This document shows positions 1 through 64,000 of a DNA stretch of 64,000 nucleotides, in pieces. The stretch lies in contig JABFRR010000003.1 in assembly GCA_013141065.1 (NCBI GenBank), positions 186,001 to 250,000 on the forward strand, written 5' to 3'. Each line of letters begins with the position of its first letter. Positions within the stretch are counted from its first letter, which is position 1. This stretch comes from Bacteriovoracaceae bacterium (lineage in GTDB: Bacteria; Bdellovibrionota; Bacteriovoracia; Bacteriovoracales; Bacteriovoracaceae). Made by a program: the position numbers and the translations under genes. The notes beneath the pieces are model-generated. The model worked only from the letters and a program-made list of their open reading frames with translations, was not told where the DNA came from and searched no databases.

Positions 1-207
1 AAACAAATCGGTTGGGTCGAGCTTCTCCCGTGTGGAATGATTCATCCAAATGTTTTGAAGGCCGGTGGGATTGACCCGGAAGAATACAATGGTTTTGCAT
101 TCGGCTTAGGTCTCGATCGCTTAGTCATGATGAGATACGGAATCGATGATATCCGCCATCTGCAAAGTGGAGATTTACGCTTCAACTCACAATTTAAATT
201 ATTTTAA
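1..207 (+). CDS. pheS: Phenylalanyl-tRNA synthetase alpha subunit, C-terminal fragment
   Basis: The reading frame is open from the window edge and ends at TAA 205-207, so only the last 68 codons are present. They contain the class II synthetase motif 3 region ([19 protein letters not shown]), in which the Arg binds ATP, followed by the usual short PheS tail ([11 protein letters not shown]). PheS forms the catalytic half of the (alpha-beta)2 enzyme that charges tRNA-Phe in the cytoplasm. pheT follows after 15 nt, the standard pheST operon order, which supports the call. The 5' part lies outside the window. Confidence 0.95.
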
Positions 208-222
208 TTAAGGATTTTTAAT

Positions 223-2640
223 ATGCTTATCTCAATTGACTGGATTCGTGATTTTACTGATGTTCCAAATTTACCAGCTAAAGATATCTATTCTCGCTTC
301 ACACTTGCCACTGCAGAAGTTGAAGATGTTGTGACAATCGGAGAGCATTTAGAAAAGATCGTTGTTGCAGAAATTCTTTCATTCGAAAAACATCCCGAAG
401 CTGACAAACTTAACCTGGTCACTTTTAAAATTAGTGAAACAGATATTAGAAAAGTCGTTTGTGGAGCAAATAATGTTAAAGTTGGAATTCGTATTCCTTA
501 TGCACCATTAGGAGTTAAACTCCCAAATGGTCTTTTGTTAGAAGCAAAAAAAATTAGAGGTGTCCTCTCGGAAGGTATGCTTTGCTCTGAAGAAGAGTTA
601 GGTTTTGCTGAAGAGTCGGAAGGAATTATGGAGCTATCACAAGATGCACCTATTGGCATGAATATGCTGACTTATTTTAAAATGAAAAAAGACACTATTT
701 TAGATATCGATAATAAGTCACTAACTCACAGACCTGATTTGTGGGGACATTTTGGTATGGCCCGCGAGTTTGGAGCTATTTTTGAAACTCCTTTAAAAAA
801 TAAATTTACAAAAGAATGGGCAACTGGATTAAAAAAACACTTCACACTGGATTCTTCACCAATAAAAGTACGACTCGATGGCGAAAGTGCAGCTCTTGCT
901 TACTTTGGTTTGTCGCTATCAAACGTCGTAGTAGGAGAGTCTCCAGAGTGGCTTAAAGTAAGACTTAAGGCCTGTGGACTTAGATCAATCAACAACATTG
1001 TTGATGTCTCAAATTACGTAATGCTCGAATTGGGAATGCCGCTACATATTTTTGATCGAGACCTCATAAACGGAAATGAAGTTGTTATTAAAAGACTTAC
1101 CGCTGAGACTGTTTTTAAAACACTTGATGAAGTCGATCGCAAATTAGAAGTTGGAGACACAGTTATAAGTGACACCAAAGGCCCATTGGTTTTAGCAGGT
1201 ATAATGGGAGGTCTTCATTCTGGTGTAAGCCCGGCGACTAAAAATGTTTTTATTGAAGTCGCTAATTGGAAGGCTGCGCTTGTCAGACGAACTTCGACCA
1301 GGCTGGGACTGAGGTCAGATTCTTCTCAACGTTTCGAAAAAACTCTTGATAGTAAGTTATGTGAAAGAACGATGCTGAGAACACTAGAACTTATATTGGA
1401 ATTATGTCCAGGAGCAAAGGTTGTTGGTGGCCTTGAATACGGCGGAATGGATCTTTCTCTAATACCCACTTTAAAAATAAAAACATCACTTAAAAAAATT
1501 CAAACAGTCTTAGGCTTAGATTTATCTGAAGAGAAGTTATTAAGTATTTTCCATGCACTCGATTTCCAAACCGAAAAAAATAATTCCGAATTTTTTGTCA
1601 CAGTTCCGAGTTATCGTTCGACCAAAGATGTCGAACAAGAATCAGACTTAATTGAAGAGATTGGACGCATTATTGGTTATGACAATATTACACCGAAGAG
1701 TCCTCAAGATATTATTGCTCCAGTAAAATTAACTGAGCTGCAAAAAATCCAAAGGCGTGTTCGTGACTTTATGGTCCTTCAAGGGAAGTCATTTGAAGTC
1801 ATGTCTTATCCACTCATAGGAGATACGCTTTTAAAACATTGCTCTTGGCCGCATTCAACTTCACTAAAGCTTGTCAATTCACTTTCACAAGAACACGATC
1901 TTATGAGACCAAGCTTAATTCCAAGTTTACTTGAGGTTTGTGAAAAAAATATTAAGCATCACGATCGTTTTCGTTTTTTTGAAATTGGCAGGGCCTATCA
2001 AGAAGACGCAAAAAACTTCTCTAAAGAGTCTCTTCACTTAGGTGCAGTTTTTGTTGATAAAGATAAAAATCCTTTTATTGATCTTATGAATGTGGCGACA
2101 AATTTACTGACTTCATTAAATTTGAGCCCAGAGTTTGTTGAGATGAATACTAAGTTTGAAAACGCCTTGGTACCTAGCGAATGGATTGGAATACACCCAT
2201 TCGAATATCAAAATATTAGAGTGATGGGGAAATTTGCAGGAGCAGTGTTTTCAGTTCACCCACTAGTGCTGAGAAATTTAAAAATCAAAGGACACGTGAC
2301 TGTATTCTTGTTTGATTTATCACTTTTTACTAATTATTCGGCCAAAGATAAGACCAAATATAAACCACTCAATAAATTTCCTATCTCAACTTTCGATTGG
2401 ACGGTGGTTGCGGGTGCAGATTCCTTAGCTTCTGAGGTTCTAAATGCCTGTAAAAAAGTTAAATTAAAAGAGCTTAGAGATGTCCAAATTTTAGATGTTT
2501 TTGAAAGCGAAAATAAGAAGTTTTTCACTCTCAGAGCGACACTTTTAGATGAAGCTCAAACCATGACGTCAGAAGTTTTAAAAAGTGCAGAAAGTGCTCT
2601 AGTTGACGCGACTTCAAAAGCAGGTTTTAATTTAAAATAA
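223..2640 (+). CDS. pheT: Phenylalanyl-tRNA synthetase beta subunit
   Basis: Complete 805-residue protein, the usual length for bacterial PheT. In order it shows the N-terminal EMAP/tRNA-binding OB-fold (about 39-150, with HPEADKLNL), the B3/B4 editing region (about 210-400, with LGMPLHIFDRD), B5 (about 405-480), the catalytic-like domain (about 490-690) and the C-terminal anticodon-binding B8 domain (about 710-805). It partners PheS to charge tRNA-Phe and edits Tyr-tRNA-Phe. The ATG at 223 follows a purine-rich AAGGA at 210-214. No terminator is visible after the stop; the rRNA promoter begins 28 nt later. Confidence 0.97.
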   Translation: MLISIDWIRDFTDVPNLPAKDIYSRFTLATAEVEDVVTIGEHLEKIVVAEILSFEKHPEADKLNLVTFKISETDIRKVVCGANNVKVGIRIPYAPLGVKLPNGLLLEAKKIRGVLSEGMLCSEEELGFAEESEGIMELSQDAPIGMNMLTYFKMKKDTILDIDNKSLTHRPDLWGHFGMAREFGAIFETPLKNKFTKEWATGLKKHFTLDSSPIKVRLDGESAALAYFGLSLSNVVVGESPEWLKVRLKACGLRSINNIVDVSNYVMLELGMPLHIFDRDLINGNEVVIKRLTAETVFKTLDEVDRKLEVGDTVISDTKGPLVLAGIMGGLHSGVSPATKNVFIEVANWKAALVRRTSTRLGLRSDSSQRFEKTLDSKLCERTMLRTLELILELCPGAKVVGGLEYGGMDLSLIPTLKIKTSLKKIQTVLGLDLSEEKLLSIFHALDFQTEKNNSEFFVTVPSYRSTKDVEQESDLIEEIGRIIGYDNITPKSPQDIIAPVKLTELQKIQRRVRDFMVLQGKSFEVMSYPLIGDTLLKHCSWPHSTSLKLVNSLSQEHDLMRPSLIPSLLEVCEKNIKHHDRFRFFEIGRAYQEDAKNFSKESLHLGAVFVDKDKNPFIDLMNVATNLLTSLNLSPEFVEMNTKFENALVPSEWIGIHPFEYQNIRVMGKFAGAVFSVHPLVLRNLKIKGHVTVFLFDLSLFTNYSAKDKTKYKPLNKFPISTFDWTVVAGADSLASEVLNACKKVKLKELRDVQILDVFESENKKFFTLRATLLDEAQTMTSEVLKSAESALVDATSKAGFNLK

Positions 2641-2668
2641 TTTTTTTCGAAAAAGTGTAAAAAAGTAA

Positions 2669-2697
2669 TTGACGATCTCTTTTGGGGTCTATATTAT
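2669..2697 (+). promoter_or_regulatory. rRNA operon promoter
   Basis: TTGACG (2669-2674) and TATTAT (2692-2697) are separated by exactly 17 nt, a near-consensus housekeeping sigma-factor promoter. Transcription should start near 2704, about 295 nt before mature 16S. This is the only strong promoter between pheT and 16S. Confidence 0.75.
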
Positions 2698-2706
2698 CGC
2701 CTCTCA

Positions 2707-2770
2707 CCACCAAGCAAACGTTTAGCTTAATGCGATTAATATGCGCTTGTGGTTTTTTTGTTCTTTAAAA
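2707..2770 (+). promoter_or_regulatory. rRNA leader: hairpin with T-run, then boxA
   Basis: CCACCAAGC (2707-2715) can pair with GCTTGTGG (2745-2752), with one bulged C, and is followed by seven T residues, so it looks like an early terminator or a 5'-end protecting stem. Directly after it, TGTTCTTTAAAA (2759-2770) resembles the NusB/S10 antitermination boxA (TGCTCTTTAACA). The layout fits an rRNA antitermination leader. The boxA is clear by eye; the terminator role of the hairpin is inference. Confidence 0.5.
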
Positions 2771-2817
2771 TTCTAATAGAGATAAAAGATTTGCAGCCGA
2801 AAGGTTGCGATTCAAGA

Positions 2818-2839
2818 TGAGAAAGGTCCCAAACAAAAA
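2818..2839 (+). other. 5' arm of the 16S precursor processing stem
   Basis: GAGAAAGGTCCCAAACAAA in this arm is complementary, apart from a two-base bulge, to GTTTGTTTGGGAAACCTTTCT in the spacer after 16S (4589-4610). Such long helices flank 16S rRNA and are cut by RNase III during maturation. The complementarity is seen directly; the enzyme is assumed from other bacteria. Confidence 0.7.
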
Positions 2840-2998
2840 TATCTGACGTAACTATTCAGTCACACCTCTTAATTGAGGTCAAAGTTCAAAAAGTTAGTGA
2901 TAAAAGTCGGAGTTAGAACTAGTGATAGTCTCTAATCAAAATGAATAGAACAATCCGTATAGTAATTCGTAAATTAATTTTGAAAAATTTTATATTGA

Positions 2999-4550
<1,552 letters not shown>

Positions 4551-4792
4551 TAAAGGATCCAGTTCGTTAAGAACTTTATCCGGTCAAGTTTGTTTGGGAA
4601 ACCTTTCTTATTTTTGAATTTTCTTCGATCATCTCATATTAAAAGATATGTTCACTTAACAGTGAATTTGCTCTTTAACATTGACATAACAGGATCAGAT
4701 AGAAGACGAGAACCCATGTAAGATATGACCGTAATGCAGTCATATTTTGTTTTTTTAAAAGTTTTTTTCAAAAAACTTAAACTATACAAGAA
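4551..4792 (+). other. 16S-23S spacer without tRNA genes; boxA and processing arms
   Basis: This 242-nt spacer has no tRNA-Ile or tRNA-Ala: no CCA-proximal acceptor stem, T-loop or anticodon arm could be found. It holds the 3' arm of the 16S processing stem (4589-4610), a boxA identical to the E. coli form (TGCTCTTTAACA, 4669-4680), and the 5' arm of the 23S stem (4690-4721), which pairs with 7711-7740 after 23S. Confidence 0.75.
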
Positions 4793-7708
<2,916 letters not shown>

Positions 7709-7842
7709 GATTACATGGGTTCTCATTTTATCTGGTCTTGTTTTGTGAATGTTAAAAATGTTCAAAATAGGAGTTGATTTATAGGTTCTGATAGGACTAT
7801 AACCAGCTTCGAAATATATAATTTGTTAGAATATATCCAGTT

Positions 7843-7960
<118 letters not shown>

Positions 7961-7970
7961 CTTTATTTTT

Positions 7971-8006
7971 AAAAAGCCCAAGTTAATCTTGGGCTTTTTT
8001 GTTTTT
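7971..8006 (+). terminator. Intrinsic terminator of the rRNA operon
   Basis: AGCCCAAG (7975-7982), loop TTAAT, CTTGGGCT (7988-7995), then a run of T residues. It ends only 20 nt before the rimM start codon, so rimM has little room for a promoter of its own. Confidence 0.9.
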
Positions 8007-8026
8007 TAGGGTATCAAAACAATCAC

Positions 8027-8557
8027 ATGACAAAATCTAGAAATATTCACATCGGACATTGCACATCTCCTCATGGAATTAAGGGCGAATTTTCATTCGT
8101 TCTTTATAATGTTGAGGAATCTGTATTGGAAGATGAGATGACTATTACTTTAACTCCTAGGTCACTTTCGAGTTCGGTTCCACAAGATGGAAAAGAATAT
8201 GTCTTAAATACAATTAGGATTGGAAATAAGGCGATTGCGACGATTAGGGGAGTAGATAATCGTAACATCGTCGAGGCAATGATTCCTTTTGATATTCATG
8301 TTAATCGGGAGGTTTTGCCAGAAACTGAAGATGATGAATATTACGTTAATGATTTGTTAGGATTAGAAGTTTATCACTATTACACAAAAAATCTTTTAGG
8401 CAGAGTGATGGATTTTTACGAAAATGGAGCTCAAGTTGTATTAAAAATTAAAACTGAAAATGAAATTATAGAAGTTTTATTTTTGAGCCAATTTGTTCCA
8501 GTTGTAGAAATAGAACTTAACCGCATGGAAATAATTCCTCCTGTAATAATTGAGTGA
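8027..8557 (+). CDS. rimM: 16S rRNA processing/ribosome maturation factor RimM
   Basis: 176 residues with the RimM signature near the N-terminus (IGHCTSPHGIKGEFSF, about residues 8-23), then the PRC-barrel half (about 100-176, with YYVNDLLGLEVY). RimM binds S19 and helps maturation of the 30S head. It lies directly before trmD (stop and next start 3 nt apart), the common rimM-trmD-rplS order. A terminator sits 20 nt upstream and no clear Shine-Dalgarno is seen, so expression may depend on readthrough from the rRNA operon. Confidence 0.95.
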   Translation: MTKSRNIHIGHCTSPHGIKGEFSFVLYNVEESVLEDEMTITLTPRSLSSSVPQDGKEYVLNTIRIGNKAIATIRGVDNRNIVEAMIPFDIHVNREVLPETEDDEYYVNDLLGLEVYHYYTKNLLGRVMDFYENGAQVVLKIKTENEIIEVLFLSQFVPVVEIELNRMEIIPPVIIE

Positions 8558-8560
8558 TGA

Positions 8561-9301
8561 ATGAAAAAAATTTGGATTATTACTCTTTTCCCAAATTATT
8601 TTGATTCATTAATCAATTTCGGAATCACAGGCTCTGCTCTTCGTGGTGAGCGTGGCTCCAAAATCGAAATAAAGACCGTTCAATTACGAAACTATACACC
8701 TAAAGACTATAAAGGCGTCGATGATTCTCCCTACGGTGGAGGCGCAGGCATGGTTATGCGTGCGGATGTTTTAAAAGAAGCCCTTTTGAAGGGAGTAGTG
8801 GCAGATGGTGCTTATGGTGAAGATTTTAAAAATAAACTTCATGTCGTTTTTCCTGGCCCTCGAGGAAAAACTTGGAACAACGATTATTGTAAAGATTTTG
8901 CCAGTCGATTTTCTAGTGAAAGCTCAAAAGATTTGGTTTTTATTTGTGGCAGGTATGAAGGGATTGATGAAAGATTTTTATCACTTTATGTCGATGAACA
9001 AATTAGCTTGGGAGATTTCATCCTAACAGGTGGGGAAATTCCAACCATGGCCATTATTGATTCGAGTATGAGATTTTTTTCTGGAGTATTAGGAAATAAA
9101 GAAAGCTCAGTCCATGAGTCCTTTCAAGGAAATTTTCTTGAATATCCACAATACACTCGTCCAAAGACTTTTGACGGAATTGATGTTCCAGAGGTACTTA
9201 TCAGTGGACATCACCAGAATATTGCAAAATTTCAAAAAGAGGAGGCATTGCGGATAACAAAAGCGTATAGGCCAGATCTTTTAAAAAAGGGGAATGAATG
9301 A
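8561..9301 (+). CDS. trmD: tRNA (guanine-N1)-methyltransferase TrmD
   Basis: 246 residues, standard TrmD length. The SPOUT knot is recognisable from YGGGAGMVMR, VFICGRYEGIDER and the SAM-binding ISLGDFILTGGE. It methylates G37 of tRNAs that read CUN, CCN and CGG codons, preventing +1 frameshifts. Its ATGA overlap with the next SPOUT methyltransferase gene indicates translational coupling. Confidence 0.97.
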   Translation: MKKIWIITLFPNYFDSLINFGITGSALRGERGSKIEIKTVQLRNYTPKDYKGVDDSPYGGGAGMVMRADVLKEALLKGVVADGAYGEDFKNKLHVVFPGPRGKTWNNDYCKDFASRFSSESSKDLVFICGRYEGIDERFLSLYVDEQISLGDFILTGGEIPTMAIIDSSMRFFSGVLGNKESSVHESFQGNFLEYPQYTRPKTFDGIDVPEVLISGHHQNIAKFQKEEALRITKAYRPDLLKKGNE

Positions 9302-9858
9302 ATTTATACTTAGGACTTGTTCACCATCCTATAAAAAATAAATTAGGAGAATTAGTTACAACTTCAGTCACTAATTTAGATATTCATGACATCTCTAGAA
9401 GTTGTCGAACTTTTGGAGTAAAAAAATATTTTATTGTAACGCCATTTGAAGCCCAAAAAACACTTGTGGATTCTATCTTAGGTCACTGGGAACAAGATTT
9501 TGCAAATGCATATAATCCAGATCGTCAGGATGCACTTTCAATTGCAAGGTGCGTTGACAGTATCGAAACGGCTATTTCTCAGATTACTGAAATTGAAGGA
9601 AAAAAACCACTCATCGCAGTGACTGGTGCGAACTTTGATAAATTTGACGGAGATGTTTCGGCATTGACAAAAAAGCTCGAAGTGCTTAATATGCCATGTT
9701 TTCTATTATTCGGAACTGGATGGGGACTTCACCCTATTGCCCTTGAAAAGGCAGAGTTTAAACTCTCACCGATTATTTCGAAAAATGCTGATGGATATAA
9801 TCATCTTTCAGTAAGATCAGCAGTCGCGATTTATTTAGATCGGCTGTTCGGGGAATAA
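9298..9858 (+). CDS. SPOUT-type RNA methyltransferase (PF09936-like)
   Basis: 186-residue protein starting in a 4-nt ATGA overlap with trmD. The start LGLVHHPI, the stretch DISRSCRTFGVKKYFIVTP and the C-terminal knot region LLFGTGWGLHP followed by NHLSVRSAVAIYLDRL match the small SPOUT family annotated as RNA methyltransferase domain PF09936, which is often found between trmD and rplS. GTGWGL would bind SAM. The RNA target is not known to me. Translation-machinery context supports an rRNA or tRNA substrate. Confidence 0.85.
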   Translation: MNLYLGLVHHPIKNKLGELVTTSVTNLDIHDISRSCRTFGVKKYFIVTPFEAQKTLVDSILGHWEQDFANAYNPDRQDALSIARCVDSIETAISQITEIEGKKPLIAVTGANFDKFDGDVSALTKKLEVLNMPCFLLFGTGWGLHPIALEKAEFKLSPIISKNADGYNHLSVRSAVAIYLDRLFGE

Positions 9859-9885
9859 GTTTTAATAAACCGCGCTCGATAAGAA

Positions 9886-9898
9886 CAACACGGTGTTG
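9886..9898 (+). promoter_or_regulatory. Small palindrome in the rplS leader
   Basis: CAACAC-G-GTGTTG is an almost perfect dyad 38 nt before the rplS start codon. It could be an RNA hairpin used for L19 autoregulation or a DNA operator. Only the symmetry is seen; the function is a guess. Confidence 0.25.
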
Positions 9899-9935
9899 GT
9901 CCTCTGGGAGATGCGAAAGATAAGAAGGAGTTCAT

Positions 9936-10301
9936 ATGAACTTAATCGACGTTGTTAACAAGGATCACTTAAATCCTAAAGTAAAAGATCTTCCAAATTT
10001 TCAATCTGGAGACACAATCGCAGTTCACACAAAAATTACTGAAGGGACAAAATCTCGTATTCAGATTTTTGAAGGTGTTTGTATCGGATTCAAGCAAAAA
10101 GGCGATATGAATGGCCATTTTCGCGTAAGAAAAGTTTCTAACGGAACTGGAGTTGAGAGAGTTTTTCCTTTCCACTCACCAAACGTTGAAAAAGTAGAGA
10201 TCATTCAAAAAGGTAAAGCACGTAAAGCTAAATTATACTACTTACGTGAGAGATCAGGTAAGTCAGCTCGTATAGCTATTGATTACGATCGCAAAGACTA
10301 G
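9936..10301 (+). CDS. rplS: 50S ribosomal protein L19
   Basis: 121 residues with the L19 core (FQSGDTIAVH, GTKSRIQIFEGVCI, VERVFPFHSPNVEKVEI, LYYLRERSGKSARI). L19 sits at the 30S-50S interface. The start is fixed by AAGGAG seven nt upstream of ATG 9936, the strongest Shine-Dalgarno in this cluster. A 77-nt gap and a leader palindrome separate it from the SPOUT gene, and an intrinsic terminator follows at 10352. Confidence 0.97.
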   Translation: MNLIDVVNKDHLNPKVKDLPNFQSGDTIAVHTKITEGTKSRIQIFEGVCIGFKQKGDMNGHFRVRKVSNGTGVERVFPFHSPNVEKVEIIQKGKARKAKLYYLRERSGKSARIAIDYDRKD

Positions 10302-10351
10302 TTAGTAAAAAAAATGTAATTAAAAAAAATGTAATTTAAGAAATCATTCTA

Positions 10352-10377
10352 AAAGCCTCACAAATGTGAGGCTTTTT
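10352..10377 (+). terminator. Intrinsic terminator after rplS
   Basis: AAAGCCTCAC, loop AAAT, GTGAGGCTTT, then T residues. Its T-run ends 15 nt before the rnhB ATG, so any rnhB transcription from upstream must read through it. Confidence 0.9.
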
Positions 10378-10392
10378 TATAGGTATCAATCA

Positions 10393-11118
10393 ATGTTTGA
10401 CCTTAAGTTATTTAAAAAAAAAGCATCAGAATATTCATCATTTTTCTTAGCAGGTTGTGATGAAGTAGGCAGAGGCCCACTTGCAGGACCTGTTGTCGCT
10501 GCTTGTACGTCTATTGAAATAAAAAAATTCGATGAAATAGAGCTAAAGTCTCTCCTAAAAGCCTGGACGAAGCTAGGAGTGACCGATTCAAAAAAATTAA
10601 AATCCAAGGAGCGTTCAAGCATCCTGACAAAGTTTTCAATTATTAAGTTGGAAGCATTTCAAAATTACACTCTCTACTCATCAAAAAATATTCACATTGT
10701 TATAAACATTCAAGAAATTTCGCCAGTTAAAATTGACCAGATTAATATTCTAGAGGCATCACTCTTAGCAATGAAAGAGGCCGTGCTGGCGAGCACTCCT
10801 AGTGGTTTACCAGGGCTAATTTTAATTGATGGTAATAAAAAATTAAAAATGATTTCTCCGCTTTTGGAACAAATGCCAGTAGTAAAAGGAGATCTTAAAT
10901 CTTTACTGATTGGTCTCGCTTCAATTTTTGCCAAAGAATATCGTGATGAATTGATGAGAGAAAATGCACTATTATTTCCAGTTTACGGTTGGGAACAAAA
11001 CTCTGGTTATCCTACTAAAAAACATCTAGAGGCCATTAGTGAACATGGTATTACAAAAATACATCGATTAACTTTTAGAGGAGTTAAAGAAATTTATGAG
11101 ACAAGGGGATATAATTGA
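10393..11118 (+). CDS. rnhB: Ribonuclease HII
   Basis: 241 residues from ATG 10393. The longer frame from GTG 10366 begins inside the terminator stem and was rejected. Catalytic motifs are clear: GCDEVGRGPLAGPVV (Asp and Glu metal ligands), TDSKKL, LIDGNKK and the KGD stretch before LIGLASIFAKEYRD. The C-terminal YGWEQNSGYPTKKHLEAI is typical. It nicks RNA-DNA hybrids and single ribonucleotides in DNA. yraN overlaps its 3' end by 23 nt. A second RNase H (type I) is encoded at 46426. Confidence 0.95.
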   Translation: MFDLKLFKKKASEYSSFFLAGCDEVGRGPLAGPVVAACTSIEIKKFDEIELKSLLKAWTKLGVTDSKKLKSKERSSILTKFSIIKLEAFQNYTLYSSKNIHIVINIQEISPVKIDQINILEASLLAMKEAVLASTPSGLPGLILIDGNKKLKMISPLLEQMPVVKGDLKSLLIGLASIFAKEYRDELMRENALLFPVYGWEQNSGYPTKKHLEAISEHGITKIHRLTFRGVKEIYETRGYN

Positions 11119-11404
11119 GGCAAATGCCACTGCTTTTTATCACAAGCAAGGAATTCCAGTGTTAGTCGCAGAGGTCTTACTACGTTCATATAATTTAGGT
11201 CAAATCGACGTCTGTTATCTAAAAAAGAATAAAAATGAATCATGGGTTCTTAAAATTATTGAAATTAAATCGTCAATATATCCGAGTCCCAAACAATACC
11301 AAAGACTCAAAAGAACACAGGACTATTTAAGTAAAATTTTAGAGCTTGAGTCAAATCTTGAAGTAAAATTTTGCCAAAAAGCTGATCATTCATTATCCTT
11401 TTAA
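11096..11404 (+). CDS. yraN: YraN/UPF0102 family nuclease-like protein
   Basis: 102 residues overlapping the end of rnhB by 23 nt, the common rnhB-yraN arrangement. The restriction-endonuclease-like core is visible as Glu in GDIIEANA, GQIDVCYL (the usual GEID with Q for E) and IIEIKSS (ExK). Family members are proposed Holliday-junction or DNA-repair nucleases, but no activity is firmly established. The protein is slightly short for the family, and the Gln in the metal-binding GEID position is a mild deviation. Confidence 0.8.
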   Translation: MRQGDIIEANATAFYHKQGIPVLVAEVLLRSYNLGQIDVCYLKKNKNESWVLKIIEIKSSIYPSPKQYQRLKRTQDYLSKILELESNLEVKFCQKADHSLSF

Positions 11405-11405
11405 T

Positions 11406-11849
11406 ATGAAAAAAATAATTATTGCTTCATTTACATGTTTTTTGCTTCTCAATTCCACACTCGCTCAGGCTGCACTTAATCCTAAGCTTAAAATGGTAGG
11501 AACAATGGCCGGTTATGGTGCAGTAGGGGGCGCGCTTTTGGGTACAGCTTCCCTCGCATTTGGCGCAGGGGGAAGATCTATTGCTAGAGGGGCTTCACTT
11601 GGTCTTTACGCTGGAATTTTGCTAGGTGGTTACATAATTCTTAATTATGAAATGAAAAAAAGGGGATATGGTGTAGAATCTAAAGGGGAGTATTATCCTG
11701 ATAGTTCTAGTCCATATGAAAATGACCAAAGTTCGATGGAACCACAACTTCCAAATTTAGAAGATTATCAATTAGCACAATTTGAATTAAAAAAGGACCC
11801 AAAATTGGATCCTTCTTTTTATTTGAATATACTTCAGTATGAGTTTTAG
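11406..11849 (+). CDS. Small exported glycine-rich membrane protein, unknown function
   Basis: 147 residues. A signal peptide (basic MKK, hydrophobic core, AQA cleavage site near residue 23) is followed by two Gly/Ala-rich hydrophobic segments (about 33-58 and 62-80, with GAVGGALLGTASLAFGAGG), which look like a glycine-zipper hairpin. A charged tail follows. It starts one nt after the yraN stop, so it is likely co-transcribed with rnhB-yraN, and its stop overlaps the stop of the opposing STAS gene by 4 nt. Not recognised; glycine-zipper envelope proteins are the closest idea. Confidence 0.65.
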   Translation: MKKIIIASFTCFLLLNSTLAQAALNPKLKMVGTMAGYGAVGGALLGTASLAFGAGGRSIARGASLGLYAGILLGGYIILNYEMKKRGYGVESKGEYYPDSSSPYENDQSSMEPQLPNLEDYQLAQFELKKDPKLDPSFYLNILQYEF

Positions 11850-12232
11850 TTTTGAAATGTGTGTTTTCTATTTCCAAATTTCTGATTGAGGTTTTCAGTT
11901 TCATCAGTTTCAAACTCATTTTCCATTAGTTTAAAAGCATCGAAGTTGTAAAGTTTAAAAACTTTTAAAAATTCAGTCTTAACATTTGAAAGTTTAATTT
12001 GGCTTTTTTCTTTATTAAGAAGATGTAATGTTTCTACAAAGATCCCAATTCCAGATGATCCAACAAAGTCTAGAGAATGCATGTCTAGTGTAATTGTACA
12101 TGTTGGATTTTTATCAGTGAGTTCTTGAAGTTCATTGCGTAATGGGATGGAATTTTCATAATCAAGTCCCCCAGACATATGGACAATAATATTTCCTTCT
12201 GAGTCTGTGCGGATTTGTGCTTTCATGGCCAT
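11846..12232 (-). CDS. STAS-domain protein (anti-sigma factor antagonist type)
   Basis: 128 residues. The STAS fold is visible from GNIIVHMSGGLDYENS, ITLDMHSLDFVGSSGIGIF and IKLSNVKTEFLKVFKLYNF. SS at residues 59-60 matches the phosphorylatable serine of SpoIIAA/RsbV-type antagonists. Family members switch sigma factors or output proteins in response to a kinase/phosphatase pair, but no partner kinase lies nearby. A Shine-Dalgarno (AAGGA) sits 9 nt before the ATG at 12232. The last 25 residues are a charged extension beyond the domain. Convergent 4-nt overlap with the preceding gene. Confidence 0.85.
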   Translation of the reverse strand: MAMKAQIRTDSEGNIIVHMSGGLDYENSIPLRNELQELTDKNPTCTITLDMHSLDFVGSSGIGIFVETLHLLNKEKSQIKLSNVKTEFLKVFKLYNFDAFKLMENEFETDETENLNQKFGNRKHTFQN

Positions 12233-12351
12233 ATTGAAGATTCCTTTTATAAGGTTAACTATGTTAAAATGATTCTAGCATTATTTTTTGATTGATATTT
12301 TGTTCAATCACTTTTTGCCCATTGGTAATAAGACTTTTAAGGGGAGTGGAA

Positions 12352-13182
12352 TTGTCTGGATTAACCTTAGTGACTCTTCCTATTGGAAATACAGGAGACA
12401 TAACAATTCGAGCACTCGATGTGCTTCGCTCTGGAATTCATTTCTATGCAGAAGACACGCGTGTTTTTAAGGATCTATTGCGCAGTCTAGGAATAGATTA
12501 TTCTCAAAAATTTATCGATTCCTACCATGATCAGAGCATTGGTAAGATAGACTCAATTATTCAAAAAATTAAGGAAGGAGAAGATGTTTTTCTGGTCTCT
12601 GATGCTGGAAGTCCGATTATTTCTGATCCGGCCTTTCCCCTTGTTAAAAGAGTAACTGAAGAAGGAATAAAACTGAATTCACTCTCAGGTATATCCTCAG
12701 TGATTATTGCACTTGAGTTATCTGCACTTCCTCCACATCCATTTCATTTTTGGGGATTCATGCCAAGAACGAGAGGGGAAAAAATTGAAAATCTTAAAAA
12801 ACTTAAATTAATTCAAGGAACTCATCTCTATTTTGAGTCCCCTCATCGTATTTTTGAAACGATTGAAACTTTTTTTGAAATAAATCCTGATCAGACTTTA
12901 GTAGTTGCTAGAGAATTAACAAAAACTTTTCAAACTGTAACAAGATTAGATAAAAATAATCTCAATGAAGTGAAAACACTCATTAAAGATAAAGGTGAGT
13001 TTGTCATTCTTTTTCATCAAGATGTGGTTAAGAATCAAATTTATCCAGATGAGCTTGTCGAATTAGTTAATGACTATATAAGTTCCGGTGGAGGAACAAA
13101 AAAATTATCGAAGATCTTCTCGAAAATTAGTGGAGAAGATGCAAAATCACTCTATGACAGACTAAATCGGTCTGATAAATAA
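12352..13182 (+). CDS. rsmI: 16S rRNA (cytidine-2'-O)-methyltransferase RsmI
   Basis: 276 residues from TTG 12352, chosen because AAGGGGAG (12339-12346) lies at the right distance and because LTLVTLPIGNTGDITIRAL then starts exactly at the family N-terminus. An in-frame extension to 12292 is unlikely. Motifs: AEDTR, VSDAGSPIISDPAFPLV, LSGISSVIIALELSALP, FWGFMPR and the VVARELTK segment near the end of the catalytic domain. RsmI methylates C1402 in the 30S decoding centre. Its C-terminal domain (about 225-276) is present. Confidence 0.95.
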   Translation: MSGLTLVTLPIGNTGDITIRALDVLRSGIHFYAEDTRVFKDLLRSLGIDYSQKFIDSYHDQSIGKIDSIIQKIKEGEDVFLVSDAGSPIISDPAFPLVKRVTEEGIKLNSLSGISSVIIALELSALPPHPFHFWGFMPRTRGEKIENLKKLKLIQGTHLYFESPHRIFETIETFFEINPDQTLVVARELTKTFQTVTRLDKNNLNEVKTLIKDKGEFVILFHQDVVKNQIYPDELVELVNDYISSGGGTKKLSKIFSKISGEDAKSLYDRLNRSDK

Positions 13183-13268
13183 AAAACTATTGTCGTTTGA
13201 ACTAATTTCCATATTTTTGAAAAAATGTTTTAAGATGAAAGAGTATAGTGATTTTCAAAGAAGGTTTT

Positions 13269-14033
13269 ATGCTCGTCAGAATTATTGGTGGCCACGGTGG
13301 CGTTTCACCTGGCTTTAAAGCAACTTCGTATCTCATTGATGGCCGGCTTTTAATTGATGCAGGATCAGTTGCTTCAGGAATACAAATTGAAGAGCAATCT
13401 CATATTGATTATATACTCATTTCTCACGCCCATTTAGATCATATATCTGATTTAGCATTTGTTGCAGATAATTGCTTCGGAATGAAAGGAAAACCTTTTG
13501 AAGTCTATGCAAATGCACCAGTTAAAGAAGCTATAAAAACACATTTATTAAACGATATCATTTGGCCTGATTTTTCAGTATTGCCAACCAAAGAAAATCC
13601 GACACTGCGCTTTCACGACATAAAGCCTGAGATGTCCTTAGTTTTGGGTGACTATCGTATAATGCCTATTCCAGTAAACCACTCAACGGGGGCACTGGGT
13701 TTTATTATCGAAAGAAAAAATGCTTCTGTCGTTTTTACTCAGGATACGGGGCCGACTGATAAAATTTGGGAATATGCTAAAAATGTAAAAAACCTCAAGG
13801 CCATTTTTACAGAAGTGAGTTTTCCAAATGCACTAGCACAAGTCGCACGAGATAGTCAGCACCATACACCTTCTTCAATGAGGGTTGAGATAAATAAAAT
13901 GCCAAAAGATGTTCCAATATTTTTAGGTCATCTGAAGCCTAATTTTCAATCTCAACTGTTTAAAGAAATTGAAGATATCAAAGATGAGCGAATCACTATA
14001 TTAGGCTCGAGTGATACCAGCTATGTATTCTAA
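13269..14033 (+). CDS. Class II 3',5'-cyclic-nucleotide phosphodiesterase (metallo-beta-lactamase fold)
   Basis: 254 residues from ATG 13269, which has AAAGAAGG just upstream; a GTG 21 nt earlier is less likely. Motifs are GGHGGVSPGFKATSYLI, the metal site SHAHLDHISDLAFVADN (close to the PDEase II pattern HxHLDH), NHSTGALGFII, FTQDTGPTD and LGHLKP. These fit the PF02112 family, which hydrolyses cAMP or cGMP. A generic MBL hydrolase is the alternative. It converges with the Cys-repeat gene, their stops overlapping by 4 nt. No cyclase lies in the window. Confidence 0.75.
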   Translation: MLVRIIGGHGGVSPGFKATSYLIDGRLLIDAGSVASGIQIEEQSHIDYILISHAHLDHISDLAFVADNCFGMKGKPFEVYANAPVKEAIKTHLLNDIIWPDFSVLPTKENPTLRFHDIKPEMSLVLGDYRIMPIPVNHSTGALGFIIERKNASVVFTQDTGPTDKIWEYAKNVKNLKAIFTEVSFPNALAQVARDSQHHTPSSMRVEINKMPKDVPIFLGHLKPNFQSQLFKEIEDIKDERITILGSSDTSYVF

Positions 14034-16066
14034 GGCATACCTGGGAGAATACTCATTTGTCTGGTTGGAATATTGATAGGAACAAAAGATGATGGCACTT
14101 GCTTAGGAGTCGTGTCAATTGGAATAGAGTCATCTTTTTCAGCTCTTTCGACAGCAGCTTCCGTTTGTTCTGGCTTTGTATCTTCACACAATTTTTTGTC
14201 TTCATTCCAGCTATATCGAATTCCTCTTTCTTTACCAGAGGCTTTTTTCCACTCTTCATTTTTCTTTTCACAATCTTTTTGAGCTTGGTTATCAATTGGC
14301 TTATTTACACATTTGCCATCAATAATGATTTTCTTATCTTTATTTTCAGGTAGAGCGCAAATTTGTTCTTCAGAAAGTGGCTTATCAATACACTTTCCAT
14401 CTTTCATAATTTTTTTGTCTTTATTTTCAGGTAGAGCGCACATTTGTTCTTCAGAAAGTGGCTTATCAATACACTTTCCATCTTTCATAATTTTTTTGTC
14501 TTTATTTTCAGGTAGAGCGCAAATTTGTTCTTCAGAAAGTGGCTTATCAATACACTTTCCATCTTTCATAATTTTTTTGTCTTTATTTTCAGGAAGGGCG
14601 CATATTTGTTCTTCAGAAAGGGGCTTATCAATACACTTTCCATCTTTCATAACTTTTTTATCTTTATTTTCAGGAAGGGCACAAATTTGTTCTTCAGTGA
14701 GGATTGGCTTTCGAGGCTGCTCAGTTGAGAGGTCATTACAATCCGGATTTTCAGTTAATGAAAAAGTAACCACGGGCCCCGTTTTTTCTTTTTGACGTAC
14801 TTCCACGCCACGGCCAAAAACATCTGAGACAAATTCAATTTTTTGTTTGCATTCAGCAGAACTTAAAGCTTTATTTTTTATTTTACATGTGAGCTTAGAT
14901 CGATCGAAATCATTATTAATAAAAGGAAGATTTCGCACGAAAATGCGTTTAGTTCCATTTGGATTTTTAACTTCTGTACAACCAATTCTTTGTCCAAGGT
15001 TCGCAAATGTACTATCAATATAACTTTCAAGTTTCAGCTCATCCAAGGCAGTCTCAGCTTTAGCCTGTGGGCGATTGAGAAGTCTTTCATTCGCATTGAT
15101 GAAATGAAGAATTGCCTGAAATTTATCCAATTTCTCTTCATCAAGAATTCCAGGAGGAGGAACATTTTCAGGATTTTCTCCAGCTAGCACTCCCAAAAAT
15201 TTATTGTAGTTACAAGGCTGAACATTTGCTTGTAAAAAGGATGGATTTGTTATGGCCTTTCGACAGGCAATATTTTTTTTCATCCATTCGCCAAGTTTAG
15301 CAACATGCTCAGCAATGGCAGAACCGATGGCAGTTTTTTCGTCGACAATGAGATCAGATTCAGCTCCGATCTTTGCACTCTTTAGAGCACCGATAAGTCT
15401 GTTGAGAGGAGCATTGCGAACTTTCTTAAGATACTCGGCATCGAAAAGAGCAGTCCTTTTACCAGTTCGTTCATAGGCTTCAACACTACAAAGTCGATCT
15501 TGAGCATGAGTTAATAGTTTTTTAAGTAGATACTTGTCATCATTTGTAATTGCAAATTTCTTATTGTCAGGGCCATTAAATTTTATTGAACTGGCTTTTT
15601 GGAGATCATTTAAAACATTACCAATAGTATTATTTTGGAGAAAATCTGTACTATCACCCTCGAGAGCTTTTAGAAAATTGACCAGGCCTGGAACTTCTTG
15701 ATTGAGTTTATTGTCATTGGAAAATTTGGCAGTTTGATAAAGCTTCGCCACTTTTTTAAGTGAGTTTTGGTACTGACTAAAAACAGCTGCTTCAAAAAGC
15801 TTACCTTCATAGTCTGGTTTAGATTTATCATGAGCAACGAGCTTTAAGTTTCCTTTTTCATCTACTACTGAATCTTGTCCCTCGTAGTTTAAATGCAATG
15901 CTTGAAGTTCTAGATATAATTTCTTGAAAACAATTTTTTCACTTTCACACGAGTTGGGCTTTGCTGCTGCGGCGTAAACATCTGTTTGATTAAAAATATA
16001 ACCACTATAAATCGTGAGTGTTAGTCCCCAAAAAAGTGCAGTCAATTTCTTAAACATGTTTTCCAT
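14030..16066 (-). CDS. Secreted protein with five 27-residue Cys-containing repeats
   Basis: 678 residues. The N-terminus (MFKKLTALFWGLTLTIYSGYIF, read from residue 4) is a signal peptide. Residues about 33-455 are mostly helical and charged and match nothing I know. Residues 456-590 are five tandem copies of a 27-residue unit starting LSEEQICALPENKDKK and ending GKCIDKP; each has two Cys 16 positions apart, probably one disulfide per unit. The tail (591-678) is Lys/Glu-rich, then Pro-rich. The domain is likely periplasmic or surface-exposed. It is divergent from folC and convergent with the phosphodiesterase gene. Function unknown; the repeat region could bind a ligand or act as a spacer. 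Confidence 0.75.
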   Translation of the reverse strand: MENMFKKLTALFWGLTLTIYSGYIFNQTDVYAAAAKPNSCESEKIVFKKLYLELQALHLNYEGQDSVVDEKGNLKLVAHDKSKPDYEGKLFEAAVFSQYQNSLKKVAKLYQTAKFSNDNKLNQEVPGLVNFLKALEGDSTDFLQNNTIGNVLNDLQKASSIKFNGPDNKKFAITNDDKYLLKKLLTHAQDRLCSVEAYERTGKRTALFDAEYLKKVRNAPLNRLIGALKSAKIGAESDLIVDEKTAIGSAIAEHVAKLGEWMKKNIACRKAITNPSFLQANVQPCNYNKFLGVLAGENPENVPPPGILDEEKLDKFQAILHFINANERLLNRPQAKAETALDELKLESYIDSTFANLGQRIGCTEVKNPNGTKRIFVRNLPFINNDFDRSKLTCKIKNKALSSAECKQKIEFVSDVFGRGVEVRQKEKTGPVVTFSLTENPDCNDLSTEQPRKPILTEEQICALPENKDKKVMKDGKCIDKPLSEEQICALPENKDKKIMKDGKCIDKPLSEEQICALPENKDKKIMKDGKCIDKPLSEEQMCALPENKDKKIMKDGKCIDKPLSEEQICALPENKDKKIIIDGKCVNKPIDNQAQKDCEKKNEEWKKASGKERGIRYSWNEDKKLCEDTKPEQTEAAVERAEKDDSIPIDTTPKQVPSSFVPINIPTRQMSILPGMP
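14297..14701 (-). repeat. Five 81-bp tandem repeats inside a coding region
   Basis: Five in-frame 81-bp units encode the 27-residue Cys repeat of the secreted 678-residue protein. The three central units are nearly identical at DNA level, while the first and last have diverged (VMKDG and IIIDGKCVNKP variants). Such identity indicates recent duplication or ongoing homogenisation, so copy number may vary between strains. Confidence 0.95.
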
Positions 16067-16204
16067 TTTGATACTCTATTTTCAGTGACAATCTGAAAGT
16101 TTCAAAGAATTATCGGCAAAAGAGAGTTAAATCTTGAGAAACTGTGTCAGTTAATGATTTACTAGACTTAGAAATTGCCACAAATTAGAGGCACTGTAAT
16201 TTTT

Positions 16205-17455
16205 ATGAAACAAGAAGCATTTAATTTTGACCGAGAACAAGAGATTATGGACTTCCTTCAACAGAAGTTTGGGCCTGAAGTTTTCTCGCCAGGCTTTGAG
16301 CGGACTAGAGATGTTTATAGTCCATTCAAAGAGCATTTTAAAAAAAACCAGACAAAAATCATCATCATAGCCGGCACAAATGGCAAAGGGCAGACTGCTC
16401 ACACTTTAGGATCATTTCTTCGATTGGAACAAAAGAGTTTTGCGCTATGGACTTCTCCGCATATTCTAAGTATTAGGGAGCGCTTTACGTTCGGATCAAG
16501 TGGCAATGTCACCTACGAAGTAACTTATAATGAGTTAAGTGCTACAATGAAAGAAGCAGAATTAATGATAGAGAAGGACTTACAAAGAGTAAGAATTTCA
16601 TTTTATGAATTTCTCTTTTTAGTTTTTCTGATTTTGGCAAAAAAACAAAAAAACCTAGATTGTCTTATATTAGAAGTTGGCCTTGGTGGAAGGCTCGATG
16701 CTGTAAATCATTTTGATGCAGACTGTACTTGTATTACTTCGATTTCAAGGGATCACCAAGGAATTCTAGGTTCTAGGTATGATCAAATACTTGCTGAAAA
16801 AATTGCTGTAACACGAAAAAATGTTCCACTTTATACGAATTTTAAATTGCAATATCTCCAAGAAAAGACAAAAGAATATATTGAAAAAAATAATGTTATT
16901 TGGAGACCAATTAAGTCAGAGTCAGAAAAAGTTAGGCATTATTTTGAAGAAAACCAATTCATGGCCTGGGAGTTATTTAAGTTTGTAATCAATGGTACGC
17001 AGAGGTCATTTTCAGAAGCGATTTCTAACATCCCCACCTATAAGGGGAGAAGAGAGATAATGACTTTTCAAGGAAAGTCCCTTATCTTTATAGGAGCACA
17101 TAATACTGACGGCATTAGAAAGATGATTCAACATCTAGATATGGAAAGCGAGCTTTTTTCGCCAGAAAAAGTCTTGGTGAGTTTTTCACAAAGACCTGAG
17201 GGTGAAGTAGAAGTCATGCTTAAATCTTTAGTGGAGTATTTTAATAATGGTGAAGATCTTGTGCTAACAAGCTTTAATCATCCTAAGGCCATGATGGAAG
17301 TGACTCTTAGAAATGCCAGTTTAAAAATTAACAAAGGAATGTTAAATTTTGTTTCGGATTGGAAGGCAGAACTTAAAAATTCAAAATCAAATACTGTTCT
17401 CATCTGCGGCTCGTACTATTTTATCGGCGAAGTACAGCGCTTCATACTTTCTTAG
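16205..17455 (+). CDS. folC: Folylpolyglutamate/dihydrofolate synthase
   Basis: 416 residues from ATG 16205; an upstream in-frame TTG (16175) lacks a Shine-Dalgarno. The Mur-ligase-type ATP loop IIIIAGTNGKGQTAH (about 52-66) and SFALWTSPHILSIRERF give the nucleotide- and folate-binding parts, and LEVGLGGRLDAVNHFDADC is the FolC signature, followed by ITSISRDHQGILG. The enzyme adds Glu to dihydropteroate or tetrahydrofolate. The C-terminal domain is weakly conserved. lptD starts inside its 3' end in another frame. A PabA-like protein and a PTPS-III-like enzyme elsewhere in the window are also folate-related. Confidence 0.92.
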   Translation: MKQEAFNFDREQEIMDFLQQKFGPEVFSPGFERTRDVYSPFKEHFKKNQTKIIIIAGTNGKGQTAHTLGSFLRLEQKSFALWTSPHILSIRERFTFGSSGNVTYEVTYNELSATMKEAELMIEKDLQRVRISFYEFLFLVFLILAKKQKNLDCLILEVGLGGRLDAVNHFDADCTCITSISRDHQGILGSRYDQILAEKIAVTRKNVPLYTNFKLQYLQEKTKEYIEKNNVIWRPIKSESEKVRHYFEENQFMAWELFKFVINGTQRSFSEAISNIPTYKGRREIMTFQGKSLIFIGAHNTDGIRKMIQHLDMESELFSPEKVLVSFSQRPEGEVEVMLKSLVEYFNNGEDLVLTSFNHPKAMMEVTLRNASLKINKGMLNFVSDWKAELKNSKSNTVLICGSYYFIGEVQRFILS

Positions 17456-19823
17456 TATCCTCCTGCTTTTTATGTCTTTTGGACAAGCTCGTGAAACTTT
17501 CGAGTTCGATCTTGGACAGAAAATAAATGTACTATCGGATAAAGCCTACAGACAATCGAGCAAGAATGAATTTGAAGCTGTCGGCAATGTTGTTATTTCT
17601 CATTTTAAAAATACAATTTATGGTGAAAGAGCGAGGATTAATTTCACCAGCGGTGAGGCGGAAGTTGTTGGCAATGTTAGGTACATCGCTCCAGAACTCA
17701 CGCTATATGGTACTAAGCTAAAATACAATTTTTTAACTAAAAGTATAGATATCGAAAATGCCCGAGTTCTATCAGATAATTACGCCATTACTGGAAAAAG
17801 AATAATTCAAACGACAAGTGATATTATCTATGCCGAAGATGCAGAATATACCACCTGTAAAGATTGTCCTGAGTCATGGAGTATTTATGGTAAAAAAATT
17901 AGAATTACCGTTGGTAAATATGTGCAAATCAATAATGCCTTTATAAAAGTCAATGGTGTTATTGCTATGTATATTCCCTACATTGTTTTTCCTATTAAAC
18001 AAAAAAGAGAAACAGGTTTTCTCTTTCCATATGTTGGTTTTAGTTCGGATGAAGGTTTTCGCTACCAACAACCATTTTTTTGGGTCATTGATGATTACAA
18101 GGATTTAACTTTAACTCCTTCCACTTTTGGAGATCGTGGTTTTGGTGGTGAATTACAATATCGGCAAAATATAAAAGAAAAAACATGGGTCGAATTTAAT
18201 TCACTACAAATTAACGATAGAATCTATGAGCCGTATAAAATACTTAAAACTTTAAGTGGGAAAAAAGATTATCGCCATTTTACAGATATTGAAACACATT
18301 ACGTCTATAAACATTTTCTCAATGGTCATATTTATTTTAATGAGACTTCAGACTTAGATACGATTAGAGATTTAGATTATTTTTCTCGTGATAGACTCAA
18401 AGGAACGGAAGTCGGAGGTGGTGGTTTTCTAGAAGGAAGATCTACTTTATTTTCTTTTGGGATACAGAGTTATTATAACAAAAATATTTTAATTAGTGAT
18501 CCAACTAAGTTTGATGACCAGTATGTTCAAATTTTGCCTAAACTTACATTTTCATCTGTTCCTTACAATTTAATTCATGGGCAATATCCATTTTTAAAAA
18601 ATTTAGCAATTGGATTTAATAGTGATTATACAATCTTCAAGCAAAATAAAGTTATTGCAAGTGATCCAATTAGGAATGCCAGACGATTAAATCTAGCTCC
18701 TTATATTGATTGGCAATTGGGTAATTTAGGGCCAGTTTTTTTCTCACACCAAACTAAGCTAGATTATCAATCTTACTCATTTCCAAGAGTATCAGATAAT
18801 AGTTTCAGTAAGAAAGGATTTATCTATGAAACAGAAGCAAAGTTCGAATTAGAAAAAGTTTATGGTCTTTCATATGTTGAAGAAAAACCTATAAATCTCA
18901 ATGAGAAAGAAAAATCAAGCAAAAGTAATAAGCTCATTGATATGAATACAAATAAAGAATTAATAAGTACTATTGGGACTTTGCCCGAATTCAAAAATAC
19001 TAATATTGAAGAGAAAGTCTACGTATACAATAAAAGTTACCGCCATTCACAGGAATATAAAATTAAACATTATTACCTCGGTGAGCAAAATTATCGCGGG
19101 AATAAAAAGTTTTTAACTCAAATTGAAAATGATACAGGTCAGTTTGACTACTTAGATGCTCTCAGAGATAGAGAACATCTTTCAAATCAAACAACTTCAT
19201 TAGACTCTCTGCCCTTAGCTAATACGATAGAGTTACAATGGAACAATAATGTTATCAAAAAAACTGCTAAAAATTTTGACCCTTACAAAAACAATCAATA
19301 TTTAAAAGACAACTTTTCTTACAGTCAAATGCTGTTTTTTGATATTTCTCAAGGGATGGATCTCAATACAGAATCTACTAAACTTGAAGATAGACTAACA
19401 CGACTTTATGTTAATTCCGGTTTTAATATTGGAAAGTATGCATTGAGTGCTCAAGAGTTTTTTTCTCATAAGACTGGTGAACATAAGTTAATTTCTTCAT
19501 TTGGACTAAATTTTGATTCATTTATTCTCAATTCAAACTTTTCTTATAATTCTTTTGATTCCAAAAACACCCCTGTCACAAAGTTGTTTGGATATGATTT
19601 AGTCTTAAATGTTAATGATCTTTTAACTTTTAAAAATAAGATTGACTACAACTTAGATACTAAGTCTTTAACTCAAAGTTCATATTCAGTGCTTTATTCA
19701 CCAATAAATAACTGCTGGAAACTTGAATTTAATTATTCGAGAGATTTGATTGAAAAACGAGTTGGTGTCCTGCTTTATATCAATTATAACGAAAACAATT
19801 TTGCTTCAATAAATGTTAGATAA
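17349..19823 (+). CDS. lptD: LPS-assembly protein LptD
   Basis: 824 residues from TTG 17349, supported by AAAGGA 10 nt upstream although it lies inside folC; 107 nt overlap. A signal-like hydrophobic stretch (about 33-47, YFLSILLLFMSFGQA) precedes the OstA/LptA-like jellyroll (about 50-190: NEFEAVGNVVISH, GEAEVVGNVRYIAPE). The C-terminal beta-barrel (about 200-824) shows the LptD signatures YIPYIVFPIKQKRETGFLFP and RYQQPFFWVI. It inserts lipopolysaccharide into the outer leaflet with LptE. A Cys pair (TTCKDC) is in the periplasmic domain. The true start could be a little downstream; no better start codon with a Shine-Dalgarno was found. Confidence 0.92.
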   Translation: MFRIGRQNLKIQNQILFSSAARTILSAKYSASYFLSILLLFMSFGQARETFEFDLGQKINVLSDKAYRQSSKNEFEAVGNVVISHFKNTIYGERARINFTSGEAEVVGNVRYIAPELTLYGTKLKYNFLTKSIDIENARVLSDNYAITGKRIIQTTSDIIYAEDAEYTTCKDCPESWSIYGKKIRITVGKYVQINNAFIKVNGVIAMYIPYIVFPIKQKRETGFLFPYVGFSSDEGFRYQQPFFWVIDDYKDLTLTPSTFGDRGFGGELQYRQNIKEKTWVEFNSLQINDRIYEPYKILKTLSGKKDYRHFTDIETHYVYKHFLNGHIYFNETSDLDTIRDLDYFSRDRLKGTEVGGGGFLEGRSTLFSFGIQSYYNKNILISDPTKFDDQYVQILPKLTFSSVPYNLIHGQYPFLKNLAIGFNSDYTIFKQNKVIASDPIRNARRLNLAPYIDWQLGNLGPVFFSHQTKLDYQSYSFPRVSDNSFSKKGFIYETEAKFELEKVYGLSYVEEKPINLNEKEKSSKSNKLIDMNTNKELISTIGTLPEFKNTNIEEKVYVYNKSYRHSQEYKIKHYYLGEQNYRGNKKFLTQIENDTGQFDYLDALRDREHLSNQTTSLDSLPLANTIELQWNNNVIKKTAKNFDPYKNNQYLKDNFSYSQMLFFDISQGMDLNTESTKLEDRLTRLYVNSGFNIGKYALSAQEFFSHKTGEHKLISSFGLNFDSFILNSNFSYNSFDSKNTPVTKLFGYDLVLNVNDLLTFKNKIDYNLDTKSLTQSSYSVLYSPINNCWKLEFNYSRDLIEKRVGVLLYINYNENNFASINVR

Positions 19824-20358
19824 AATATACATAATCGATTTTGATGATAGTTTTACTTACAATATTGCTAATGTTCTTTATTCAAAAGAACCGAGTATGC
19901 AAGTTGTTCACTATAAAACTTTTTTCAAAGATGTTTATTTTTCACTCTTAAATTCAAATGAATTACATGCAGTTATTTTGGGCCCAGGCCCAGGTCATCC
20001 CGATGATTATCAAGATATTTTTGAAGCAGTTAAGTTACTTCTCAATTGCAAGAGATTTTATATATTAGGAATTTGTCTTGGGCATCAAATCTTAGGAACG
20101 ATTCAAGGTTATATTGTTAAAAAATCTCATGAAGCCATTCATGGACAACAAGTTGAAATAGAGTTTAAAGGCGAAAAATTCCAAGTGCAAAGATATAATT
20201 CGCTTTGTGTTTATGACCAATATAAAGAATGGCCAATATTAAAATACCCAAGAGGGATTTCATACCAGTTTCATCCAGAATCAATTGGAACTACCCAAAA
20301 AGACATCTTTTTTAAAGATTTAATTAATTTTTTAGATTCAAAAACAGGCAAAAATTAA
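19813..20358 (+). CDS. pabA: Class I glutamine amidotransferase, PabA/TrpG type
   Basis: 181 residues overlapping lptD by 11 nt. The catalytic nucleophile motif GICLGHQ and the FHPES His/Glu pair are intact, and the start KIYIIDFDDSFTYNIANVL matches anthranilate/aminodeoxychorismate synthase component II. It supplies ammonia from glutamine to PabB or TrpE; no chorismate partner lies in the window, so the choice between folate and tryptophan cannot be made. The next gene looks like a decayed TrpF. Slightly shorter than the usual 190 residues. Confidence 0.85.
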   Translation: MLDKIYIIDFDDSFTYNIANVLYSKEPSMQVVHYKTFFKDVYFSLLNSNELHAVILGPGPGHPDDYQDIFEAVKLLLNCKRFYILGICLGHQILGTIQGYIVKKSHEAIHGQQVEIEFKGEKFQVQRYNSLCVYDQYKEWPILKYPRGISYQFHPESIGTTQKDIFFKDLINFLDSKTGKN

Positions 20359-20387
20359 TGGCTACTAATTGAATTGCAAAAATAGGC

Positions 20388-20393
20388 TATAAT
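20388..20393 (+). promoter_or_regulatory. -10 hexamer 7 nt before a start codon
   Basis: A perfect TATAAT lies 7 nt upstream of ATG 20401. No good -35 is present at 17 nt. If active, it would start transcription at the first base of the coding region, a leaderless mRNA. Confidence 0.35.
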
Positions 20394-20400
20394 TTAGCTT

Positions 20401-21054
20401 ATGATACAATCATTTAGAATTGACGGCATTTATGATAAACGAACTCTTAAACTCCTCAAAGAAAAAGGAGTGAGAGATTTCTGTTTTGATTTTTCTCCAA
20501 AAAGTTTTAGTTTTGTTCAAGAACATGTTTTTCTTTCAGATTTACTTCCTCTGGTAGATGAAAAAGATCAAATCTTTTTTTATTTTGCCAGGTCTGATGA
20601 TCCGATGATTAAAAAATTGTACTCCGACATCGGAATTTTATCAAAAAAAGCCATTCTAGAATGTGCCGAGTGGCCAATTGATCCATTGGAGTTGGGGCAT
20701 AAATACTTATTAAACTACAGTGAATCATTTGATACAAAGTTAATTGATAGTAATGATTTTCAAGGAATAATCATTGAGTATGAAGTTTTAGAAAAGCAAT
20801 ATAAAAGTGGTAAACTGCGAACATTTCTCCTCGATATTCATCATAAGATACCTGAGCACATTAAGGGTACAAAAAAAATAATCTTAAAAGCCAATTTCGG
20901 TGAAAATATTCAAAGTTCATTAATAGATTCAATTGGATTTGAGCTTCTGAGTTTTTCTATCAATTCAAAAATTGAAATATGTTACAGAAATGTCGATTTA
21001 AAAAAACTTAGCATTGAAATTGATTTGCAACAAAATTTACTAAATTCTTTCTAG
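20401..21054 (+). CDS. Putative degenerate phosphoribosylanthranilate isomerase-like protein
   Basis: 217 residues. The N-terminus RIDGIYDKRTLKLLKEKGVR followed by FCFDFSPKSFSF resembles the start of TrpF (KxCGIT...GADxxGFxFxxxSPR), and the length is close to TrpF. However the catalytic Cys position is Asp (RIDGI), and the C-terminal Asp/GGTG phosphate-binding motif is not visible. It may be a TIM-barrel relative that has lost isomerase activity or gained another. It follows the PabA/TrpG-like gene by 42 nt and precedes surE by 9 nt. No Shine-Dalgarno; a TATAAT sits 7 nt before the ATG. Confidence 0.4.
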   Translation: MIQSFRIDGIYDKRTLKLLKEKGVRDFCFDFSPKSFSFVQEHVFLSDLLPLVDEKDQIFFYFARSDDPMIKKLYSDIGILSKKAILECAEWPIDPLELGHKYLLNYSESFDTKLIDSNDFQGIIIEYEVLEKQYKSGKLRTFLLDIHHKIPEHIKGTKKIILKANFGENIQSSLIDSIGFELLSFSINSKIEICYRNVDLKKLSIEIDLQQNLLNSF

Positions 21055-21063
21055 GATTTTCAC

Positions 21064-21567
21064 ATGCTAACTATTGTTTTGACCAATGATGATGGAGTTC
21101 ATGCTCCTGGCTTAAATATTCTCAAAAATACACTATCTTCAATTGCACATGTCATAATTGTTGCTCCTTTAACGGAGCGATCTACAACTGGACATACATT
21201 AACTTTGGATACAACTTTACGTCTCGAGGAAATTGAACCGGATGTTTACGGTTGTACAGGTTATCCAGCAGATTGCACGCTAATGGCCATTGGACATCTT
21301 TTTAAAAACCCACAGTCAAAATATTTTGATAGGAAAATTGATTTATTAATTTCAGGTATCAATAGAGGTGGAAATTTAGGACAAGATCTTTTTTATTCAG
21401 GCACTGTCGCAGCTGCAAGAGAAGCTTGCTTCCATGGTATCCCTTCAATCGCGGTGAGCTCATGTCTTAGCTTTAAAGATAATGATAAGAATGAGTTGCC
21501 TTATTATAGTGCTTCAAATTTTATAAAAACTCTTGTAGAATCAAATATATCGAAACTTTACCTCTAA
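21064..21567 (+). CDS. surE: SurE nucleotidase, N-terminal part (first of two overlapping frames)
   Basis: 167 residues holding the SurE active site: LTNDDGVHAPG (two metal-binding Asp), APLTERSTTGHTLTL (Ser), the YPADCTLMAI segment and SGINRGGNLGQDLFYSGTV (Asn). SurE is a 5'/3'-nucleotidase of about 250 residues. Here it stops at TAA 21565-21567 and the rest of the family sequence continues in the -1 frame from ATG 21567. AGGAT lies upstream of the start. The frame break is either a mutation or sequence error, or a true two-subunit arrangement coupled by TAATG. Confidence 0.85.
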   Translation: MLTIVLTNDDGVHAPGLNILKNTLSSIAHVIIVAPLTERSTTGHTLTLDTTLRLEEIEPDVYGCTGYPADCTLMAIGHLFKNPQSKYFDRKIDLLISGINRGGNLGQDLFYSGTVAAAREACFHGIPSIAVSSCLSFKDNDKNELPYYSASNFIKTLVESNISKLYL

Positions 21568-21887
21568 TGAGTTTTCTAAATATCAATGTCCCTTGGTGCA
21601 TTGATTCTGAGATTAAGGGAGTGGTTGTCACCAAGCCTGGTTTTAGAAGATATTCTGAAGACATAGAAGAGAGATTAGATTTTCGTGGTAGGCACTACTA
21701 TTGGATTGGTGGAATTTACAAAGGATTTGAACCTTTTCTTGGATCAGATTGTTTAGCAATAGATGAAAAGAAAATTTCAGTTTCGCCGATAAATCTATGT
21801 GAGTTCAGTAATAACAAAGAAAAGTTAATTGAGTTAACTAGTCAGTTTTTACTTGAAAACTATCAACACAAATTTTTTCAAGGATGA
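21567..21887 (+). CDS. surE: SurE nucleotidase, C-terminal part (second frame)
   Basis: 106 residues beginning MSFLNINVPW, which is exactly where SurE has its LNVNxP motif, then VVVTKPGFRRYSEDIEERLDFRGRHYYWIGG, the conserved C-terminal region that builds the SurE dimer. Its ATG shares one base with the TAA of the N-terminal frame (TAATG). The whole second frame is clean, with conserved motifs and no stops, so decay, if any, is recent. The same TAATG coupling joins other gene pairs in this window. Confidence 0.75.
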   Translation: MSFLNINVPWCIDSEIKGVVVTKPGFRRYSEDIEERLDFRGRHYYWIGGIYKGFEPFLGSDCLAIDEKKISVSPINLCEFSNNKEKLIELTSQFLLENYQHKFFQG

Positions 21888-21897
21888 GTGATATTTA

Positions 21898-22548
21898 ATG
21901 ACTTTGAGAAACACTATTCTGCACTTATTTTTTTTGGTTTTATTTGTTTCATGTGCCACTGTTAAAAGTGGACATTATGTAATGGTCAAAGAAAATGATA
22001 CTATCGATACTCTCGCCAAAGAGTTTAACGTACCAAAAGAAAAAATACAGTCATCTAATGTAGGAAAGCCAATCAAGACAGGTGAGTGGGTTTTTATACC
22101 GCTTAAAAGAGGTATTTTAGATGAAATTGAAACTCGTGCTTTTGATCCTAATGGGCTTTTAAAATCTGGTGAGTTTTTATGGCCAGTACCTTCAAGCAAT
22201 AAACTGAGTTCAAATTTTGGTCAACGCTGGGGACGAGCTCATGAAGGTGTAGACATTCCTGGTCGTATAGGTGCTCATATTGTTTCAGCTGCAGATGGTG
22301 TAGTAGTCTATTCTGGAGATGAGATTGGTGGTTATGGTAATATTACTGTTATTGCCCACAGAAATGGATTCTTTTCCGTCTATGCACATGCCAAATCAAA
22401 CTTTACAACTCAAGGCCAAAGAGTTTATAGGGGTCAAGTCATAGCCCAAATAGGAATGACTGGAAGAACGTACGGGCCACATCTTCATTTCGAAATCAGA
22501 AAAAATGGCCAGGCCATTGATCCGACTGATTATTTAGCAGCTAAATAA
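21898..22548 (+). CDS. LysM/M23 peptidase lipoprotein, NlpD-like
   Basis: 216 residues. A lipoprotein signal (hydrophobic stretch, lipobox FVSC, Cys 19) is followed by one LysM domain (about 25-70, GHYVMVKENDTIDTLAKEF) that binds peptidoglycan, and an M23/LytM domain (about 95-212). The zinc ligands are intact (HEGVDI and HLHFE, with YAHA between), so it may cut cross-links rather than only activate amidases as E. coli NlpD does. It follows surE, as in the gammaproteobacterial surE-pcm-nlpD order. AAGGA lies 13 nt upstream. Confidence 0.88.
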   Translation: MTLRNTILHLFFLVLFVSCATVKSGHYVMVKENDTIDTLAKEFNVPKEKIQSSNVGKPIKTGEWVFIPLKRGILDEIETRAFDPNGLLKSGEFLWPVPSSNKLSSNFGQRWGRAHEGVDIPGRIGAHIVSAADGVVVYSGDEIGGYGNITVIAHRNGFFSVYAHAKSNFTTQGQRVYRGQVIAQIGMTGRTYGPHLHFEIRKNGQAIDPTDYLAAK

Positions 22549-22552
22549 TAAA

Positions 22553-23152
22553 CTAGGGTTTTTTCTGAAATAACTCTAAAAGCTTCAAATACATAACGGC
22601 CGTATTTTTAGCATCTTCAAGTGCAGTGTGTTTGACTTCGCCCATATTGAGAAAACTCATCAGCTTTGATCCAGAAGAGCATTCACTTGGTATCATTTTT
22701 AGATCTATTAGCGTATTTGCAGTCGATGAAAGATCTAGATTTCTATGATGAAAGTGTTTCCTCATAAATTCCCAACTTAGATCTCTATTGAGAAAAGGAA
22801 GATCAATAGCACTCATTGATTTTCCAAAAAGAATGATTTTTTCATTCCTTTCATTTTTAAAGTAATTCTTAACTTCGTTACTAATGAGATAAGTTTCAAG
22901 TTGATCTCTAAAACTATCCATATGAAGTCCAGTAACATGTGCCTTGTGGATTAGCTTTTCATTATGTTCAATAACCCATTTATCTAGTCGAGGTTTTAAT
23001 TCTTCAAATGATGGGCATTTAATGTAGAAATTTCGGGCCAATGAATCTTCAACTTTTTTAGTTTCCGTACAAAATGGAATCATACCGAATTCGATCATGT
23101 AGTCATTTTCATTTAAACCAGTTGCTTCAATGTCAATAGAGAGATAACGCAT
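22553..23152 (-). CDS. DEDDh exonuclease, DnaQ-like
   Basis: 199 residues. The 3'-5' exonuclease motifs are present: SIDIEATG (Asp7, Glu9), Asp117 in SAIDLPFL, and HTALEDAKNT (His175, Asp180), making it a DEDDh enzyme like the DnaQ proofreading domain, RNase T or ExoX. Nothing else identifies the substrate. It lies downstream of the ferredoxin gene (56-nt gap) on the same strand and converges with the M23 lipoprotein gene, 4 nt apart. Confidence 0.8.
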   Translation of the reverse strand: MRYLSIDIEATGLNENDYMIEFGMIPFCTETKKVEDSLARNFYIKCPSFEELKPRLDKWVIEHNEKLIHKAHVTGLHMDSFRDQLETYLISNEVKNYFKNERNEKIILFGKSMSAIDLPFLNRDLSWEFMRKHFHHRNLDLSSTANTLIDLKMIPSECSSGSKLMSFLNMGEVKHTALEDAKNTAVMYLKLLELFQKKP

Positions 23153-23208
23153 ATAGAAACCAATGTTAAGGATGATCTTTAAATGATAATTGAGTCACTA
23201 ATTATTGT

Positions 23209-23469
23209 CTACAAATAAGAAACTCTGAAGCTTTGCGAGAAGCTATTTTTGAATATTTCAGAGAGATTAATTTGGCACGAAAGGTAATATTTTTTATCTT
23301 GCCAAATAATACACTTTTGACAAATTCCTTCACCGTTACAACTAGATGCTATATTGATTTTATGTTCTAATAGAAAACTCATTAGGCTTTGATTGAGTTC
23401 TTCTTGGTTTAACTTTATTGATAGAACTTTTTTTTGAGATGCTCCACCATAAATTATAAGCTCATACAT
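23209..23469 (-). CDS. 2Fe-2S ferredoxin-like protein
   Basis: 86 residues from ATG 23469, whose A is the last base of the upstream TAA stop (TAATG), so translation is probably coupled. Four Cys in the pattern SSCNGEGICQKC (Cys44, 50, 53) plus YLSC (Cys65) give the C-x5-C-x2-C...C cluster site typical of 2Fe-2S domains in NqrF-type and related proteins. The beta-grasp sequence before it (YELIIYGG...NQSLMSFLLEHKI) fits. Partner enzymes are unknown; the upstream gene is a lipoprotein of unknown function. Confidence 0.7.
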   Translation of the reverse strand: MYELIIYGGASQKKVLSIKLNQEELNQSLMSFLLEHKINIASSCNGEGICQKCIIWQDKKYYLSCQINLSEIFKNSFSQSFRVSYL

Positions 23470-24816
23470 TATTTGCACCAAAGTCTTGATGGGCTTCGCT
23501 CATCTATTACTAAGGTCCTATGCAATGTCTTCTGAGTTTTATTCTCAAATGTTGCTTCTCCAAAAATATTTCCGAGGGCTTCAACATGATAAATGGGAAA
23601 GTTCATGGAAAGAAAAAAATCTAGTTGTGATTTCCGTCCTCGTTTAGATTCATAGAGAATACGGTCAGGACCTTTAAGGAATAGGTGTCTAGAAAAACTC
23701 AAAATTTCATTGAGTCCTTGAGCTGATTCAACCTTGCTTATGTCATAAGAAATCAAATGTTGAAAGTGCTGAAGCGGATTTTTCCCATTTGTAGAAAAAA
23801 GGTTTACGTTTTGGTTTTGACCTCTAAACTGACAAGTTGGAAGTGGAAGTCTTGGAGTCATAATCTGAAAAAAAGTTTGAAAGTCTCTTGAAGGGCGTAG
23901 TGGGCGTTGTAAAATTGATGAGCCAACTGCTAGGAATGTATTTTTATTTTCCATAAATGCCACTGTGTGAGACTTTAATTCATCTCTCATTTGATCATTA
24001 TGAAGTATCTTTTGATCTAAGTTTATATCGTAGTTGCATTCAATGGTAGAGGAAGGAAGTAAATCATTTGAAGAAATTTTATAAAATGGAAGTGGAGTTT
24101 GACTATATTGAGAAAAGTTGTTCATTTTTAATTTCAAATATGTATCTAGAATACTTTTAAAGGAAAGAGATTTAAATGTTTCATATTTTGTAATAATTTC
24201 ATCACCCTTAAAAAACTGAGAAACAAAATTCTCACTTTGACTCAATTCTTTTTGATTTTCTTTCAAAAACATTTCTAAATCATTACTAACAACATTATCA
24301 CTTGTTGAATCTTGATCTAAGTCTCTTGCTAAATTATTTAGCGTGTTTTGGGGATTAAACATTTTCATTAAATAATCTAGGCCCATCAGGTATGGCATGG
24401 TTTCAGGGCCTTCAAAATTTTTAGGTATAAAATCAAAATAATAATTTTGATTATTGATTTTTAGATAAATTTGTAAACGAGAGTTGGGAGAAAGTAAGTC
24501 CGGACGTCTTTTCATCTCGATGAGGGAGAGAATGACGGATTTTTCTATAAAGGAATAGGTTTTTTGGGCAAGTAGATTTTTCTTAAAATTGAGATGAAAT
24601 TTTTGTATATTTTCATCTTCGCTAGATAATTGATAGTTTGATTCACTTGGGCAGAAATTATTTTTAGCAACAATATTTTGTGAAATATTCAGGTCTTTTT
24701 TTTTTTTGTAAATCAATTTCAGTTTGATTAAAAAAATTTTCTAATTTATTTGAAACTGTTGAGCAACTTGAAAGTAAAAATATTCCCAATAATAGGAAAA
24801 GAGACTTTTCATTCAT
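23469..24816 (-). CDS. Large lipoprotein gene interrupted by a frameshift in a 12-A run
   Basis: The main frame (24716 to 23469, 415 codons) has no convincing start: its first codons are just the A-run read as IYKKKK. Upstream, in another frame, ATG 24816 begins a good lipoprotein signal (MNEKSLFLLLGIFLLSSCST, lipobox LSSC, Cys 18) that reads into the same A-run and stops soon after it. Removing one A (or adding two) joins the two into one lipoprotein of about 448 residues. Later sequence (TPRLPLPTCQFRGQ, FLKGPDRILYESKRGRK) matches no family I know. The start overlaps the upstream gene by 8 nt; the ferredoxin follows by TAATG. Confidence 0.6.
24696..24707 (-). repeat. A12 homopolymer within a coding region
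   Basis: Twelve T on the given strand, twelve A on the coding strand, between GATTTAC and GACCTG, exactly where the lipoprotein gene changes frame. Runs of this length slip during replication, transcription and sequencing. Confidence 0.95.
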
Positions 24817-25174
24817 TAGCCTGATCATCTATATAATAAAGACCTTCAACTTCTGGTCCAGAAAGTGTTTGACCTTTGAGTTGAAGATTTTGGAAATCAT
24901 CTATATTTAAATTTTCAGCTTCTTGGCAAGTCGCCTGAACCAAGCAAATTATCCACATTCCTGAGTGTTTGTCTCCAGTAGATGCTTGAGTTGTAATGCT
25001 TTTGACCTCGTAGCCTTTATTAATAAATTCGAAAAATAGCTTATCGAAATGTTTCTCTCTATAGCCTGATGATCTGGCCGGTGGTGAAGGGACGAAATAG
25101 GTAAATGTTTGCATTTTAAAGCGATTCGGGGCTTTAAAGAGATTTTTAAAGGCAGTGCTTAGTCGATTTAGCAT
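24809..25174 (-). CDS. Hypothetical protein
   Basis: 121 residues with no signal peptide. It reads MLNRLSTAFKNLFKAPNRFK, then a beta-rich middle (MQTFTYFVPSPPARSSGYR, KGYEVKSITTQAS, MWIICLVQA) and an acidic tail. The N-terminal basic/amphipathic helix could touch a membrane. It is the first gene of a four-gene minus-strand group (this gene, the frameshifted lipoprotein, ferredoxin, exonuclease), and overlaps the lipoprotein start by 8 nt. TAGGA lies about 9 nt before the ATG. Family not recognised. Confidence 0.6.
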   Translation of the reverse strand: MLNRLSTAFKNLFKAPNRFKMQTFTYFVPSPPARSSGYREKHFDKLFFEFINKGYEVKSITTQASTGDKHSGMWIICLVQATCQEAENLNIDDFQNLQLKGQTLSGPEVEGLYYIDDQANE

Positions 25175-25292
25175 ATCATTCCTAGGTAAGTGAGATCTCT
25201 AACTATAATAACTCAATAATCTTTGGTGGAAAACTTTACCCACAAAAAAAATTTCAACAAAAAAATAAATACGGTTATAATTATAATTGTAG

Positions 25293-25362
25293 GAGATAGG
25301 ATGTCTTCTTACTAGTGGCAGGATGCCAAAAAAAATGGGGCCTTTGCAGGGGGCCCCTTTTT
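25293..25362 (+). ncRNA. Candidate short RNA ending at a terminator
   Basis: Two back-to-back TATAAT hexamers (25276-25287), the first 17 nt after TTCAAC (25253-25258), would start a transcript near 25288-25294. About 70 nt later a GC-rich hairpin followed by TTTTTATTT ends it. In between are an SD-like AGGAGATAGG and a four-codon ATG-TAG frame only, and a small GGCA/TGCC hairpin. It lies between a divergent gene start and the scoB stop, so the hairpin could instead serve only the minus strand. Confidence 0.3.
25328..25362. terminator. Bidirectional intrinsic terminator after scoB
   Basis: GGGGCC (25337-25342) pairs with GGCCCC (25352-25357). On the minus strand the stem is followed by eight T, five nt after the scoB stop, so it ends the thrS-to-scoB unit. 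On the plus strand it is followed by TTTTTATTT and could end a short transcript. Confidence 0.85.
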
Positions 25363-25996
25363 ATTTCTGATCTTTTTCGAGTAAATTTTCTTCAATCTTT
25401 AAATCTGAAATTGAAATACCATTTGCAAGTTTTATTATCTTAAATTGAGTACCTGTAGGCTTGAAAATTCCGAATTCTGTAACAACAATATCTACGACTT
25501 CTTTTCCTGTTAATGGCAAAACACATTTTTTTAGTAATTTCGCAATACCGTCTTTACTGAAATGATTCATCATTATGATTACTTGTTTGGATCCATTCAC
25601 TAGATCCATTGCCCCACCCATGCCAGTGACTTTTTTACCAGGTACCATCCAATTAGCAAGGCTTCTTTCTGCATCTACTTCCATTCCACCTAAAACACAG
25701 TAGTCTATATGGCCACCACGAATCATTCCAAAACTAAGTGCGCTATCAAAATAACTTGCTCCAGCACCGATTGCGATTGTCTCTTTTCCTGCATTTATGA
25801 GTGTGGGCGAAACATTTTCTTTTTTCGGACGACCACTAACTCCAAGAACTCCATTTTCTGAATGAATCATAATATTTAATTTTGCAGGAATTCTCTCTGC
25901 GATTATTGTGGGCATTCCAATTCCGAGATTTACAGATGAGTGTGGTTTAAAAAAACGAATTATCTCATCCGCCATTTGTTCATTTGACCAACTCAT
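25361..25996 (-). CDS. scoB: 3-oxoacid CoA-transferase subunit B
   Basis: 211 residues. VNLGIGMPTIIAERIP, the catalytic-Glu motif SENGVLG, GAGASYFDSALSFGMIRGGHID and GAMDLVNGSKQVIIMM identify the beta subunit of the family that includes ScoB, AtoA and B. subtilis YodR. The Glu forms the acyl-CoA thioester intermediate. It is adjacent to the alpha subunit gene (1-nt separation of stop and start) and is the last gene of the minus-strand unit. The CoA acceptor is set by context; here a beta-amino or keto acid from lysine is suggested rather than acetoacetate. Confidence 0.92.
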   Translation of the reverse strand: MSWSNEQMADEIIRFFKPHSSVNLGIGMPTIIAERIPAKLNIMIHSENGVLGVSGRPKKENVSPTLINAGKETIAIGAGASYFDSALSFGMIRGGHIDYCVLGGMEVDAERSLANWMVPGKKVTGMGGAMDLVNGSKQVIIMMNHFSKDGIAKLLKKCVLPLTGKEVVDIVVTEFGIFKPTGTQFKIIKLANGISISDLKIEENLLEKDQK

Positions 25997-26716
25997 TTAT
26001 GACTCCTTTTGGATAGCTAAAAATTCTATGTCATTTTTGTAGTTACTACCTTGGAATATTCTTTGTACAAAAATTCCAGGCAAATGAATATCTTCGGGGG
26101 GAATTTCACCGCATTCTACAAGTTCCTCAACTTCGACGACTGTAATTTTTGCGGCCATAGCCATTAACGGTGAAAAATTACGTGCAGTTTCTTTAAACCA
26201 TAAATTCCCAAAGGTATCACCTTTTTGTGCTTTGATTATGGCGAAATCGGCGTGTAGTGCAGTCTCTAGAATGCAGGGGCGATCAAATATTTTAACGTCT
26301 TTGCCTTCGGCGATCAATGTTCCGTAACCTGTTGGTGTATAAAAAGCTCGAATACCTAGTCCGGCCGCTCGAATGCGTTCAGAAAATGTTCCTTGCGGAA
26401 CGAGTTCTACAACAATTTGTTTATTTAACATTCGGGTTTCTAAATCTGGATTACCACCGACGTATGAACAATAAGCTTTTTTTATCTTGTCTTGAACGAG
26501 AATTTTGACCAGTCCTCTTCCAGAGTTGCCAATATTATTGGAAATGACAGTAAGGTCTTTGACGTCAATTAAAGTGAGCGCATCGATACAATTTTCTGCA
26601 ATTCCACAAAGGCCAAAACCTCCACTCATGAGGGTCATGCCTGATTTTAGGTCGCTAAGTGCAGAATGAGCATCTTGGTAAACTTTTGGAAAATCTTTTA
26701 CTTCTATATTTTTCAT
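25997..26716 (-). CDS. scoA: 3-oxoacid CoA-transferase subunit A
   Basis: 239 residues. The alpha-subunit CoA-binding loop TLMSGGFGLCGIAENCIDAL, then VISNNIGNSGRGLVKIL, YVGGNPDLETRMLN and LVPQGTFSERIRAAGLGI AFYTPTGYGTLIAEGK match ScoA/AtoD/YodS. The ATG shares its A with the TAA of the preceding aminotransferase gene (TAATG), pointing to coupled translation and a common pathway. It works with ScoB as an alpha2-beta2 enzyme. Confidence 0.92.
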   Translation of the reverse strand: MKNIEVKDFPKVYQDAHSALSDLKSGMTLMSGGFGLCGIAENCIDALTLIDVKDLTVISNNIGNSGRGLVKILVQDKIKKAYCSYVGGNPDLETRMLNKQIVVELVPQGTFSERIRAAGLGIRAFYTPTGYGTLIAEGKDVKIFDRPCILETALHADFAIIKAQKGDTFGNLWFKETARNFSPLMAMAAKITVVEVEELVECGEIPPEDIHLPGIFVQRIFQGSNYKNDIEFLAIQKES

Positions 26717-27903
26717 TAACTATTTTCCTTAATAACAGCGTAGACATTATTCATTGCTTCACTTAGTTCTGTTTCATTTATAATAAGTGGAGGAGCGAGA
26801 ATTATTCTTGTCGGTTGGGACACAAGATAGAGTCCTTTTTGATAAAATTGACTCCATGGAATTGGTGCCGATAGTTCAACAGCTGCCAGCATTCCTTTGA
26901 CTCTTACTTCTTTAACATTCTTTAGGTTCGATATTTCATTAAGTCTTTGTTTAAAAAGTTCAACACATACTTTAAGATTTTTTTGGAAAAATTTGTCTTT
27001 AACAATTTCAAGTACCCCTTTTAGGGCGGCCATACCTAAGGGGTGAGCATAATTGGTAAGTCCACAGGAAAGAATATTTTCTTCATAATAATTTGCAATT
27101 TTTTCGTTAGTCCATAAGGCGCCAAAGGGAATCATCCCACCTGTAATACCTTTTGCTAAACAAATCATATCAGGTGAAACATCGTAGTGCATATATCCAA
27201 ACGCTTTTCCAGTTCTTTCAAACCCACAGACGACTTCGTCCATAATGAGCATAATATTTGATTCTCTACAAATTGTACTTATACCATCCCACCATTCTTG
27301 AGTCCCATAATAGACTCCATTACCACCGGTGATCGTTTCAATGATGATGGCCGCTATATTTTGTGGGCCCACGTCTTTAACGATTCTTCTCGTTTTTATG
27401 ATTGCGTCTGTTTCATCTGGCTCAGGAATTCGAACAACCCAATTCTCAGGTAATTGATGACCAGCGTTTCTCCAGTCACCAGTGGCCGCGAGAGAGCCCA
27501 TGGTTGCACCATGGTAAGAAGTTTTTCGGGCGAGAACAATTTTCTTTTTTGTTATGTCACGAGCGATCTTTAGAGCATTTTCAATTGTTTCAGATCCACC
27601 AGAAGTGTAAAAAATTTTTCCCTCCGGTTTTTCCATGTAATTGAGTAATTCTTGTGTCGTTTCATTTTTTCCTGGATAAATTCCTTTAGGGGAAGCCATC
27701 GGAATTGAGTCTAATTGATCTTTAATATTTTTAATAAGCACTGGATGATTATGACCAAAATGTGCCTGGTAACTTATCGACGTCATGTCTGTTAATGTTA
27801 GGCCATCAGAAGTTTTAATTTTTACCCCAGAAACAGACTCAATAGAAAAGACTGTGGCATCTTTTTGTTTCGACCATGAAATATAATAGGGGAGGGTGTT
27901 CAT
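26716..27903 (-). CDS. Class III aminotransferase (YodT-like position)
   Basis: 395 residues from ATG 27903, chosen because AAGGA lies 10 nt upstream; the open frame extends 37 codons further into the previous gene without a ribosome site. Motifs: FGHNHP, FYTSGGSETIENALKIAR, SYHGATMGSLAATG, the cofactor Asp in LIMDEVVCGFERTG and the PLP Lys in CLAKGITGGMIPFGA. The N-terminus LPYYISWSKQ recalls taurine/beta-alanine-pyruvate aminotransferases, which act on terminal or beta-amino groups. It is followed by scoA (TAATG) and preceded by the C45 hydrolase gene (10 nt), equivalent to yodT next to yodRS in Bacillus. Confidence 0.88.
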   Translation of the reverse strand: MNTLPYYISWSKQKDATVFSIESVSGVKIKTSDGLTLTDMTSISYQAHFGHNHPVLIKNIKDQLDSIPMASPKGIYPGKNETTQELLNYMEKPEGKIFYTSGGSETIENALKIARDITKKKIVLARKTSYHGATMGSLAATGDWRNAGHQLPENWVVRIPEPDETDAIIKTRRIVKDVGPQNIAAIIIETITGGNGVYYGTQEWWDGISTICRESNIMLIMDEVVCGFERTGKAFGYMHYDVSPDMICLAKGITGGMIPFGALWTNEKIANYYEENILSCGLTNYAHPLGMAALKGVLEIVKDKFFQKNLKVCVELFKQRLNEISNLKNVKEVRVKGMLAAVELSAPIPWSQFYQKGLYLVSQPTRIILAPPLIINETELSEAMNNVYAVIKENS

Positions 27904-27913
27904 TGTGTTTTCC

Positions 27914-29011
27914 TTAATGCATTTTTTTAAAATCATGTCCATCATTGAAAAATTCATGTTCAATATAATCTTTGTCGTGAGCGGGACATCCTCTCCAGAA
28001 AATATGATGACCACGATCTAAATCACTCACTCCACCGCCACAAGTGAAAGAAGGATCTTGGGCTCCACTTTCAAAGTGTGAACAAATAGATTTCGGGTAT
28101 TCATCATGGTCAGTTAAAAGGTTTTTGAAGTCTTCTAGATCAGAAACTTTATAGGATTTCTTAGAAAGTAAATTCCAGCGATTATGCGTAGTGGAACTTT
28201 GTGAAGATTTATCTTCAAGTTTTATGACTTCTGGGCCCATACAGTGATTAGTATGGAATATACTTCCAACTTGTCCAATTTGTAGTGCTGAAACTTTCTC
28301 CCAAACACCGGGAGTGATCTCTAAATGCTCACCACCTTCGGGTGTTGAAATTAAGTAGTTGTGTCCTGATGTAACAGGAGCGCTTAGTAGAGTTTGTCTC
28401 ATATTTGCAAGGTTTTTTTGTTCGAGAGTTTTTCTGACTAATAATGGCCAAATTAAACCCGCTTTAGCATTGGTCGTATTAATGTTGTTGACGCCTATTA
28501 GATTATTATCGGTGCTCACACCCATCAGACCGACACATCCGACCAAAGTTAGCACAAGTTGAGCCGAGTGATTATTATTGGCGGGGATATGAATTATGGA
28601 CATGTAGTTTTTTGCAGATCGATGCATATCCCATGTTTGACCTGATAAAACTTTTGAGGGTGTTTGAATGTGTATTGTTGAGCAGCCTTCATCAGGTAAA
28701 ATGATATCTCTGAAATCAGTATAGTTATTAAGAATAACTAAGTCTGTGAGAGTTAATCCGGCACCATGAGCTATTCCCTCAATCTCGCTTGCAATATGTG
28801 GGGCATAAGTCTTTGAGATCTCAAATTGCTTAAAAGCTAGTTCATCAAGTTTTTTTGAAAGCTTTGGGTTTTTTGCCAGCATAAGCTCTCGTCTAATTTG
28901 GGTTAGCTCTGAAATTGCTTTTTTGAATTCTTCACCATGTTGAAGCCCCCATTCATAATTTGTTTTTCCGCTTTTATACTGAATATAAGGAAAATTACAA
29001 TTTGTACTCAT
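27914..29011 (-). CDS. C45 family Ntn-hydrolase (acyl-CoA:6-APA acyltransferase-like)
   Basis: 365 residues from ATG 29011 (AAGGAG about 12 nt upstream), overlapping the fusion gene by ATGA. Features of the family: GLQHGEEFKKAI near the N-terminus, IASEIEGIAHGAGLTLTDLVILNNYTDF, then DEGCSTI, where Cys110 would become the N-terminal nucleophile after self-cleavage (as Cys103 in penicillin acyltransferase), followed by GQTWDMH and VGCVGLMGVSTDNNLIGVNNIN. Members hydrolyse or transfer acyl groups on amines. In this operon it may remove the acyl group put on by the GNAT domain, the job proposed for YodQ in Bacillus. Confidence 0.8.
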   Translation of the reverse strand: MSTNCNFPYIQYKSGKTNYEWGLQHGEEFKKAISELTQIRRELMLAKNPKLSKKLDELAFKQFEISKTYAPHIASEIEGIAHGAGLTLTDLVILNNYTDFRDIILPDEGCSTIHIQTPSKVLSGQTWDMHRSAKNYMSIIHIPANNNHSAQLVLTLVGCVGLMGVSTDNNLIGVNNINTTNAKAGLIWPLLVRKTLEQKNLANMRQTLLSAPVTSGHNYLISTPEGGEHLEITPGVWEKVSALQIGQVGSIFHTNHCMGPEVIKLEDKSSQSSTTHNRWNLLSKKSYKVSDLEDFKNLLTDHDEYPKSICSHFESGAQDPSFTCGGGVSDLDRGHHIFWRGCPAHDKDYIEHEFFNDGHDFKKMH

Positions 29012-32000
29012 GATTTTAAATACTCCTTCATCGCATCGAAACTTGGACAAACTATGTAGAGACCACAATGCTGAATAAACATTTTACTAATAGAGTTTGG
29101 AATAGATCCTTTAAAGTAACCAAATCCATTTTCAATTTTAATGACATCCATATCATAGGTGGAGAGTTTATCGATTAATTTGGCGTGAAAGGCTTTTGCC
29201 GTTTTTTTATACTCATCTGAATTCTTTATTACATTTTTAAAAGACTCATAATAACTCAAGAAATGAAACTCATCTCCATCCCATGTACTAATCATCATTA
29301 GTGGCTGTTCTAGAAAATATTTAGTTGATGTAAAAGCTAATCCAGATTGACCAGACATATAGATGAGTCCAGCATCAGGTGATATTCCTGGTAAAGCTGA
29401 AGCCAAAAATGACTTCTCACTATATCTGTAAAATTGCGAAGCCGTTTCATTGTAAACAAGGGCGACGTTATATCGACTTGCAAGTTTTCTTAGTTCAATA
29501 AGAAAATCCATTGGAACTTTTTCCATCGTCTTTTGAAGAACGGGTTCTATCCACACTGCCAAGTATTCTTCTTTTTTCATCTCGGCTTCAACTAATGACA
29601 AAACTTCTTGGTAATTATTGACATTAGGATGGGGAAGTTTAGTTGAATTGAAATATCCATCTTGAGTATAACTTAATGAGCGAGCTAACATCGATCCATT
29701 TCCGAAAAAATGATTAGTGAACGTTAACATTTTGTTAATATTTTTTTCGCGAAGACTTGCTTCTGATTTTACCCAAATTGCTTTGGCAACTTTATCTGTA
29801 GCTTCAGATTGGCCAGAAGTTGTATAACCATGACGAAGATCTTCGGGAAGTACAGTTAAAAAATCTTTTACACCACTTAAAAATGCTTCACTTACAAAGT
29901 TTGAAAGACAAACTTTATTAATAAGATAAGGGAGCTGTAAATCAAAGTAATCATGGTTGAGGCTTTCAATAGACAGAGGAATTGTCGTTCCCCTACTTAA
30001 ATGAATGGTTGGTTTTTTCCAATCAACTTTAGTGGTGTAATAAAAAACATCACGATGGTCTTCAAAGTCAGGATAGTCTTCGAGCATATAGTTTTGCTCG
30101 ATTGCCCCAAGGGACAAGTTAATGTTGATCATTGCACCTGCTAGTCGATCACGATTTCGGCCTTGTATTCGTTTAATTCCTTTAATTATGGCCATTGTCG
30201 AAAGGGCGTACTTGAGGTTGCGGCCAAGTCCCGTTTTTTGTAAAGATGGATCTATCGTTACATCGAGCATGTAAAGTGAGTCATGATCTTTAAAATGAGG
30301 GTCCATGCGTACACCTCTCTCGAGAGGGTAAAGACCTAAAGGGCCGGCAAAAGCGATTGCCATTAATTTCTTTTTTCTATTTACAAGGCCCAAGCAAATG
30401 GCATTTTTATCTAAAACGGTATGTTCAAATTTTTCGATGTCAGTTTGTCTCGCTGGTTCATAAACGTTTTTTTGTAGATTTATAATGCTGTCGCGAAATT
30501 CTAAAAAATTAGAAGCATTTATTTCGATGAGCTCGACCTGTAGCGCTTCTACACTTTTATTTAAAAGTTGGTTTATGCTTTCAAAAACAGCTGTCGCTTC
30601 AATTTTTTTGCCAAAGACTTTGGCCAGCTTGGTTTTGAGCATTAGCTCATGCCACTGATAAATTTCAGCACTACCTAGGTTATCAGTTTCGGCATGAGTG
30701 GGAAGAGGCAACTCAACCTTTAAAAATAGTTCTGAGCAAATAGCGTCTAAGCGATCAAATAAGAAATCAAAATCTTTAGTTCCAAAAGCAGTATTTAAAC
30801 GAAAACGCAATGTTTGGCTTCCGGCAGGATAGTAGAGAAGTCCATGTTTAAATCTTAGGTCAACAAATTTATTCAATAGTCCAGGATCGATCACATCAAA
30901 AGCGAAAGCCATACCATTTATTCGAGGGCGTCTGATAAATTCTGGATATTTTTTAATTAATGCCTCAACTCTTGGCCCAACTTGACTTTCGAGATCCCAA
31001 ATGCGTGATTGGCACTGATCTAAACTAATCGCATGAGCATATCCTCTAAAAAATGAGGCAACAGAAAATTCTTCACCATAAAAGATTTTTTTAGTTTCAT
31101 GGTGTGAAAGAACCAAACCGACTTGTGATTTTTTTGCACAAACGACGTAATCCGGATTTAATTGTTCACCACTAAGCCCCTTCATTTTTAACTGACGATG
31201 CCAAAAAAATTCTCTCCCTAAATGAAAGCCGGTTTGGACTTCGTCGTGAATGACTGGAACTTTGAACGTTTTTGCCATCAATAAAAGTGCTGTATGAAAT
31301 CTATCGGAAGAATAGCAATCTCCACCTTCACATTGCATAGGTTCAATTAAGACAGCAAATATATTTTTTGATAAGAGTTGTTCTCTAACTGATAAAAGAA
31401 CATCAACTTCTTTTTTTATCATCAGATCTTCAGACCAACTAGTTGGTACTTTGAAATTTTTAAGTGAAGCTTCATTCCAGGTCTCGCGCCAGTCTTTGGG
31501 AAATTTTACGTTGATTTTGCTGTCATCTAGCTCTGGATACTTCACATACTCTGCTAAGTAATTTTTCCATTCAAATGGTTCACGTTTACTTTTATTCCAA
31601 GTGGCCGCGAGAGTGACCATCATTCGACCATGAAATGAACCTTCAAAAGCAAGAACTTTATTTGCTGTCGGATTCACTCGTTTTTGATAACAGTATCCTA
31701 ACGCAACTTCATTAGCTTCCGCACCAGAGTGTGTTGTTGTGATAAAAGTTTTTGACCAGTTTAACTTTCGCCCTAAAAAATTGACAAATGCTTGCCTAGC
31801 TTCTTTAAATTCTTTAGTGGTCGAATCATTTATCCAGCTTTCTAAGAATTGTGCTGATCCAAAAAAAACGGACGGATTGAATCCGTGGCCAAGAGTTGCA
31901 ATTTGTGAAGCTGCATCTAGAAGGTAATGAGTTTCTCCACTTGAAGATTCGATGGCCATATAAGGCCCGACAGAATCTTTGAGTTTTGTCAGATAGGTTT

Positions 32001-32094
32001 TTTTCTCTGCCGGAATCATATTTCCAGCATAGTATTTTTTTAGTGTCTCAAGACCTGCTGCTGCATCTTGAGCATTAATTATTGGAAGTTTCAT
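29008..32094 (-). CDS. Three-part fusion: lysine-6-aminotransferase-like, GNAT, inactive aminotransferase-like
   Basis: 1,028 residues. Part 1 (about 20-460) is a complete class III aminotransferase: THSGAEANEVALGY, FEGSFHGRMMVTLAATWN, EPMQCEGGD, VIHDEVQTGF (Asp284) and VVCAKKSQVG (PLP Lys321); the EGGD and KKxQV forms resemble L-lysine 6-aminotransferase. Part 2 (about 515-695) is a GNAT acetyltransferase with LDVTIDPSLQKTGLGRNL as its acetyl-CoA loop. Part 3 (about 700-1028) follows the aminotransferase pattern again (SGQSEATDKVA, VWIEPVLQK, LVYNETASQFYRYS) but has Asn882 for the cofactor Asp and no Lys (IYMSGQSG). AAGGAT lies 7 nt upstream of ATG. ddl ends 18 nt before it. Confidence 0.8.
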   Translation of the reverse strand: MKLPIINAQDAAAGLETLKKYYAGNMIPAEKKTYLTKLKDSVGPYMAIESSSGETHYLLDAASQIATLGHGFNPSVFFGSAQFLESWINDSTTKEFKEARQAFVNFLGRKLNWSKTFITTTHSGAEANEVALGYCYQKRVNPTANKVLAFEGSFHGRMMVTLAATWNKSKREPFEWKNYLAEYVKYPELDDSKINVKFPKDWRETWNEASLKNFKVPTSWSEDLMIKKEVDVLLSVREQLLSKNIFAVLIEPMQCEGGDCYSSDRFHTALLLMAKTFKVPVIHDEVQTGFHLGREFFWHRQLKMKGLSGEQLNPDYVVCAKKSQVGLVLSHHETKKIFYGEEFSVASFFRGYAHAISLDQCQSRIWDLESQVGPRVEALIKKYPEFIRRPRINGMAFAFDVIDPGLLNKFVDLRFKHGLLYYPAGSQTLRFRLNTAFGTKDFDFLFDRLDAICSELFLKVELPLPTHAETDNLGSAEIYQWHELMLKTKLAKVFGKKIEATAVFESINQLLNKSVEALQVELIEINASNFLEFRDSIINLQKNVYEPARQTDIEKFEHTVLDKNAICLGLVNRKKKLMAIAFAGPLGLYPLERGVRMDPHFKDHDSLYMLDVTIDPSLQKTGLGRNLKYALSTMAIIKGIKRIQGRNRDRLAGAMININLSLGAIEQNYMLEDYPDFEDHRDVFYYTTKVDWKKPTIHLSRGTTIPLSIESLNHDYFDLQLPYLINKVCLSNFVSEAFLSGVKDFLTVLPEDLRHGYTTSGQSEATDKVAKAIWVKSEASLREKNINKMLTFTNHFFGNGSMLARSLSYTQDGYFNSTKLPHPNVNNYQEVLSLVEAEMKKEEYLAVWIEPVLQKTMEKVPMDFLIELRKLASRYNVALVYNETASQFYRYSEKSFLASALPGISPDAGLIYMSGQSGLAFTSTKYFLEQPLMMISTWDGDEFHFLSYYESFKNVIKNSDEYKKTAKAFHAKLIDKLSTYDMDVIKIENGFGYFKGSIPNSISKMFIQHCGLYIVCPSFDAMKEYLKS

Positions 32095-32112
32095 AAGTCT
32101 ATCCTTGATTGA

Positions 32113-33135
32113 TTACAATATGTCTTTTTTAACAATATTTCCTAGGAACTTTAAATAAGAGTGTCCATTGTTTTCCATCATTTTGGGAAACATTGATATC
32201 GGCGTGGCCCCTGGAAAAGTGTTAATCTCGTTAAGTAAAATCTCACCATCATCGGTAAAGAAAAAATCGATTCGAGAAAGGTGACGAAGCTTTAATGCTT
32301 TAAAAGCTTTGATTGCATAGTCTTGCATTAACTTGACTGTCTCCCTAGATAAACCGGGGGCAACAATTTCGGTTGTTGTTTTACTGTTGGGATTATATTT
32401 TTCTTCATACGAATAAAATTTACTTGGACAACTAATTTCTCCAGGCAAGCTTGCATGGATAGTGCCTTCAAATTCATAGGTAGAGATTTCAAGTTCTCGA
32501 GCGTTCACCATTTTTTCCACAAGCACGTATTCTGAATAAGAAAAAGCCTTCTTGAGGGAAGTCTCTAATTCATCTTTTTTAAATACTTGATAGCAACCGA
32601 CACTTGAACCTTGTGAGGCAGCCTTGACAAAAACTTTTCCATACTTTGCAAAGAGTTCATGCGCTTTAGGAGATTCTTCTAAACTGGTTAAAAAGACAAA
32701 GGGTGTATTAGGAATATCAAGAGCATTAAACCAGAGTTTACTTGTGACTTTATTAAAGGCAATTAAACTTGCTTCAGGGCCACAACCTAAATAGGGAAGT
32801 GAAATCAAATCGAGATAGGTTTGAATTTCCCCCGTTTCACCAGGAGGCCCGTGAATACAAGGAACAACATAGTGAAGATCACAAAGTATTTCATTGTTAG
32901 AGACGAGTTGTCGTTTAAAATTTATTTCAACTGTTTTGCCATTATAAGCAGGCAAGTTTGAATCGATAATTCTGAAAACTTTGTCACTTGATTGAGGCTT
33001 TCCTATTTCGACTTTATAAATATTCAAATCGCCAATTTCAAGTAAGTTTTTTTCTAGATATTTTGCTGAGACCAACGAGACTTCGTGTTCCGTTCCACTT
33101 CCTCCACAAAGAAGAAGTACATTTTTTTTTGTCAT
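32113..33135 (-). CDS. ddl: D-alanine-D-alanine ligase
   Basis: 340 residues, in the Ddl size range. ATP-grasp features: LCGGSGTEHEVSLVSA, CIHGPPGETGEIQTYLDL, YLGCGPEASLIAFNKVTSK, KAASQGSSVGCYQV, VLVEKMVNARELEIS, and the metal-binding LSRIDFFFTDDGEILLNEINTFPGATPIS. It joins two D-Ala for peptidoglycan precursors. It lies 33 nt after thrS and 18 nt before the fusion gene with no terminator between, so it appears in one unit with the lysine-type genes. A ligase for another D-amino acid or dipeptide is possible but not indicated. Confidence 0.9.
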   Translation of the reverse strand: MTKKNVLLLCGGSGTEHEVSLVSAKYLEKNLLEIGDLNIYKVEIGKPQSSDKVFRIIDSNLPAYNGKTVEINFKRQLVSNNEILCDLHYVVPCIHGPPGETGEIQTYLDLISLPYLGCGPEASLIAFNKVTSKLWFNALDIPNTPFVFLTSLEESPKAHELFAKYGKVFVKAASQGSSVGCYQVFKKDELETSLKKAFSYSEYVLVEKMVNARELEISTYEFEGTIHASLPGEISCPSKFYSYEEKYNPNSKTTTEIVAPGLSRETVKLMQDYAIKAFKALKLRHLSRIDFFFTDDGEILLNEINTFPGATPISMFPKMMENNGHSYLKFLGNIVKKDIL

Positions 33136-33168
33136 TTTTTACCCTATCCTTAGGCAGTTAATGGTTAT

Positions 33169-34917
33169 TTATCTCAATTTTGCTGGCATTCTTTCCAAGT
33201 GAAGTTTAGTAAACATTTCTTTTAACTCCACAATACTTAGTGTTTTCGATCCTGCTTCGCCATAGCCTCTAATACTCACTGATTTATTCTCCATCTCTCT
33301 ATCACCAATGACGAGCATAAATGGAGTTTTTGATTGCTGAATCTGTCTGGTTTTATATCCCATTGTTTCATTTCTATCATCGACTTTGACTCGAAAACCT
33401 AACTCTTTGAGCTCTAATGCCAATGCACGTGAGAACTCAAGATGTTTATCTGTAGACACCGGTACAACGACGGCTTGCTCGGGCGATAACCAAAAGGGAA
33501 AAATTCCAGCGATATGTTCAAGATAGACACCTATGAATCTTTCAAGTGATCCCAAAAGTGCACGGTGAATAACGACAGGTCTAACATCCTGGCCTTCTTG
33601 ATTTGTATATTTTAAATCGAAACGATCAGGCAACTGGAAATCGAGTTGGATTGTTCCTAGTTGATGCCATCTTCCGATTGCATCAGCAATTTGAATATCT
33701 ATTTTCGGCCCATAAAACGCGCCATCTCCAGCATTAATTTGGTAAGCATGGCCTGATTTATCGAGAGCTCCTTGAAGGGCTTTTTCAGCGATATCCCAAG
33801 TTGCATCATCTCCTGCTTTTGATTCCGGCCTAGTCGATAGTCCAATTTTGATTTGATTAAAGCCGAAGTGGTCATAGCAAATGAAAAACATTTCCATTAA
33901 TTTAATAATCTCAGCTTCTATACCTTCAAGTGAAATAAAAATATGAGCGTCATCTTGGCAAAAAGAGCGCACTCTAGTGAGTCCTGCAACCGCCCCCGCA
34001 CTTTCATAACGGTGTAAGCGACCAAAATCAGCATAGCGCATTGGAAGGTCACGGTATGAATATTTATAGTGTTTAAACATCAACATGTGACAAGGACAAT
34101 TCATGGGCTTTAAGGCAAATTCTTTTTTGTCGACTTGAGAAAAATACATGTTTTCTTTGTAGTGCGCATAGTGCCCAGATGTATGCCATAAATCAGAATC
34201 TAGTAGCATGGGAGTGATGACTTCATCATATCCATACTTAACATAAATTCTTCTCATGAAAGCGACTAGTTCGTTATAAACAGTTGTCCCTTTTGGCATA
34301 AAAAATGGTGAAGCGGGAGCGACTGACTCAAAATGGAAAAGCTCTTGTTCTTTACCCAGTTTTCGATGGTCGCGCTTTTTAGCTTCTTCTAAAAAGATCA
34401 TGTGGTCTTCGAGTTGCTTTTTAGTTGTGAAACTTACCGCATAAATTCTTTGCAACATTTTATTATTAGAATCCCCCTTCCAGTAAGCACCGGCAGTGTG
34501 AAGGAGTTTAAAAAATTTAGGAAGATGCCCTGTATTTTCGACGTGAGGGCCTCGGCACAAGTCGACGAATTCACCTTGTTCATAACAAGAAATTTCTTGG
34601 TCTACTGGAATTCCTTCGACAACTTCTACTTTGAGTGGTTGATCTTTCTTTTTCCAAAATTCGATATTTTCATCTCTTGAAAAAACCAGTCGTTTGATTG
34701 CGTGTTTTTCATCAATTATCTCATGCATGACTTTTTCTATTTTTTCTAAGTCTTCATCGAGAATTTTTGTATCGAGATCAATGTCATAGTAAAATCCATT
34801 TTCAATGACTGGGCCTATGCCAAATTGAGGATTTTGTGTTTTATAAATTCTTGAAATAGCATGGGCCATTAAGTGAGCAGTTGAATGTCGTATAGTGTCT
34901 AAGTCGTATTTGGCCAT
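33169..34917 (-). CDS. thrS: Threonyl-tRNA synthetase lacking the N-terminal TGS domain
   Basis: 582 residues against about 640 in E. coli. It starts directly at the editing domain (RHSTAHLMAHAI, with the HxxxH metal site; YYDIDL; CRGPHV), followed by the class II core (MKPMNCPCHMLMFKH, RYADFGRLHRYESAGAVAGLTRVRSFCQDDAHIF, RPVVIHRALLGSLERF) and the C-terminal anticodon-binding domain. The TGS domain is absent, and no upstream open frame could supply it; GGAGA six nt before ATG 34917 fixes the start. Editing and zinc-binding residues look intact. It is the first gene of the long minus-strand unit. Confidence 0.95.
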   Translation of the reverse strand: MAKYDLDTIRHSTAHLMAHAISRIYKTQNPQFGIGPVIENGFYYDIDLDTKILDEDLEKIEKVMHEIIDEKHAIKRLVFSRDENIEFWKKKDQPLKVEVVEGIPVDQEISCYEQGEFVDLCRGPHVENTGHLPKFFKLLHTAGAYWKGDSNNKMLQRIYAVSFTTKKQLEDHMIFLEEAKKRDHRKLGKEQELFHFESVAPASPFFMPKGTTVYNELVAFMRRIYVKYGYDEVITPMLLDSDLWHTSGHYAHYKENMYFSQVDKKEFALKPMNCPCHMLMFKHYKYSYRDLPMRYADFGRLHRYESAGAVAGLTRVRSFCQDDAHIFISLEGIEAEIIKLMEMFFICYDHFGFNQIKIGLSTRPESKAGDDATWDIAEKALQGALDKSGHAYQINAGDGAFYGPKIDIQIADAIGRWHQLGTIQLDFQLPDRFDLKYTNQEGQDVRPVVIHRALLGSLERFIGVYLEHIAGIFPFWLSPEQAVVVPVSTDKHLEFSRALALELKELGFRVKVDDRNETMGYKTRQIQQSKTPFMLVIGDREMENKSVSIRGYGEAGSKTLSIVELKEMFTKLHLERMPAKLR

Positions 34918-34961
34918 GAATGTCTCCGCGCGAGTGGTCTCTATTACTTTTTTACAGAGTT

Positions 34962-34990
34962 AGTTTATCAGCCCAAAGTAGACAAATCAA
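34962..34990 (-). promoter_or_regulatory. Promoter of the thrS-ddl-...-scoB unit
   Basis: Read on the minus strand, TTGATT (34990-34985) and TAAACT (34967-34962) are 17 nt apart. This would start transcription near 34955, giving a 5' UTR of about 38 nt. No T-box or attenuator hairpin is seen in that leader. Confidence 0.5.
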
Positions 34991-34994
34991 TGAG

Positions 34995-35044
34995 TTGAAT
35001 CTTACTTTTGAAAAAATCTTACAATGCGCTTTTGACGCTGTAAG
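34995..35044 (+). promoter_or_regulatory. Possible promoter with overlapping inverted repeat before the TPR regulator gene
   Basis: TTGAAT (34995-35000) and TACAAT (35020-35025) form a weak promoter with a long 19-nt spacer. CTTACA (35018-35023) and TGTAAG (35039-35044), with GCG/CGC inside, make a dyad that covers the -10 and the start point. It could be an operator, possibly for autoregulation, or an RNA hairpin. Confidence 0.35.
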
Positions 35045-35118
35045 AATCACGTGGTATGAATTTCGAGCTTCTCGATAAAACGAGGGCAACCATTCACTCA
35101 TTTATCGGAGATTGCACC

Positions 35119-36390
35119 ATGGTTACAAGTCAGGATTTGGGATTAAATACAGGTTCAAATACCAGTGAAATAACTCCCTATATAGGTCTTTTGACATCTG
35201 ATGTGACATTGGGTGATTTGGTCTCTAAAACAGAAGTGGCCAGATCATTTTACCAGTTGGGAAAAGTCTATTACGACAAAGCAGATCTTGCTAATGCAGA
35301 AGAGTCATTTGTTAAGGCCCTTACTTTTGCTGATCCTATTATAGATGGTTTTTCAGTTTTAAAAACCTACGGATTCCTCATTCGTATAGCGTCAGAAAAA
35401 CTTGAAGATTCAAAAGCGCAAAAATACATCAATGAAAGTGACAAATTAATGGATACACTTTCAAGAGCACTTCCCACTTTGAGTTCTGAATATTTTTATA
35501 ATCTTGGTGTGGTTAAAAATTATGGTGGCAATTTTGAAGAAGCTAAAGCCAATTTCGAACTGGCCTACAAAAAATCAAGTGAAGAAAACGAACCAGAACT
35601 TCTTTCTAAATGTTTACTTTCGCTTGCAACGAATGCGTTTTATCGAAAAGATTTAGAGTTGTCACTTCGCTACTTAGACCAACTTAATGACCTCTTAAAA
35701 ATCATCAAAAAATTCTACCTTTCAGGTGCAATGTATACTTATTACGCGAAGATTTTTATTGAGATGGATGAAAATGATAAGGCCCTCAATTATTACAAAC
35801 TTGCAAACGAATATCTTCAATCAAAAAAATGCTGGAACCTTTACGGCTATATTCTTTTTGGTAAAGCGACTGCCATGAAAAAAGCAGGCAATTTTGATAG
35901 TGCATTAACACTATTTCAACTTGCACAAGAGTCAATCGATACGACTATATTTAGACGTCTTAATCAGTTAATTGAAGCTGAAATTGATGATGTCAATGAT
36001 TCTACGGTTGATTTATATCTTGATAGAACGAACCGAAAAATTGTTGAAAGATCATTGGGAACAATAGATTTTAAACACCGCTTTGTGCTTTTAGAAATAT
36101 TATTTTTGTTATCTAAAAATCCAGGAACTTACTACGACAAAGAACAATTAGCGAAGATGATTTGGAAAGATGAATACAATCCTTTAATTCACGATAAACT
36201 TATTTATACGTCTGTCAGTCGTTTAAGAAAATTAATCGAGCCAACTGATGCGGACTCAAAAAGAAAGTATATTATTCGCGGTAAAGACGGTTATACATTT
36301 AATCCTTTAGCAAAAATTCGCTTTCATATGGAAGTCAAAACAAACTCTGAACGCTCAATCGGAAACGTTGATTTAAGTTCACCTGTGTAA
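35119..36390 (+). CDS. TPR protein with C-terminal OmpR-type winged-helix DNA-binding domain
   Basis: 423 residues from ATG 35119, which has GGAG 8 nt upstream; an in-frame ATG at 35056 lacks one. Residues about 40-300 are repeated helix pairs typical of TPRs (QLGKVYYDKADLANAEESFVKAL; YNLGVVKNYGGNFEEAKANFE; FGKATAMKKAGNFDSALTLFQ). Residues about 305-400 are a Trans_reg_C-like winged helix (LLEILFLLSKNPGTYYDKEQ, LIYTSVSRLRKLIEP, IIRGKDGYTFNP). There is no receiver domain, so the TPR part probably senses a protein or peptide. It is divergent from thrS and directly followed by rimI. Targets are unknown. Confidence 0.82.
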   Translation: MVTSQDLGLNTGSNTSEITPYIGLLTSDVTLGDLVSKTEVARSFYQLGKVYYDKADLANAEESFVKALTFADPIIDGFSVLKTYGFLIRIASEKLEDSKAQKYINESDKLMDTLSRALPTLSSEYFYNLGVVKNYGGNFEEAKANFELAYKKSSEENEPELLSKCLLSLATNAFYRKDLELSLRYLDQLNDLLKIIKKFYLSGAMYTYYAKIFIEMDENDKALNYYKLANEYLQSKKCWNLYGYILFGKATAMKKAGNFDSALTLFQLAQESIDTTIFRRLNQLIEAEIDDVNDSTVDLYLDRTNRKIVERSLGTIDFKHRFVLLEILFLLSKNPGTYYDKEQLAKMIWKDEYNPLIHDKLIYTSVSRLRKLIEPTDADSKRKYIIRGKDGYTFNPLAKIRFHMEVKTNSERSIGNVDLSSPV

Positions 36391-36867
36391 TTGTTTGTGC
36401 CGGGAAATTTAAGTATTTTTACTCATTCGTCTGAGCTCTCATCGGCCCAGTTTCATGCACTTTATGAATTGGATCAGCATCATTTCCCAATTCCTTGGAC
36501 TAAACAAGCGTGGCAATCTTACTTTGATTCCCACAGTGATTATCTTATTATGGCCTATTTTGAGTCGAATAGTCCTCAGGTTTTAGGCTTCGCGTTATGG
36601 CAAACTTCTGCCGCAGATTCCTTTGCGCATCTTTTAAAAATTGCTGTCGATAGTCATTTCCGGCAAAAGGGAGCGGGAGAGAAAATCATGAAAGCCTCTC
36701 TTACGGCCCTCAATTCAAAGCAAATTAAAGATTATTTTCTTGAGGTCGAGGAAAATAATAGTGCTGCAGTGACCCTCTATAAAAAGATGGGATTTAAAAC
36801 AATTCATAAAAAAGAGAAGTTTTACTCTAATGGCGAAGCTGCATTAATCATGACGCTTAGTATTTAA
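36391..36867 (+). CDS. rimI: GNAT acetyltransferase, RimI-like
   Basis: 158 residues from TTG 36391, directly abutting the stop of the regulator gene. RimI features are present: HFPIPWTKQAW, HLLKIAVDSHFRQKGAGEKIM (acetyl-CoA loop Q-K-G-A-G) and the C-terminal FLEVEENNSAAVTLYKKMGFKTI then KFYSNGEAALIM. RimI acetylates the N-terminal Ala of ribosomal protein S18, though RimI-like enzymes can have other targets. GTG 36397 is an alternative start. Confidence 0.82.
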   Translation: MFVPGNLSIFTHSSELSSAQFHALYELDQHHFPIPWTKQAWQSYFDSHSDYLIMAYFESNSPQVLGFALWQTSAADSFAHLLKIAVDSHFRQKGAGEKIMKASLTALNSKQIKDYFLEVEENNSAAVTLYKKMGFKTIHKKEKFYSNGEAALIMTLSI

Positions 36868-36879
36868 ACGAGCAAATGT

Positions 36880-36907
36880 TTGCAATTGAAAGAAAATTTG
36901 ATATAGT
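36880..36907 (+). promoter_or_regulatory. Promoter of the rimP-nusA-infB operon
   Basis: TTGCAA (36880-36885) and TATAGT (36902-36907) are 16 nt apart, just after the rimI stop. The start point near 36914 would give a leader of about 135 nt before rimP containing a strong terminator-like hairpin. Confidence 0.55.
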
Positions 36908-37000
36908 CACACCGTTGAGATCAAGAGTTATTTTTTTATTTAAGAAAAGACTAAGTTCTTAACCTCCGAAAATAGTGTAGTAAATGTACTGATTATATAT

Positions 37001-37033
37001 AAGGGTGGATTTTTTATTCCGCCCTTTTTTTTT
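37001..37033 (+). terminator. Leader terminator (attenuator) before rimP
   Basis: AAGGGTGGA (37001-37009) pairs with TCCGCCCTT (37018-37026, one G-U), loop of eight, followed by a run of nine T. It lies between the operon promoter and the rimP start (17 nt further), so transcription of rimP-nusA-infB must pass it. Control by NusA itself or another factor is an inference. Confidence 0.75.
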
Positions 37034-37049
37034 ATTAAATGGGATAAAA

Positions 37050-37574
37050 ATGGTTCTGAAGGGCCCTCGAACTGGAATTGAATTAAAGTTTTTTGAATTA
37101 ACTCAAAAAATTCTTGCTGAAAATAATCTCGAACTTTACGAGATGGAATGGCATGCACCCTCAGGTAATCTTGTGGTTTTTATTATGAACCCAGAAACCA
37201 AAACAGCGCTTTTAGAAGATTGTGTAAAGATAGATAGAGGCTTTAATCCTTACCTTGAAACTGAAAGTTGGATCCCCGAAAATTTTACTTTAGAAGTGTC
37301 CTCGCCAGGTCTTTATAGAACTCTTTCGAAAGTTGAACATTTTCAAAGTGCAATTGGTGAAGATGTCATGCTTCATTTAGTGAAGAAAATTGATGAAGAA
37401 AAGTACCTTGATTTTCCAAAAGCCATGAGAAATAATTTAAAAATCAAAGTAAAATTAGAAAGTGTAGATGATGATTCCATTATGGTCGATGCCAAAGGCA
37501 CCCGTATTCACATTCCATTTTTACAAATAAAGAAAGCAAACTTAGAAACGAACTTAAGTGATAATAAAGAATAA
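37050..37574 (+). CDS. rimP: Ribosome maturation factor RimP
   Basis: 174 residues from ATG 37050 (GGGAT upstream); the in-frame GTG at 37005 lies inside the terminator stem and is not credible. The N-terminal domain (LELYEMEWHAPSGNLVVFI, CVKIDRGFNPYLE) leads to the RimP signature FTLEVSSPGLYRTL, then the SH3-like C-terminal domain. RimP assists 30S maturation. First gene of the rimP-nusA-infB-rbfA-truB operon; nusA follows after 32 nt. Confidence 0.92.
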   Translation: MVLKGPRTGIELKFFELTQKILAENNLELYEMEWHAPSGNLVVFIMNPETKTALLEDCVKIDRGFNPYLETESWIPENFTLEVSSPGLYRTLSKVEHFQSAIGEDVMLHLVKKIDEEKYLDFPKAMRNNLKIKVKLESVDDDSIMVDAKGTRIHIPFLQIKKANLETNLSDNKE

Positions 37575-37606
37575 TTAATAATTAATAAAAAGGAAGGAAG
37601 GTTCAT

Positions 37607-39013
37607 ATGAATTTTTCAGAGTTAGGCAGAATGATTGAAACTTTAGGAAAAGATCGCGGAATCGACAAAAGAGTCGTTGTTCGTGCAATTGAGCAGGCTT
37701 TCTTAGTCACTGCGAGAAAAAAATACGGAATTCAAGGCGAATATGAAACACGTTATAATGACGCAGAAGATGAGATTGAAATTTATCAATATAAAAACGT
37801 TGTCGAAAACGTCAAAGATCCAATTATCGAAATCACTATTAATGAGGCGAGAAACCTCGACAGTGAAGTTGAAATTGGTGACCAGTTAGGGATTAGAATT
37901 GAAAATCCTAGCTTTACCAGAGTCGATGTTCAGACTGCCCGTCAAATTATTTTCCAAAAAGTAAGAGACGCTGAAAGAGAAATTCTCTTTTCTGATTTCA
38001 AACACAGAGAAGGTGAACTGGTTACAGGGATTGCTCGTCGTTATGAACGAGGAAATGTTATTGTCGATCTTGGAAAATCCGATGCAATTTTATCGAGAAA
38101 AGAAATTATTCCTGGGGAAAATTTTAAAACTGGCGATAGAATTCAAGCTTACCTCTCTGAAGTTGTTATGACGAATAGAGGCCCGGAAATTCGTCTTTCT
38201 AGAACAAGCCCTATGTACTTAGTAAAACTATTTGAAGTTGAAGTCCCAGAAATTCTTGATGGAAATATTGAAATTAAATCAGCGGCTAGAGAACCTGGTC
38301 AACGTGCGAAAATTGCCGTTTATACATCAGATCGCGAAATTGATCCTGTTGGTGCCTGTGTTGGTATGAAAGGATCACGTGTTCAAAATGTAGTTAATGA
38401 ACTTCAAGGTGAAAAAATCGATATCGTTCGTTGGAACTCAGACGTTGAAGTGTTTGCTCGCGCAGCCCTTGCTCCTTCAGAAATATCAAATATCCAAATT
38501 GATCATGCTAACCATTCTATGGATGTTGTTGTTGAAGAAGATCAACTCTCACTTGCAATTGGTCGCCGTGGACAAAATGTTCGTTTGGCTGCCATGTTAA
38601 CAGGTTACAAAATCAACATCATTTCAAAAACTAAGCTTCAAGAAAAAATTAAAAAAGCAGTCACAAGTCTTATGCAGATTGTTTCTGTTTCAGACGCAAG
38701 AGCACAAATCATGGTTCAAAATGGAATTATGTCAATTGCAGATCTTGCAGCCATGGACGCAGAAACGCTTTCAGGAATTTTGAGTGGGAATGTAGCTGAT
38801 GCAGCTCAAGTATTAAAAGACACTCATGAAGCTATTGAAAAAGGTACATTGAATCTTTCTGATGATGAAGAAGAGTTAGTTTCAGCTTCAGCTGTTCCTG
38901 CTTATAAAGGACTTCTTGATAAACATAAAGAAGTACCTGTTGATGGAAAAGATAAGTTTTCGGATGCTGAAAGACGTTTAAGAGAAGAATTAGCAGCTTT
39001 TAAATTGAAGTAA
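37607..39013 (+). CDS. nusA: Transcription termination/antitermination factor NusA
   Basis: 468 residues with AAGGAAGG before ATG 37607. Domains: N-terminal RNAP-binding (1-130, GIDKRVVVRAIEQAFLVTARK), S1 (about 133-200, REGELVTGIARRYERGNVIV), KH1 (PGQRAKIAVYTSDREIDPVG) and KH2 (DQLSLAIGRRGQNVRLAAML), then a helix-hairpin-helix C-terminal region (about 355-440). It promotes pausing and takes part in rRNA antitermination, which fits the boxA sites in the rRNA operon. Confidence 0.97.
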   Translation: MNFSELGRMIETLGKDRGIDKRVVVRAIEQAFLVTARKKYGIQGEYETRYNDAEDEIEIYQYKNVVENVKDPIIEITINEARNLDSEVEIGDQLGIRIENPSFTRVDVQTARQIIFQKVRDAEREILFSDFKHREGELVTGIARRYERGNVIVDLGKSDAILSRKEIIPGENFKTGDRIQAYLSEVVMTNRGPEIRLSRTSPMYLVKLFEVEVPEILDGNIEIKSAAREPGQRAKIAVYTSDREIDPVGACVGMKGSRVQNVVNELQGEKIDIVRWNSDVEVFARAALAPSEISNIQIDHANHSMDVVVEEDQLSLAIGRRGQNVRLAAMLTGYKINIISKTKLQEKIKKAVTSLMQIVSVSDARAQIMVQNGIMSIADLAAMDAETLSGILSGNVADAAQVLKDTHEAIEKGTLNLSDDEEELVSASAVPAYKGLLDKHKEVPVDGKDKFSDAERRLREELAAFKLK

Positions 39014-39057
39014 GTATGAAGTAAAAAAGAGACAAAAAAGAGTAAACGGAGTTAATA

Positions 39058-41961
39058 ATGCCTAAAAAAGTTTTTGAATTGGCAAAAGAATTAGAGATAG
39101 GGCCACTTGATTTAGTCGAGTCGCTTAAAGCAAAGGGCTTTCCAGTGAGAAATCACATGGCCGAGTTATCGGATGCTGATGTTGTGTCATTTTTAGCCGC
39201 AATTAAAAAAGATGAAGCAAAAGATGATGGAGCTTCAAAAAAGAAAGTTGTGAGAAAAAAAGCACCGACCGTGACTGCCAAAGCTGTTGAAAAAAAGACT
39301 GTGGAAAGAAAAGCAGCTCCAGTTGAAGAAGATAATTCTGACAAAAAAGTTACTAAAAAAGCAGCAACTGTTAAAAAGAAATCTACTGTTATTAGACGTA
39401 AATCAGATGATGAGTTAGAAAACGAAGATACAGAAACACAGCATTTTTCTGAAACTCAAGACTTTGAAGAAGTTGAAACACTTGAAGAAACAGTTGAAAG
39501 TGTTGAAGAGACATTACATGTTTCAGAAGTAGAAGCAGAGCAAGAAGCTGAAACTGTAGTTAGTGCTGTTGAAATACAAGCACCTGGACAAACGGCGAGC
39601 ACTGGTGGATTGAGAGTTGTCTCAAAACCAGTTAAAAAAGATCAGCCTAATGAATCTGGAGTTATCACTAGAAAAGCTGCTGATAGAGAAGCTCATAAAG
39701 AAGAAAAGAAAGCTCAAGCACAAGCGAGTTTTGATAGACCACACCGATTCACTCCGGTTTATACACCTTCAAAAGATCCTTTATTTAAAGAAAATCAGGC
39801 AAAAGAAGAAGCTGCCAGAGTTGCAGCAAAAGCTGCACAAGCCCCGAAATATACAACTTCAGGAGCAGTAGCTACGACTGAAGATGAACTTGATTCGAAA
39901 AAACGTGGTGAAGAAGAAGAAAATAAAAAACGCATGGGTGGCCTCGCTGCCATGATGACAGGTAAAAAAGCGATTGCGAGTAAAGCTCAAGCAATCGTTA
40001 TGTCGCGTGCTGAAGAAGAATTAAAGTCCTACACGGCCTTGAGTGGTACTGGTCGACCGATCTATTCACAAATATTAAGAAAGAGAGATTACGTGGGCCC
40101 AACTCAACAGACAGAAATTACCGAAGTTAAAGGTTCTAAAAGAGTAGTCCAAATTCATCGTGGAGTTGTCCTAGGAGACCTCGCTCATAAATTGAGTGTA
40201 AAATTTAAGGATCTATTAGATGAGTGTCTAAAGCTTAATTTACTAATAAAAGAAACAGACTATGTTGGACCTAAGTTAGCAGCAGATATTTCAGCTCTTT
40301 TTAATTATCGAGTTGAAGACCGTGCTTTTAACGAAGAAAAAATTATTGGGAAAGCAGAAGTTTCTGAAGATCAAAAAAGTAAATTTCCAGTTAGACCTCC
40401 AGTCGTTGCGATTATGGGTCACGTCGACCATGGTAAAACGACTCTTTTAGATACAATTAGAAAAGATAAAGTTGCAGCTGGAGAAGCGGGTGGAATCACT
40501 CAACATATTGGAGCTTATTCAGTAAAAGTTGATGGAGATAAAACCATTACTTTTCTAGATACTCCTGGTCACGCGGCTTTTGGGGCCATGAGACAACGTG
40601 GGGCCAATGCTACAGATATCGTCGTGTTAGTTGTTGCTGCCGATGATGGAGTTATGCCTCAGACAAAAGAATCTATTAGGTATTGTGAAAACGCTGGAGT
40701 TCCAATCATTATTGCTGTCAATAAGATGGATAAACCAGGTGTAAACCCTGATAAAATTAAGCAAGAACTTACTGAGTTTAATCTTCTTCCAGAAGACTGG
40801 GGTGGAACAACTCAATACGTCCACGTATCGGCTTTAAAATCGCAAGGGATTGATGAGTTACTTGAAGCTATTTTACTTCAAGCCGAAATTCTTGATCTTC
40901 GAGCTGATTCTAAAGGTCCGGTAGAAGGTGTAGTTATTGAATCAAAAATTGAACAAGGAAGAGGCCCGATGGCTACACTTCTTATTCAGTCTGGAACTTT
41001 ATATAAAGGGGATTACCTAGTTGTCGGTGAAACCTATGGACGTGCAAGATCTCTTAACGATCATATTGGTGCTCAATTAAGTGAAGCAGGTCCTTCAACT
41101 CCAGTTCAAATATTAGGTTTAGAAGATGCACCATCTCCAGGTGATCGTCTGAATATTGTAAAAAGTGAAAGAGAAGCTAAGAAGATTGCTGAAAATAGAG
41201 TGAACGAAAGAAAACTTCTTCAAGCAACACCTGAAAAGAAAAAAGTTTCTCTGGAAGACTTCTTTTCCAATGCATCTAAAGAGGGTGAAGAGCAAAAAGT
41301 GCTTAACCTTATTATTAGAAGTGATGTTCAAGGTTCATATGAAGCCATTAAGTCAGCAGTTGAATCTTTAGGAAACGCGGAAGTAGGCGTTAAGGTCATT
41401 GCTGGTGGTGTAGGGCCGATAACTGACTCTGATGTACAAATGGCTTCGACTGCGGCTGGATTCCTTATCGGTTTTAACATGAGACCAGTGACGAGTGCGA
41501 GAAAGCTAGCTGAAGATAAAGGCGTAGACATTAAAAACTATTCTATTATTTATGAACTTATTAACGATGTGAAGCTTGCGCTTGAAGGTCTTCTTGATCC
41601 TGAGTTCGTTGAAGAATTTATTGGTAGAGCTGAAGTTCGAGAAGTGTTTAATATTCCAAAAGCTGGAGTCATTGCTGGATCGTATGTCATCGATGGCAAA
41701 ATTGCTCAAGGATGCGGAATCCGATTACTTCGTAACGGAAAAATTATGCATGATGGGAAATTGTCTTCACTTAAACGATTCAAAGATGACGTTAAAGAAG
41801 TTAAAAATGGTTACGAGTGTGGTATTTCCCTTGAAGGTTATATCGACATTAAAGCTGGGGATATCTTTGAAGCGTATCTCATGATACAGAAGAAAAGAAC
41901 TCTAGAAGATAATACGGGGATGACACATTCTGGTTCTAAAGAATCTAGACCAGTTTTATAA
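39058..41961 (+). CDS. infB: Translation initiation factor IF-2
   Basis: 967 residues. A small N-terminal helical domain (KKVFELAKELEIGPLDLVES) is followed by a long charged Lys/Glu/Ala linker (about 55-340), an IF2_N-like domain (about 360-420), then the GTPase core: G1 GHVDHGKTTL, G2 AGGITQHIGAYSV, G3 DTPGHAAFGAMR, G4 NKMDK, G5 VSALKS. Domains II, III and IV follow. It brings fMet-tRNA to the 30S subunit. Part of the conserved nusA-infB-rbfA-truB order. Confidence 0.98.
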   Translation: MPKKVFELAKELEIGPLDLVESLKAKGFPVRNHMAELSDADVVSFLAAIKKDEAKDDGASKKKVVRKKAPTVTAKAVEKKTVERKAAPVEEDNSDKKVTKKAATVKKKSTVIRRKSDDELENEDTETQHFSETQDFEEVETLEETVESVEETLHVSEVEAEQEAETVVSAVEIQAPGQTASTGGLRVVSKPVKKDQPNESGVITRKAADREAHKEEKKAQAQASFDRPHRFTPVYTPSKDPLFKENQAKEEAARVAAKAAQAPKYTTSGAVATTEDELDSKKRGEEEENKKRMGGLAAMMTGKKAIASKAQAIVMSRAEEELKSYTALSGTGRPIYSQILRKRDYVGPTQQTEITEVKGSKRVVQIHRGVVLGDLAHKLSVKFKDLLDECLKLNLLIKETDYVGPKLAADISALFNYRVEDRAFNEEKIIGKAEVSEDQKSKFPVRPPVVAIMGHVDHGKTTLLDTIRKDKVAAGEAGGITQHIGAYSVKVDGDKTITFLDTPGHAAFGAMRQRGANATDIVVLVVAADDGVMPQTKESIRYCENAGVPIIIAVNKMDKPGVNPDKIKQELTEFNLLPEDWGGTTQYVHVSALKSQGIDELLEAILLQAEILDLRADSKGPVEGVVIESKIEQGRGPMATLLIQSGTLYKGDYLVVGETYGRARSLNDHIGAQLSEAGPSTPVQILGLEDAPSPGDRLNIVKSEREAKKIAENRVNERKLLQATPEKKKVSLEDFFSNASKEGEEQKVLNLIIRSDVQGSYEAIKSAVESLGNAEVGVKVIAGGVGPITDSDVQMASTAAGFLIGFNMRPVTSARKLAEDKGVDIKNYSIIYELINDVKLALEGLLDPEFVEEFIGRAEVREVFNIPKAGVIAGSYVIDGKIAQGCGIRLLRNGKIMHDGKLSSLKRFKDDVKEVKNGYECGISLEGYIDIKAGDIFEAYLMIQKKRTLEDNTGMTHSGSKESRPVL

Positions 41962-41967
41962 AAAATT

Positions 41968-42336
41968 ATGGCAAAGAAAAATACGAACAATTTTAAAAAA
42001 GAAAAATATGAAGAAAGGCTGTTGAATGAAATCAACGGCCTTCTCCGTAGCGGAACTAATGATGTAAGGCTTGCTCGTGTTTCTGTGACTAAAGTTGAAC
42101 TTTCTCCTGACTACGGATATGCAACAGTTTCATGGGATACCTATGATTCAGGAACTCGCGGAGATGCCAAAGTGGCAATTGAATCGGCCACTGGGCGTAT
42201 CAGATCAGAGCTTGCAAAAGTACTTGAAGTTCGTCACGTTCCTGCACTGACTTTTATTTATGACAATCAGTTCGAAGAAGAAAAAAAGATTATGGATCTT
42301 ATAAATCGCGAACGCGATCTTCAAACAAAAGAATAA
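41968..42336 (+). CDS. rbfA: Ribosome-binding factor A
   Basis: 122 residues starting 6 nt after infB. The KH-type fold is recognisable from VSVTKVELSPDYGYATVSW and RIRSELAKVLEVRHVPALTFIYDN, ending with the typical short charged tail. RbfA helps mature the 5' end of 16S rRNA and is needed in the cold. Position between infB and truB confirms it. Confidence 0.95.
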   Translation: MAKKNTNNFKKEKYEERLLNEINGLLRSGTNDVRLARVSVTKVELSPDYGYATVSWDTYDSGTRGDAKVAIESATGRIRSELAKVLEVRHVPALTFIYDNQFEEEKKIMDLINRERDLQTKE

Positions 42337-42360
42337 TCCTTAAAACTAGTAAGAAAAGTT

Positions 42361-43329
42361 TTGAAATTAGATTACCAAAAATTTCCCTTAATTTTTAATG
42401 CCTACAAGCCAGTAGGGGTCTCTTCATTTAGCGTCGTTCATCATTTTAAGAAAAATCTCAATTATGATTTTGGAAAAATTGGTCACTTCGGAACACTTGA
42501 TCCTTTTGCTGAGGGAGTTCTGATGATTGGAGTTCAAGGGGCACAAAGGCTCAATGAATACATACATGAACTATTACCTAAAACCTATTTGGCAACAGGG
42601 ATTTTTGGACAAAAAACAACATCTGGTGACCACACAGGAGAAATCGCCCAAAACCAAGAAATTAATCGTGAGTTTCAAATTAAATCTAAAGAAGAATTAG
42701 AAAATTTTTTAAAAGAAAAATTTATGGGAGAGTACTGGCAGTCTCCGCATAGTATCTCGGCCACCAAATTTGAAGGTAAGCGGCTTTATGAACACGCCTT
42801 ATCTGGAAGAATTATTACTAAAGATAAAGTTAAGCGTGAAATATTAGACTTAACTATTGTGAGTTATAATTATCCTGAATTAGTCTTTTCAGTGACCGTC
42901 AGTTCAGGAACATACGTTCGGAGTTTGTTTGAAGAAATTGCGGTGATCACTGGAGGAGTTGGCCATTTAAAAAATCTTAAAAGAACAGCAATTGGTGAAA
43001 ATTTGTCATCAGCTTCTTTGACTAAAGAACAATGGCCGGTCAAAGAAAATTCATTTGATTTAGAAAAATGGGGTACTCCACTAGATAAGGCATTGCGCTT
43101 AAATCGACTTATATTATCCCAAGAGCAAACAGCTAAATATCTACAAGGTCAACGAATGAAAGTCTCCGAAGTAGAATGTTTGTTAATGAGCACAGATCTT
43201 CCTGTCGCCTCATCTCTACTCTTTTGGGTTTATAACCCAGATGGCCACCTGCTTGGACTCTCTAAATTGGAGGAAGGCCAGTATATGGCCATCTTCAATT
43301 TGAGATTGGCCATTCTACAGTTGCTTTAA
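42361..43329 (+). CDS. truB: tRNA pseudouridine-55 synthase TruB
   Basis: 322 residues from TTG 42361. Motifs: YKPVGVSSFSVV, KIGHFGTLDPFAEGVL (catalytic Asp), SATKFEGKRLYEHA, and SSGTYVRSLFEEI. It makes Psi55 in the T-loop of tRNAs. The C-terminal part (about 230-322) is longer and less conserved than in E. coli. Last gene of the nusA operon; no clear terminator follows, and the 114-nt gap holds only AT-rich sequence. Confidence 0.95.
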   Translation: MKLDYQKFPLIFNAYKPVGVSSFSVVHHFKKNLNYDFGKIGHFGTLDPFAEGVLMIGVQGAQRLNEYIHELLPKTYLATGIFGQKTTSGDHTGEIAQNQEINREFQIKSKEELENFLKEKFMGEYWQSPHSISATKFEGKRLYEHALSGRIITKDKVKREILDLTIVSYNYPELVFSVTVSSGTYVRSLFEEIAVITGGVGHLKNLKRTAIGENLSSASLTKEQWPVKENSFDLEKWGTPLDKALRLNRLILSQEQTAKYLQGQRMKVSEVECLLMSTDLPVASSLLFWVYNPDGHLLGLSKLEEGQYMAIFNLRLAILQLL

Positions 43330-43443
43330 AAAGAATTTAAATTTGCTAATCGTGTCGTTATTTTTTTCCTAAACATCTCAAAAACTTATGTTAAAATAAT
43401 CCAGTCTATAATTGATTATTTAACTCGTTTTTAGGGAGCTTAA

Positions 43444-44295
43444 GTGAGCACAACTTATATTGCCATGATTGTGGCGATTCTTATGGGATTTGGTTTATTG
43501 CTTGGTATTGGTCTTTTGAGCCTACTTTCTGGAGCGCTCAACTTTCTTTTTGTTAAGCCTCGATTTGATTTTTTAACAAGTCAGCACGGAGAAGCAGGAT
43601 TTGCTTTTACTTGTAAATGGGATCAAGACGCAGAACCAGTTCGCTTTGACCGAGTAAGAGTCCATTTATTTAACCCTTTTGGTTTACCTACTGAAGTAGA
43701 TATTACGAGAGATTTTAATGGAGCAGACACGGATTTTGCTCGAGACGTAGAAATGGGGGAAAAATTTAAAACAATTTTTTCTGCCACTAACCTTGAAAAA
43801 GCTTCTATCGAAATCGAAGTGATTGCTTCAAGAGACAATGTCACTCACATTCATTCAATGAAAGCTTTAGAATTCGTGAATAAAATAAAAAATTCTTCAA
43901 AAACTCTTGCTGATGTAGAAGAGAGTTTTGTTGTAGTAAAAGAAAAAGCTCGTTTTGAAATTCCAGAAAGAACTTTTATTTCACCTCCACTTCCTAAGAC
44001 GGCCAAACAATTAAAAATGGCCAGTAATCCAATGTTTGCTGGAGACTTCGCAGGAGCAGCACTTGCCGGCGGTGCTGCAGCACCAGCAGCAGCAAACTAT
44101 GCCGTTACTAAAGTTTGGATCGAACCTGGTTGTATTGTTTGTGACGCTTGTGAAGCGATTGCTCCACTAGTTTTTGAAGTTACAGATTCAACTTGTATTA
44201 TTCGTCCTGGAGCACCACTTGATGACGGATTAAAAATTCAAGATGCTGCAGAAGCCTGTCCAGTTGAAGTTATTAAGTACACAAAAGTAGGATAA
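43444..44295 (+). CDS. Membrane-anchored protein with C-terminal single-cluster ferredoxin domain
   Basis: 283 residues from GTG 43444 (AGGGAG upstream). One N-terminal membrane helix (about 5-36) precedes a soluble domain of unknown family (about 40-200), an Ala/Gly-rich linker (about 203-218) and a ferredoxin domain (about 219-283): GCIVCDACEAIAPLVFEV with Cys230, 233, 236 and Cys272 in EACPVEVI. This CxxCxxC...CP layout is that of monocluster 4Fe-4S ferredoxins. The small N-terminal tail suggests either cytoplasmic or periplasmic placement; the iron-sulfur cluster favours cytoplasmic. The partner is unknown. A terminator follows at 44325. Confidence 0.75.
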   Translation: MSTTYIAMIVAILMGFGLLLGIGLLSLLSGALNFLFVKPRFDFLTSQHGEAGFAFTCKWDQDAEPVRFDRVRVHLFNPFGLPTEVDITRDFNGADTDFARDVEMGEKFKTIFSATNLEKASIEIEVIASRDNVTHIHSMKALEFVNKIKNSSKTLADVEESFVVVKEKARFEIPERTFISPPLPKTAKQLKMASNPMFAGDFAGAALAGGAAAPAAANYAVTKVWIEPGCIVCDACEAIAPLVFEVTDSTCIIRPGAPLDDGLKIQDAAEACPVEVIKYTKVG

Positions 44296-44324
44296 TTATT
44301 AAGCTTCTAAAATATTTACTATTG

Positions 44325-44353
44325 AAAGGCCCTCTTAATGAGGGCCTTTTTTT
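44325..44353 (+). terminator. Intrinsic terminator
   Basis: AAAGGCCCTC (44325-44334), loop TTAAT, GAGGGCCTTT, then T residues. Its T-run ends 13 nt before the next start codon and overlaps the area where that gene's Shine-Dalgarno begins. Confidence 0.92.
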
Positions 44354-44366
44354 GGAGCATAAAAGA

Positions 44367-45170
44367 ATGACAATTAAAAAAGTTCTCATCTTAATTTCAA
44401 TTTTTTCTTCTTTTCAAGTTTTTTCAAAAGAATGTCTAACGCACAAAAATTTAAAAATCTGTGTAGGTGATAGGGCCGCTGCAGATAATAGTGATGGCGA
44501 AATAATCGGAATTAGTGAAAATCAAATTTCACTTGATTTCACTAACAGTTCTACAAATAAAAAGGGCGTCAAAACTTTTAAGATTGATCAAGTGTTTTTT
44601 AATGGATGCCTTGAAGGTATTTGTACCAATAAAATTGGAGTTGGCTTAAATGATGAGGGGGAGATAATAGGTGTTAATCCAATTGTTAAAAAAATTGCAA
44701 TCAAACTTGCTTTAAAAAAGGGAATCTTTTCGGTAATAAAAAACTTTGATTTTAAAGATGTTACGATGAAAGAAGGATGTCTCGGCCCATATTGCATTGG
44801 AGACCTAGCAACTTATAAAAATTTTGATGGAGTAATCAATGGGATTAATTTAAAAGCAAAAAAAATTTCGCTTAATTTTTCTGGTGGTTCATCAAAGTAC
44901 ACTGGAATTGGAACATACGATATTGAGATGGTAGGAATAGGTAAAGGTTGTTATCAAGGACTTTGTATTGGAGATCTTGTTGTTTGTCGTGAATTAGAAG
45001 GAAATCTTATTTCACTTAATCCTTATTTAGGTCTTGCTTATGTTCAAAATAAAACCATTCAGTTTGATTTAATAAAAAATATAACAGTGAAGAGCTTAAA
45101 TCAAAGCATAAAAAAAGACTCTTCATTAAGAACAATTACAACTTTATTTGATTTTAGAAAGTCATTTTAG
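44367..45170 (+). CDS. Secreted protein with four degenerate C-x4-C repeats
   Basis: 267 residues from ATG 44367 (GGAG 9 nt upstream); an in-frame start inside the terminator is not used. A signal peptide ending VFSKE is followed by four copies of a roughly 55-residue unit. Each starts with a Cys pair and a GD-like motif (CLTHKNLKICVGD; CLEGIC; CLGPYCIGD; CYQGLCIGD), continues with GxIxGIxxxxxxIxL and ends with a beta-rich stretch. This could form a beta-propeller-like or SH3-like array in the periplasm or on the surface. Function unknown. The stop overlaps that of the opposing M14 gene by 4 nt. Confidence 0.7.
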   Translation: MTIKKVLILISIFSSFQVFSKECLTHKNLKICVGDRAAADNSDGEIIGISENQISLDFTNSSTNKKGVKTFKIDQVFFNGCLEGICTNKIGVGLNDEGEIIGVNPIVKKIAIKLALKKGIFSVIKNFDFKDVTMKEGCLGPYCIGDLATYKNFDGVINGINLKAKKISLNFSGGSSKYTGIGTYDIEMVGIGKGCYQGLCIGDLVVCRELEGNLISLNPYLGLAYVQNKTIQFDLIKNITVKSLNQSIKKDSSLRTITTLFDFRKSF

Positions 45171-45853
45171 TTTTTAAAATTCTCAATAATTTTTGAAGTG
45201 AAGAGTTTTTTAAATCCTTCTTCGTTTTCTTTCCAAATAGATTCCAGCGTGACTGATTCAGAAAGTACTGGGCATTCAAAAGTCAGAACTGGGGATTTAA
45301 ATTCTTGTGGCCCAAATTCTCCGAGAGAACCAGGAGTCGGGTGAGTTAAGAAGTCAGCTTCAATTGGATATTTGTTAAAGCTTGCTAAAAAGTCAGCAAT
45401 TTCTTTACAGGCACCATTGTAATTAATCACTGGATACCATGAATGGAAACTTAAAATAAATCGTGGTGGATACTGTTTAAAAAGTGAAACGAGAAATTGA
45501 TTTTCTGGTTCTGAAAGAGGAGATGATCCTGGAAAATATTTTTCTTCACGCGCCTCTGGAGTCCATTGAGCACTCGGCAAATTGCGATTCAAGTCAACAC
45601 CATTGGCATTGACCCGACTTTTAATTTTAAATCCATCGACATTAACGACTGGAACAATGATTAATGGTAAGTCGACTTCATTGGTCTCAGCAAGCCAATT
45701 AAATAATTCTTGGGCCAAGTGGGCCCCTTCTACTTCGTCGCCGTGAACTGCACCAAGAATATAGTTATATTTAGGCGCATCCAAGACTGACTTGAAGGCA
45801 CTAATCTTTTCACCTTTAACACTTTTTCCGCTTGGTAGTTCTGTAAATTTCAT
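45167..45853 (-). CDS. mpaA: M14 zinc carboxypeptidase, murein peptide amidase A-like
   Basis: 228 residues. The metal site HGDE (His37, Glu40), NANGVDLNRNLPSAQW (substrate-binding), a third ligand in FILSFHSW (His147) and the catalytic Glu in VLTFECP (Glu203) are all present. The compact size and GVDLNRN form match MpaA, which removes meso-diaminopimelate from murein tripeptide during wall recycling. No signal peptide, consistent with a cytoplasmic recycling enzyme. In a predator it might also process prey wall peptides; that is speculation. The PTPS gene lies 14 nt upstream on the same strand. Confidence 0.75.
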   Translation of the reverse strand: MKFTELPSGKSVKGEKISAFKSVLDAPKYNYILGAVHGDEVEGAHLAQELFNWLAETNEVDLPLIIVPVVNVDGFKIKSRVNANGVDLNRNLPSAQWTPEAREEKYFPGSSPLSEPENQFLVSLFKQYPPRFILSFHSWYPVINYNGACKEIADFLASFNKYPIEADFLTHPTPGSLGEFGPQEFKSPVLTFECPVLSESVTLESIWKENEEGFKKLFTSKIIENFKN

Positions 45854-45867
45854 AAATTAATTGATCC

Positions 45868-46365
45868 TTAATTCGATTTAGTTAAGACGTAAACAGCAGA
45901 CTGGCCGGGAGTTTCTTCAACTTCAATTTCTAGTTCATTAAATTCGAAGTTATACTGAGCCAAGACATCATTTTTTATTTCATTAGCGATATACACTGCA
46001 ATTCTTTCTGCTGAAGTGTTTTCGATAGGCAGGAGTAATACATCAGATTTTGGAATACTGAAGAAACTTTCGTCTTTTGTGATGATATTGTAATTAGTAT
46101 TTTTGTCTTCAATGATGAGTGAAGAGTTTAATTTGGGAATCAAAAGTTTATGATCAAGGCGATCACAAATATTTCTCACAATTGGTTTTATATTCAGAAA
46201 ATCAAATACCATATCATCATCAAGCTCCGGAGCGTTTCCTTTGACTTGAACGCGGTAATTATGACCGTGCAAAGGCTCTCTTGACCCATCTTTAAAAAGC
46301 ATAAAGTGCGAAGAGGCAAAGTTAAAATATTGTTTATAAACACGAATAGAAAATGTAGTCTTCAT
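45868..46365 (-). CDS. 6-pyruvoyltetrahydropterin synthase homologue of PTPS-III type
   Basis: 165 residues. The T-fold zinc ligands are present (His20 in FASSHF; His33 and His35 in LHGHNY), with DFLNIKPIVRN and RLDHKLL as in QueD/PTPS. The catalytic Cys of QueD and PTPS is missing; instead Glu30 lies in E-P-L-HGH, and the only Cys (67) is elsewhere. PTPS-III proteins, in which Glu replaces or accompanies that Cys, are known to stand in for FolB and make 6-hydroxymethyldihydropterin for folate. QueD-type activity in queuosine synthesis is the alternative. Confidence 0.75.
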   Translation of the reverse strand: MKTTFSIRVYKQYFNFASSHFMLFKDGSREPLHGHNYRVQVKGNAPELDDDMVFDFLNIKPIVRNICDRLDHKLLIPKLNSSLIIEDKNTNYNIITKDESFFSIPKSDVLLLPIENTSAERIAVYIANEIKNDVLAQYNFEFNELEIEVEETPGQSAVYVLTKSN

Positions 46366-46425
46366 GCACTATAAATAACATAATTGCTTTTAAAAGAATA
46401 TTAATTAAACTAGAATTTCCGTAGC

Positions 46426-47085
46426 ATGAAAAAATCAGAAGTCCTTAAAATTCTTAAAAAGTTACGTGTTGTTTACCAAATGGAAGCCACAGGACTTCAA
46501 GCAATCGATGTACTTGAAGAGCTCTCTAAAGGCCTTATCGACTCCAAAGAAATCACCCCATTAAATTGGTCATCTCCACTACCTTTACCTAATGAGATGC
46601 AAGAGCTTAAGAGTGCTTATGCGGTCTTTGCCGATGGTGCTTGCCGTGGAAATCCAGGGCCTGGTGCTTGGGGGGTCATGATTCAAGACGCACTGGGTGA
46701 AGTCATATTAAAATCGTCAGGAGTAGATGTTCCAACGACCAATAATAAAATGGAACTTGAAGGTGTCATTCGCGGTTTAAAAGGACTGATTGAAAAATGG
46801 ATTGAGGATGGAACTTCAGATCGTCTAAGTCCTGTTTTTGTCTACAGTGACTCAAAATACGTGACTGAAGGGATTTCTTCTTGGGTGGCCGGTTGGAAAA
46901 ATCGTGGTTGGAAAAAAGCTGATGGCAAAGAGCCTGAAAATATAGTTTTATGGAAAGAACTCGATATGCTTAAGTCTCAGTTTGAGACAATCCAATTTAT
47001 TTGGGTCAAAGGTCATGCTGGTCATCCTCAGAATGAATTGTGTGATCAAATGTGTAACCTCGCTCTTGATGAAGCAGGATTCTAA
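46426..47085 (+). CDS. rnhA: Ribonuclease HI with N-terminal extension
   Basis: 219 residues, of which the RNase HI domain covers about 63-219. Catalytic residues: FADGACRGNPGPGAWG (Asp), TNNKMELEGV (Glu), VYSDSKYVTEGISSW (Asp) and VKGHAGHPQNELCDQMCN (His and Asp). The first 60 residues are a helical extension with no recognised domain; it is not the Cys-rich hybrid-binding domain of eukaryotic enzymes. It removes RNA from RNA-DNA hybrids. No Shine-Dalgarno is evident. Confidence 0.93.
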   Translation: MKKSEVLKILKKLRVVYQMEATGLQAIDVLEELSKGLIDSKEITPLNWSSPLPLPNEMQELKSAYAVFADGACRGNPGPGAWGVMIQDALGEVILKSSGVDVPTTNNKMELEGVIRGLKGLIEKWIEDGTSDRLSPVFVYSDSKYVTEGISSWVAGWKNRGWKKADGKEPENIVLWKELDMLKSQFETIQFIWVKGHAGHPQNELCDQMCNLALDEAGF

Positions 47086-47125
47086 TTTTAATTGTATTAA
47101 ACAAATTTTTTATTGAGGAGTTTTA

Positions 47126-47875
47126 ATGCGTGTCTTATTGCTCGTAAGCTTATTTTTTATGGCCAGTAGCTGTGCTACAAATAATTCATCTCATAATCCT
47201 CGGGAATATCAAATTGGTGCTTATTTATGGCAGCAGCATAGTGGTGAATACCGCGCTTTAACTTATCAAGCTTATAATACGGCCCGCTTAAAAATTGAAA
47301 GAGATTTACTAGATAAGCATAATAAAAAACGTGCCGTTATTTTCGATATTGATGAAACTGTACTAGATAATTCTTTTGGTGGCGCCAGAGAAATTAAGGA
47401 CAGCAAAGCTTGGAGCGAATCCTTGTTTGCCGATTGGGTAAAGCTAAAAGAGGCCGTGGCAATTCCAGGAGCGCTTGAATTTATCAATTTTCTCACCAAA
47501 GAAAGAGTTGCAGTATTTTATGTCACGAATCGTACTACAGAAATGTATCAAGATACGTTCGATAATCTGGTCAAAGAGGGTTTTCCAGTCAATAAAGAAA
47601 ATCTGATTATGATGAATAGAGAAAAATCTAAAGAGACTCGTCGTTTAGATATTTTAAAAAGCTATGAAGTTGTCTTATATGTAGGTGACAATTTAGGGGA
47701 CTTTAATAAAGCATTTGACACCAAGAGTAAAGCTGAACGCAATGGAGCTGTTGATCAAATGAAAGAGCTTTTTGGCCACAAATTTATTATTCTTCCTAAT
47801 CCTTTGTACGGAGATTGGGAAAGAATTTTTCCATACGACAAATCTAAAATTGAATTCTTAAAACTCACACCTTGA
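47126..47875 (+). CDS. Acid phosphatase lipoprotein, e(P4)/HAD class
   Basis: 249 residues with a lipoprotein signal (lipobox ASSC, Cys16) and GAGGAG before the ATG. The HAD motifs are VIFDIDETVLDNS (Asp74, Asp76), VFYVTNRT, the Lys region near KSKETRRLDIL, and YVGDNLGDF. The AYLWQQHSGEYRALTYQAYN stretch is typical of the Haemophilus e(P4) family, outer-membrane-anchored 5'-nucleotidases/phosphomonoesterases that release nucleosides from nucleotides. It may help take up nucleotides in the periplasm. Single-gene unit flanked by other lipoprotein genes. Confidence 0.88.
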   Translation: MRVLLLVSLFFMASSCATNNSSHNPREYQIGAYLWQQHSGEYRALTYQAYNTARLKIERDLLDKHNKKRAVIFDIDETVLDNSFGGAREIKDSKAWSESLFADWVKLKEAVAIPGALEFINFLTKERVAVFYVTNRTTEMYQDTFDNLVKEGFPVNKENLIMMNREKSKETRRLDILKSYEVVLYVGDNLGDFNKAFDTKSKAERNGAVDQMKELFGHKFIILPNPLYGDWERIFPYDKSKIEFLKLTP

Positions 47876-47948
47876 TCTTTAATCTTTTGAGCATTAACGT
47901 ATTAGGGTAAACATTACTGTTCACAATTTTTTACAAAGGAATGAAGAA

Positions 47949-48656
47949 ATGAAAAAGATTCTCTTACTCGCTCTTATTGGAGCATTGTCTTTTGGTTGCT
48001 CTAAAGGAAAAGATCCAAAAACTGAAGAAGAAAAAACGTTTTATGCTGTCGGAACAATGTTTGGTTCACGACTTACTCAGTTAGCTTTAACAGATGCTGA
48101 GTTAGATTCTCTAGCAGCAGGTCTTCGCGATTCAGCTAAAGGTGAAAAACAAAAAGTTGATCCTATGGCGTACCAACAAAAAATTCAAGATATGTTCAAA
48201 GCCAGAATGGAAAAAATGGCAGTCGACGTAAAGAAAAAAGGAAACGAGTTTATTGATAATTTCGTAAAATCTGAAGGGGCGACTAAAACAGCTTCTGGTT
48301 TAGCATTTAAAGTTGTTAAAGAAGGAACTGGGCCATCTCCAAAAGAAACTGACGTAGTAAAAGTTCACTATCACGGGACATTAACTGATGGATCAGTTTT
48401 CGATTCATCTGTAGAAAGAAAACAAGAAGTTTCTTTTCCGCTTAACAGAGTTATTCGTGGGTGGACTGAAGGTCTTCAAACTATGAAAGTTGGTGGAAAA
48501 TCAAAATTTGTTATCCCTTCAGAGTTAGCTTATGGTGATGCTGGTGCACCACCTAAGATTGCTGGTGGCGCAACATTAATTTTCGAAGTTGAACTTCTTG
48601 GAATTGAAAAAGCAGCTCCAGAAGCAGCACCTGCTCCAGCTCCTAAAAAGAAGTAA
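47949..48656 (+). CDS. FKBP-type peptidyl-prolyl isomerase lipoprotein
   Basis: 235 residues. Lipoprotein signal (LSFGC, Cys17), then a helical N-terminal dimerisation part (about 25-110, FYAVGTMFGSRL; AYQQKIQDMF) and one FKBP domain (about 115-210): VKVHYHGTLTDGSVFDSSVER, PLNRVIRGWTEGLQTMKVGGKSKFVIPSELAYGD. This is the FkpA/Mip layout. An Ala/Pro/Lys tail ends the protein. It acts as a folding helper in the periplasm. Good Shine-Dalgarno (AAAGGA); a terminator follows at 48686. Confidence 0.92.
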   Translation: MKKILLLALIGALSFGCSKGKDPKTEEEKTFYAVGTMFGSRLTQLALTDAELDSLAAGLRDSAKGEKQKVDPMAYQQKIQDMFKARMEKMAVDVKKKGNEFIDNFVKSEGATKTASGLAFKVVKEGTGPSPKETDVVKVHYHGTLTDGSVFDSSVERKQEVSFPLNRVIRGWTEGLQTMKVGGKSKFVIPSELAYGDAGAPPKIAGGATLIFEVELLGIEKAAPEAAPAPAPKKK

Positions 48657-48685
48657 TTTAATCTTTTTTAAAAATCTATAAAACG

Positions 48686-48717
48686 AAGCCTCTCTGTTAA
48701 TTCAGAGAGGCTTTTTT
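48686..48717 (+). terminator. Intrinsic terminator after the FKBP gene
   Basis: AAGCCTCTCTG (48686-48696), loop TTAATT, CAGAGAGGCTT, then T residues. The T-run ends 17 nt before the next start codon. Confidence 0.93.
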
Positions 48718-48734
48718 ATTTGAGGGATTTTTTC

Positions 48735-49046
48735 ATGCTAAAACTCACTTTTTATGTTCCTTTGGACTATAAAGATATTGTTAAAGATGCACTCTTTGAA
48801 GTTGGTGCTGGTAAAATTGGGGCCAATGACAGATGCTCATTTGAGGTTCTTGGCTCTGGTCAATTTAGGCCACTCATTGGGGCGAATCCAAGTATAGGAA
48901 AAATCGGAAGTATCGAAAAAATTATTGAAGCCAGGGTTGAAATGGTCTTTGATGATACTATAATGGAGGAGGTCATAAGTGTATTGAAGCGAAGCCATCC
49001 TTATGAAACACCGGCATTTGATATTATGAGATGCATGGATCTCTAG
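48735..49046 (+). CDS. Stand-alone YqfO/NIF3 insert-domain protein
   Basis: 103 residues from ATG 48735 (GAGGGA 8 nt upstream). LTFYVPLDYKDIVKDALFEVGAGKIG, CSFEVLGSGQFRPLIGANP, and the C-terminal RSHPYETPAFDI are the hallmarks of the CutA/PII-like domain inserted in NIF3 proteins such as B. subtilis YqfO, here as a single-domain protein. Biochemical role unknown; PII-like folds often bind metabolites or form trimers. It is followed 24 nt later by the Hsp20-like gene. Confidence 0.75.
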   Translation: MLKLTFYVPLDYKDIVKDALFEVGAGKIGANDRCSFEVLGSGQFRPLIGANPSIGKIGSIEKIIEARVEMVFDDTIMEEVISVLKRSHPYETPAFDIMRCMDL

Positions 49047-49070
49047 CATCTTGCAATAGGGAGGATAAGT

Positions 49071-49670
49071 ATGAAAATTTTTTTAATCTCTTTTTTAATT
49101 TCTTTTATTCTTTCTTCAAATATATCCCTTGCTCAAAATACCAATGATGAGCAATTAAAGCGTCAAATAGATGAAGTTATGAAGGCCAGAGACGAGATGC
49201 TTAAATCCCTTATGGATGATTCTTTTTCTGGGGAATTTGAAAAGAGGATGGAAGATATCATGAAGCGCTTCGGAGGAATTGGACCTGGAAATCCATTTGA
49301 TAAGTCTGACTCCCTAGCAATTGGCAGTTACAACTGGGAAGAAACACCAACAGAAAAAATTCTCAAAATTAAAGTGACTCAATCAAAAGATCAGCCTCTT
49401 GATATTAAAATTGAAAATGGAATGATTAGTATAAAGGGCATTGCTGAAACACTGAGTGGGACAAGTGCTAACAAAATTAAAAGTCGCATGAATTTTCAAA
49501 AGTCTTTTAGCTTACCAACTGATATTGATCAAAGTAATCCCGAGTTTAAGAATAATGAAAAACTTGGGGAGTTATGGATAACATTTAAAAAAATCATGTC
49601 GAAAAAATCTCCAAAACCAGTTGAAGAACGCATTCCTGTCAAACCAACTGATCAAGATATAAGTATATAA
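49071..49670 (+). CDS. Exported Hsp20/alpha-crystallin-like protein
   Basis: 199 residues with a clear signal peptide (MKIFLISFLISFILSSNISL, cleavage after SLAQ or SLA). After a helical segment (about 25-70, charged) comes an alpha-crystallin-like beta-sandwich (about 85-175): YNWEETPTEKILKIKVTQS, LDIKIENGMISIKGI, MNFQKSFSLPTDID and GELWITFKK, which line up with the usual IsG.., FxRxFxLPxxVD and GxLxIxxPK motifs. Small heat-shock proteins are normally cytoplasmic, so an exported form is unusual. Good Shine-Dalgarno (GGGAGGA). The tail is Pro/Lys-rich. Confidence 0.65.
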   Translation: MKIFLISFLISFILSSNISLAQNTNDEQLKRQIDEVMKARDEMLKSLMDDSFSGEFEKRMEDIMKRFGGIGPGNPFDKSDSLAIGSYNWEETPTEKILKIKVTQSKDQPLDIKIENGMISIKGIAETLSGTSANKIKSRMNFQKSFSLPTDIDQSNPEFKNNEKLGELWITFKKIMSKKSPKPVEERIPVKPTDQDISI

Positions 49671-49761
49671 TATCGTATCCGACTAAAGCTTTTTCCTCAA
49701 CAACCGATAAGTCTTTGAGATCTTTATAAGTAAAGTGACCGGAGAGGTTTTTATTAAAAAC

Positions 49762-50355
49762 ATGTTGAAATTAATATGTCTTTTTAGTGTTTCACTAATA
49801 TATCAAAATGTTTTTGCTCTTGAAGAAACCTATTTTAAAGATAAAAAACTGGATGTTCCTTACAGAGAAATGGGAATAATTATTAGTAAAGATGGCTTTT
49901 TTCCCAATAGAATCGTTGTGTATAAAGGTGAAAAAGTGCGTTTTTTTGTGACGAGTGCAGGTGTCGAGTCAGCTTGTTTCAACATTCCCGACAAAAACGT
50001 TTTCACGACATCGGGCAAAGATAAAATTGCTGAAAGTGAAGTTTTCTTTGATAAAGTTGGAATTTTTCAATTCAATTGCCCTAATAATACCTTTACTGGC
50101 AGAGTCATGGTTTTAGAGAAAGCTTCCGATAGATTAGAGTCAGAAAGAAGAGGTCTAGCTTCTGATATGGTAAAAATCTGGAAACCAAAAGAGACGCCAA
50201 GCGAATGGGTCCAGATTAAAAGAGAAGACTTAAAAGAGGATTATATAGATTTGGATCGAGATCGATTGGATTCAAATGATTCTAAGATCGCTCCAAAAAA
50301 TCAAGAAAGAGAGACTATAGGATTTGGTGGACGTGATTTAGCGATGGAGAATTAA
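49762..50355 (+). CDS. Exported cupredoxin-fold protein, probably without a type 1 copper site
   Basis: 197 residues from ATG 49762. The start is uncertain: GGAGAGG lies 15 nt upstream and a GTG at 49735 is also in frame. A signal peptide (LKLICLFSVSLIYQNVFA) precedes a cupredoxin-like domain (about 30-115): GFFPNRIVVYKGEKVRFFVTS, CFNIPDKNVFTTSGK and GIFQFNCPNNTFTGRVMVLE. It has Cys in CPN but lacks the His ligand pair expected for copper. A charged tail (to 197) follows. It ends 6 nt before cpaF and is probably co-transcribed with it. Confidence 0.6.
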   Translation: MLKLICLFSVSLIYQNVFALEETYFKDKKLDVPYREMGIIISKDGFFPNRIVVYKGEKVRFFVTSAGVESACFNIPDKNVFTTSGKDKIAESEVFFDKVGIFQFNCPNNTFTGRVMVLEKASDRLESERRGLASDMVKIWKPKETPSEWVQIKREDLKEDYIDLDRDRLDSNDSKIAPKNQERETIGFGGRDLAMEN

Positions 50356-50361
50356 TTTTTT

Positions 50362-51507
50362 ATGTCATCAGTATTTAAGGACGCCATTGATCAATTTTTG
50401 TATCCCATCAAGGAGCTTCTTGAAGATCCAGGGGTATCTGAAATTATGATTAACGGGCCGAAAGAAATATTCGTTGAAAAAAAAGGTCTTGTTTATAAAA
50501 CGGATGCTCAATTTCATAATGAAGAAGCTCTCTTGTCCGCGATGAGATCAATTGCTCAATCTGTTGGGAGACGAATCGATAAAGACAACCCTCGCCTCGA
50601 TGCGCGACTTCCGGATGGTTCTCGAATTCACGTGGTTCTCCCACCGATGGCAAAAAATGGGACAACAGTTGCGATTCGTAAATTTTCAAAAGAAAAGCTG
50701 ACTCTTAATGATTTAATTACTTTTGGGTCTCTTTCCAAAGATGCTGCAAGATTTTTAGATATTTGTATTCACCTTGGAAAAAATATTATTGTTTCAGGCG
50801 GAACTGGATCTGGAAAAACAACGATGCTAAACGTTTTGGGATCAAGAATCCCAAAAACTCAAAGATTGATCATCATTGAAGATGCAGCTGAACTTCAAGT
50901 TAAAGCAGAGCATGTGGTGAATTTTGAAACGAGAAAAGCAGATGCCGAAAGAGGTACAACAGAAGTCACTATAAGAGACTTAGTTGTGAGTGCCATGAGA
51001 CTTCGCCCCGATAGAATTATCGTCGGAGAGGTAAGGGGTGAAGAGGCCCTAGATTTAATTCAAGTCATGAACACAGGCCATGATGGATCAATGGGGACAG
51101 TTCATGCGAATAATCCTGTTGATGCTTGCACAAGACTTGAAACCTTATGCCTGATGGGAGATACGAAAATTCCCGCCGATGCGATTAGAAAAATGGTGGG
51201 TTCAGCGATGCAAATTATCGTTCAATGCTCGCGTTTTCATGACGGTGGAAGACGGACATCACATATTTCAGAAATTATTGGTATAGATAAAAATGGGAAT
51301 TATATTTCGAGAGATATTTTTAAGTGGATTCAGACAGGTAAAGATCCAGAGAGTGGAAAATATATTGGAGAAATGGTTTCATGTAATTATGTGCCAACTT
51401 TTTTTGAAGATATTGTTGTCAATAAACTTCCATTTCCAAAAAGTAATTTTTTAGCCCCAGAATGGTACAATCAAAAATTGCGTGGGGAAAAAGGCGAAGC
51501 GGCCTAA
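50362..51507 (+). CDS. cpaF: CpaF/TadA-type secretion ATPase
   Basis: 381 residues. Family features: VSEIMINGPKEIFVE, RLDARLPDGSRIHVVLPP, Walker A SGGTGSGKTTML, IIEDAAELQ (Asp box), MRLRPDRIIVGEVRGEEALDLIQ (Walker B) and MNTGHDGSMGTVHANNP (His box). These ATPases drive Tad/Flp pilus assembly or type II-like secretion. No tadB/C, pilin or secretin gene is nearby, so it is an orphan in this window. No Shine-Dalgarno is visible before the ATG; coupling to the preceding cupredoxin-like gene is likely. Convergent 4-nt overlap with the next gene. Confidence 0.9.
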   Translation: MSSVFKDAIDQFLYPIKELLEDPGVSEIMINGPKEIFVEKKGLVYKTDAQFHNEEALLSAMRSIAQSVGRRIDKDNPRLDARLPDGSRIHVVLPPMAKNGTTVAIRKFSKEKLTLNDLITFGSLSKDAARFLDICIHLGKNIIVSGGTGSGKTTMLNVLGSRIPKTQRLIIIEDAAELQVKAEHVVNFETRKADAERGTTEVTIRDLVVSAMRLRPDRIIVGEVRGEEALDLIQVMNTGHDGSMGTVHANNPVDACTRLETLCLMGDTKIPADAIRKMVGSAMQIIVQCSRFHDGGRRTSHISEIIGIDKNGNYISRDIFKWIQTGKDPESGKYIGEMVSCNYVPTFFEDIVVNKLPFPKSNFLAPEWYNQKLRGEKGEAA

Positions 51508-51752
51508 AATTCTACATCAATTCCTTCAGGCCCAATTTCACAGGTAACTTCCAAAGACTCTTCTTTTTTTGCTTCAATAACAATATTTTTTAAGTCCTCT
51601 ACCGAGATCTCGGGATCGAGGTCAAAATCTAATGAAATTGCATTGACTAAATTGTGAAGTACTTCATAGTCACGTAGAGTTTTAAATTGATCTACTTTGA
51701 TAGTTAGAGTGTAGGTGTGATCTTTGGCATCTTGAACAATATCTATTTTCAC
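51504..51752 (-). CDS. Small acidic hypothetical protein
   Basis: 82 residues from GTG 51752, with AGGAG six nt upstream. It is acidic and without Cys or membrane segments (MKIDIVQDAKDHTYTLTIKV ... EISVEDLKNIVIEAKKEES). A beta-alpha-beta arrangement is likely. Its stop overlaps the cpaF stop on the other strand by 4 nt. Family not recognised. Confidence 0.55.
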   Translation of the reverse strand: MKIDIVQDAKDHTYTLTIKVDQFKTLRDYEVLHNLVNAISLDFDLDPEISVEDLKNIVIEAKKEESLEVTCEIGPEGIDVEF

Positions 51753-51904
51753 ATGGTTCTCCTAAAGGCCATTATTAGAACTATTATAGCAACGACTTTT
51801 AAATTTTGAGCAATAAATTAAGTTTTTTTATTTTTTTGGCAAAGACTTCACGATATTTCAGCAGATTGCTTGAATAATTGAGTGTGGTTTGGGAAAATAA
51901 GGCA

Positions 51905-52558
51905 ATGAGTTTAAAACAAGAAAAAGCCGATTATATATGTCAAAGACTTGAGGAGCTCTATCCAGAGACTCCCATCCCTCTAGATCACAGTGACTCATAT
52001 ACACTTTTAATAGCAGTCTTATTAAGTGCTCAATGCACAGACGAAAGAGTTAATAAGATCACTCCACATTTATTTAAAAAGGCCAATAACCCCTATGACA
52101 TGGTTAAATTGAGTGTTCAAGAAATTCAAGACATCATCAGACCCTGCGGCTTATCCCCACGAAAATCAAAAGCCATTTTTGATTTGTCGGCCATTATTAT
52201 CGATAAGCATAAGGGGATCGTTCCTGCCAGTTTTGAAGCCTTAGAAGAACTTCCCGGTGTCGGTCACAAGACGGCTTCTGTGGTGATGGCCCAGAGTTTT
52301 GGAGTCCCGGCATTTCCAGTTGATACCCATATTCATCGCTTGGCCCAACGTTGGGGACTTACCAGTGGTAAAAATGTAGAGATAACAGAAAAAGATTTAA
52401 AAAAAATTTTCCCGCGAGAAAAATGGAACAAACTTCACCTACAAATCATTTTTTACGGCCGAGAACACTGCTCAGCTCGTGGTTGTGATGGACTTATTTG
52501 TGAGATTTGTTCGACCGTAAATTTTTTAAGAAAGACAGCGGTTACAACCAGAAAATAA
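51905..52558 (+). CDS. nth: Endonuclease III
   Basis: 217 residues from ATG 51905 (AAGG upstream; an in-frame TTG at 51878 would add nine residues). TLLIAVLLSAQCTDERVN, the helix-hairpin-helix LPGVGHKTASVV with catalytic Lys122, and FPVDTHIHRLAQRWG with Asp140 identify Nth, which removes oxidised pyrimidines and cuts abasic sites. The C-terminal iron-sulfur loop has four Cys (189, 194, 199, 202) but spaced C-x4-C-x4-C-x2-C instead of C-x6-C-x2-C-x5-C. Confidence 0.92.
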   Translation: MSLKQEKADYICQRLEELYPETPIPLDHSDSYTLLIAVLLSAQCTDERVNKITPHLFKKANNPYDMVKLSVQEIQDIIRPCGLSPRKSKAIFDLSAIIIDKHKGIVPASFEALEELPGVGHKTASVVMAQSFGVPAFPVDTHIHRLAQRWGLTSGKNVEITEKDLKKIFPREKWNKLHLQIIFYGREHCSARGCDGLICEICSTVNFLRKTAVTTRK

Positions 52559-52563
52559 ATTTA

Positions 52564-53319
52564 TTAGGCGTGAAATCCTTTGGCCAATACAGAAAGAAGA
52601 TTTATGAGCTGGTCAAAGATTTCTCTTTTTTTAAGGGAGTAATCCCCCATCAAACTAGGTTTTAAGTTTTCGAAATTCTCGCCATCTTTTTTGTTGTAAA
52701 TGAGAACTCTCAGATTGTGATCATTGAGCAATAAAAAAGTGATATCGAGATTAAAAGTGATGAGCCTTATTTCTCGCATTTTAGTTTTGGGATTAATGCC
52801 ACAAAAGAATGTGGATTGAAATAAAAAATCAGGGTTAGTAAGACTTTCTAAGATGGCCTTTTCTAAATATTCAAAACTCACTCGCAACCATTCTAATGCT
52901 TTTTCTTCATTTTCCATTTGCCTAGGAGAAAATTCACCGAGATTAAGCAGTTTTTTAAATTGTGATATTTCCTGTTCAATAAGTTGATCAATTGAGCGAT
53001 TAAATAGTCGTCGAATTTCTTGTATTTCTTCACTTGAATGAAGGGAATGAGAGTAAATTGGTTTGTTGTCTATAAATAAGGATTGAAATAAATTATCGGG
53101 AAGTTCTGCCATTATGACTGAAAATAATGGGACCTTTTTTTTTGAGTCAATTGCTGGTGTCATCACTAGCTCTTTGGTCAGCTGACTGCCATGATGTGTT
53201 CTAGAATTTACGGCCAGTGCAAGCCAGTAATTAGTGTTTTGGCTGTTTAATAAGATGAGCTCTTCGTAAAAATCAAGTATTTTATCAAAGGTATTTTTTT
53301 TGAAAAATTGAAAAACCAT
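52564..53319 (-). CDS. Hypothetical cytoplasmic protein
   Basis: 251 residues, no signal peptide and no membrane segment. The sequence is rich in helices (SSEEIQEIRRLFNRSIDQLI; EEKALEWLRVSFEYLEKAI) flanked by beta stretches (NYWLALAVN; IRLITFNLDITFLLLNDHNL). It converges with nth (5 nt apart) and diverges from murI. No family or motif recognised; a regulatory or effector protein is possible but unsupported. Confidence 0.55.
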   Translation of the reverse strand: MVFQFFKKNTFDKILDFYEELILLNSQNTNYWLALAVNSRTHHGSQLTKELVMTPAIDSKKKVPLFSVIMAELPDNLFQSLFIDNKPIYSHSLHSSEEIQEIRRLFNRSIDQLIEQEISQFKKLLNLGEFSPRQMENEEKALEWLRVSFEYLEKAILESLTNPDFLFQSTFFCGINPKTKMREIRLITFNLDITFLLLNDHNLRVLIYNKKDGENFENLKPSLMGDYSLKKREIFDQLINLLSVLAKGFHA

Positions 53320-53410
53320 ATTATTACCTAAGCATAAAACGATATTACTCTTAACATTAATTAAAACTTTGTTTAAGATAATCCCACTTGATTAGAATGT
53401 GGATAAAAAA

Positions 53411-54205
53411 ATGATTGTCTCAGACAAGTTATTACATCGACCTAAAATTGGCGTTTTTGATTCAGGAATCGGTGGATTTAGCGTGCTTACAGAGCTATTT
53501 GTAGTTTTTCCTGAAGCAGATTACTTTTATTACAGCGATGATGCTTTTGCTCCCTATGGACCTAAAACAGACGAATTCATTACTCAGAGGGCCTTTGTCA
53601 TAACTAATGAGTTGCAAAATAAAGGTGCTGAACTCATTGTGGTGGCATGCAACACAGCAACGGCTGCCAGCATTGATGCTCTTCGTGGTCACTTTCCGAA
53701 ATTAATATTTGTAGGAGTAGAACCTTACCTCAATGCCTATTATAAAGAGACAACTCCTAGCAAAATGGCCGTTATAACTACTGAATCAACTGGTAAGTCG
53801 GAGCGTTTTAAAAGACTCAAAGAACGCCTGGATCCACTTAAATTAATTGATCATTATTCACTTAAAAATCTCGCACGGCATATAGAAGAATTGTATTATA
53901 ATAAAATTTCTAACACAGATTTTGAAAACAATCTTGAAGCTGATCTAGCTGACTTAAAAATGCATCACTATACTCATGTTATTTTAGGATGCACTCACTA
54001 CCCACTTATAAAGCAAAAAATAGAACACGTCCTCCAAGCAAAAGCACTGAGTCCCTGTCCTTATGTAGCCGACCGAGTGAGAGAGCTTTTATTGAATGTG
54101 ACAAGTCCCCAAAAAATTGTTTCTAATACGTTTGATTTTTATTCAAGTGCAAACCCCATATGGATCCAAAAAAGTCGACATGATTTTTTAGGTCCTTTTA
54201 ATTAA
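53411..54205 (+). CDS. murI: Glutamate racemase
   Basis: 264 residues from ATG 53411; GTG 53399 is an alternative. The two catalytic Cys are in VVACNTATAAS and ILGCTHYPLI, the N-terminal IGVFDSGIGGFSVL carries the Asp-Ser pair, and YYSDDAFAPYGPK matches the family (usually GDTARxPYG; here the Asp-Asp-Ala variant). It makes D-Glu for peptidoglycan. eno follows after 13 nt. Confidence 0.93.
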   Translation: MIVSDKLLHRPKIGVFDSGIGGFSVLTELFVVFPEADYFYYSDDAFAPYGPKTDEFITQRAFVITNELQNKGAELIVVACNTATAASIDALRGHFPKLIFVGVEPYLNAYYKETTPSKMAVITTESTGKSERFKRLKERLDPLKLIDHYSLKNLARHIEELYYNKISNTDFENNLEADLADLKMHHYTHVILGCTHYPLIKQKIEHVLQAKALSPCPYVADRVRELLLNVTSPQKIVSNTFDFYSSANPIWIQKSRHDFLGPFN

Positions 54206-54218
54206 ATAAGGAAATATT

Positions 54219-55499
54219 ATGTCTAAAATTAAATTGATCAAAGCTCGACAAATTCTCGATTCTCGTGGAAATCCAACGGTAGAAGTTGATGTCCAAACTG
54301 AAGCAGGTTTTCTAGGAAGAGCAGCAGTGCCATCAGGTGCGTCTACTGGATCAAAAGAAGCTTTAGAATTAAGAGATGGTGATAAATCTTACTACGTAGG
54401 CAAGTCTGTATTAAAGGCAGTAAAAAATATCAATGAAGTCATTGCACCAAAAGTACTAGGCTTAGAAGTGACAGATCAAAAGAAAATTGACCTCCTTATG
54501 TTGGAGCTTGATGGAACAGAAAATAAATCGAAACTAGGTGCTAATGCAATTCTTGGTGTTTCGATGGCAGTGTGCCGTGCAGGTGCTCTTGATAGTAAAA
54601 TGAGCCTGGTGCAATACTTATTTGAAAAATGTAATGCACCCAATATGCATAAAAAATTAATCATGCCGACTCCACTAATGAATATTATTAACGGGGGGTC
54701 ACACGCTTCAAATAATCTGGATATTCAAGAATTCATGATTGTTCCGCATCTTAAAAAATCCTTCGCTGAAAATCTAAGAGCTGGTGTAGAAGTTTTTCAC
54801 GCCCTAAAAAAGGTTCTTACTGATTCACATTACTCAACTAATGTTGGTGATGAAGGAGGTTTTGCTCCTGATTTAAAATCTCATGAAGAAGCGATTGATT
54901 TAATTTTAGTTGCAATAAAATCTGCAGGATATGTCCCAGGTGTGGATATCTCTCTTTCACTAGATGCTGCCGCTAGTGAATTTTACAAAAATGGTAAATA
55001 CCAAATGCAGGGAAAAGATTTCTCAACTCTTGAGATGATTAATTATTATTCAGATTTATGTGCAAAGTACCCGATCTATTCTATTGAAGACGGACTTGAT
55101 GAAGGGGACCATCAGGGTTGGATTGAATTAACGAAAGTTCTAGGTTCAAAAGTTGTATTAGTTGGAGACGATTTATTTGTCACTAACAAGAAAATTTTTG
55201 AAGCAGGAATAAAGGTTGGAGAGGCCAACGCAATTTTGGTTAAGGTCAATCAAATCGGAACTTTGACTGAGACTTTTGAGGCGATGCAGTTAGGATTTGA
55301 TAACAACTACAAGGCCATCATCTCACATCGTTCTGGTGAAACTGGAGATTCGTTTATTGCGGATCTAGCTGTTGCAACTGGTGCGGCACATATTAAAACT
55401 GGCTCAGCAAGTCGCTCGGATAGAATGGAAAAATATAATCAACTTCTACGAATAGAAGAAGAACTTGGAGTTAATGCGATTTATTTACCAGTTAAATAA
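54219..55499 (+). CDS. eno: Enolase
   Basis: 426 residues with AAGGAA before the ATG. Diagnostic motifs: [83 protein letters not shown], the catalytic base region and the signature [17 protein letters not shown] then SHRSGETGD. It converts 2-phosphoglycerate to phosphoenolpyruvate. It lies just after murI and before the kinase-like gene. Confidence 0.98.
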
Positions 55500-55533
55500 A
55501 TTCATTTAAGAGAAGTTCCCTCTCTATTGGAGT

Positions 55534-56304
55534 TTGTTGAGACAACACAAATCAATAAGAGAGGGAATCTTGTTTTCTTTAAAAAAAAATAAGACAGAAA
55601 AAATATTTAATTCAAAAAATGAAGATGGTCATTTTCACGATCAGCTTTTTTTTCATGACATGATTAATCTTACTCATGGTCTCTTATTGTTTATTGATCA
55701 AAGAAATATAAGCAATAACACATTAAATTCTGCGGATCTTCTGTTAATTAAGTCGGAAATAAAAACTCTGCAAAGTTTACTTCGCGACCATTTTAAAATG
55801 AAGCATAAAAACTTGCTCTCTTCGCCAAGCTTTATTGATGTTTTTGAATTAAAAAATGTGATTCACTCATTAATAGGTACCTACCTTAAAGAAAAACCAG
55901 TAAATACGTCTATTATAATTGATCCAGATGCTGAAAAATTTTTTTCAATTCAATTTTCAAATTTTTATAGAATTTGTAATAATTTAATTAAAAATATTAG
56001 TGAATCTGAAGGAAGTGAAATCGATTTAAAATTTTCGGTGACTATATTGGGGTTAAAAATTGAATCAAGTAATACACTTAAGGAACACTTGGATTCAAAC
56101 TTACCAGAGTATTTAGAGAGGGTAATATTAAATGAAAAAAATATTCAGTCAGAAGGCCTTGGTATTGAATCCATCCATCAATTGACTAAAGACTGTGGAG
56201 GGACTTTTAATTTTGAAATTCAAAATAATATTTGGATCAATAAAGTTTTTTTGCCTAATCTTTTAAGTCGTGAGGATAAAAATGCCTCTAAAAAAGCAGC
56301 TTAA
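55534..56304 (+). CDS. Histidine-kinase-like ATPase-domain protein, degenerate
   Basis: 256 residues, start at TTG 55534 or 55537 after GGAG. A helical part contains FHDMINLTHGLLLFI (H-box-like, His-Asp then helix), and a C-terminal GHKL-type region shows an N-box (RICNNLIKNISES) and a G2-like box (SEGLGIESIHQLTKDCGGTF), but the G1 box (DxGxG) is not recognisable (SSNTLKEHLDS). There is no sensor or membrane segment. It may be a phosphatase, an inactive kinase or a phosphotransfer adaptor. An HPt protein is encoded 2.5 kb downstream. Confidence 0.5.
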   Translation: MLRQHKSIREGILFSLKKNKTEKIFNSKNEDGHFHDQLFFHDMINLTHGLLLFIDQRNISNNTLNSADLLLIKSEIKTLQSLLRDHFKMKHKNLLSSPSFIDVFELKNVIHSLIGTYLKEKPVNTSIIIDPDAEKFFSIQFSNFYRICNNLIKNISESEGSEIDLKFSVTILGLKIESSNTLKEHLDSNLPEYLERVILNEKNIQSEGLGIESIHQLTKDCGGTFNFEIQNNIWINKVFLPNLLSREDKNASKKAA

Positions 56305-56347
56305 TATAATACTTGTCACGATCCTTTTATATTTTTAAGCTATAGTA

Positions 56348-57523
56348 ATGAAGATTCAATTTTCTCTTCTTGTTTTAATGGTGACAATTTTTTCCTCACC
56401 ACTTTTTTCAGCAACACCTCACAGAGGGAGTGCCGAACTCTTAAATCCAGAAGCGTATTCTATAAATGCCTCAACAACACTTTATCAATCTAGTGCCTTA
56501 ATTGACAATGACGGTGTTGAGACTGCCTATCCCGAAGGCTCCGCTTACCGAATTATCGATGCTGATCTGACATTTCGTTATGGATTTAGTAAGAAATTAG
56601 AGTTGGGTTTCACTGGGCGATTTCGAAGCGTGAGTTCAATGCTTAATGATGAAACCTCAGAAAGCTCAGGCCCAGAGTCACTTGGACTTGAAATTAAATA
56701 TTCCTTTCCGAAAGTTAAAAATATGACTTATGCCATTGGTGCTCATTATAGACAAACATTATATGCTAATGGTCTATTTGATTCTGCAGTACTTATTCCT
56801 TCCGATACGCTTATTTTAGGAGACTCTGGTAGTGAATACGGAGTTGACTTATTTATGACGAATAATTTGAAGCCCTGGAAATGGGATTTAAAATTAGGTT
56901 ATAATTCTCCTGCTAATGATTTAAGTAGTGAGATAGATTATCGAGCTGAAATTATTTATCTTTTTTCAAGTGTTAATCTATTTATGGGTGTTGAAGGTAT
57001 AGTGTCTTTAAATAGAGACCAATACACAGATGATCCTGCACTGAAACCTGTTCAGGCCACAGGTTCAACACGTCTTTTTAATAGTCTTAATCGTCAAAAA
57101 CTTGCACCTTTTGGTGGAGTAAATTTCAGTTTAAATAAGCTTACATTCACTTTGAAAGGTCAAAGTGTCATGGCCGGCAGATCAACTGATAAGGGACAAT
57201 CGATTAGTTTGGGACTTAGTTGGAATTCAACTGGTGTTACTGATGAATCTATTAAAATCGACAGTTTTAAAGAATATATTGTCGATGGTTCGGTGTTAAA
57301 AGTTTCGGCCCGAGGAAATTTTATTAGGGTAGACCAAGGTCTTTCAACAGACGTAGAAAAAGGAATGAAATTTGATATATACCAAACTGATTATTTTGGT
57401 GGAAATGTTCTTGTGGGCTCAGGAATAGTTTTCGACGTGGGAGTGGATTGGTCGGTTATAAAACTCACCAAACGCTATAATCAAATTGTTATCAAGCCTG
57501 GTTTCGCTGCCAGAGGGTATTAG
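56348..57523 (+). CDS. Outer-membrane beta-barrel-like protein
   Basis: 391 residues. A signal peptide (cleavage after PLFSA) precedes about 260 residues of alternating strands with aromatic girdles (RYGFSKKLELGFTGRFRSV; LGLEIKYSFPK; YAIGAHYRQTL; WKWDLKLGYNSP), as in transporter-like or OmpA-like barrels. The last 100 residues (about 300-391) are a soluble beta domain (EYIVDGSVLKVSARGNFIRV, EKGMKFDIYQTDY). No closing Phe; ends RGY. Function unknown. The same-strand upstream gene ends 43 nt before it. Confidence 0.7.
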   Translation: MKIQFSLLVLMVTIFSSPLFSATPHRGSAELLNPEAYSINASTTLYQSSALIDNDGVETAYPEGSAYRIIDADLTFRYGFSKKLELGFTGRFRSVSSMLNDETSESSGPESLGLEIKYSFPKVKNMTYAIGAHYRQTLYANGLFDSAVLIPSDTLILGDSGSEYGVDLFMTNNLKPWKWDLKLGYNSPANDLSSEIDYRAEIIYLFSSVNLFMGVEGIVSLNRDQYTDDPALKPVQATGSTRLFNSLNRQKLAPFGGVNFSLNKLTFTLKGQSVMAGRSTDKGQSISLGLSWNSTGVTDESIKIDSFKEYIVDGSVLKVSARGNFIRVDQGLSTDVEKGMKFDIYQTDYFGGNVLVGSGIVFDVGVDWSVIKLTKRYNQIVIKPGFAARGY

Positions 57524-57614
57524 CCATCTAGGTAGAATTTATCTGTTTTCATTCATCAGTCTTCGTGTAAAATTAAATTATTATTTATTTAATTCTCATT
57601 AATGAGGAAAACGC

Positions 57615-58340
57615 ATGAAAATTTCGCATTTGCTTTTATTAGTTCTTTCACTTCTTGTTTCTGGAACAGTTTTTTCCAAAACGTTTTCAAGTCAGTTTTC
57701 TGAATTTGAATTACCAAACGGATGGGATTGCGCACTTGAGGGTTCGGAATGGGTATGCCAAAGCGATAACAAAGATAGAAAAAAAGAAGCAATTATTATT
57801 TTAGCTGCAAAATACCGAGGAGAACAAGATTCTCTTGATCAGTACCAGGCCTATTTAAAAGCCGCGAAATCTTTTACGCTTCCTGGTGGGAAAATTCAAA
57901 TTTCAGAGGCTAAATCAGTCACGGTTCGAGAGATCAATGGACAACGATGGGTAGATGCACTTCATCTTGCTAGTGAAGTTCCAGGTTTTTATACAAGGTA
58001 TCTTGCAACAGTTAAGGATTCATTAGGTATTGCTGTAACTTTTTCAGTTGCAAAAGATCATTACGACTCTTATCAAGAAATTTTTGAAAAAATAATTGCG
58101 ACATTAAAAGTTTTCGATCAAAAAGCGGCATCTGGAGAAACTTGGAAAGCGAAAAGTGCAGAAGGTGACTTAATTGGTGATGGAACCTATATTCCTGATC
58201 AAGGTACACAAGCAGATATTGGAATGCAAAAGAAAGCCTCAGGAAAAGGAGGCGATGATTCTACTGAAACTATTATTGGTCTCTTATTGGCCGCTGCAGT
58301 TGTCTTCTTCTTAATAAAAATGAAAAAGAAAAAGAAATAA
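57615..58340 (+). CDS. Exported protein with C-terminal membrane anchor and basic tail
   Basis: 241 residues. Signal peptide (cleavage near FSKT), then a soluble domain (about 25-175) starting FSEFELPNGWDCALEGSEWVCQ with one Cys pair and resembling a stress-induced or PsbP-like beta domain. A Gly/Asp/Ser/Thr linker leads to a hydrophobic helix (about 218-234) ending in six Lys. The shape (linker with GKGG, helix, basic cluster) resembles C-terminal sorting tags such as GlyGly-CTERM, though no sortase-like enzyme lies nearby. Otherwise a simple inner-membrane anchor. AGGAAA precedes the start. A terminator follows. Confidence 0.65.
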   Translation: MKISHLLLLVLSLLVSGTVFSKTFSSQFSEFELPNGWDCALEGSEWVCQSDNKDRKKEAIIILAAKYRGEQDSLDQYQAYLKAAKSFTLPGGKIQISEAKSVTVREINGQRWVDALHLASEVPGFYTRYLATVKDSLGIAVTFSVAKDHYDSYQEIFEKIIATLKVFDQKAASGETWKAKSAEGDLIGDGTYIPDQGTQADIGMQKKASGKGGDDSTETIIGLLLAAAVVFFLIKMKKKKK

Positions 58341-58351
58341 AATTCACGCAC

Positions 58352-58380
58352 AAAGGGAGGTATTTTATCTCCCTTTTTTT
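58352..58380. terminator. Intrinsic terminator between convergent genes
   Basis: AAAGGGAG (58352-58359), nine-nt loop, CTCCCTTT, then a T-run on the plus strand that runs into the stop of the opposing gene. It ends the 57615 gene. On the minus strand the stem is followed by few T, so it is probably one-directional. Confidence 0.8.
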
Positions 58381-58699
58381 ACAAAATATTTAATCGTCTT
58401 AAATTTCTAAAAACAAATGCCTCTCTTCGAGATTCTTCATAAGACCGTACCTTCTTCCAATCTGTTTCTTCTGGAGAGTTATAAATTACGTCTTTGAGTA
58501 TGTTTGGCTGGTCTGGTGCGTAGGGAGAATTTGTTGCGTTTGTAATGGCCTCATCTTTAGAAGAGGCGCTAAGATCATTGGCCAGCTTGAGTTCATTTTT
58601 AATTTGCTTGAGTTCACGAACATCTTCTCGCCCGGTGCTCGATTCCTGGGCCCTGTAAAATGAACGCATTAGATTAAGTTTAGAGATAGAATCCGCCAT
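58379..58699 (-). CDS. Small hypothetical protein
   Basis: 106 residues, highly charged and helical (NLMRSFYRAQESSTGRE, DVRELKQIKNELKLAND), with an acidic/Asn-rich middle and a basic C-terminus (RSYEESRREAFVFRNLRRL). No membrane segment or motif. No Shine-Dalgarno, but TATAGT lies 5 nt upstream of ATG 58699, a leaderless-type start. Family unknown. Confidence 0.55.
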   Translation of the reverse strand: MADSISKLNLMRSFYRAQESSTGREDVRELKQIKNELKLANDLSASSKDEAITNATNSPYAPDQPNILKDVIYNSPEETDWKKVRSYEESRREAFVFRNLRRLNIL

Positions 58700-58807
58700 A
58701 GCTGACTATATCGGTCGGTTAGCGGGAAAGCTTTAGTTAAATAGAAATAATTCACTAAATTTCACAAATTACTTTTATTTTGTTTAGGAAAGGGTCATAA
58801 TCTACAA

Positions 58808-59182
58808 ATGCAATACAAAAAAGTTAATGGCGTCGAATTGAAGCGAAGATTTAGAGGGGATGAAGAAATACTCAAGGATATGATTGATTTATTTATCGAA
58901 CATTCTGATGACCTCGTTGAAAATATTCACTCTGCAATTACTACTGAAGATGGGGTTAACTTAAAATTACATGCCCATACGATGAAAGGTATCTTGAATA
59001 ATTTTTACGCTATTAAAGCGAGTCAAATATCCTATGAATTAGAAATTTTAGGACTTAAGAAAAATTTTTCAGTTGCGCGAGAAACTTTTGAAAAATTAGA
59101 AGAAGAAATAGATGTTATTTTAAGCGATCTTCTTGAATTGAAATCAAATTTAAATTCAAATTCAAATGAGACTGGCCACTAG
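58808..59182 (+). CDS. HPt-domain phosphotransfer protein
   Basis: 124 residues, almost entirely one HPt four-helix bundle. LKLHAHTMKGILNNFYA carries the phospho-His57 in the usual HTxKG motif. Upstream VELKRRFRGDEEILKDMIDLFIEHSDDLVENI matches the first helices. It would relay phosphate between a hybrid kinase and a response regulator; none is adjacent. No Shine-Dalgarno; CATAAT sits 6 nt before the ATG. The 3' end overlaps the opposing menE-menH gene by 21 nt. Confidence 0.85.
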   Translation: MQYKKVNGVELKRRFRGDEEILKDMIDLFIEHSDDLVENIHSAITTEDGVNLKLHAHTMKGILNNFYAIKASQISYELEILGLKKNFSVARETFEKLEEEIDVILSDLLELKSNLNSNSNETGH

Positions 59183-61129
59183 TTCAATAAATTCCTTTTT
59201 ATGAGTGACATGTAGTTTATGGCCTGCATTTTGAATAATATGGCAATTTTTAGACAAAAGACTTATAGATTGAAAGTGTTTTTTATATTTAAGATCTTCT
59301 GATCCTACAATGGCACTTATTTTCATCTCGGGAATTTGTTTAAAATTTAGAAGTGTTTCTTCAATGTTAAATACACTTGCACCGGGAGAAAAATATGAAA
59401 GTGATTTTTGCCACTCTTTATAATCATGTGTTAATTTTTTGCTTATATCTGTCGAGAAATGAATATCTTGATTGTATTGATAAAAAATGGGATTTGAATA
59501 CCATTTACTGAAAAATGCATTTTTGTCTTTGTCATAATCATTAAACAAAGCTTGGTCTTCTAAAAATCTATCATCTTTTTTGTCTTCATTATTTAAACCA
59601 ACAGATGCTGAATGAAGGATGAGATGTTGAGCTTTCAGTCCTCTGTTAATTAATTCAACTGCGATTCTCCCCCCCATAGAATATCCTAATAGGATGAGTT
59701 CTTCGAAATGTGATCTGTATATTTTAATAATTTCATTCAAATAAAAATAGATTTCTTCAGCACTTTGAAAATTCTTAGTACTTGTTTGTCCATGCCCCGG
59801 TAAATCGATAAAGAGGTAGCTGTTGTTTTTGTCTGATTCTAGTAAAAAATTCCAATCTTTTTGATCTTCCATGAAACCGTGAAAGACGACGATGAGTTTT
59901 TTTGTGGTGAGTCCAGGTATGAAAACATAATTAAATAATGAACTGAGCCATTTTATAGCGGCCCAATTTTTAATATGATGACGACTTGGCTTTATTCCCG
60001 CTTCACAAAATTCTTTTGGATATTCCCAAATGTATTTAGGTACCATGGGGGAAGGTAATTTATTTTTTAGAATGGCTATTGATGAGTCTGAATCCACAGG
60101 GGAAGATGTCACCAATATATGAGAATTATCCCAAGTGAAATGTGGTATGGAAGTAGAAAAGGCATTTTCGAGATCTGGAATTTCACTTAAGACTTTTTCA
60201 ATTTCACTTGGGTTGACGAGTACACCGGCACTTTTAAAGAGAAAGTCTTTCCGAGCAGAAAAGACTATCCTTCCAGCATGGTTTTTTTCACCTAAGTCTT
60301 TAGTATGATAAAACCCATCTTCGTCCACATCGACACTTTCAGAAAGCATCGGCCCTTTAATCATAATACATTTATCGGCATCGAGATCAACACTTGCTCC
60401 TGGAATTGTCTTTCCATTTAATAGGACAAATGATGCGGTTTCAGTCATGCCATATGTTTCAAAAATATTTAGTCCCATTTTTCCGGCTTGAATTTTAAGA
60501 GCTGGATCACAGTATCCACCACCGACTAAGATCATTTTACACTTTTTCAGTGTTTTTAATTTTTCTTCATCAGTTAAAACTCGACGTAATTGAAGAGGAA
60601 CTAAAGATGTATATTGATAGATTGCTTCACTGTCAGGATTGATTAAAATTGAACCTTTACTTAAAAAAGCTCTCCATAAAACCATTAGTCCCGCGATGTG
60701 AAAATGCGAGAGATTAAGCACTGAAATATCTCCAGGTTTCATCATCAAAAGGCTTATCGCAGTGTTTGCTGAAAAATAGATATTCTCGAGCGAAAGACCA
60801 ATTTTTTTTGGAAAACCAGTAGATCCTGAACTCATAAGGTAGAAAGAATTTTGTTCGAGATGATCTTTAAGGTTAGAGCTCAATGGAGGTAAATTATTTT
60901 TTTTATGAACCAGCGCTTGTTTTTTATGCAATAAAGAAGTCAATAATTGAGAAAATGCAAGAAAGGGTGATTCTTCTGATATTTCTTCAAGAGGTGGGTT
61001 TTTATTTATTTGGTTTAATAGATCCTGATAAGTAAAAGTTTGATCTAATTGCTTGAGAAAAATTGTTGCGCAGAGTTCTTTATCAGCTGTAAAAGAATCC
61101 AAAGTATTTTTTAATAAATCGTCACTCAT
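59162..61129 (-). CDS. Fusion of O-succinylbenzoate-CoA ligase-like and SHCHC synthase-like enzymes (MenE-MenH)
   Basis: 655 residues. Part 1 (about 1-385) is an AMP-forming ligase: ATP loop YLMSSGSTGFPKK, FETYGMTETAS, TKDLGE, and RKDFLFKSAGVLVNPSEIE; it is short, like MenE. Part 2 (about 400-655) is an alpha/beta hydrolase: VVFHGFMEDQKDW, DLPGHGQTS, nucleophile GYSMGGR (Ser484), acid in GSEDLKY and NAGHKLH (His637), which match MenH. The two act near each other in menaquinone synthesis. Another short-chain acyl ligase plus thioesterase is the alternative. dinB lies 9 nt upstream. Confidence 0.75.
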   Translation of the reverse strand: MSDDLLKNTLDSFTADKELCATIFLKQLDQTFTYQDLLNQINKNPPLEEISEESPFLAFSQLLTSLLHKKQALVHKKNNLPPLSSNLKDHLEQNSFYLMSSGSTGFPKKIGLSLENIYFSANTAISLLMMKPGDISVLNLSHFHIAGLMVLWRAFLSKGSILINPDSEAIYQYTSLVPLQLRRVLTDEEKLKTLKKCKMILVGGGYCDPALKIQAGKMGLNIFETYGMTETASFVLLNGKTIPGASVDLDADKCIMIKGPMLSESVDVDEDGFYHTKDLGEKNHAGRIVFSARKDFLFKSAGVLVNPSEIEKVLSEIPDLENAFSTSIPHFTWDNSHILVTSSPVDSDSSIAILKNKLPSPMVPKYIWEYPKEFCEAGIKPSRHHIKNWAAIKWLSSLFNYVFIPGLTTKKLIVVFHGFMEDQKDWNFLLESDKNNSYLFIDLPGHGQTSTKNFQSAEEIYFYLNEIIKIYRSHFEELILLGYSMGGRIAVELINRGLKAQHLILHSASVGLNNEDKKDDRFLEDQALFNDYDKDKNAFFSKWYSNPIFYQYNQDIHFSTDISKKLTHDYKEWQKSLSYFSPGASVFNIEETLLNFKQIPEMKISAIVGSEDLKYKKHFQSISLLSKNCHIIQNAGHKLHVTHKKEFIELVASLI

Positions 61130-61138
61130 TTTTTTTAT

Positions 61139-62251
61139 TTAAGCACAAAGTTCGAGGAAACTTAATTGCTCCGAGAAAACTTCATCACTTGTTAAAAATC
61201 TTACTCCAAGCCCAATAAGACGTACACAATAAGTTTCATTTCTTGGCAAAGTGTTACAAAGAAGGTGTGTAAATTTATCCAGAGAGGCATGCCTAGAAAA
61301 GCTTTCTTCCTGGTATAAAAAGGGCAAAAGTGTTTCTTCACAAGTTGATTGCTTAAAGTTTGAATATTTAATCTTTATAAAGACTTTTTTTATTTTTTTA
61401 AAAGGCTCATCCTTTAAATGAGAGGCCAATCGTTCATTCATTTCCAGATACAAGTCTTCTAAAACCAACTTCAGCTCTTCTTCAGAGCAGATATCTTTTA
61501 TGAATGTGCTTTCGACACTTAGTGATTTCCTTTCCCAATGAGCGATCACCTCGCGAGTGTCAATTCCATGACAGTACTGATAGAGTTCATGACTAAATTT
61601 TCCAAAACTAAGAGCTAAGATTTCAGGCGAAAGCCGCCTTAAATCTAGGCATGTTTTTACTCCTAAATTTTCTAGTATTTGTTGACTTTTTTTTCCTACA
61701 CCAGGAATTAATTTAACGGGTAAATTAAGGACAAATGATTCTATTTCGTGAGGCTTAATAACAAAAAATCCGTTAGGTTTTTTCCAATCACTGGCTATTT
61801 TGGCGAGATACTTGTTGGGCGCAATCCCAACAGAGGCCACTAGCCCCGTTTTGTTAAAAATTTCATCTTTAATCAGTTTTCCAATTTCAATTGCACTTGG
61901 TGCTTCACTAACATCCAGATAAGCTTCATCTAATGAAACTGTTTCAACTTTAGAAGAATATTTGAGAAATATAGATTGGATTTTTTCTGAAGCTTTTTCA
62001 TACTTTTGAAAATTAGGTTGTAGAACAATCAATTGAGGACAAAGTCTGATAGCATAATCAGTTGGCATTGCTGATTTAACTCCAAACTTTCGAGCTGCAT
62101 AATTGCTAGTACATAAAACACTGCGCGTGCCAGGCAATCCACCAATTGCGAGGGGAACATTTTTGAGTTCAGGACGTTCAAGCATTTCAACTTGCGCGTA
62201 AAAGCAGTCCATATCAACATGGATAATTTTTCGTATGTAAGTTTTCGTCAT
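61139..62251 (-). CDS. dinB: DNA polymerase IV
   Basis: 370 residues. Y-family motifs: HVDMDCFYAQVEM (metal Asp and steric gate region), AIGGLPGTRSVLCTSNYAARKFGVKSAM, and VSLDEAYLDVSEA (catalytic Asp-Glu). The thumb HhH (LPVKLIPGVGKKSQQILENLGV) and little-finger domain follow. The C-terminus LSFLEL is close to a beta-clamp binding motif. It makes error-prone bypass synthesis on damaged DNA. lexA ends 23 nt upstream on the same strand, suggesting a lexA-dinB operon under LexA control. Confidence 0.96.
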   Translation of the reverse strand: MTKTYIRKIIHVDMDCFYAQVEMLERPELKNVPLAIGGLPGTRSVLCTSNYAARKFGVKSAMPTDYAIRLCPQLIVLQPNFQKYEKASEKIQSIFLKYSSKVETVSLDEAYLDVSEAPSAIEIGKLIKDEIFNKTGLVASVGIAPNKYLAKIASDWKKPNGFFVIKPHEIESFVLNLPVKLIPGVGKKSQQILENLGVKTCLDLRRLSPEILALSFGKFSHELYQYCHGIDTREVIAHWERKSLSVESTFIKDICSEEELKLVLEDLYLEMNERLASHLKDEPFKKIKKVFIKIKYSNFKQSTCEETLLPFLYQEESFSRHASLDKFTHLLCNTLPRNETYCVRLIGLGVRFLTSDEVFSEQLSFLELCA

Positions 62252-62274
62252 AATAGTATTGAAAGAATAGAGAA

Positions 62275-62901
62275 TTAGTAAGAGCGCAGGAGTCCTACTA
62301 AATTTCCAACTATTTTAAAATCACCAACAGATTCATCAACGACTATAGGTTGATAGTTTTTATTGGCAGGAATTAGTTCAATCGTTTTTCTTTGATGGCT
62401 AAAGGTTTTCACTGTCGCTTCGCCGTCGATAACGGCAACAACAATTTGGCCATTTCTAGCTTCTTTAGTAGAGCGACAAACGATAACGTCACCTTCGAGA
62501 ATTCCAGCATCAATCATAGAATCCCCCTTAACTGTAAGAGCAAAATATTTAAAGCCACCTTTGAGAAAATAGCGAGGGACTGAAATCGTATTTGTTGGAT
62601 TCTCAATGGCCTCAATTGGATTTCCTGCGGCAACTTGTCCCAAAAGAGGAATGTGTTCGGAGTCTGAATCACTTTGCCTACCTAGGTCTTTAGGCGTTTT
62701 TATCTCTAAACTTCTTCTTTGGTTGAGTTGTGTTTCAATTAAGCCTTCTTTATTTAAGTACTGAAGATATTTTTGAACAGACCCAAAAGACTTTAAACCA
62801 AAATGGTCTTTGATTTCTTTTTGAGTGGGAGAGTGCCCATAATCTTTGTTATAGGTAACAATGTAATCATAAAATTCTTTTTGTTTTTTTGTAATCGCCA
62901 T
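62275..62901 (-). CDS. lexA: LexA repressor
   Basis: 208 residues. The N-terminal winged helix (MAITKKQKEFYDYIVTYNKD, PTQKEIKDHFGLKSFGSVQKYLQ) resembles the LexA DNA-binding domain, with Phe/Lys in the recognition helix instead of the E. coli residues. The cleavage site is QVAAGNP (Ala92-Gly93), with Ser128 in VKGDSMID and Lys165 in EATVKTF. RecA-stimulated self-cleavage induces the SOS genes. ATG 62901 has no Shine-Dalgarno and follows the -10 box by six nt, so the mRNA is probably leaderless. Confidence 0.95.
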   Translation of the reverse strand: MAITKKQKEFYDYIVTYNKDYGHSPTQKEIKDHFGLKSFGSVQKYLQYLNKEGLIETQLNQRRSLEIKTPKDLGRQSDSDSEHIPLLGQVAAGNPIEAIENPTNTISVPRYFLKGGFKYFALTVKGDSMIDAGILEGDVIVCRSTKEARNGQIVVAVIDGEATVKTFSHQRKTIELIPANKNYQPIVVDESVGDFKIVGNLVGLLRSY

Positions 62902-62907
62902 GAATAA

Positions 62908-62936
62908 ATCTTAGGCGTAGTTTTTGCGTAAGTCAA
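62908..62936 (-). promoter_or_regulatory. lexA promoter with a candidate LexA operator
   Basis: On the minus strand TTGACT (62936-62931) and TAAGAT (62913-62908) are 17 nt apart, a strong promoter. Between them, TACGC occurs twice, one helical turn (11 nt) apart (62930-62926 and 62919-62915), and CTTACGC...GCCTAAG forms an imperfect dyad across the spacer. This is the likely autoregulatory site. It differs from the E. coli box (CTGT...ACAG) and from the TTAC-N3-GTAA site reported for Bdellovibrio. Confidence 0.6.
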
Positions 62937-62953
62937 GCGGTAGGCAATTATTT

Positions 62954-63784
62954 TTATTCTTCTAAACTCTTTTTAAAATGGGGAGAATTTTTTGCTAATA
63001 ACTCCATATAGTTTTTAATGTCACTTTTTGGTTCAAAGGGGAGATCTTTATATTTCACAATATGCTCTTCAGGCACGTACCTGAACGTAAAATTTATTCT
63101 GCGAGTAATGAAATTATCTACATTGAGTAAAAAAACTTCCTTAGTTTTATTTTCGACTCGTTGAACTCTATGAAAAGCTTTTTCTTTATATAATTCACCT
63201 CCAAAAATTTGAAGTGAGCTATCTTCGAGCCATTGCTCAAAGAGGATATTATTCTTGAGATCTTTTTTTCCTTGAACAAATTGAAAGAATGCCCTTTCTC
63301 CAAAAGAAAGTGAAGCCACTGGCCCTAATTCAAAATCTTTATGATCACCAACTCTTGCGGTATCAATTTTTTTACCATCTTTATCAATCGTAGTGCCATA
63401 AAAATTAATTAAGCAAGTATTGAGCTTCCACCCCTTGGGGACTTCAGATTTTTTAAAGTGTAATTTTGTTATTCCTTCGATAGTTTCAATAATTTTTTTT
63501 AATTCTTTAGGATAATTTTCAGCTCGCACACAGCGGTTCAAAATACCTTTAGGTGGATGATAGTAATTTAAGCATGCAAATTGCCAATTTCCCAGCCAGT
63601 AGACTGGTCTTAAAAGCGTTCTTTGAGTGTCACCTTCAGGTGGCGGGTTATGTTCTGAATACCTCTGTTCCCAAATAGGATGAAGTGTTTTTATCCATTC
63701 GACGATCGCAATTTTTTCATCTTTTTTAATGAAAGTTGGATGATAGAAAAGACCGTCTTTTCTAATAATGAGTTTTTTTGCCAT
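62954..63784 (-). CDS. AlkB-family 2-oxoglutarate/Fe(II) dioxygenase
   Basis: 276 residues. Iron ligands are GDHKDF (His148, Asp150) and AFHRV (His205); the 2-oxoglutarate-binding Arg is in RRINFTFR. LINFYGTTIDKDGKKID and GPVASLSFGERAFFQF fit AlkB-like enzymes, though NFY replaces the usual NxYxdg substrate loop. It probably oxidises N-alkylated bases (direct repair) and lies 53 nt upstream of lexA on the same strand, in a DNA-damage group. A protein or RNA demethylase role is possible. No Shine-Dalgarno is clear. Confidence 0.8.
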   Translation of the reverse strand: MAKKLIIRKDGLFYHPTFIKKDEKIAIVEWIKTLHPIWEQRYSEHNPPPEGDTQRTLLRPVYWLGNWQFACLNYYHPPKGILNRCVRAENYPKELKKIIETIEGITKLHFKKSEVPKGWKLNTCLINFYGTTIDKDGKKIDTARVGDHKDFELGPVASLSFGERAFFQFVQGKKDLKNNILFEQWLEDSSLQIFGGELYKEKAFHRVQRVENKTKEVFLLNVDNFITRRINFTFRYVPEEHIVKYKDLPFEPKSDIKNYMELLAKNSPHFKKSLEE

Positions 63785-64000
63785 AGTTTATCTATTTAAT
63801 GATTGTTAAGTCTCTTGTAAATCCACGCCGCCTTATATGTAATTTTTACCACTTCACACTTGGTAGGTTGTTATTATATTTTTTTGCTGATAACCCTTTT
63901 TAGGACAGATTCTAATTCCTGGGGGGATTTGACTTAGATGCAAGCTCTCAACTGGTTCAACTTTCAAATATCGGAACGACTCAAAATGTAGTTGCCGGTG
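63785..64000. other. Window end without an assigned gene; possible 3' end of a minus-strand gene
   Basis: On the minus strand one frame is open from the window edge to TGA 63856-63854 (48 codons; it contains LHLSQIPPGIRICPKKG), so it could be the end of a gene upstream of the AlkB homologue. On the plus strand GGGGGGA (63921-63927) precedes ATG 63938, but that frame has only 17 codons. Neither is convincing. Confidence 0.25.

Follow-up and report, generated by a model that had tools for sequence, protein, structure and literature searches.

Five consecutive genes in the window, by which we mean the whole 64,000-nucleotide stretch of DNA analyzed here, most likely break down lysine by an uncharted route. 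On balance we favor a lysine (beta-lysine) catabolic pathway that follows the logic of the arginine AST pathway and employs a fusion protein (FUS) with a composite active site. To the fuller version of this reading we give an even chance: a new lysine pathway would run via N3-acyl-beta-lysine and 3-aminoadipate to 3-oxoadipyl-CoA, its aldehyde dehydrogenase (ALDH)-aminotransferase-GNAT-pseudoaminotransferase megaenzyme would be a PLP pseudo-heterodimer on a single chain that has just one, composite active site, and the whole would be common to Myxococcota, Pirellulales and the predatory bacteria of the Bacteriovoracales. Literature searches did not find a description of the cluster.

All five minus-strand open reading frames, as read from the window, are intact (Table 1) and stand in the order given by a preliminary description of this DNA. 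Direct reading of the sequence also bore out its junctions, i.e. an ATGA overlap between FUS and C45, 10 nt between C45 and AT3, and TAATG between AT3 and CTA; CTA and CTB meet at TAAATG without a gap. The sequence downstream of CTB reads GGGGCCCCCTGCAAAGGCCCCATTTTTTTT, and the hairpin and T run behind this gene are terminator-like, in agreement with the terminator said to close the operon.

Table 1. Genes of the cluster, domains of FUS and neighboring features (window positions unless FUS residues are given).
Feature	Position	Strand	Description and evidence
terminator-like intrinsic hairpin + T run, behind CTB	25330-25360	-	sequence; a consensus scan put the hairpin on the + strand
CTB	25361-25996	-	3-oxoacid CoA-transferase subunit B (pcaJ/scoB family); TIGR02428, catalytic Glu
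CTA	25997-26716	-	3-oxoacid CoA-transferase subunit A (pcaI/scoA family); TIGR02429
AT3	26716-27903	-	stand-alone class III aminotransferase; PF00202, PDB 6jix, invariant Lys + Asp
C45	27914-29011	-	C45-family autoproteolytic Ntn hydrolase; NF040521, PDB 2x1d, conserved Cys
FUS	29008-32094	-	1028-aa fusion; Pfam/NCBIfam, alignments, profile searches, AlphaFold2, Foldseek
AT1, active class III aminotransferase domain	FUS residues ~1-455		Asp284, Lys321
GNAT acyltransferase domain	FUS residues ~515-695		weak general GNAT matches
AT2, degenerate pseudo-aminotransferase domain	FUS residues ~700-1028		PLP Lys and Asp both missing; STWDGD at 936-941
ddl (D-Ala-D-Ala ligase)	32113-33135	-	upstream neighbor of FUS
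thrS	33169-34917	-	upstream neighbor, beyond ddl

FUS had been described as an aminotransferase-GNAT fusion. Both domains are present; the third, degenerate aminotransferase domain had been overlooked. In an alignment of 46 homologues the PLP lysine (Lys321) and Asp284 of AT1 are invariant. AT2 matches the aminotransferase fold in a profile search (E 2e-18) and has lost the lysine and the aspartate in the 46 homologues, where GGQ and N/V/S-E stand instead, while its STWDGD loop is invariant and lines up with the loop by which class III enzymes bind the PLP phosphate across the subunit interface. Since AT2 keeps this loop, which AT1 lacks, and AT1 keeps the Lys/Asp pair, the alignments imply a single-chain AT1-AT2 pseudo-dimer of predicted geometry that has a single composite PLP site; AT1 would contribute Lys321 and Asp284, and AT2 the phosphate-binding STWDGD loop. 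The dead aminotransferase copy thus appears to supply the missing part of the living copy's active site. The AlphaFold2 model of FUS is confident, with a pLDDT of 93.5 and a pTM of 0.94. Lysine 6-aminotransferase (Rv3290c) and GABA aminotransferase share the fold and the catalytic residues of AT1, which resembles both to the same degree, but they are homodimers with two sites, whereas in FUS a living and a dead copy share one chain, and each lacks what its counterpart keeps. A similar pairing is offered by serine palmitoyltransferase LCB1/LCB2, a PLP fold-type I heterodimer of one catalytic and one non-catalytic subunit, although it belongs to another subfamily and consists of two chains with no inserted acyltransferase domain. 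The GNAT domain is, judging from its sequence, too diverged for its acceptor to be named: it has no match to NCBIfam acetyltransferase models at 0.1, no NCBIfam acetyltransferase is among the 25 best matches listed for whole FUS, and a profile search of solved structures returned nothing beyond weak matches to GNAT proteins in general.

The remaining proteins are assigned more firmly to families. C45 scores 153.9 bits against NF040521 (cut-off 85) and matches PDB 2x1d (E 1.7e-18); its nucleophile Cys110, within DEGCST and after a conserved Gly, is a cysteine in 84 of 84 homologues, and we propose that it acts as an N-acyl-beta-amino-acid deacylase. AT3, for which we propose a beta-amino transaminase activity, matches PF00202 with 256 bits, has taurine:2-oxoglutarate aminotransferase (PDB 6jix, E 4e-51) as closest solved relative, and retains the PLP lysine and the aspartate in all 72 homologues. 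CTA and CTB exceed the cut-offs of TIGR02429 (240.7 bits vs 128.5) and TIGR02428 (258.6 vs 243.55), respectively, and the catalytic Glu of the SENG motif in CTB is found in 58/58 homologues; the family model spans both 3-oxoadipate and acetoacetate, and the closest solved structures are succinyl-CoA:3-ketoacid CoA-transferases.

The search for homologous clusters in other genomes recovered the gene set at approximately 60 loci in three phyla (Bacteriovoracales, Myxococcota and Pirellulales), a recurrence that speaks for a genuine pathway. Nearly all complete Bacteriovoracales loci preserve the order FUS-C45-AT3-CTA-CTB, so the arrangement is not due to chance. Three genomes (G006, G022 and G087) hold the FUS-C45 pair alone, with neither the CoA-transferase nor a KamA orthologue and among uninformative neighbors (MutL, MiaA, DUF1275 and others); judging from this survival, FUS and C45 appear to form a module complete in itself.

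The preliminary description had noted the lack of a kamA-like gene, which is true inside the window; the genome, when searched for lysine 2,3-aminomutase, proved to carry a KamA-like gene elsewhere, unlinked to the cluster (TIGR00238, 254 bits, cut-off 199.2). Its best specific model is lysine 2,3-aminomutase with 290 bits, the AblA equivalog cut-off of 525 lying far above. Wherever the alignment covers them, all FUS-associated orthologues retain the residues that correspond to the cluster cysteines, R134, D293, D330 and K337 of KamA (2A5H); a literature search did not find a paper stating the roles of the Asp pair (D293, D330). Within the family of the window's organism a KamA orthologue (64-85% identity) occurs in 28/29 FUS-positive and 0/21 FUS-negative genomes (Fisher p 3e-13), a co-occurrence that tracks lineages inside one family rather than many independent events. 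A scan of named contigs, mostly from other phyla, gave a clear orthologue (49-66% identity) in 28 of 33 FUS-positive genomes; it was missing in four. In three Pirellulales/Planctomycetaceae genomes KamA follows immediately after CTA, two of them with FUS-C45-AT3-CTA-KamA; no conserved partner was found in the KamA neighborhoods of Myxococcota. KamA-related DNA was also seen in Myxococcota without detected FUS, where no more than five candidates in each genome were scored in the FUS search. Because KamA tracks the cluster and sits in the Pirellulales operon, beta-lysine is the likely substrate, as predicted from these sequence associations. An entry of lysine through AT1 without KamA, suggested earlier, finds no support and is ruled out as the main reading by the co-occurring genomic KamA, while recurrence and KamA co-occurrence support the earlier idea of a conserved diamino acid catabolic set that acetylates, transaminates, deacetylates and CoA-activates.

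In at least 14 Myxococcota proteins an AstD-like ALDH is fused to the N-terminus of FUS in one open reading frame (1445-1811 aa), and it adjoins FUS in four further loci. Catalytic motifs of the fused domain are intact in L139 and L166, and the best model of the fused or linked full-length domains is AstD succinylglutamate-semialdehyde dehydrogenase (TIGR03240, 310-393 vs a cut-off of 579). This fusion points to an AST-like order of steps. No dedicated ALDH tied to the cluster was found in Bacteriovoracales; the genome's own AstD-like ALDH also occurs in FUS-negative genomes, and its phylogenetic profile across the phylum was rejected as a marker, since homologues occur both in FUS-positive and in FUS-negative genomes. 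A thiolase directly follows AT3-CTA/B in G155. The genome's PcaF-like thiolase is nonspecific as a pathway marker; its gene belongs to a paa-like operon, and some FUS-negative genomes have it as well.

In the predicted order of steps, the unlinked KamA would convert L-lysine to beta-lysine, and the GNAT domain of FUS would acylate its 3-amino group, probably with acetyl, which would prevent the later aldehyde from cyclizing. AT1 would then transaminate the 6-amino group to give a semialdehyde, and the AstD-like ALDH, FUS-fused in many Myxococcota and presumably a separate protein in the window's organism, would oxidize it to 3-acylaminoadipate. C45 would strip the acyl group, AT3 convert the resulting 3-aminoadipate to 3-oxoadipate, CTA/CTB form 3-oxoadipyl-CoA, and a thiolase yield succinyl-CoA and acetyl-CoA. 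The arginine AST pathway (AstA, AstC, AstD, AstE) likewise acylates the carboxyl-side amine, transaminates the omega-amine, oxidizes and deacylates, and also uses a class III aminotransferase; the model of its ALDH, AstD, is the best-scoring one, below cut-off, for the ALDH fused or linked to FUS. In contrast to it, a GNAT domain without family match and a C45 hydrolase stand here in the place of the AstA acyltransferase and the AstE desuccinylase; up to three steps lie on one chain; beta-lysine would replace arginine; and the proposed route extends further, to a beta-keto acid and a CoA ester.

A Barker/yod-type route via GABA ranks second, behind the AST-like route, and we consider it doubtful. 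Following KamA, GNAT would acetylate N6 of beta-lysine, AT3 would produce 6-acetamido-3-oxohexanoate, CTA/CTB and a thiolase 4-acetamidobutyryl-CoA, and C45 GABA, with AT1 as GABA transaminase. The activities equal those of the Pseudomonas beta-lysine pathway and of kamA-yodPQRST in B. subtilis: both enter through a KamA-type enzyme and have a single GNAT, a single deacylase, one class III aminotransferase (YodT, for N6-acetyl-beta-lysine; AT3 is likewise of class III) and a 3-oxoacid CoA-transferase A/B (YodS/YodR in B. subtilis), a likeness seen here through the TIGR02428/TIGR02429 family models. The Pseudomonas pathway also has two different transaminases, as here, AT1 is as close to GABA-AT as to lysine-6-AT, and C45 relatives handle acyl-CoA and amides. 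The cluster had indeed been read as a yod route built from different parts; the beta-lysine link holds through the co-occurring, Pirellulales-operonic KamA, but the route itself is questionable. YodQ-type deacylases are metal-dependent. C45 is an Ntn hydrolase of another fold, and the GNAT, fused to an active and a pseudo-aminotransferase, matches neither the YodP/AblB-type beta-lysine N6-acetyltransferase nor other NCBIfam acetyltransferase models. The ALDH fused or adjacent in relatives is AstD-like, not SSADH-like, and the Myxococcota fusion better suits the AST-like order, with its proposed N3 acylation and 3-oxoadipyl-CoA end. Moreover, GNAT would be joined to the last enzyme instead of its route neighbor, and N6-acetylation toward GABA would be pointless where FUS-C45 persists without KamA and CoA-transferase.

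Those same three genomes, together with the AstD likeness of the ALDH, would suit an AST-like module acting on an alpha-diamino acid (N2-acylated lysine or ornithine to 2-aminoadipate or glutamate), in which case KamA and the CoA-transferase would serve a parallel route in the same genome. We hold this to be improbable, as AT3 and the 3-oxoacid CoA-transferase are co-operonic across phyla and joined by KamA in Pirellulales, and such a transferase requires a beta-keto acid. A biosynthetic role, with an acetylated beta-amino acid as product (either a compatible solute, e.g. N-acetyl-beta-lysine, or a natural product), has a precedent in methanogens, in which KamA and an acetyltransferase make the osmolyte N6-acetyl-beta-lysine. 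It is very improbable here, as the deacylase, the CoA-transferase and the ALDH, together with two transaminases and a linked thiolase, form a degradative set.

If the AST-like reading is true, it adds an undescribed lysine breakdown route that enters the end reactions of the beta-ketoadipate pathway without aromatic chemistry, and provides a physiological function for a KamA subfamily found in predatory bacteria and myxobacteria, which feed on prey protein. FUS would be a rare, testable case among class III aminotransferases in which the dimer partner has become an inactive part of the same polypeptide and an acyltransferase lies between the two, an architecture that may channel three to four consecutive steps.

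Only 18 nt separate the end of ddl from FUS, so the operon probably includes thrS and ddl as well, as head of the same transcript and outside the pathway. This thrS/ddl neighborhood was not seen in the Myxococcota and Pirellulales loci examined; it is kept in most Bacteriovoracales loci.

As read directly from the window, the cluster consists of five minus-strand genes in the order FUS (a 1028-aa fusion protein), C45 (a C45-family Ntn hydrolase, the proposed deacylase), AT3 (a stand-alone class III aminotransferase), CTA and CTB (3-oxoacid CoA-transferase subunits A and B). The successive junctions are ATGA, 10-nt, TAATG and TAAATG, a hairpin resembling a terminator is found at the cluster end, and thrS and ddl lie upstream of the operon, with an 18-nt gap. 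The hydrolase matches NF040521 at 153.9 bits (cut-off 85), the CoA-transferase pair matches TIGR02428/TIGR02429 above cut-off, the class III aminotransferase assignment is backed by family models, and catalytic residues are present without exception in 58 to 84 homologues. Direct reading and family models bear out the five genes as first described. Conservation of CTA between genera is mostly 70-92%, that of FUS, C45 and AT3 38-80%, and in two genomes CTA and CTB are joined as a single protein. Behind the operon, three further ORFs (ferredoxin-like, 415 aa and 121 aa) keep their position in many Bacteriovoracales; the 415-aa and 121-aa ORFs have no Pfam match.

Homologous clusters, which the preliminary description proposed to look for in other Bdellovibrionota, do occur there: FUS was found in 33 of 192 genomes of the phylum, and nearly every Bacteriovoracales locus with the complete set retains the order FUS-C45-AT3-CTA-CTB. 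Scanning named genomes extended the distribution to Halobacteriovorax, Bacteriovorax and Pirellulales, and to many Myxococcota, Nannocystis and Enhygromyxa among them. C45, AT3, CTA and CTB stand behind FUS in many Myxococcota loci; in some loci of this phylum CTB was not found adjoining CTA. Three genomes (G006, G022 and G087) retain the FUS-C45 pair, and no CoA-transferase or KamA orthologue was found in them. Their divergent FUS proteins (1085-1099 aa; loci L068, L070 and L069, respectively) carry about 100 extra residues at the N-terminal end, have C45 as their only partner and probably act on a different substrate.

Locations of the features discussed
Feature	Location	Remark
Five-gene cluster	window 25361-32094	minus strand
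CTA	window 25997-26716
ORFs behind the operon	window 23209-25174
AT1, first class III aminotransferase domain	FUS residues about 1-455	predicted active
GNAT domain	FUS residues about 515-695	diverged
AT2, second class III aminotransferase domain	FUS residues about 700-1028	Pfam and PDB profile
Joined CTA and CTB	L134:13625-15025; L274:1226-2626	466 aa
Peptidase-like protein	L039:2766-3755	predicted; weak MpaA match
Phenylacetate-like operon	L261:5247-14791	window's genome, contig C9, outside the window

The absence of a kamA-like gene, as claimed in the preliminary description, does not hold for the genome: the search proposed there recovers a 450-aa protein of the KamA (lysine 2,3-aminomutase-like) family at locus L039, with equivalents of the cluster Cys, Arg134, Asp293, Asp330 and Lys337 of clostridial lysine 2,3-aminomutase. 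Within the window's family a KamA orthologue (64-85% identity) is present in 28 of 29 genomes with FUS and in 0 of 21 without it (p 3e-13, uncorrected for shared ancestry); counted by genus, the figures are 13/13 versus 0/15 (p 3e-8). The scan of named contigs finds KamA clearly in 28 of 33 FUS-bearing genomes, at 49-66% identity. In Pirellulales the gene even lies within the operon (FUS-C45-AT3-CTA-KamA in L123 and L165; CTA-KamA in L273). Given this co-occurrence and the in-operon KamA, sequence evidence would make beta-lysine the most likely substrate of the cluster. A peptidase-like protein is encoded immediately behind the unlinked kamA of the window's genome.

The protein described as an aminotransferase-GNAT fusion does contain both domains, but a third, AT2, had been overlooked (single-sequence Pfam score 23.7 bits; PDB profile E 2e-18). 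When AT1 and AT2 were compared in 46 homologues from three phyla, Asp284 and Lys321 were retained in AT1; in AT2 the Asp position is N, V or S and the Lys region reads GGQ. In the alignment, a near-invariant STWDGD in AT2 falls opposite the GGTYAGN/GTTFGGN loop found in PuuE and ArgD, a loop that in class III aminotransferases contacts the PLP phosphate of the partner subunit in the dimer; AT1 carries RG(Y) where that loop would be. AlphaFold2 returns a confident single model of FUS (pLDDT 93.5, pTM 0.94), whose aminotransferase fold is closest to lysine 6-aminotransferase and GABA aminotransferase. FUS may thus most simply be read as a single-chain pseudo-dimer with one composite active site.

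In at least 14 Myxococcota proteins (ORFs of 1445-1811 aa) an aldehyde dehydrogenase is joined in-frame to the FUS N-terminus, and at four further loci a separate aldehyde dehydrogenase gene adjoins FUS. The best model for the FUS-linked enzyme is AstD, succinylglutamate-semialdehyde dehydrogenase, an enzyme that acts on an N-acyl amino semialdehyde. With a GNAT, an omega-aminotransferase and an AstD-like dehydrogenase combined in a single protein and a deacylase alongside, the logic of the arginine AST pathway (AstA/AstC/AstD/AstE) would be reproduced. Since three genomes keep FUS-C45 without a CoA-transferase or KamA orthologue, the pair would fit a self-contained acylate-transaminate-oxidise-deacylate module, unlike the yod order (B. 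subtilis kamA-yodPQRST). From pathway logic we infer which nitrogen the GNAT domain acylates. The 3-aminoadipate left after deacylation would be transaminated by AT3, and the product would be activated by CTA/CTB. In G155 a thiolase gene lies downstream of the AT3-CTA/B genes; within the window's family, searches linked neither a dedicated aldehyde dehydrogenase nor a dedicated thiolase to the cluster.

In vitro, KamA of B. subtilis acts as a lysine 2,3-aminomutase, but a 2019 survey left the roles of KamA and YodT in this species open (PMC6522883). Both yod and the Barker route (the Pseudomonas beta-lysine pathway) have activities in common with our cluster, which differs from yod in its acetyltransferase and deacylase: the GNAT domain gave no match to an NCBIfam acetyltransferase model, and the deacylase is a C45 Ntn hydrolase in place of a YodQ-type enzyme. 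The partial likeness to yod lies in entry and CoA activation; the likeness to AST concerns the middle steps. The cluster, judged by its genes, would belong to neither pathway and would partly combine yod entry and CoA activation with an AST middle.

The window's genome also encodes a phenylacetate-like operon, comprising a PaaA-like oxygenase subunit, PaaG-/PaaF-like enoyl-CoA hydratases, a split PaaH-like dehydrogenase, a PcaF/PaaJ-like thiolase and an aldehyde dehydrogenase, alongside a hydrolase and a 420-aa protein of unfamiliar type.
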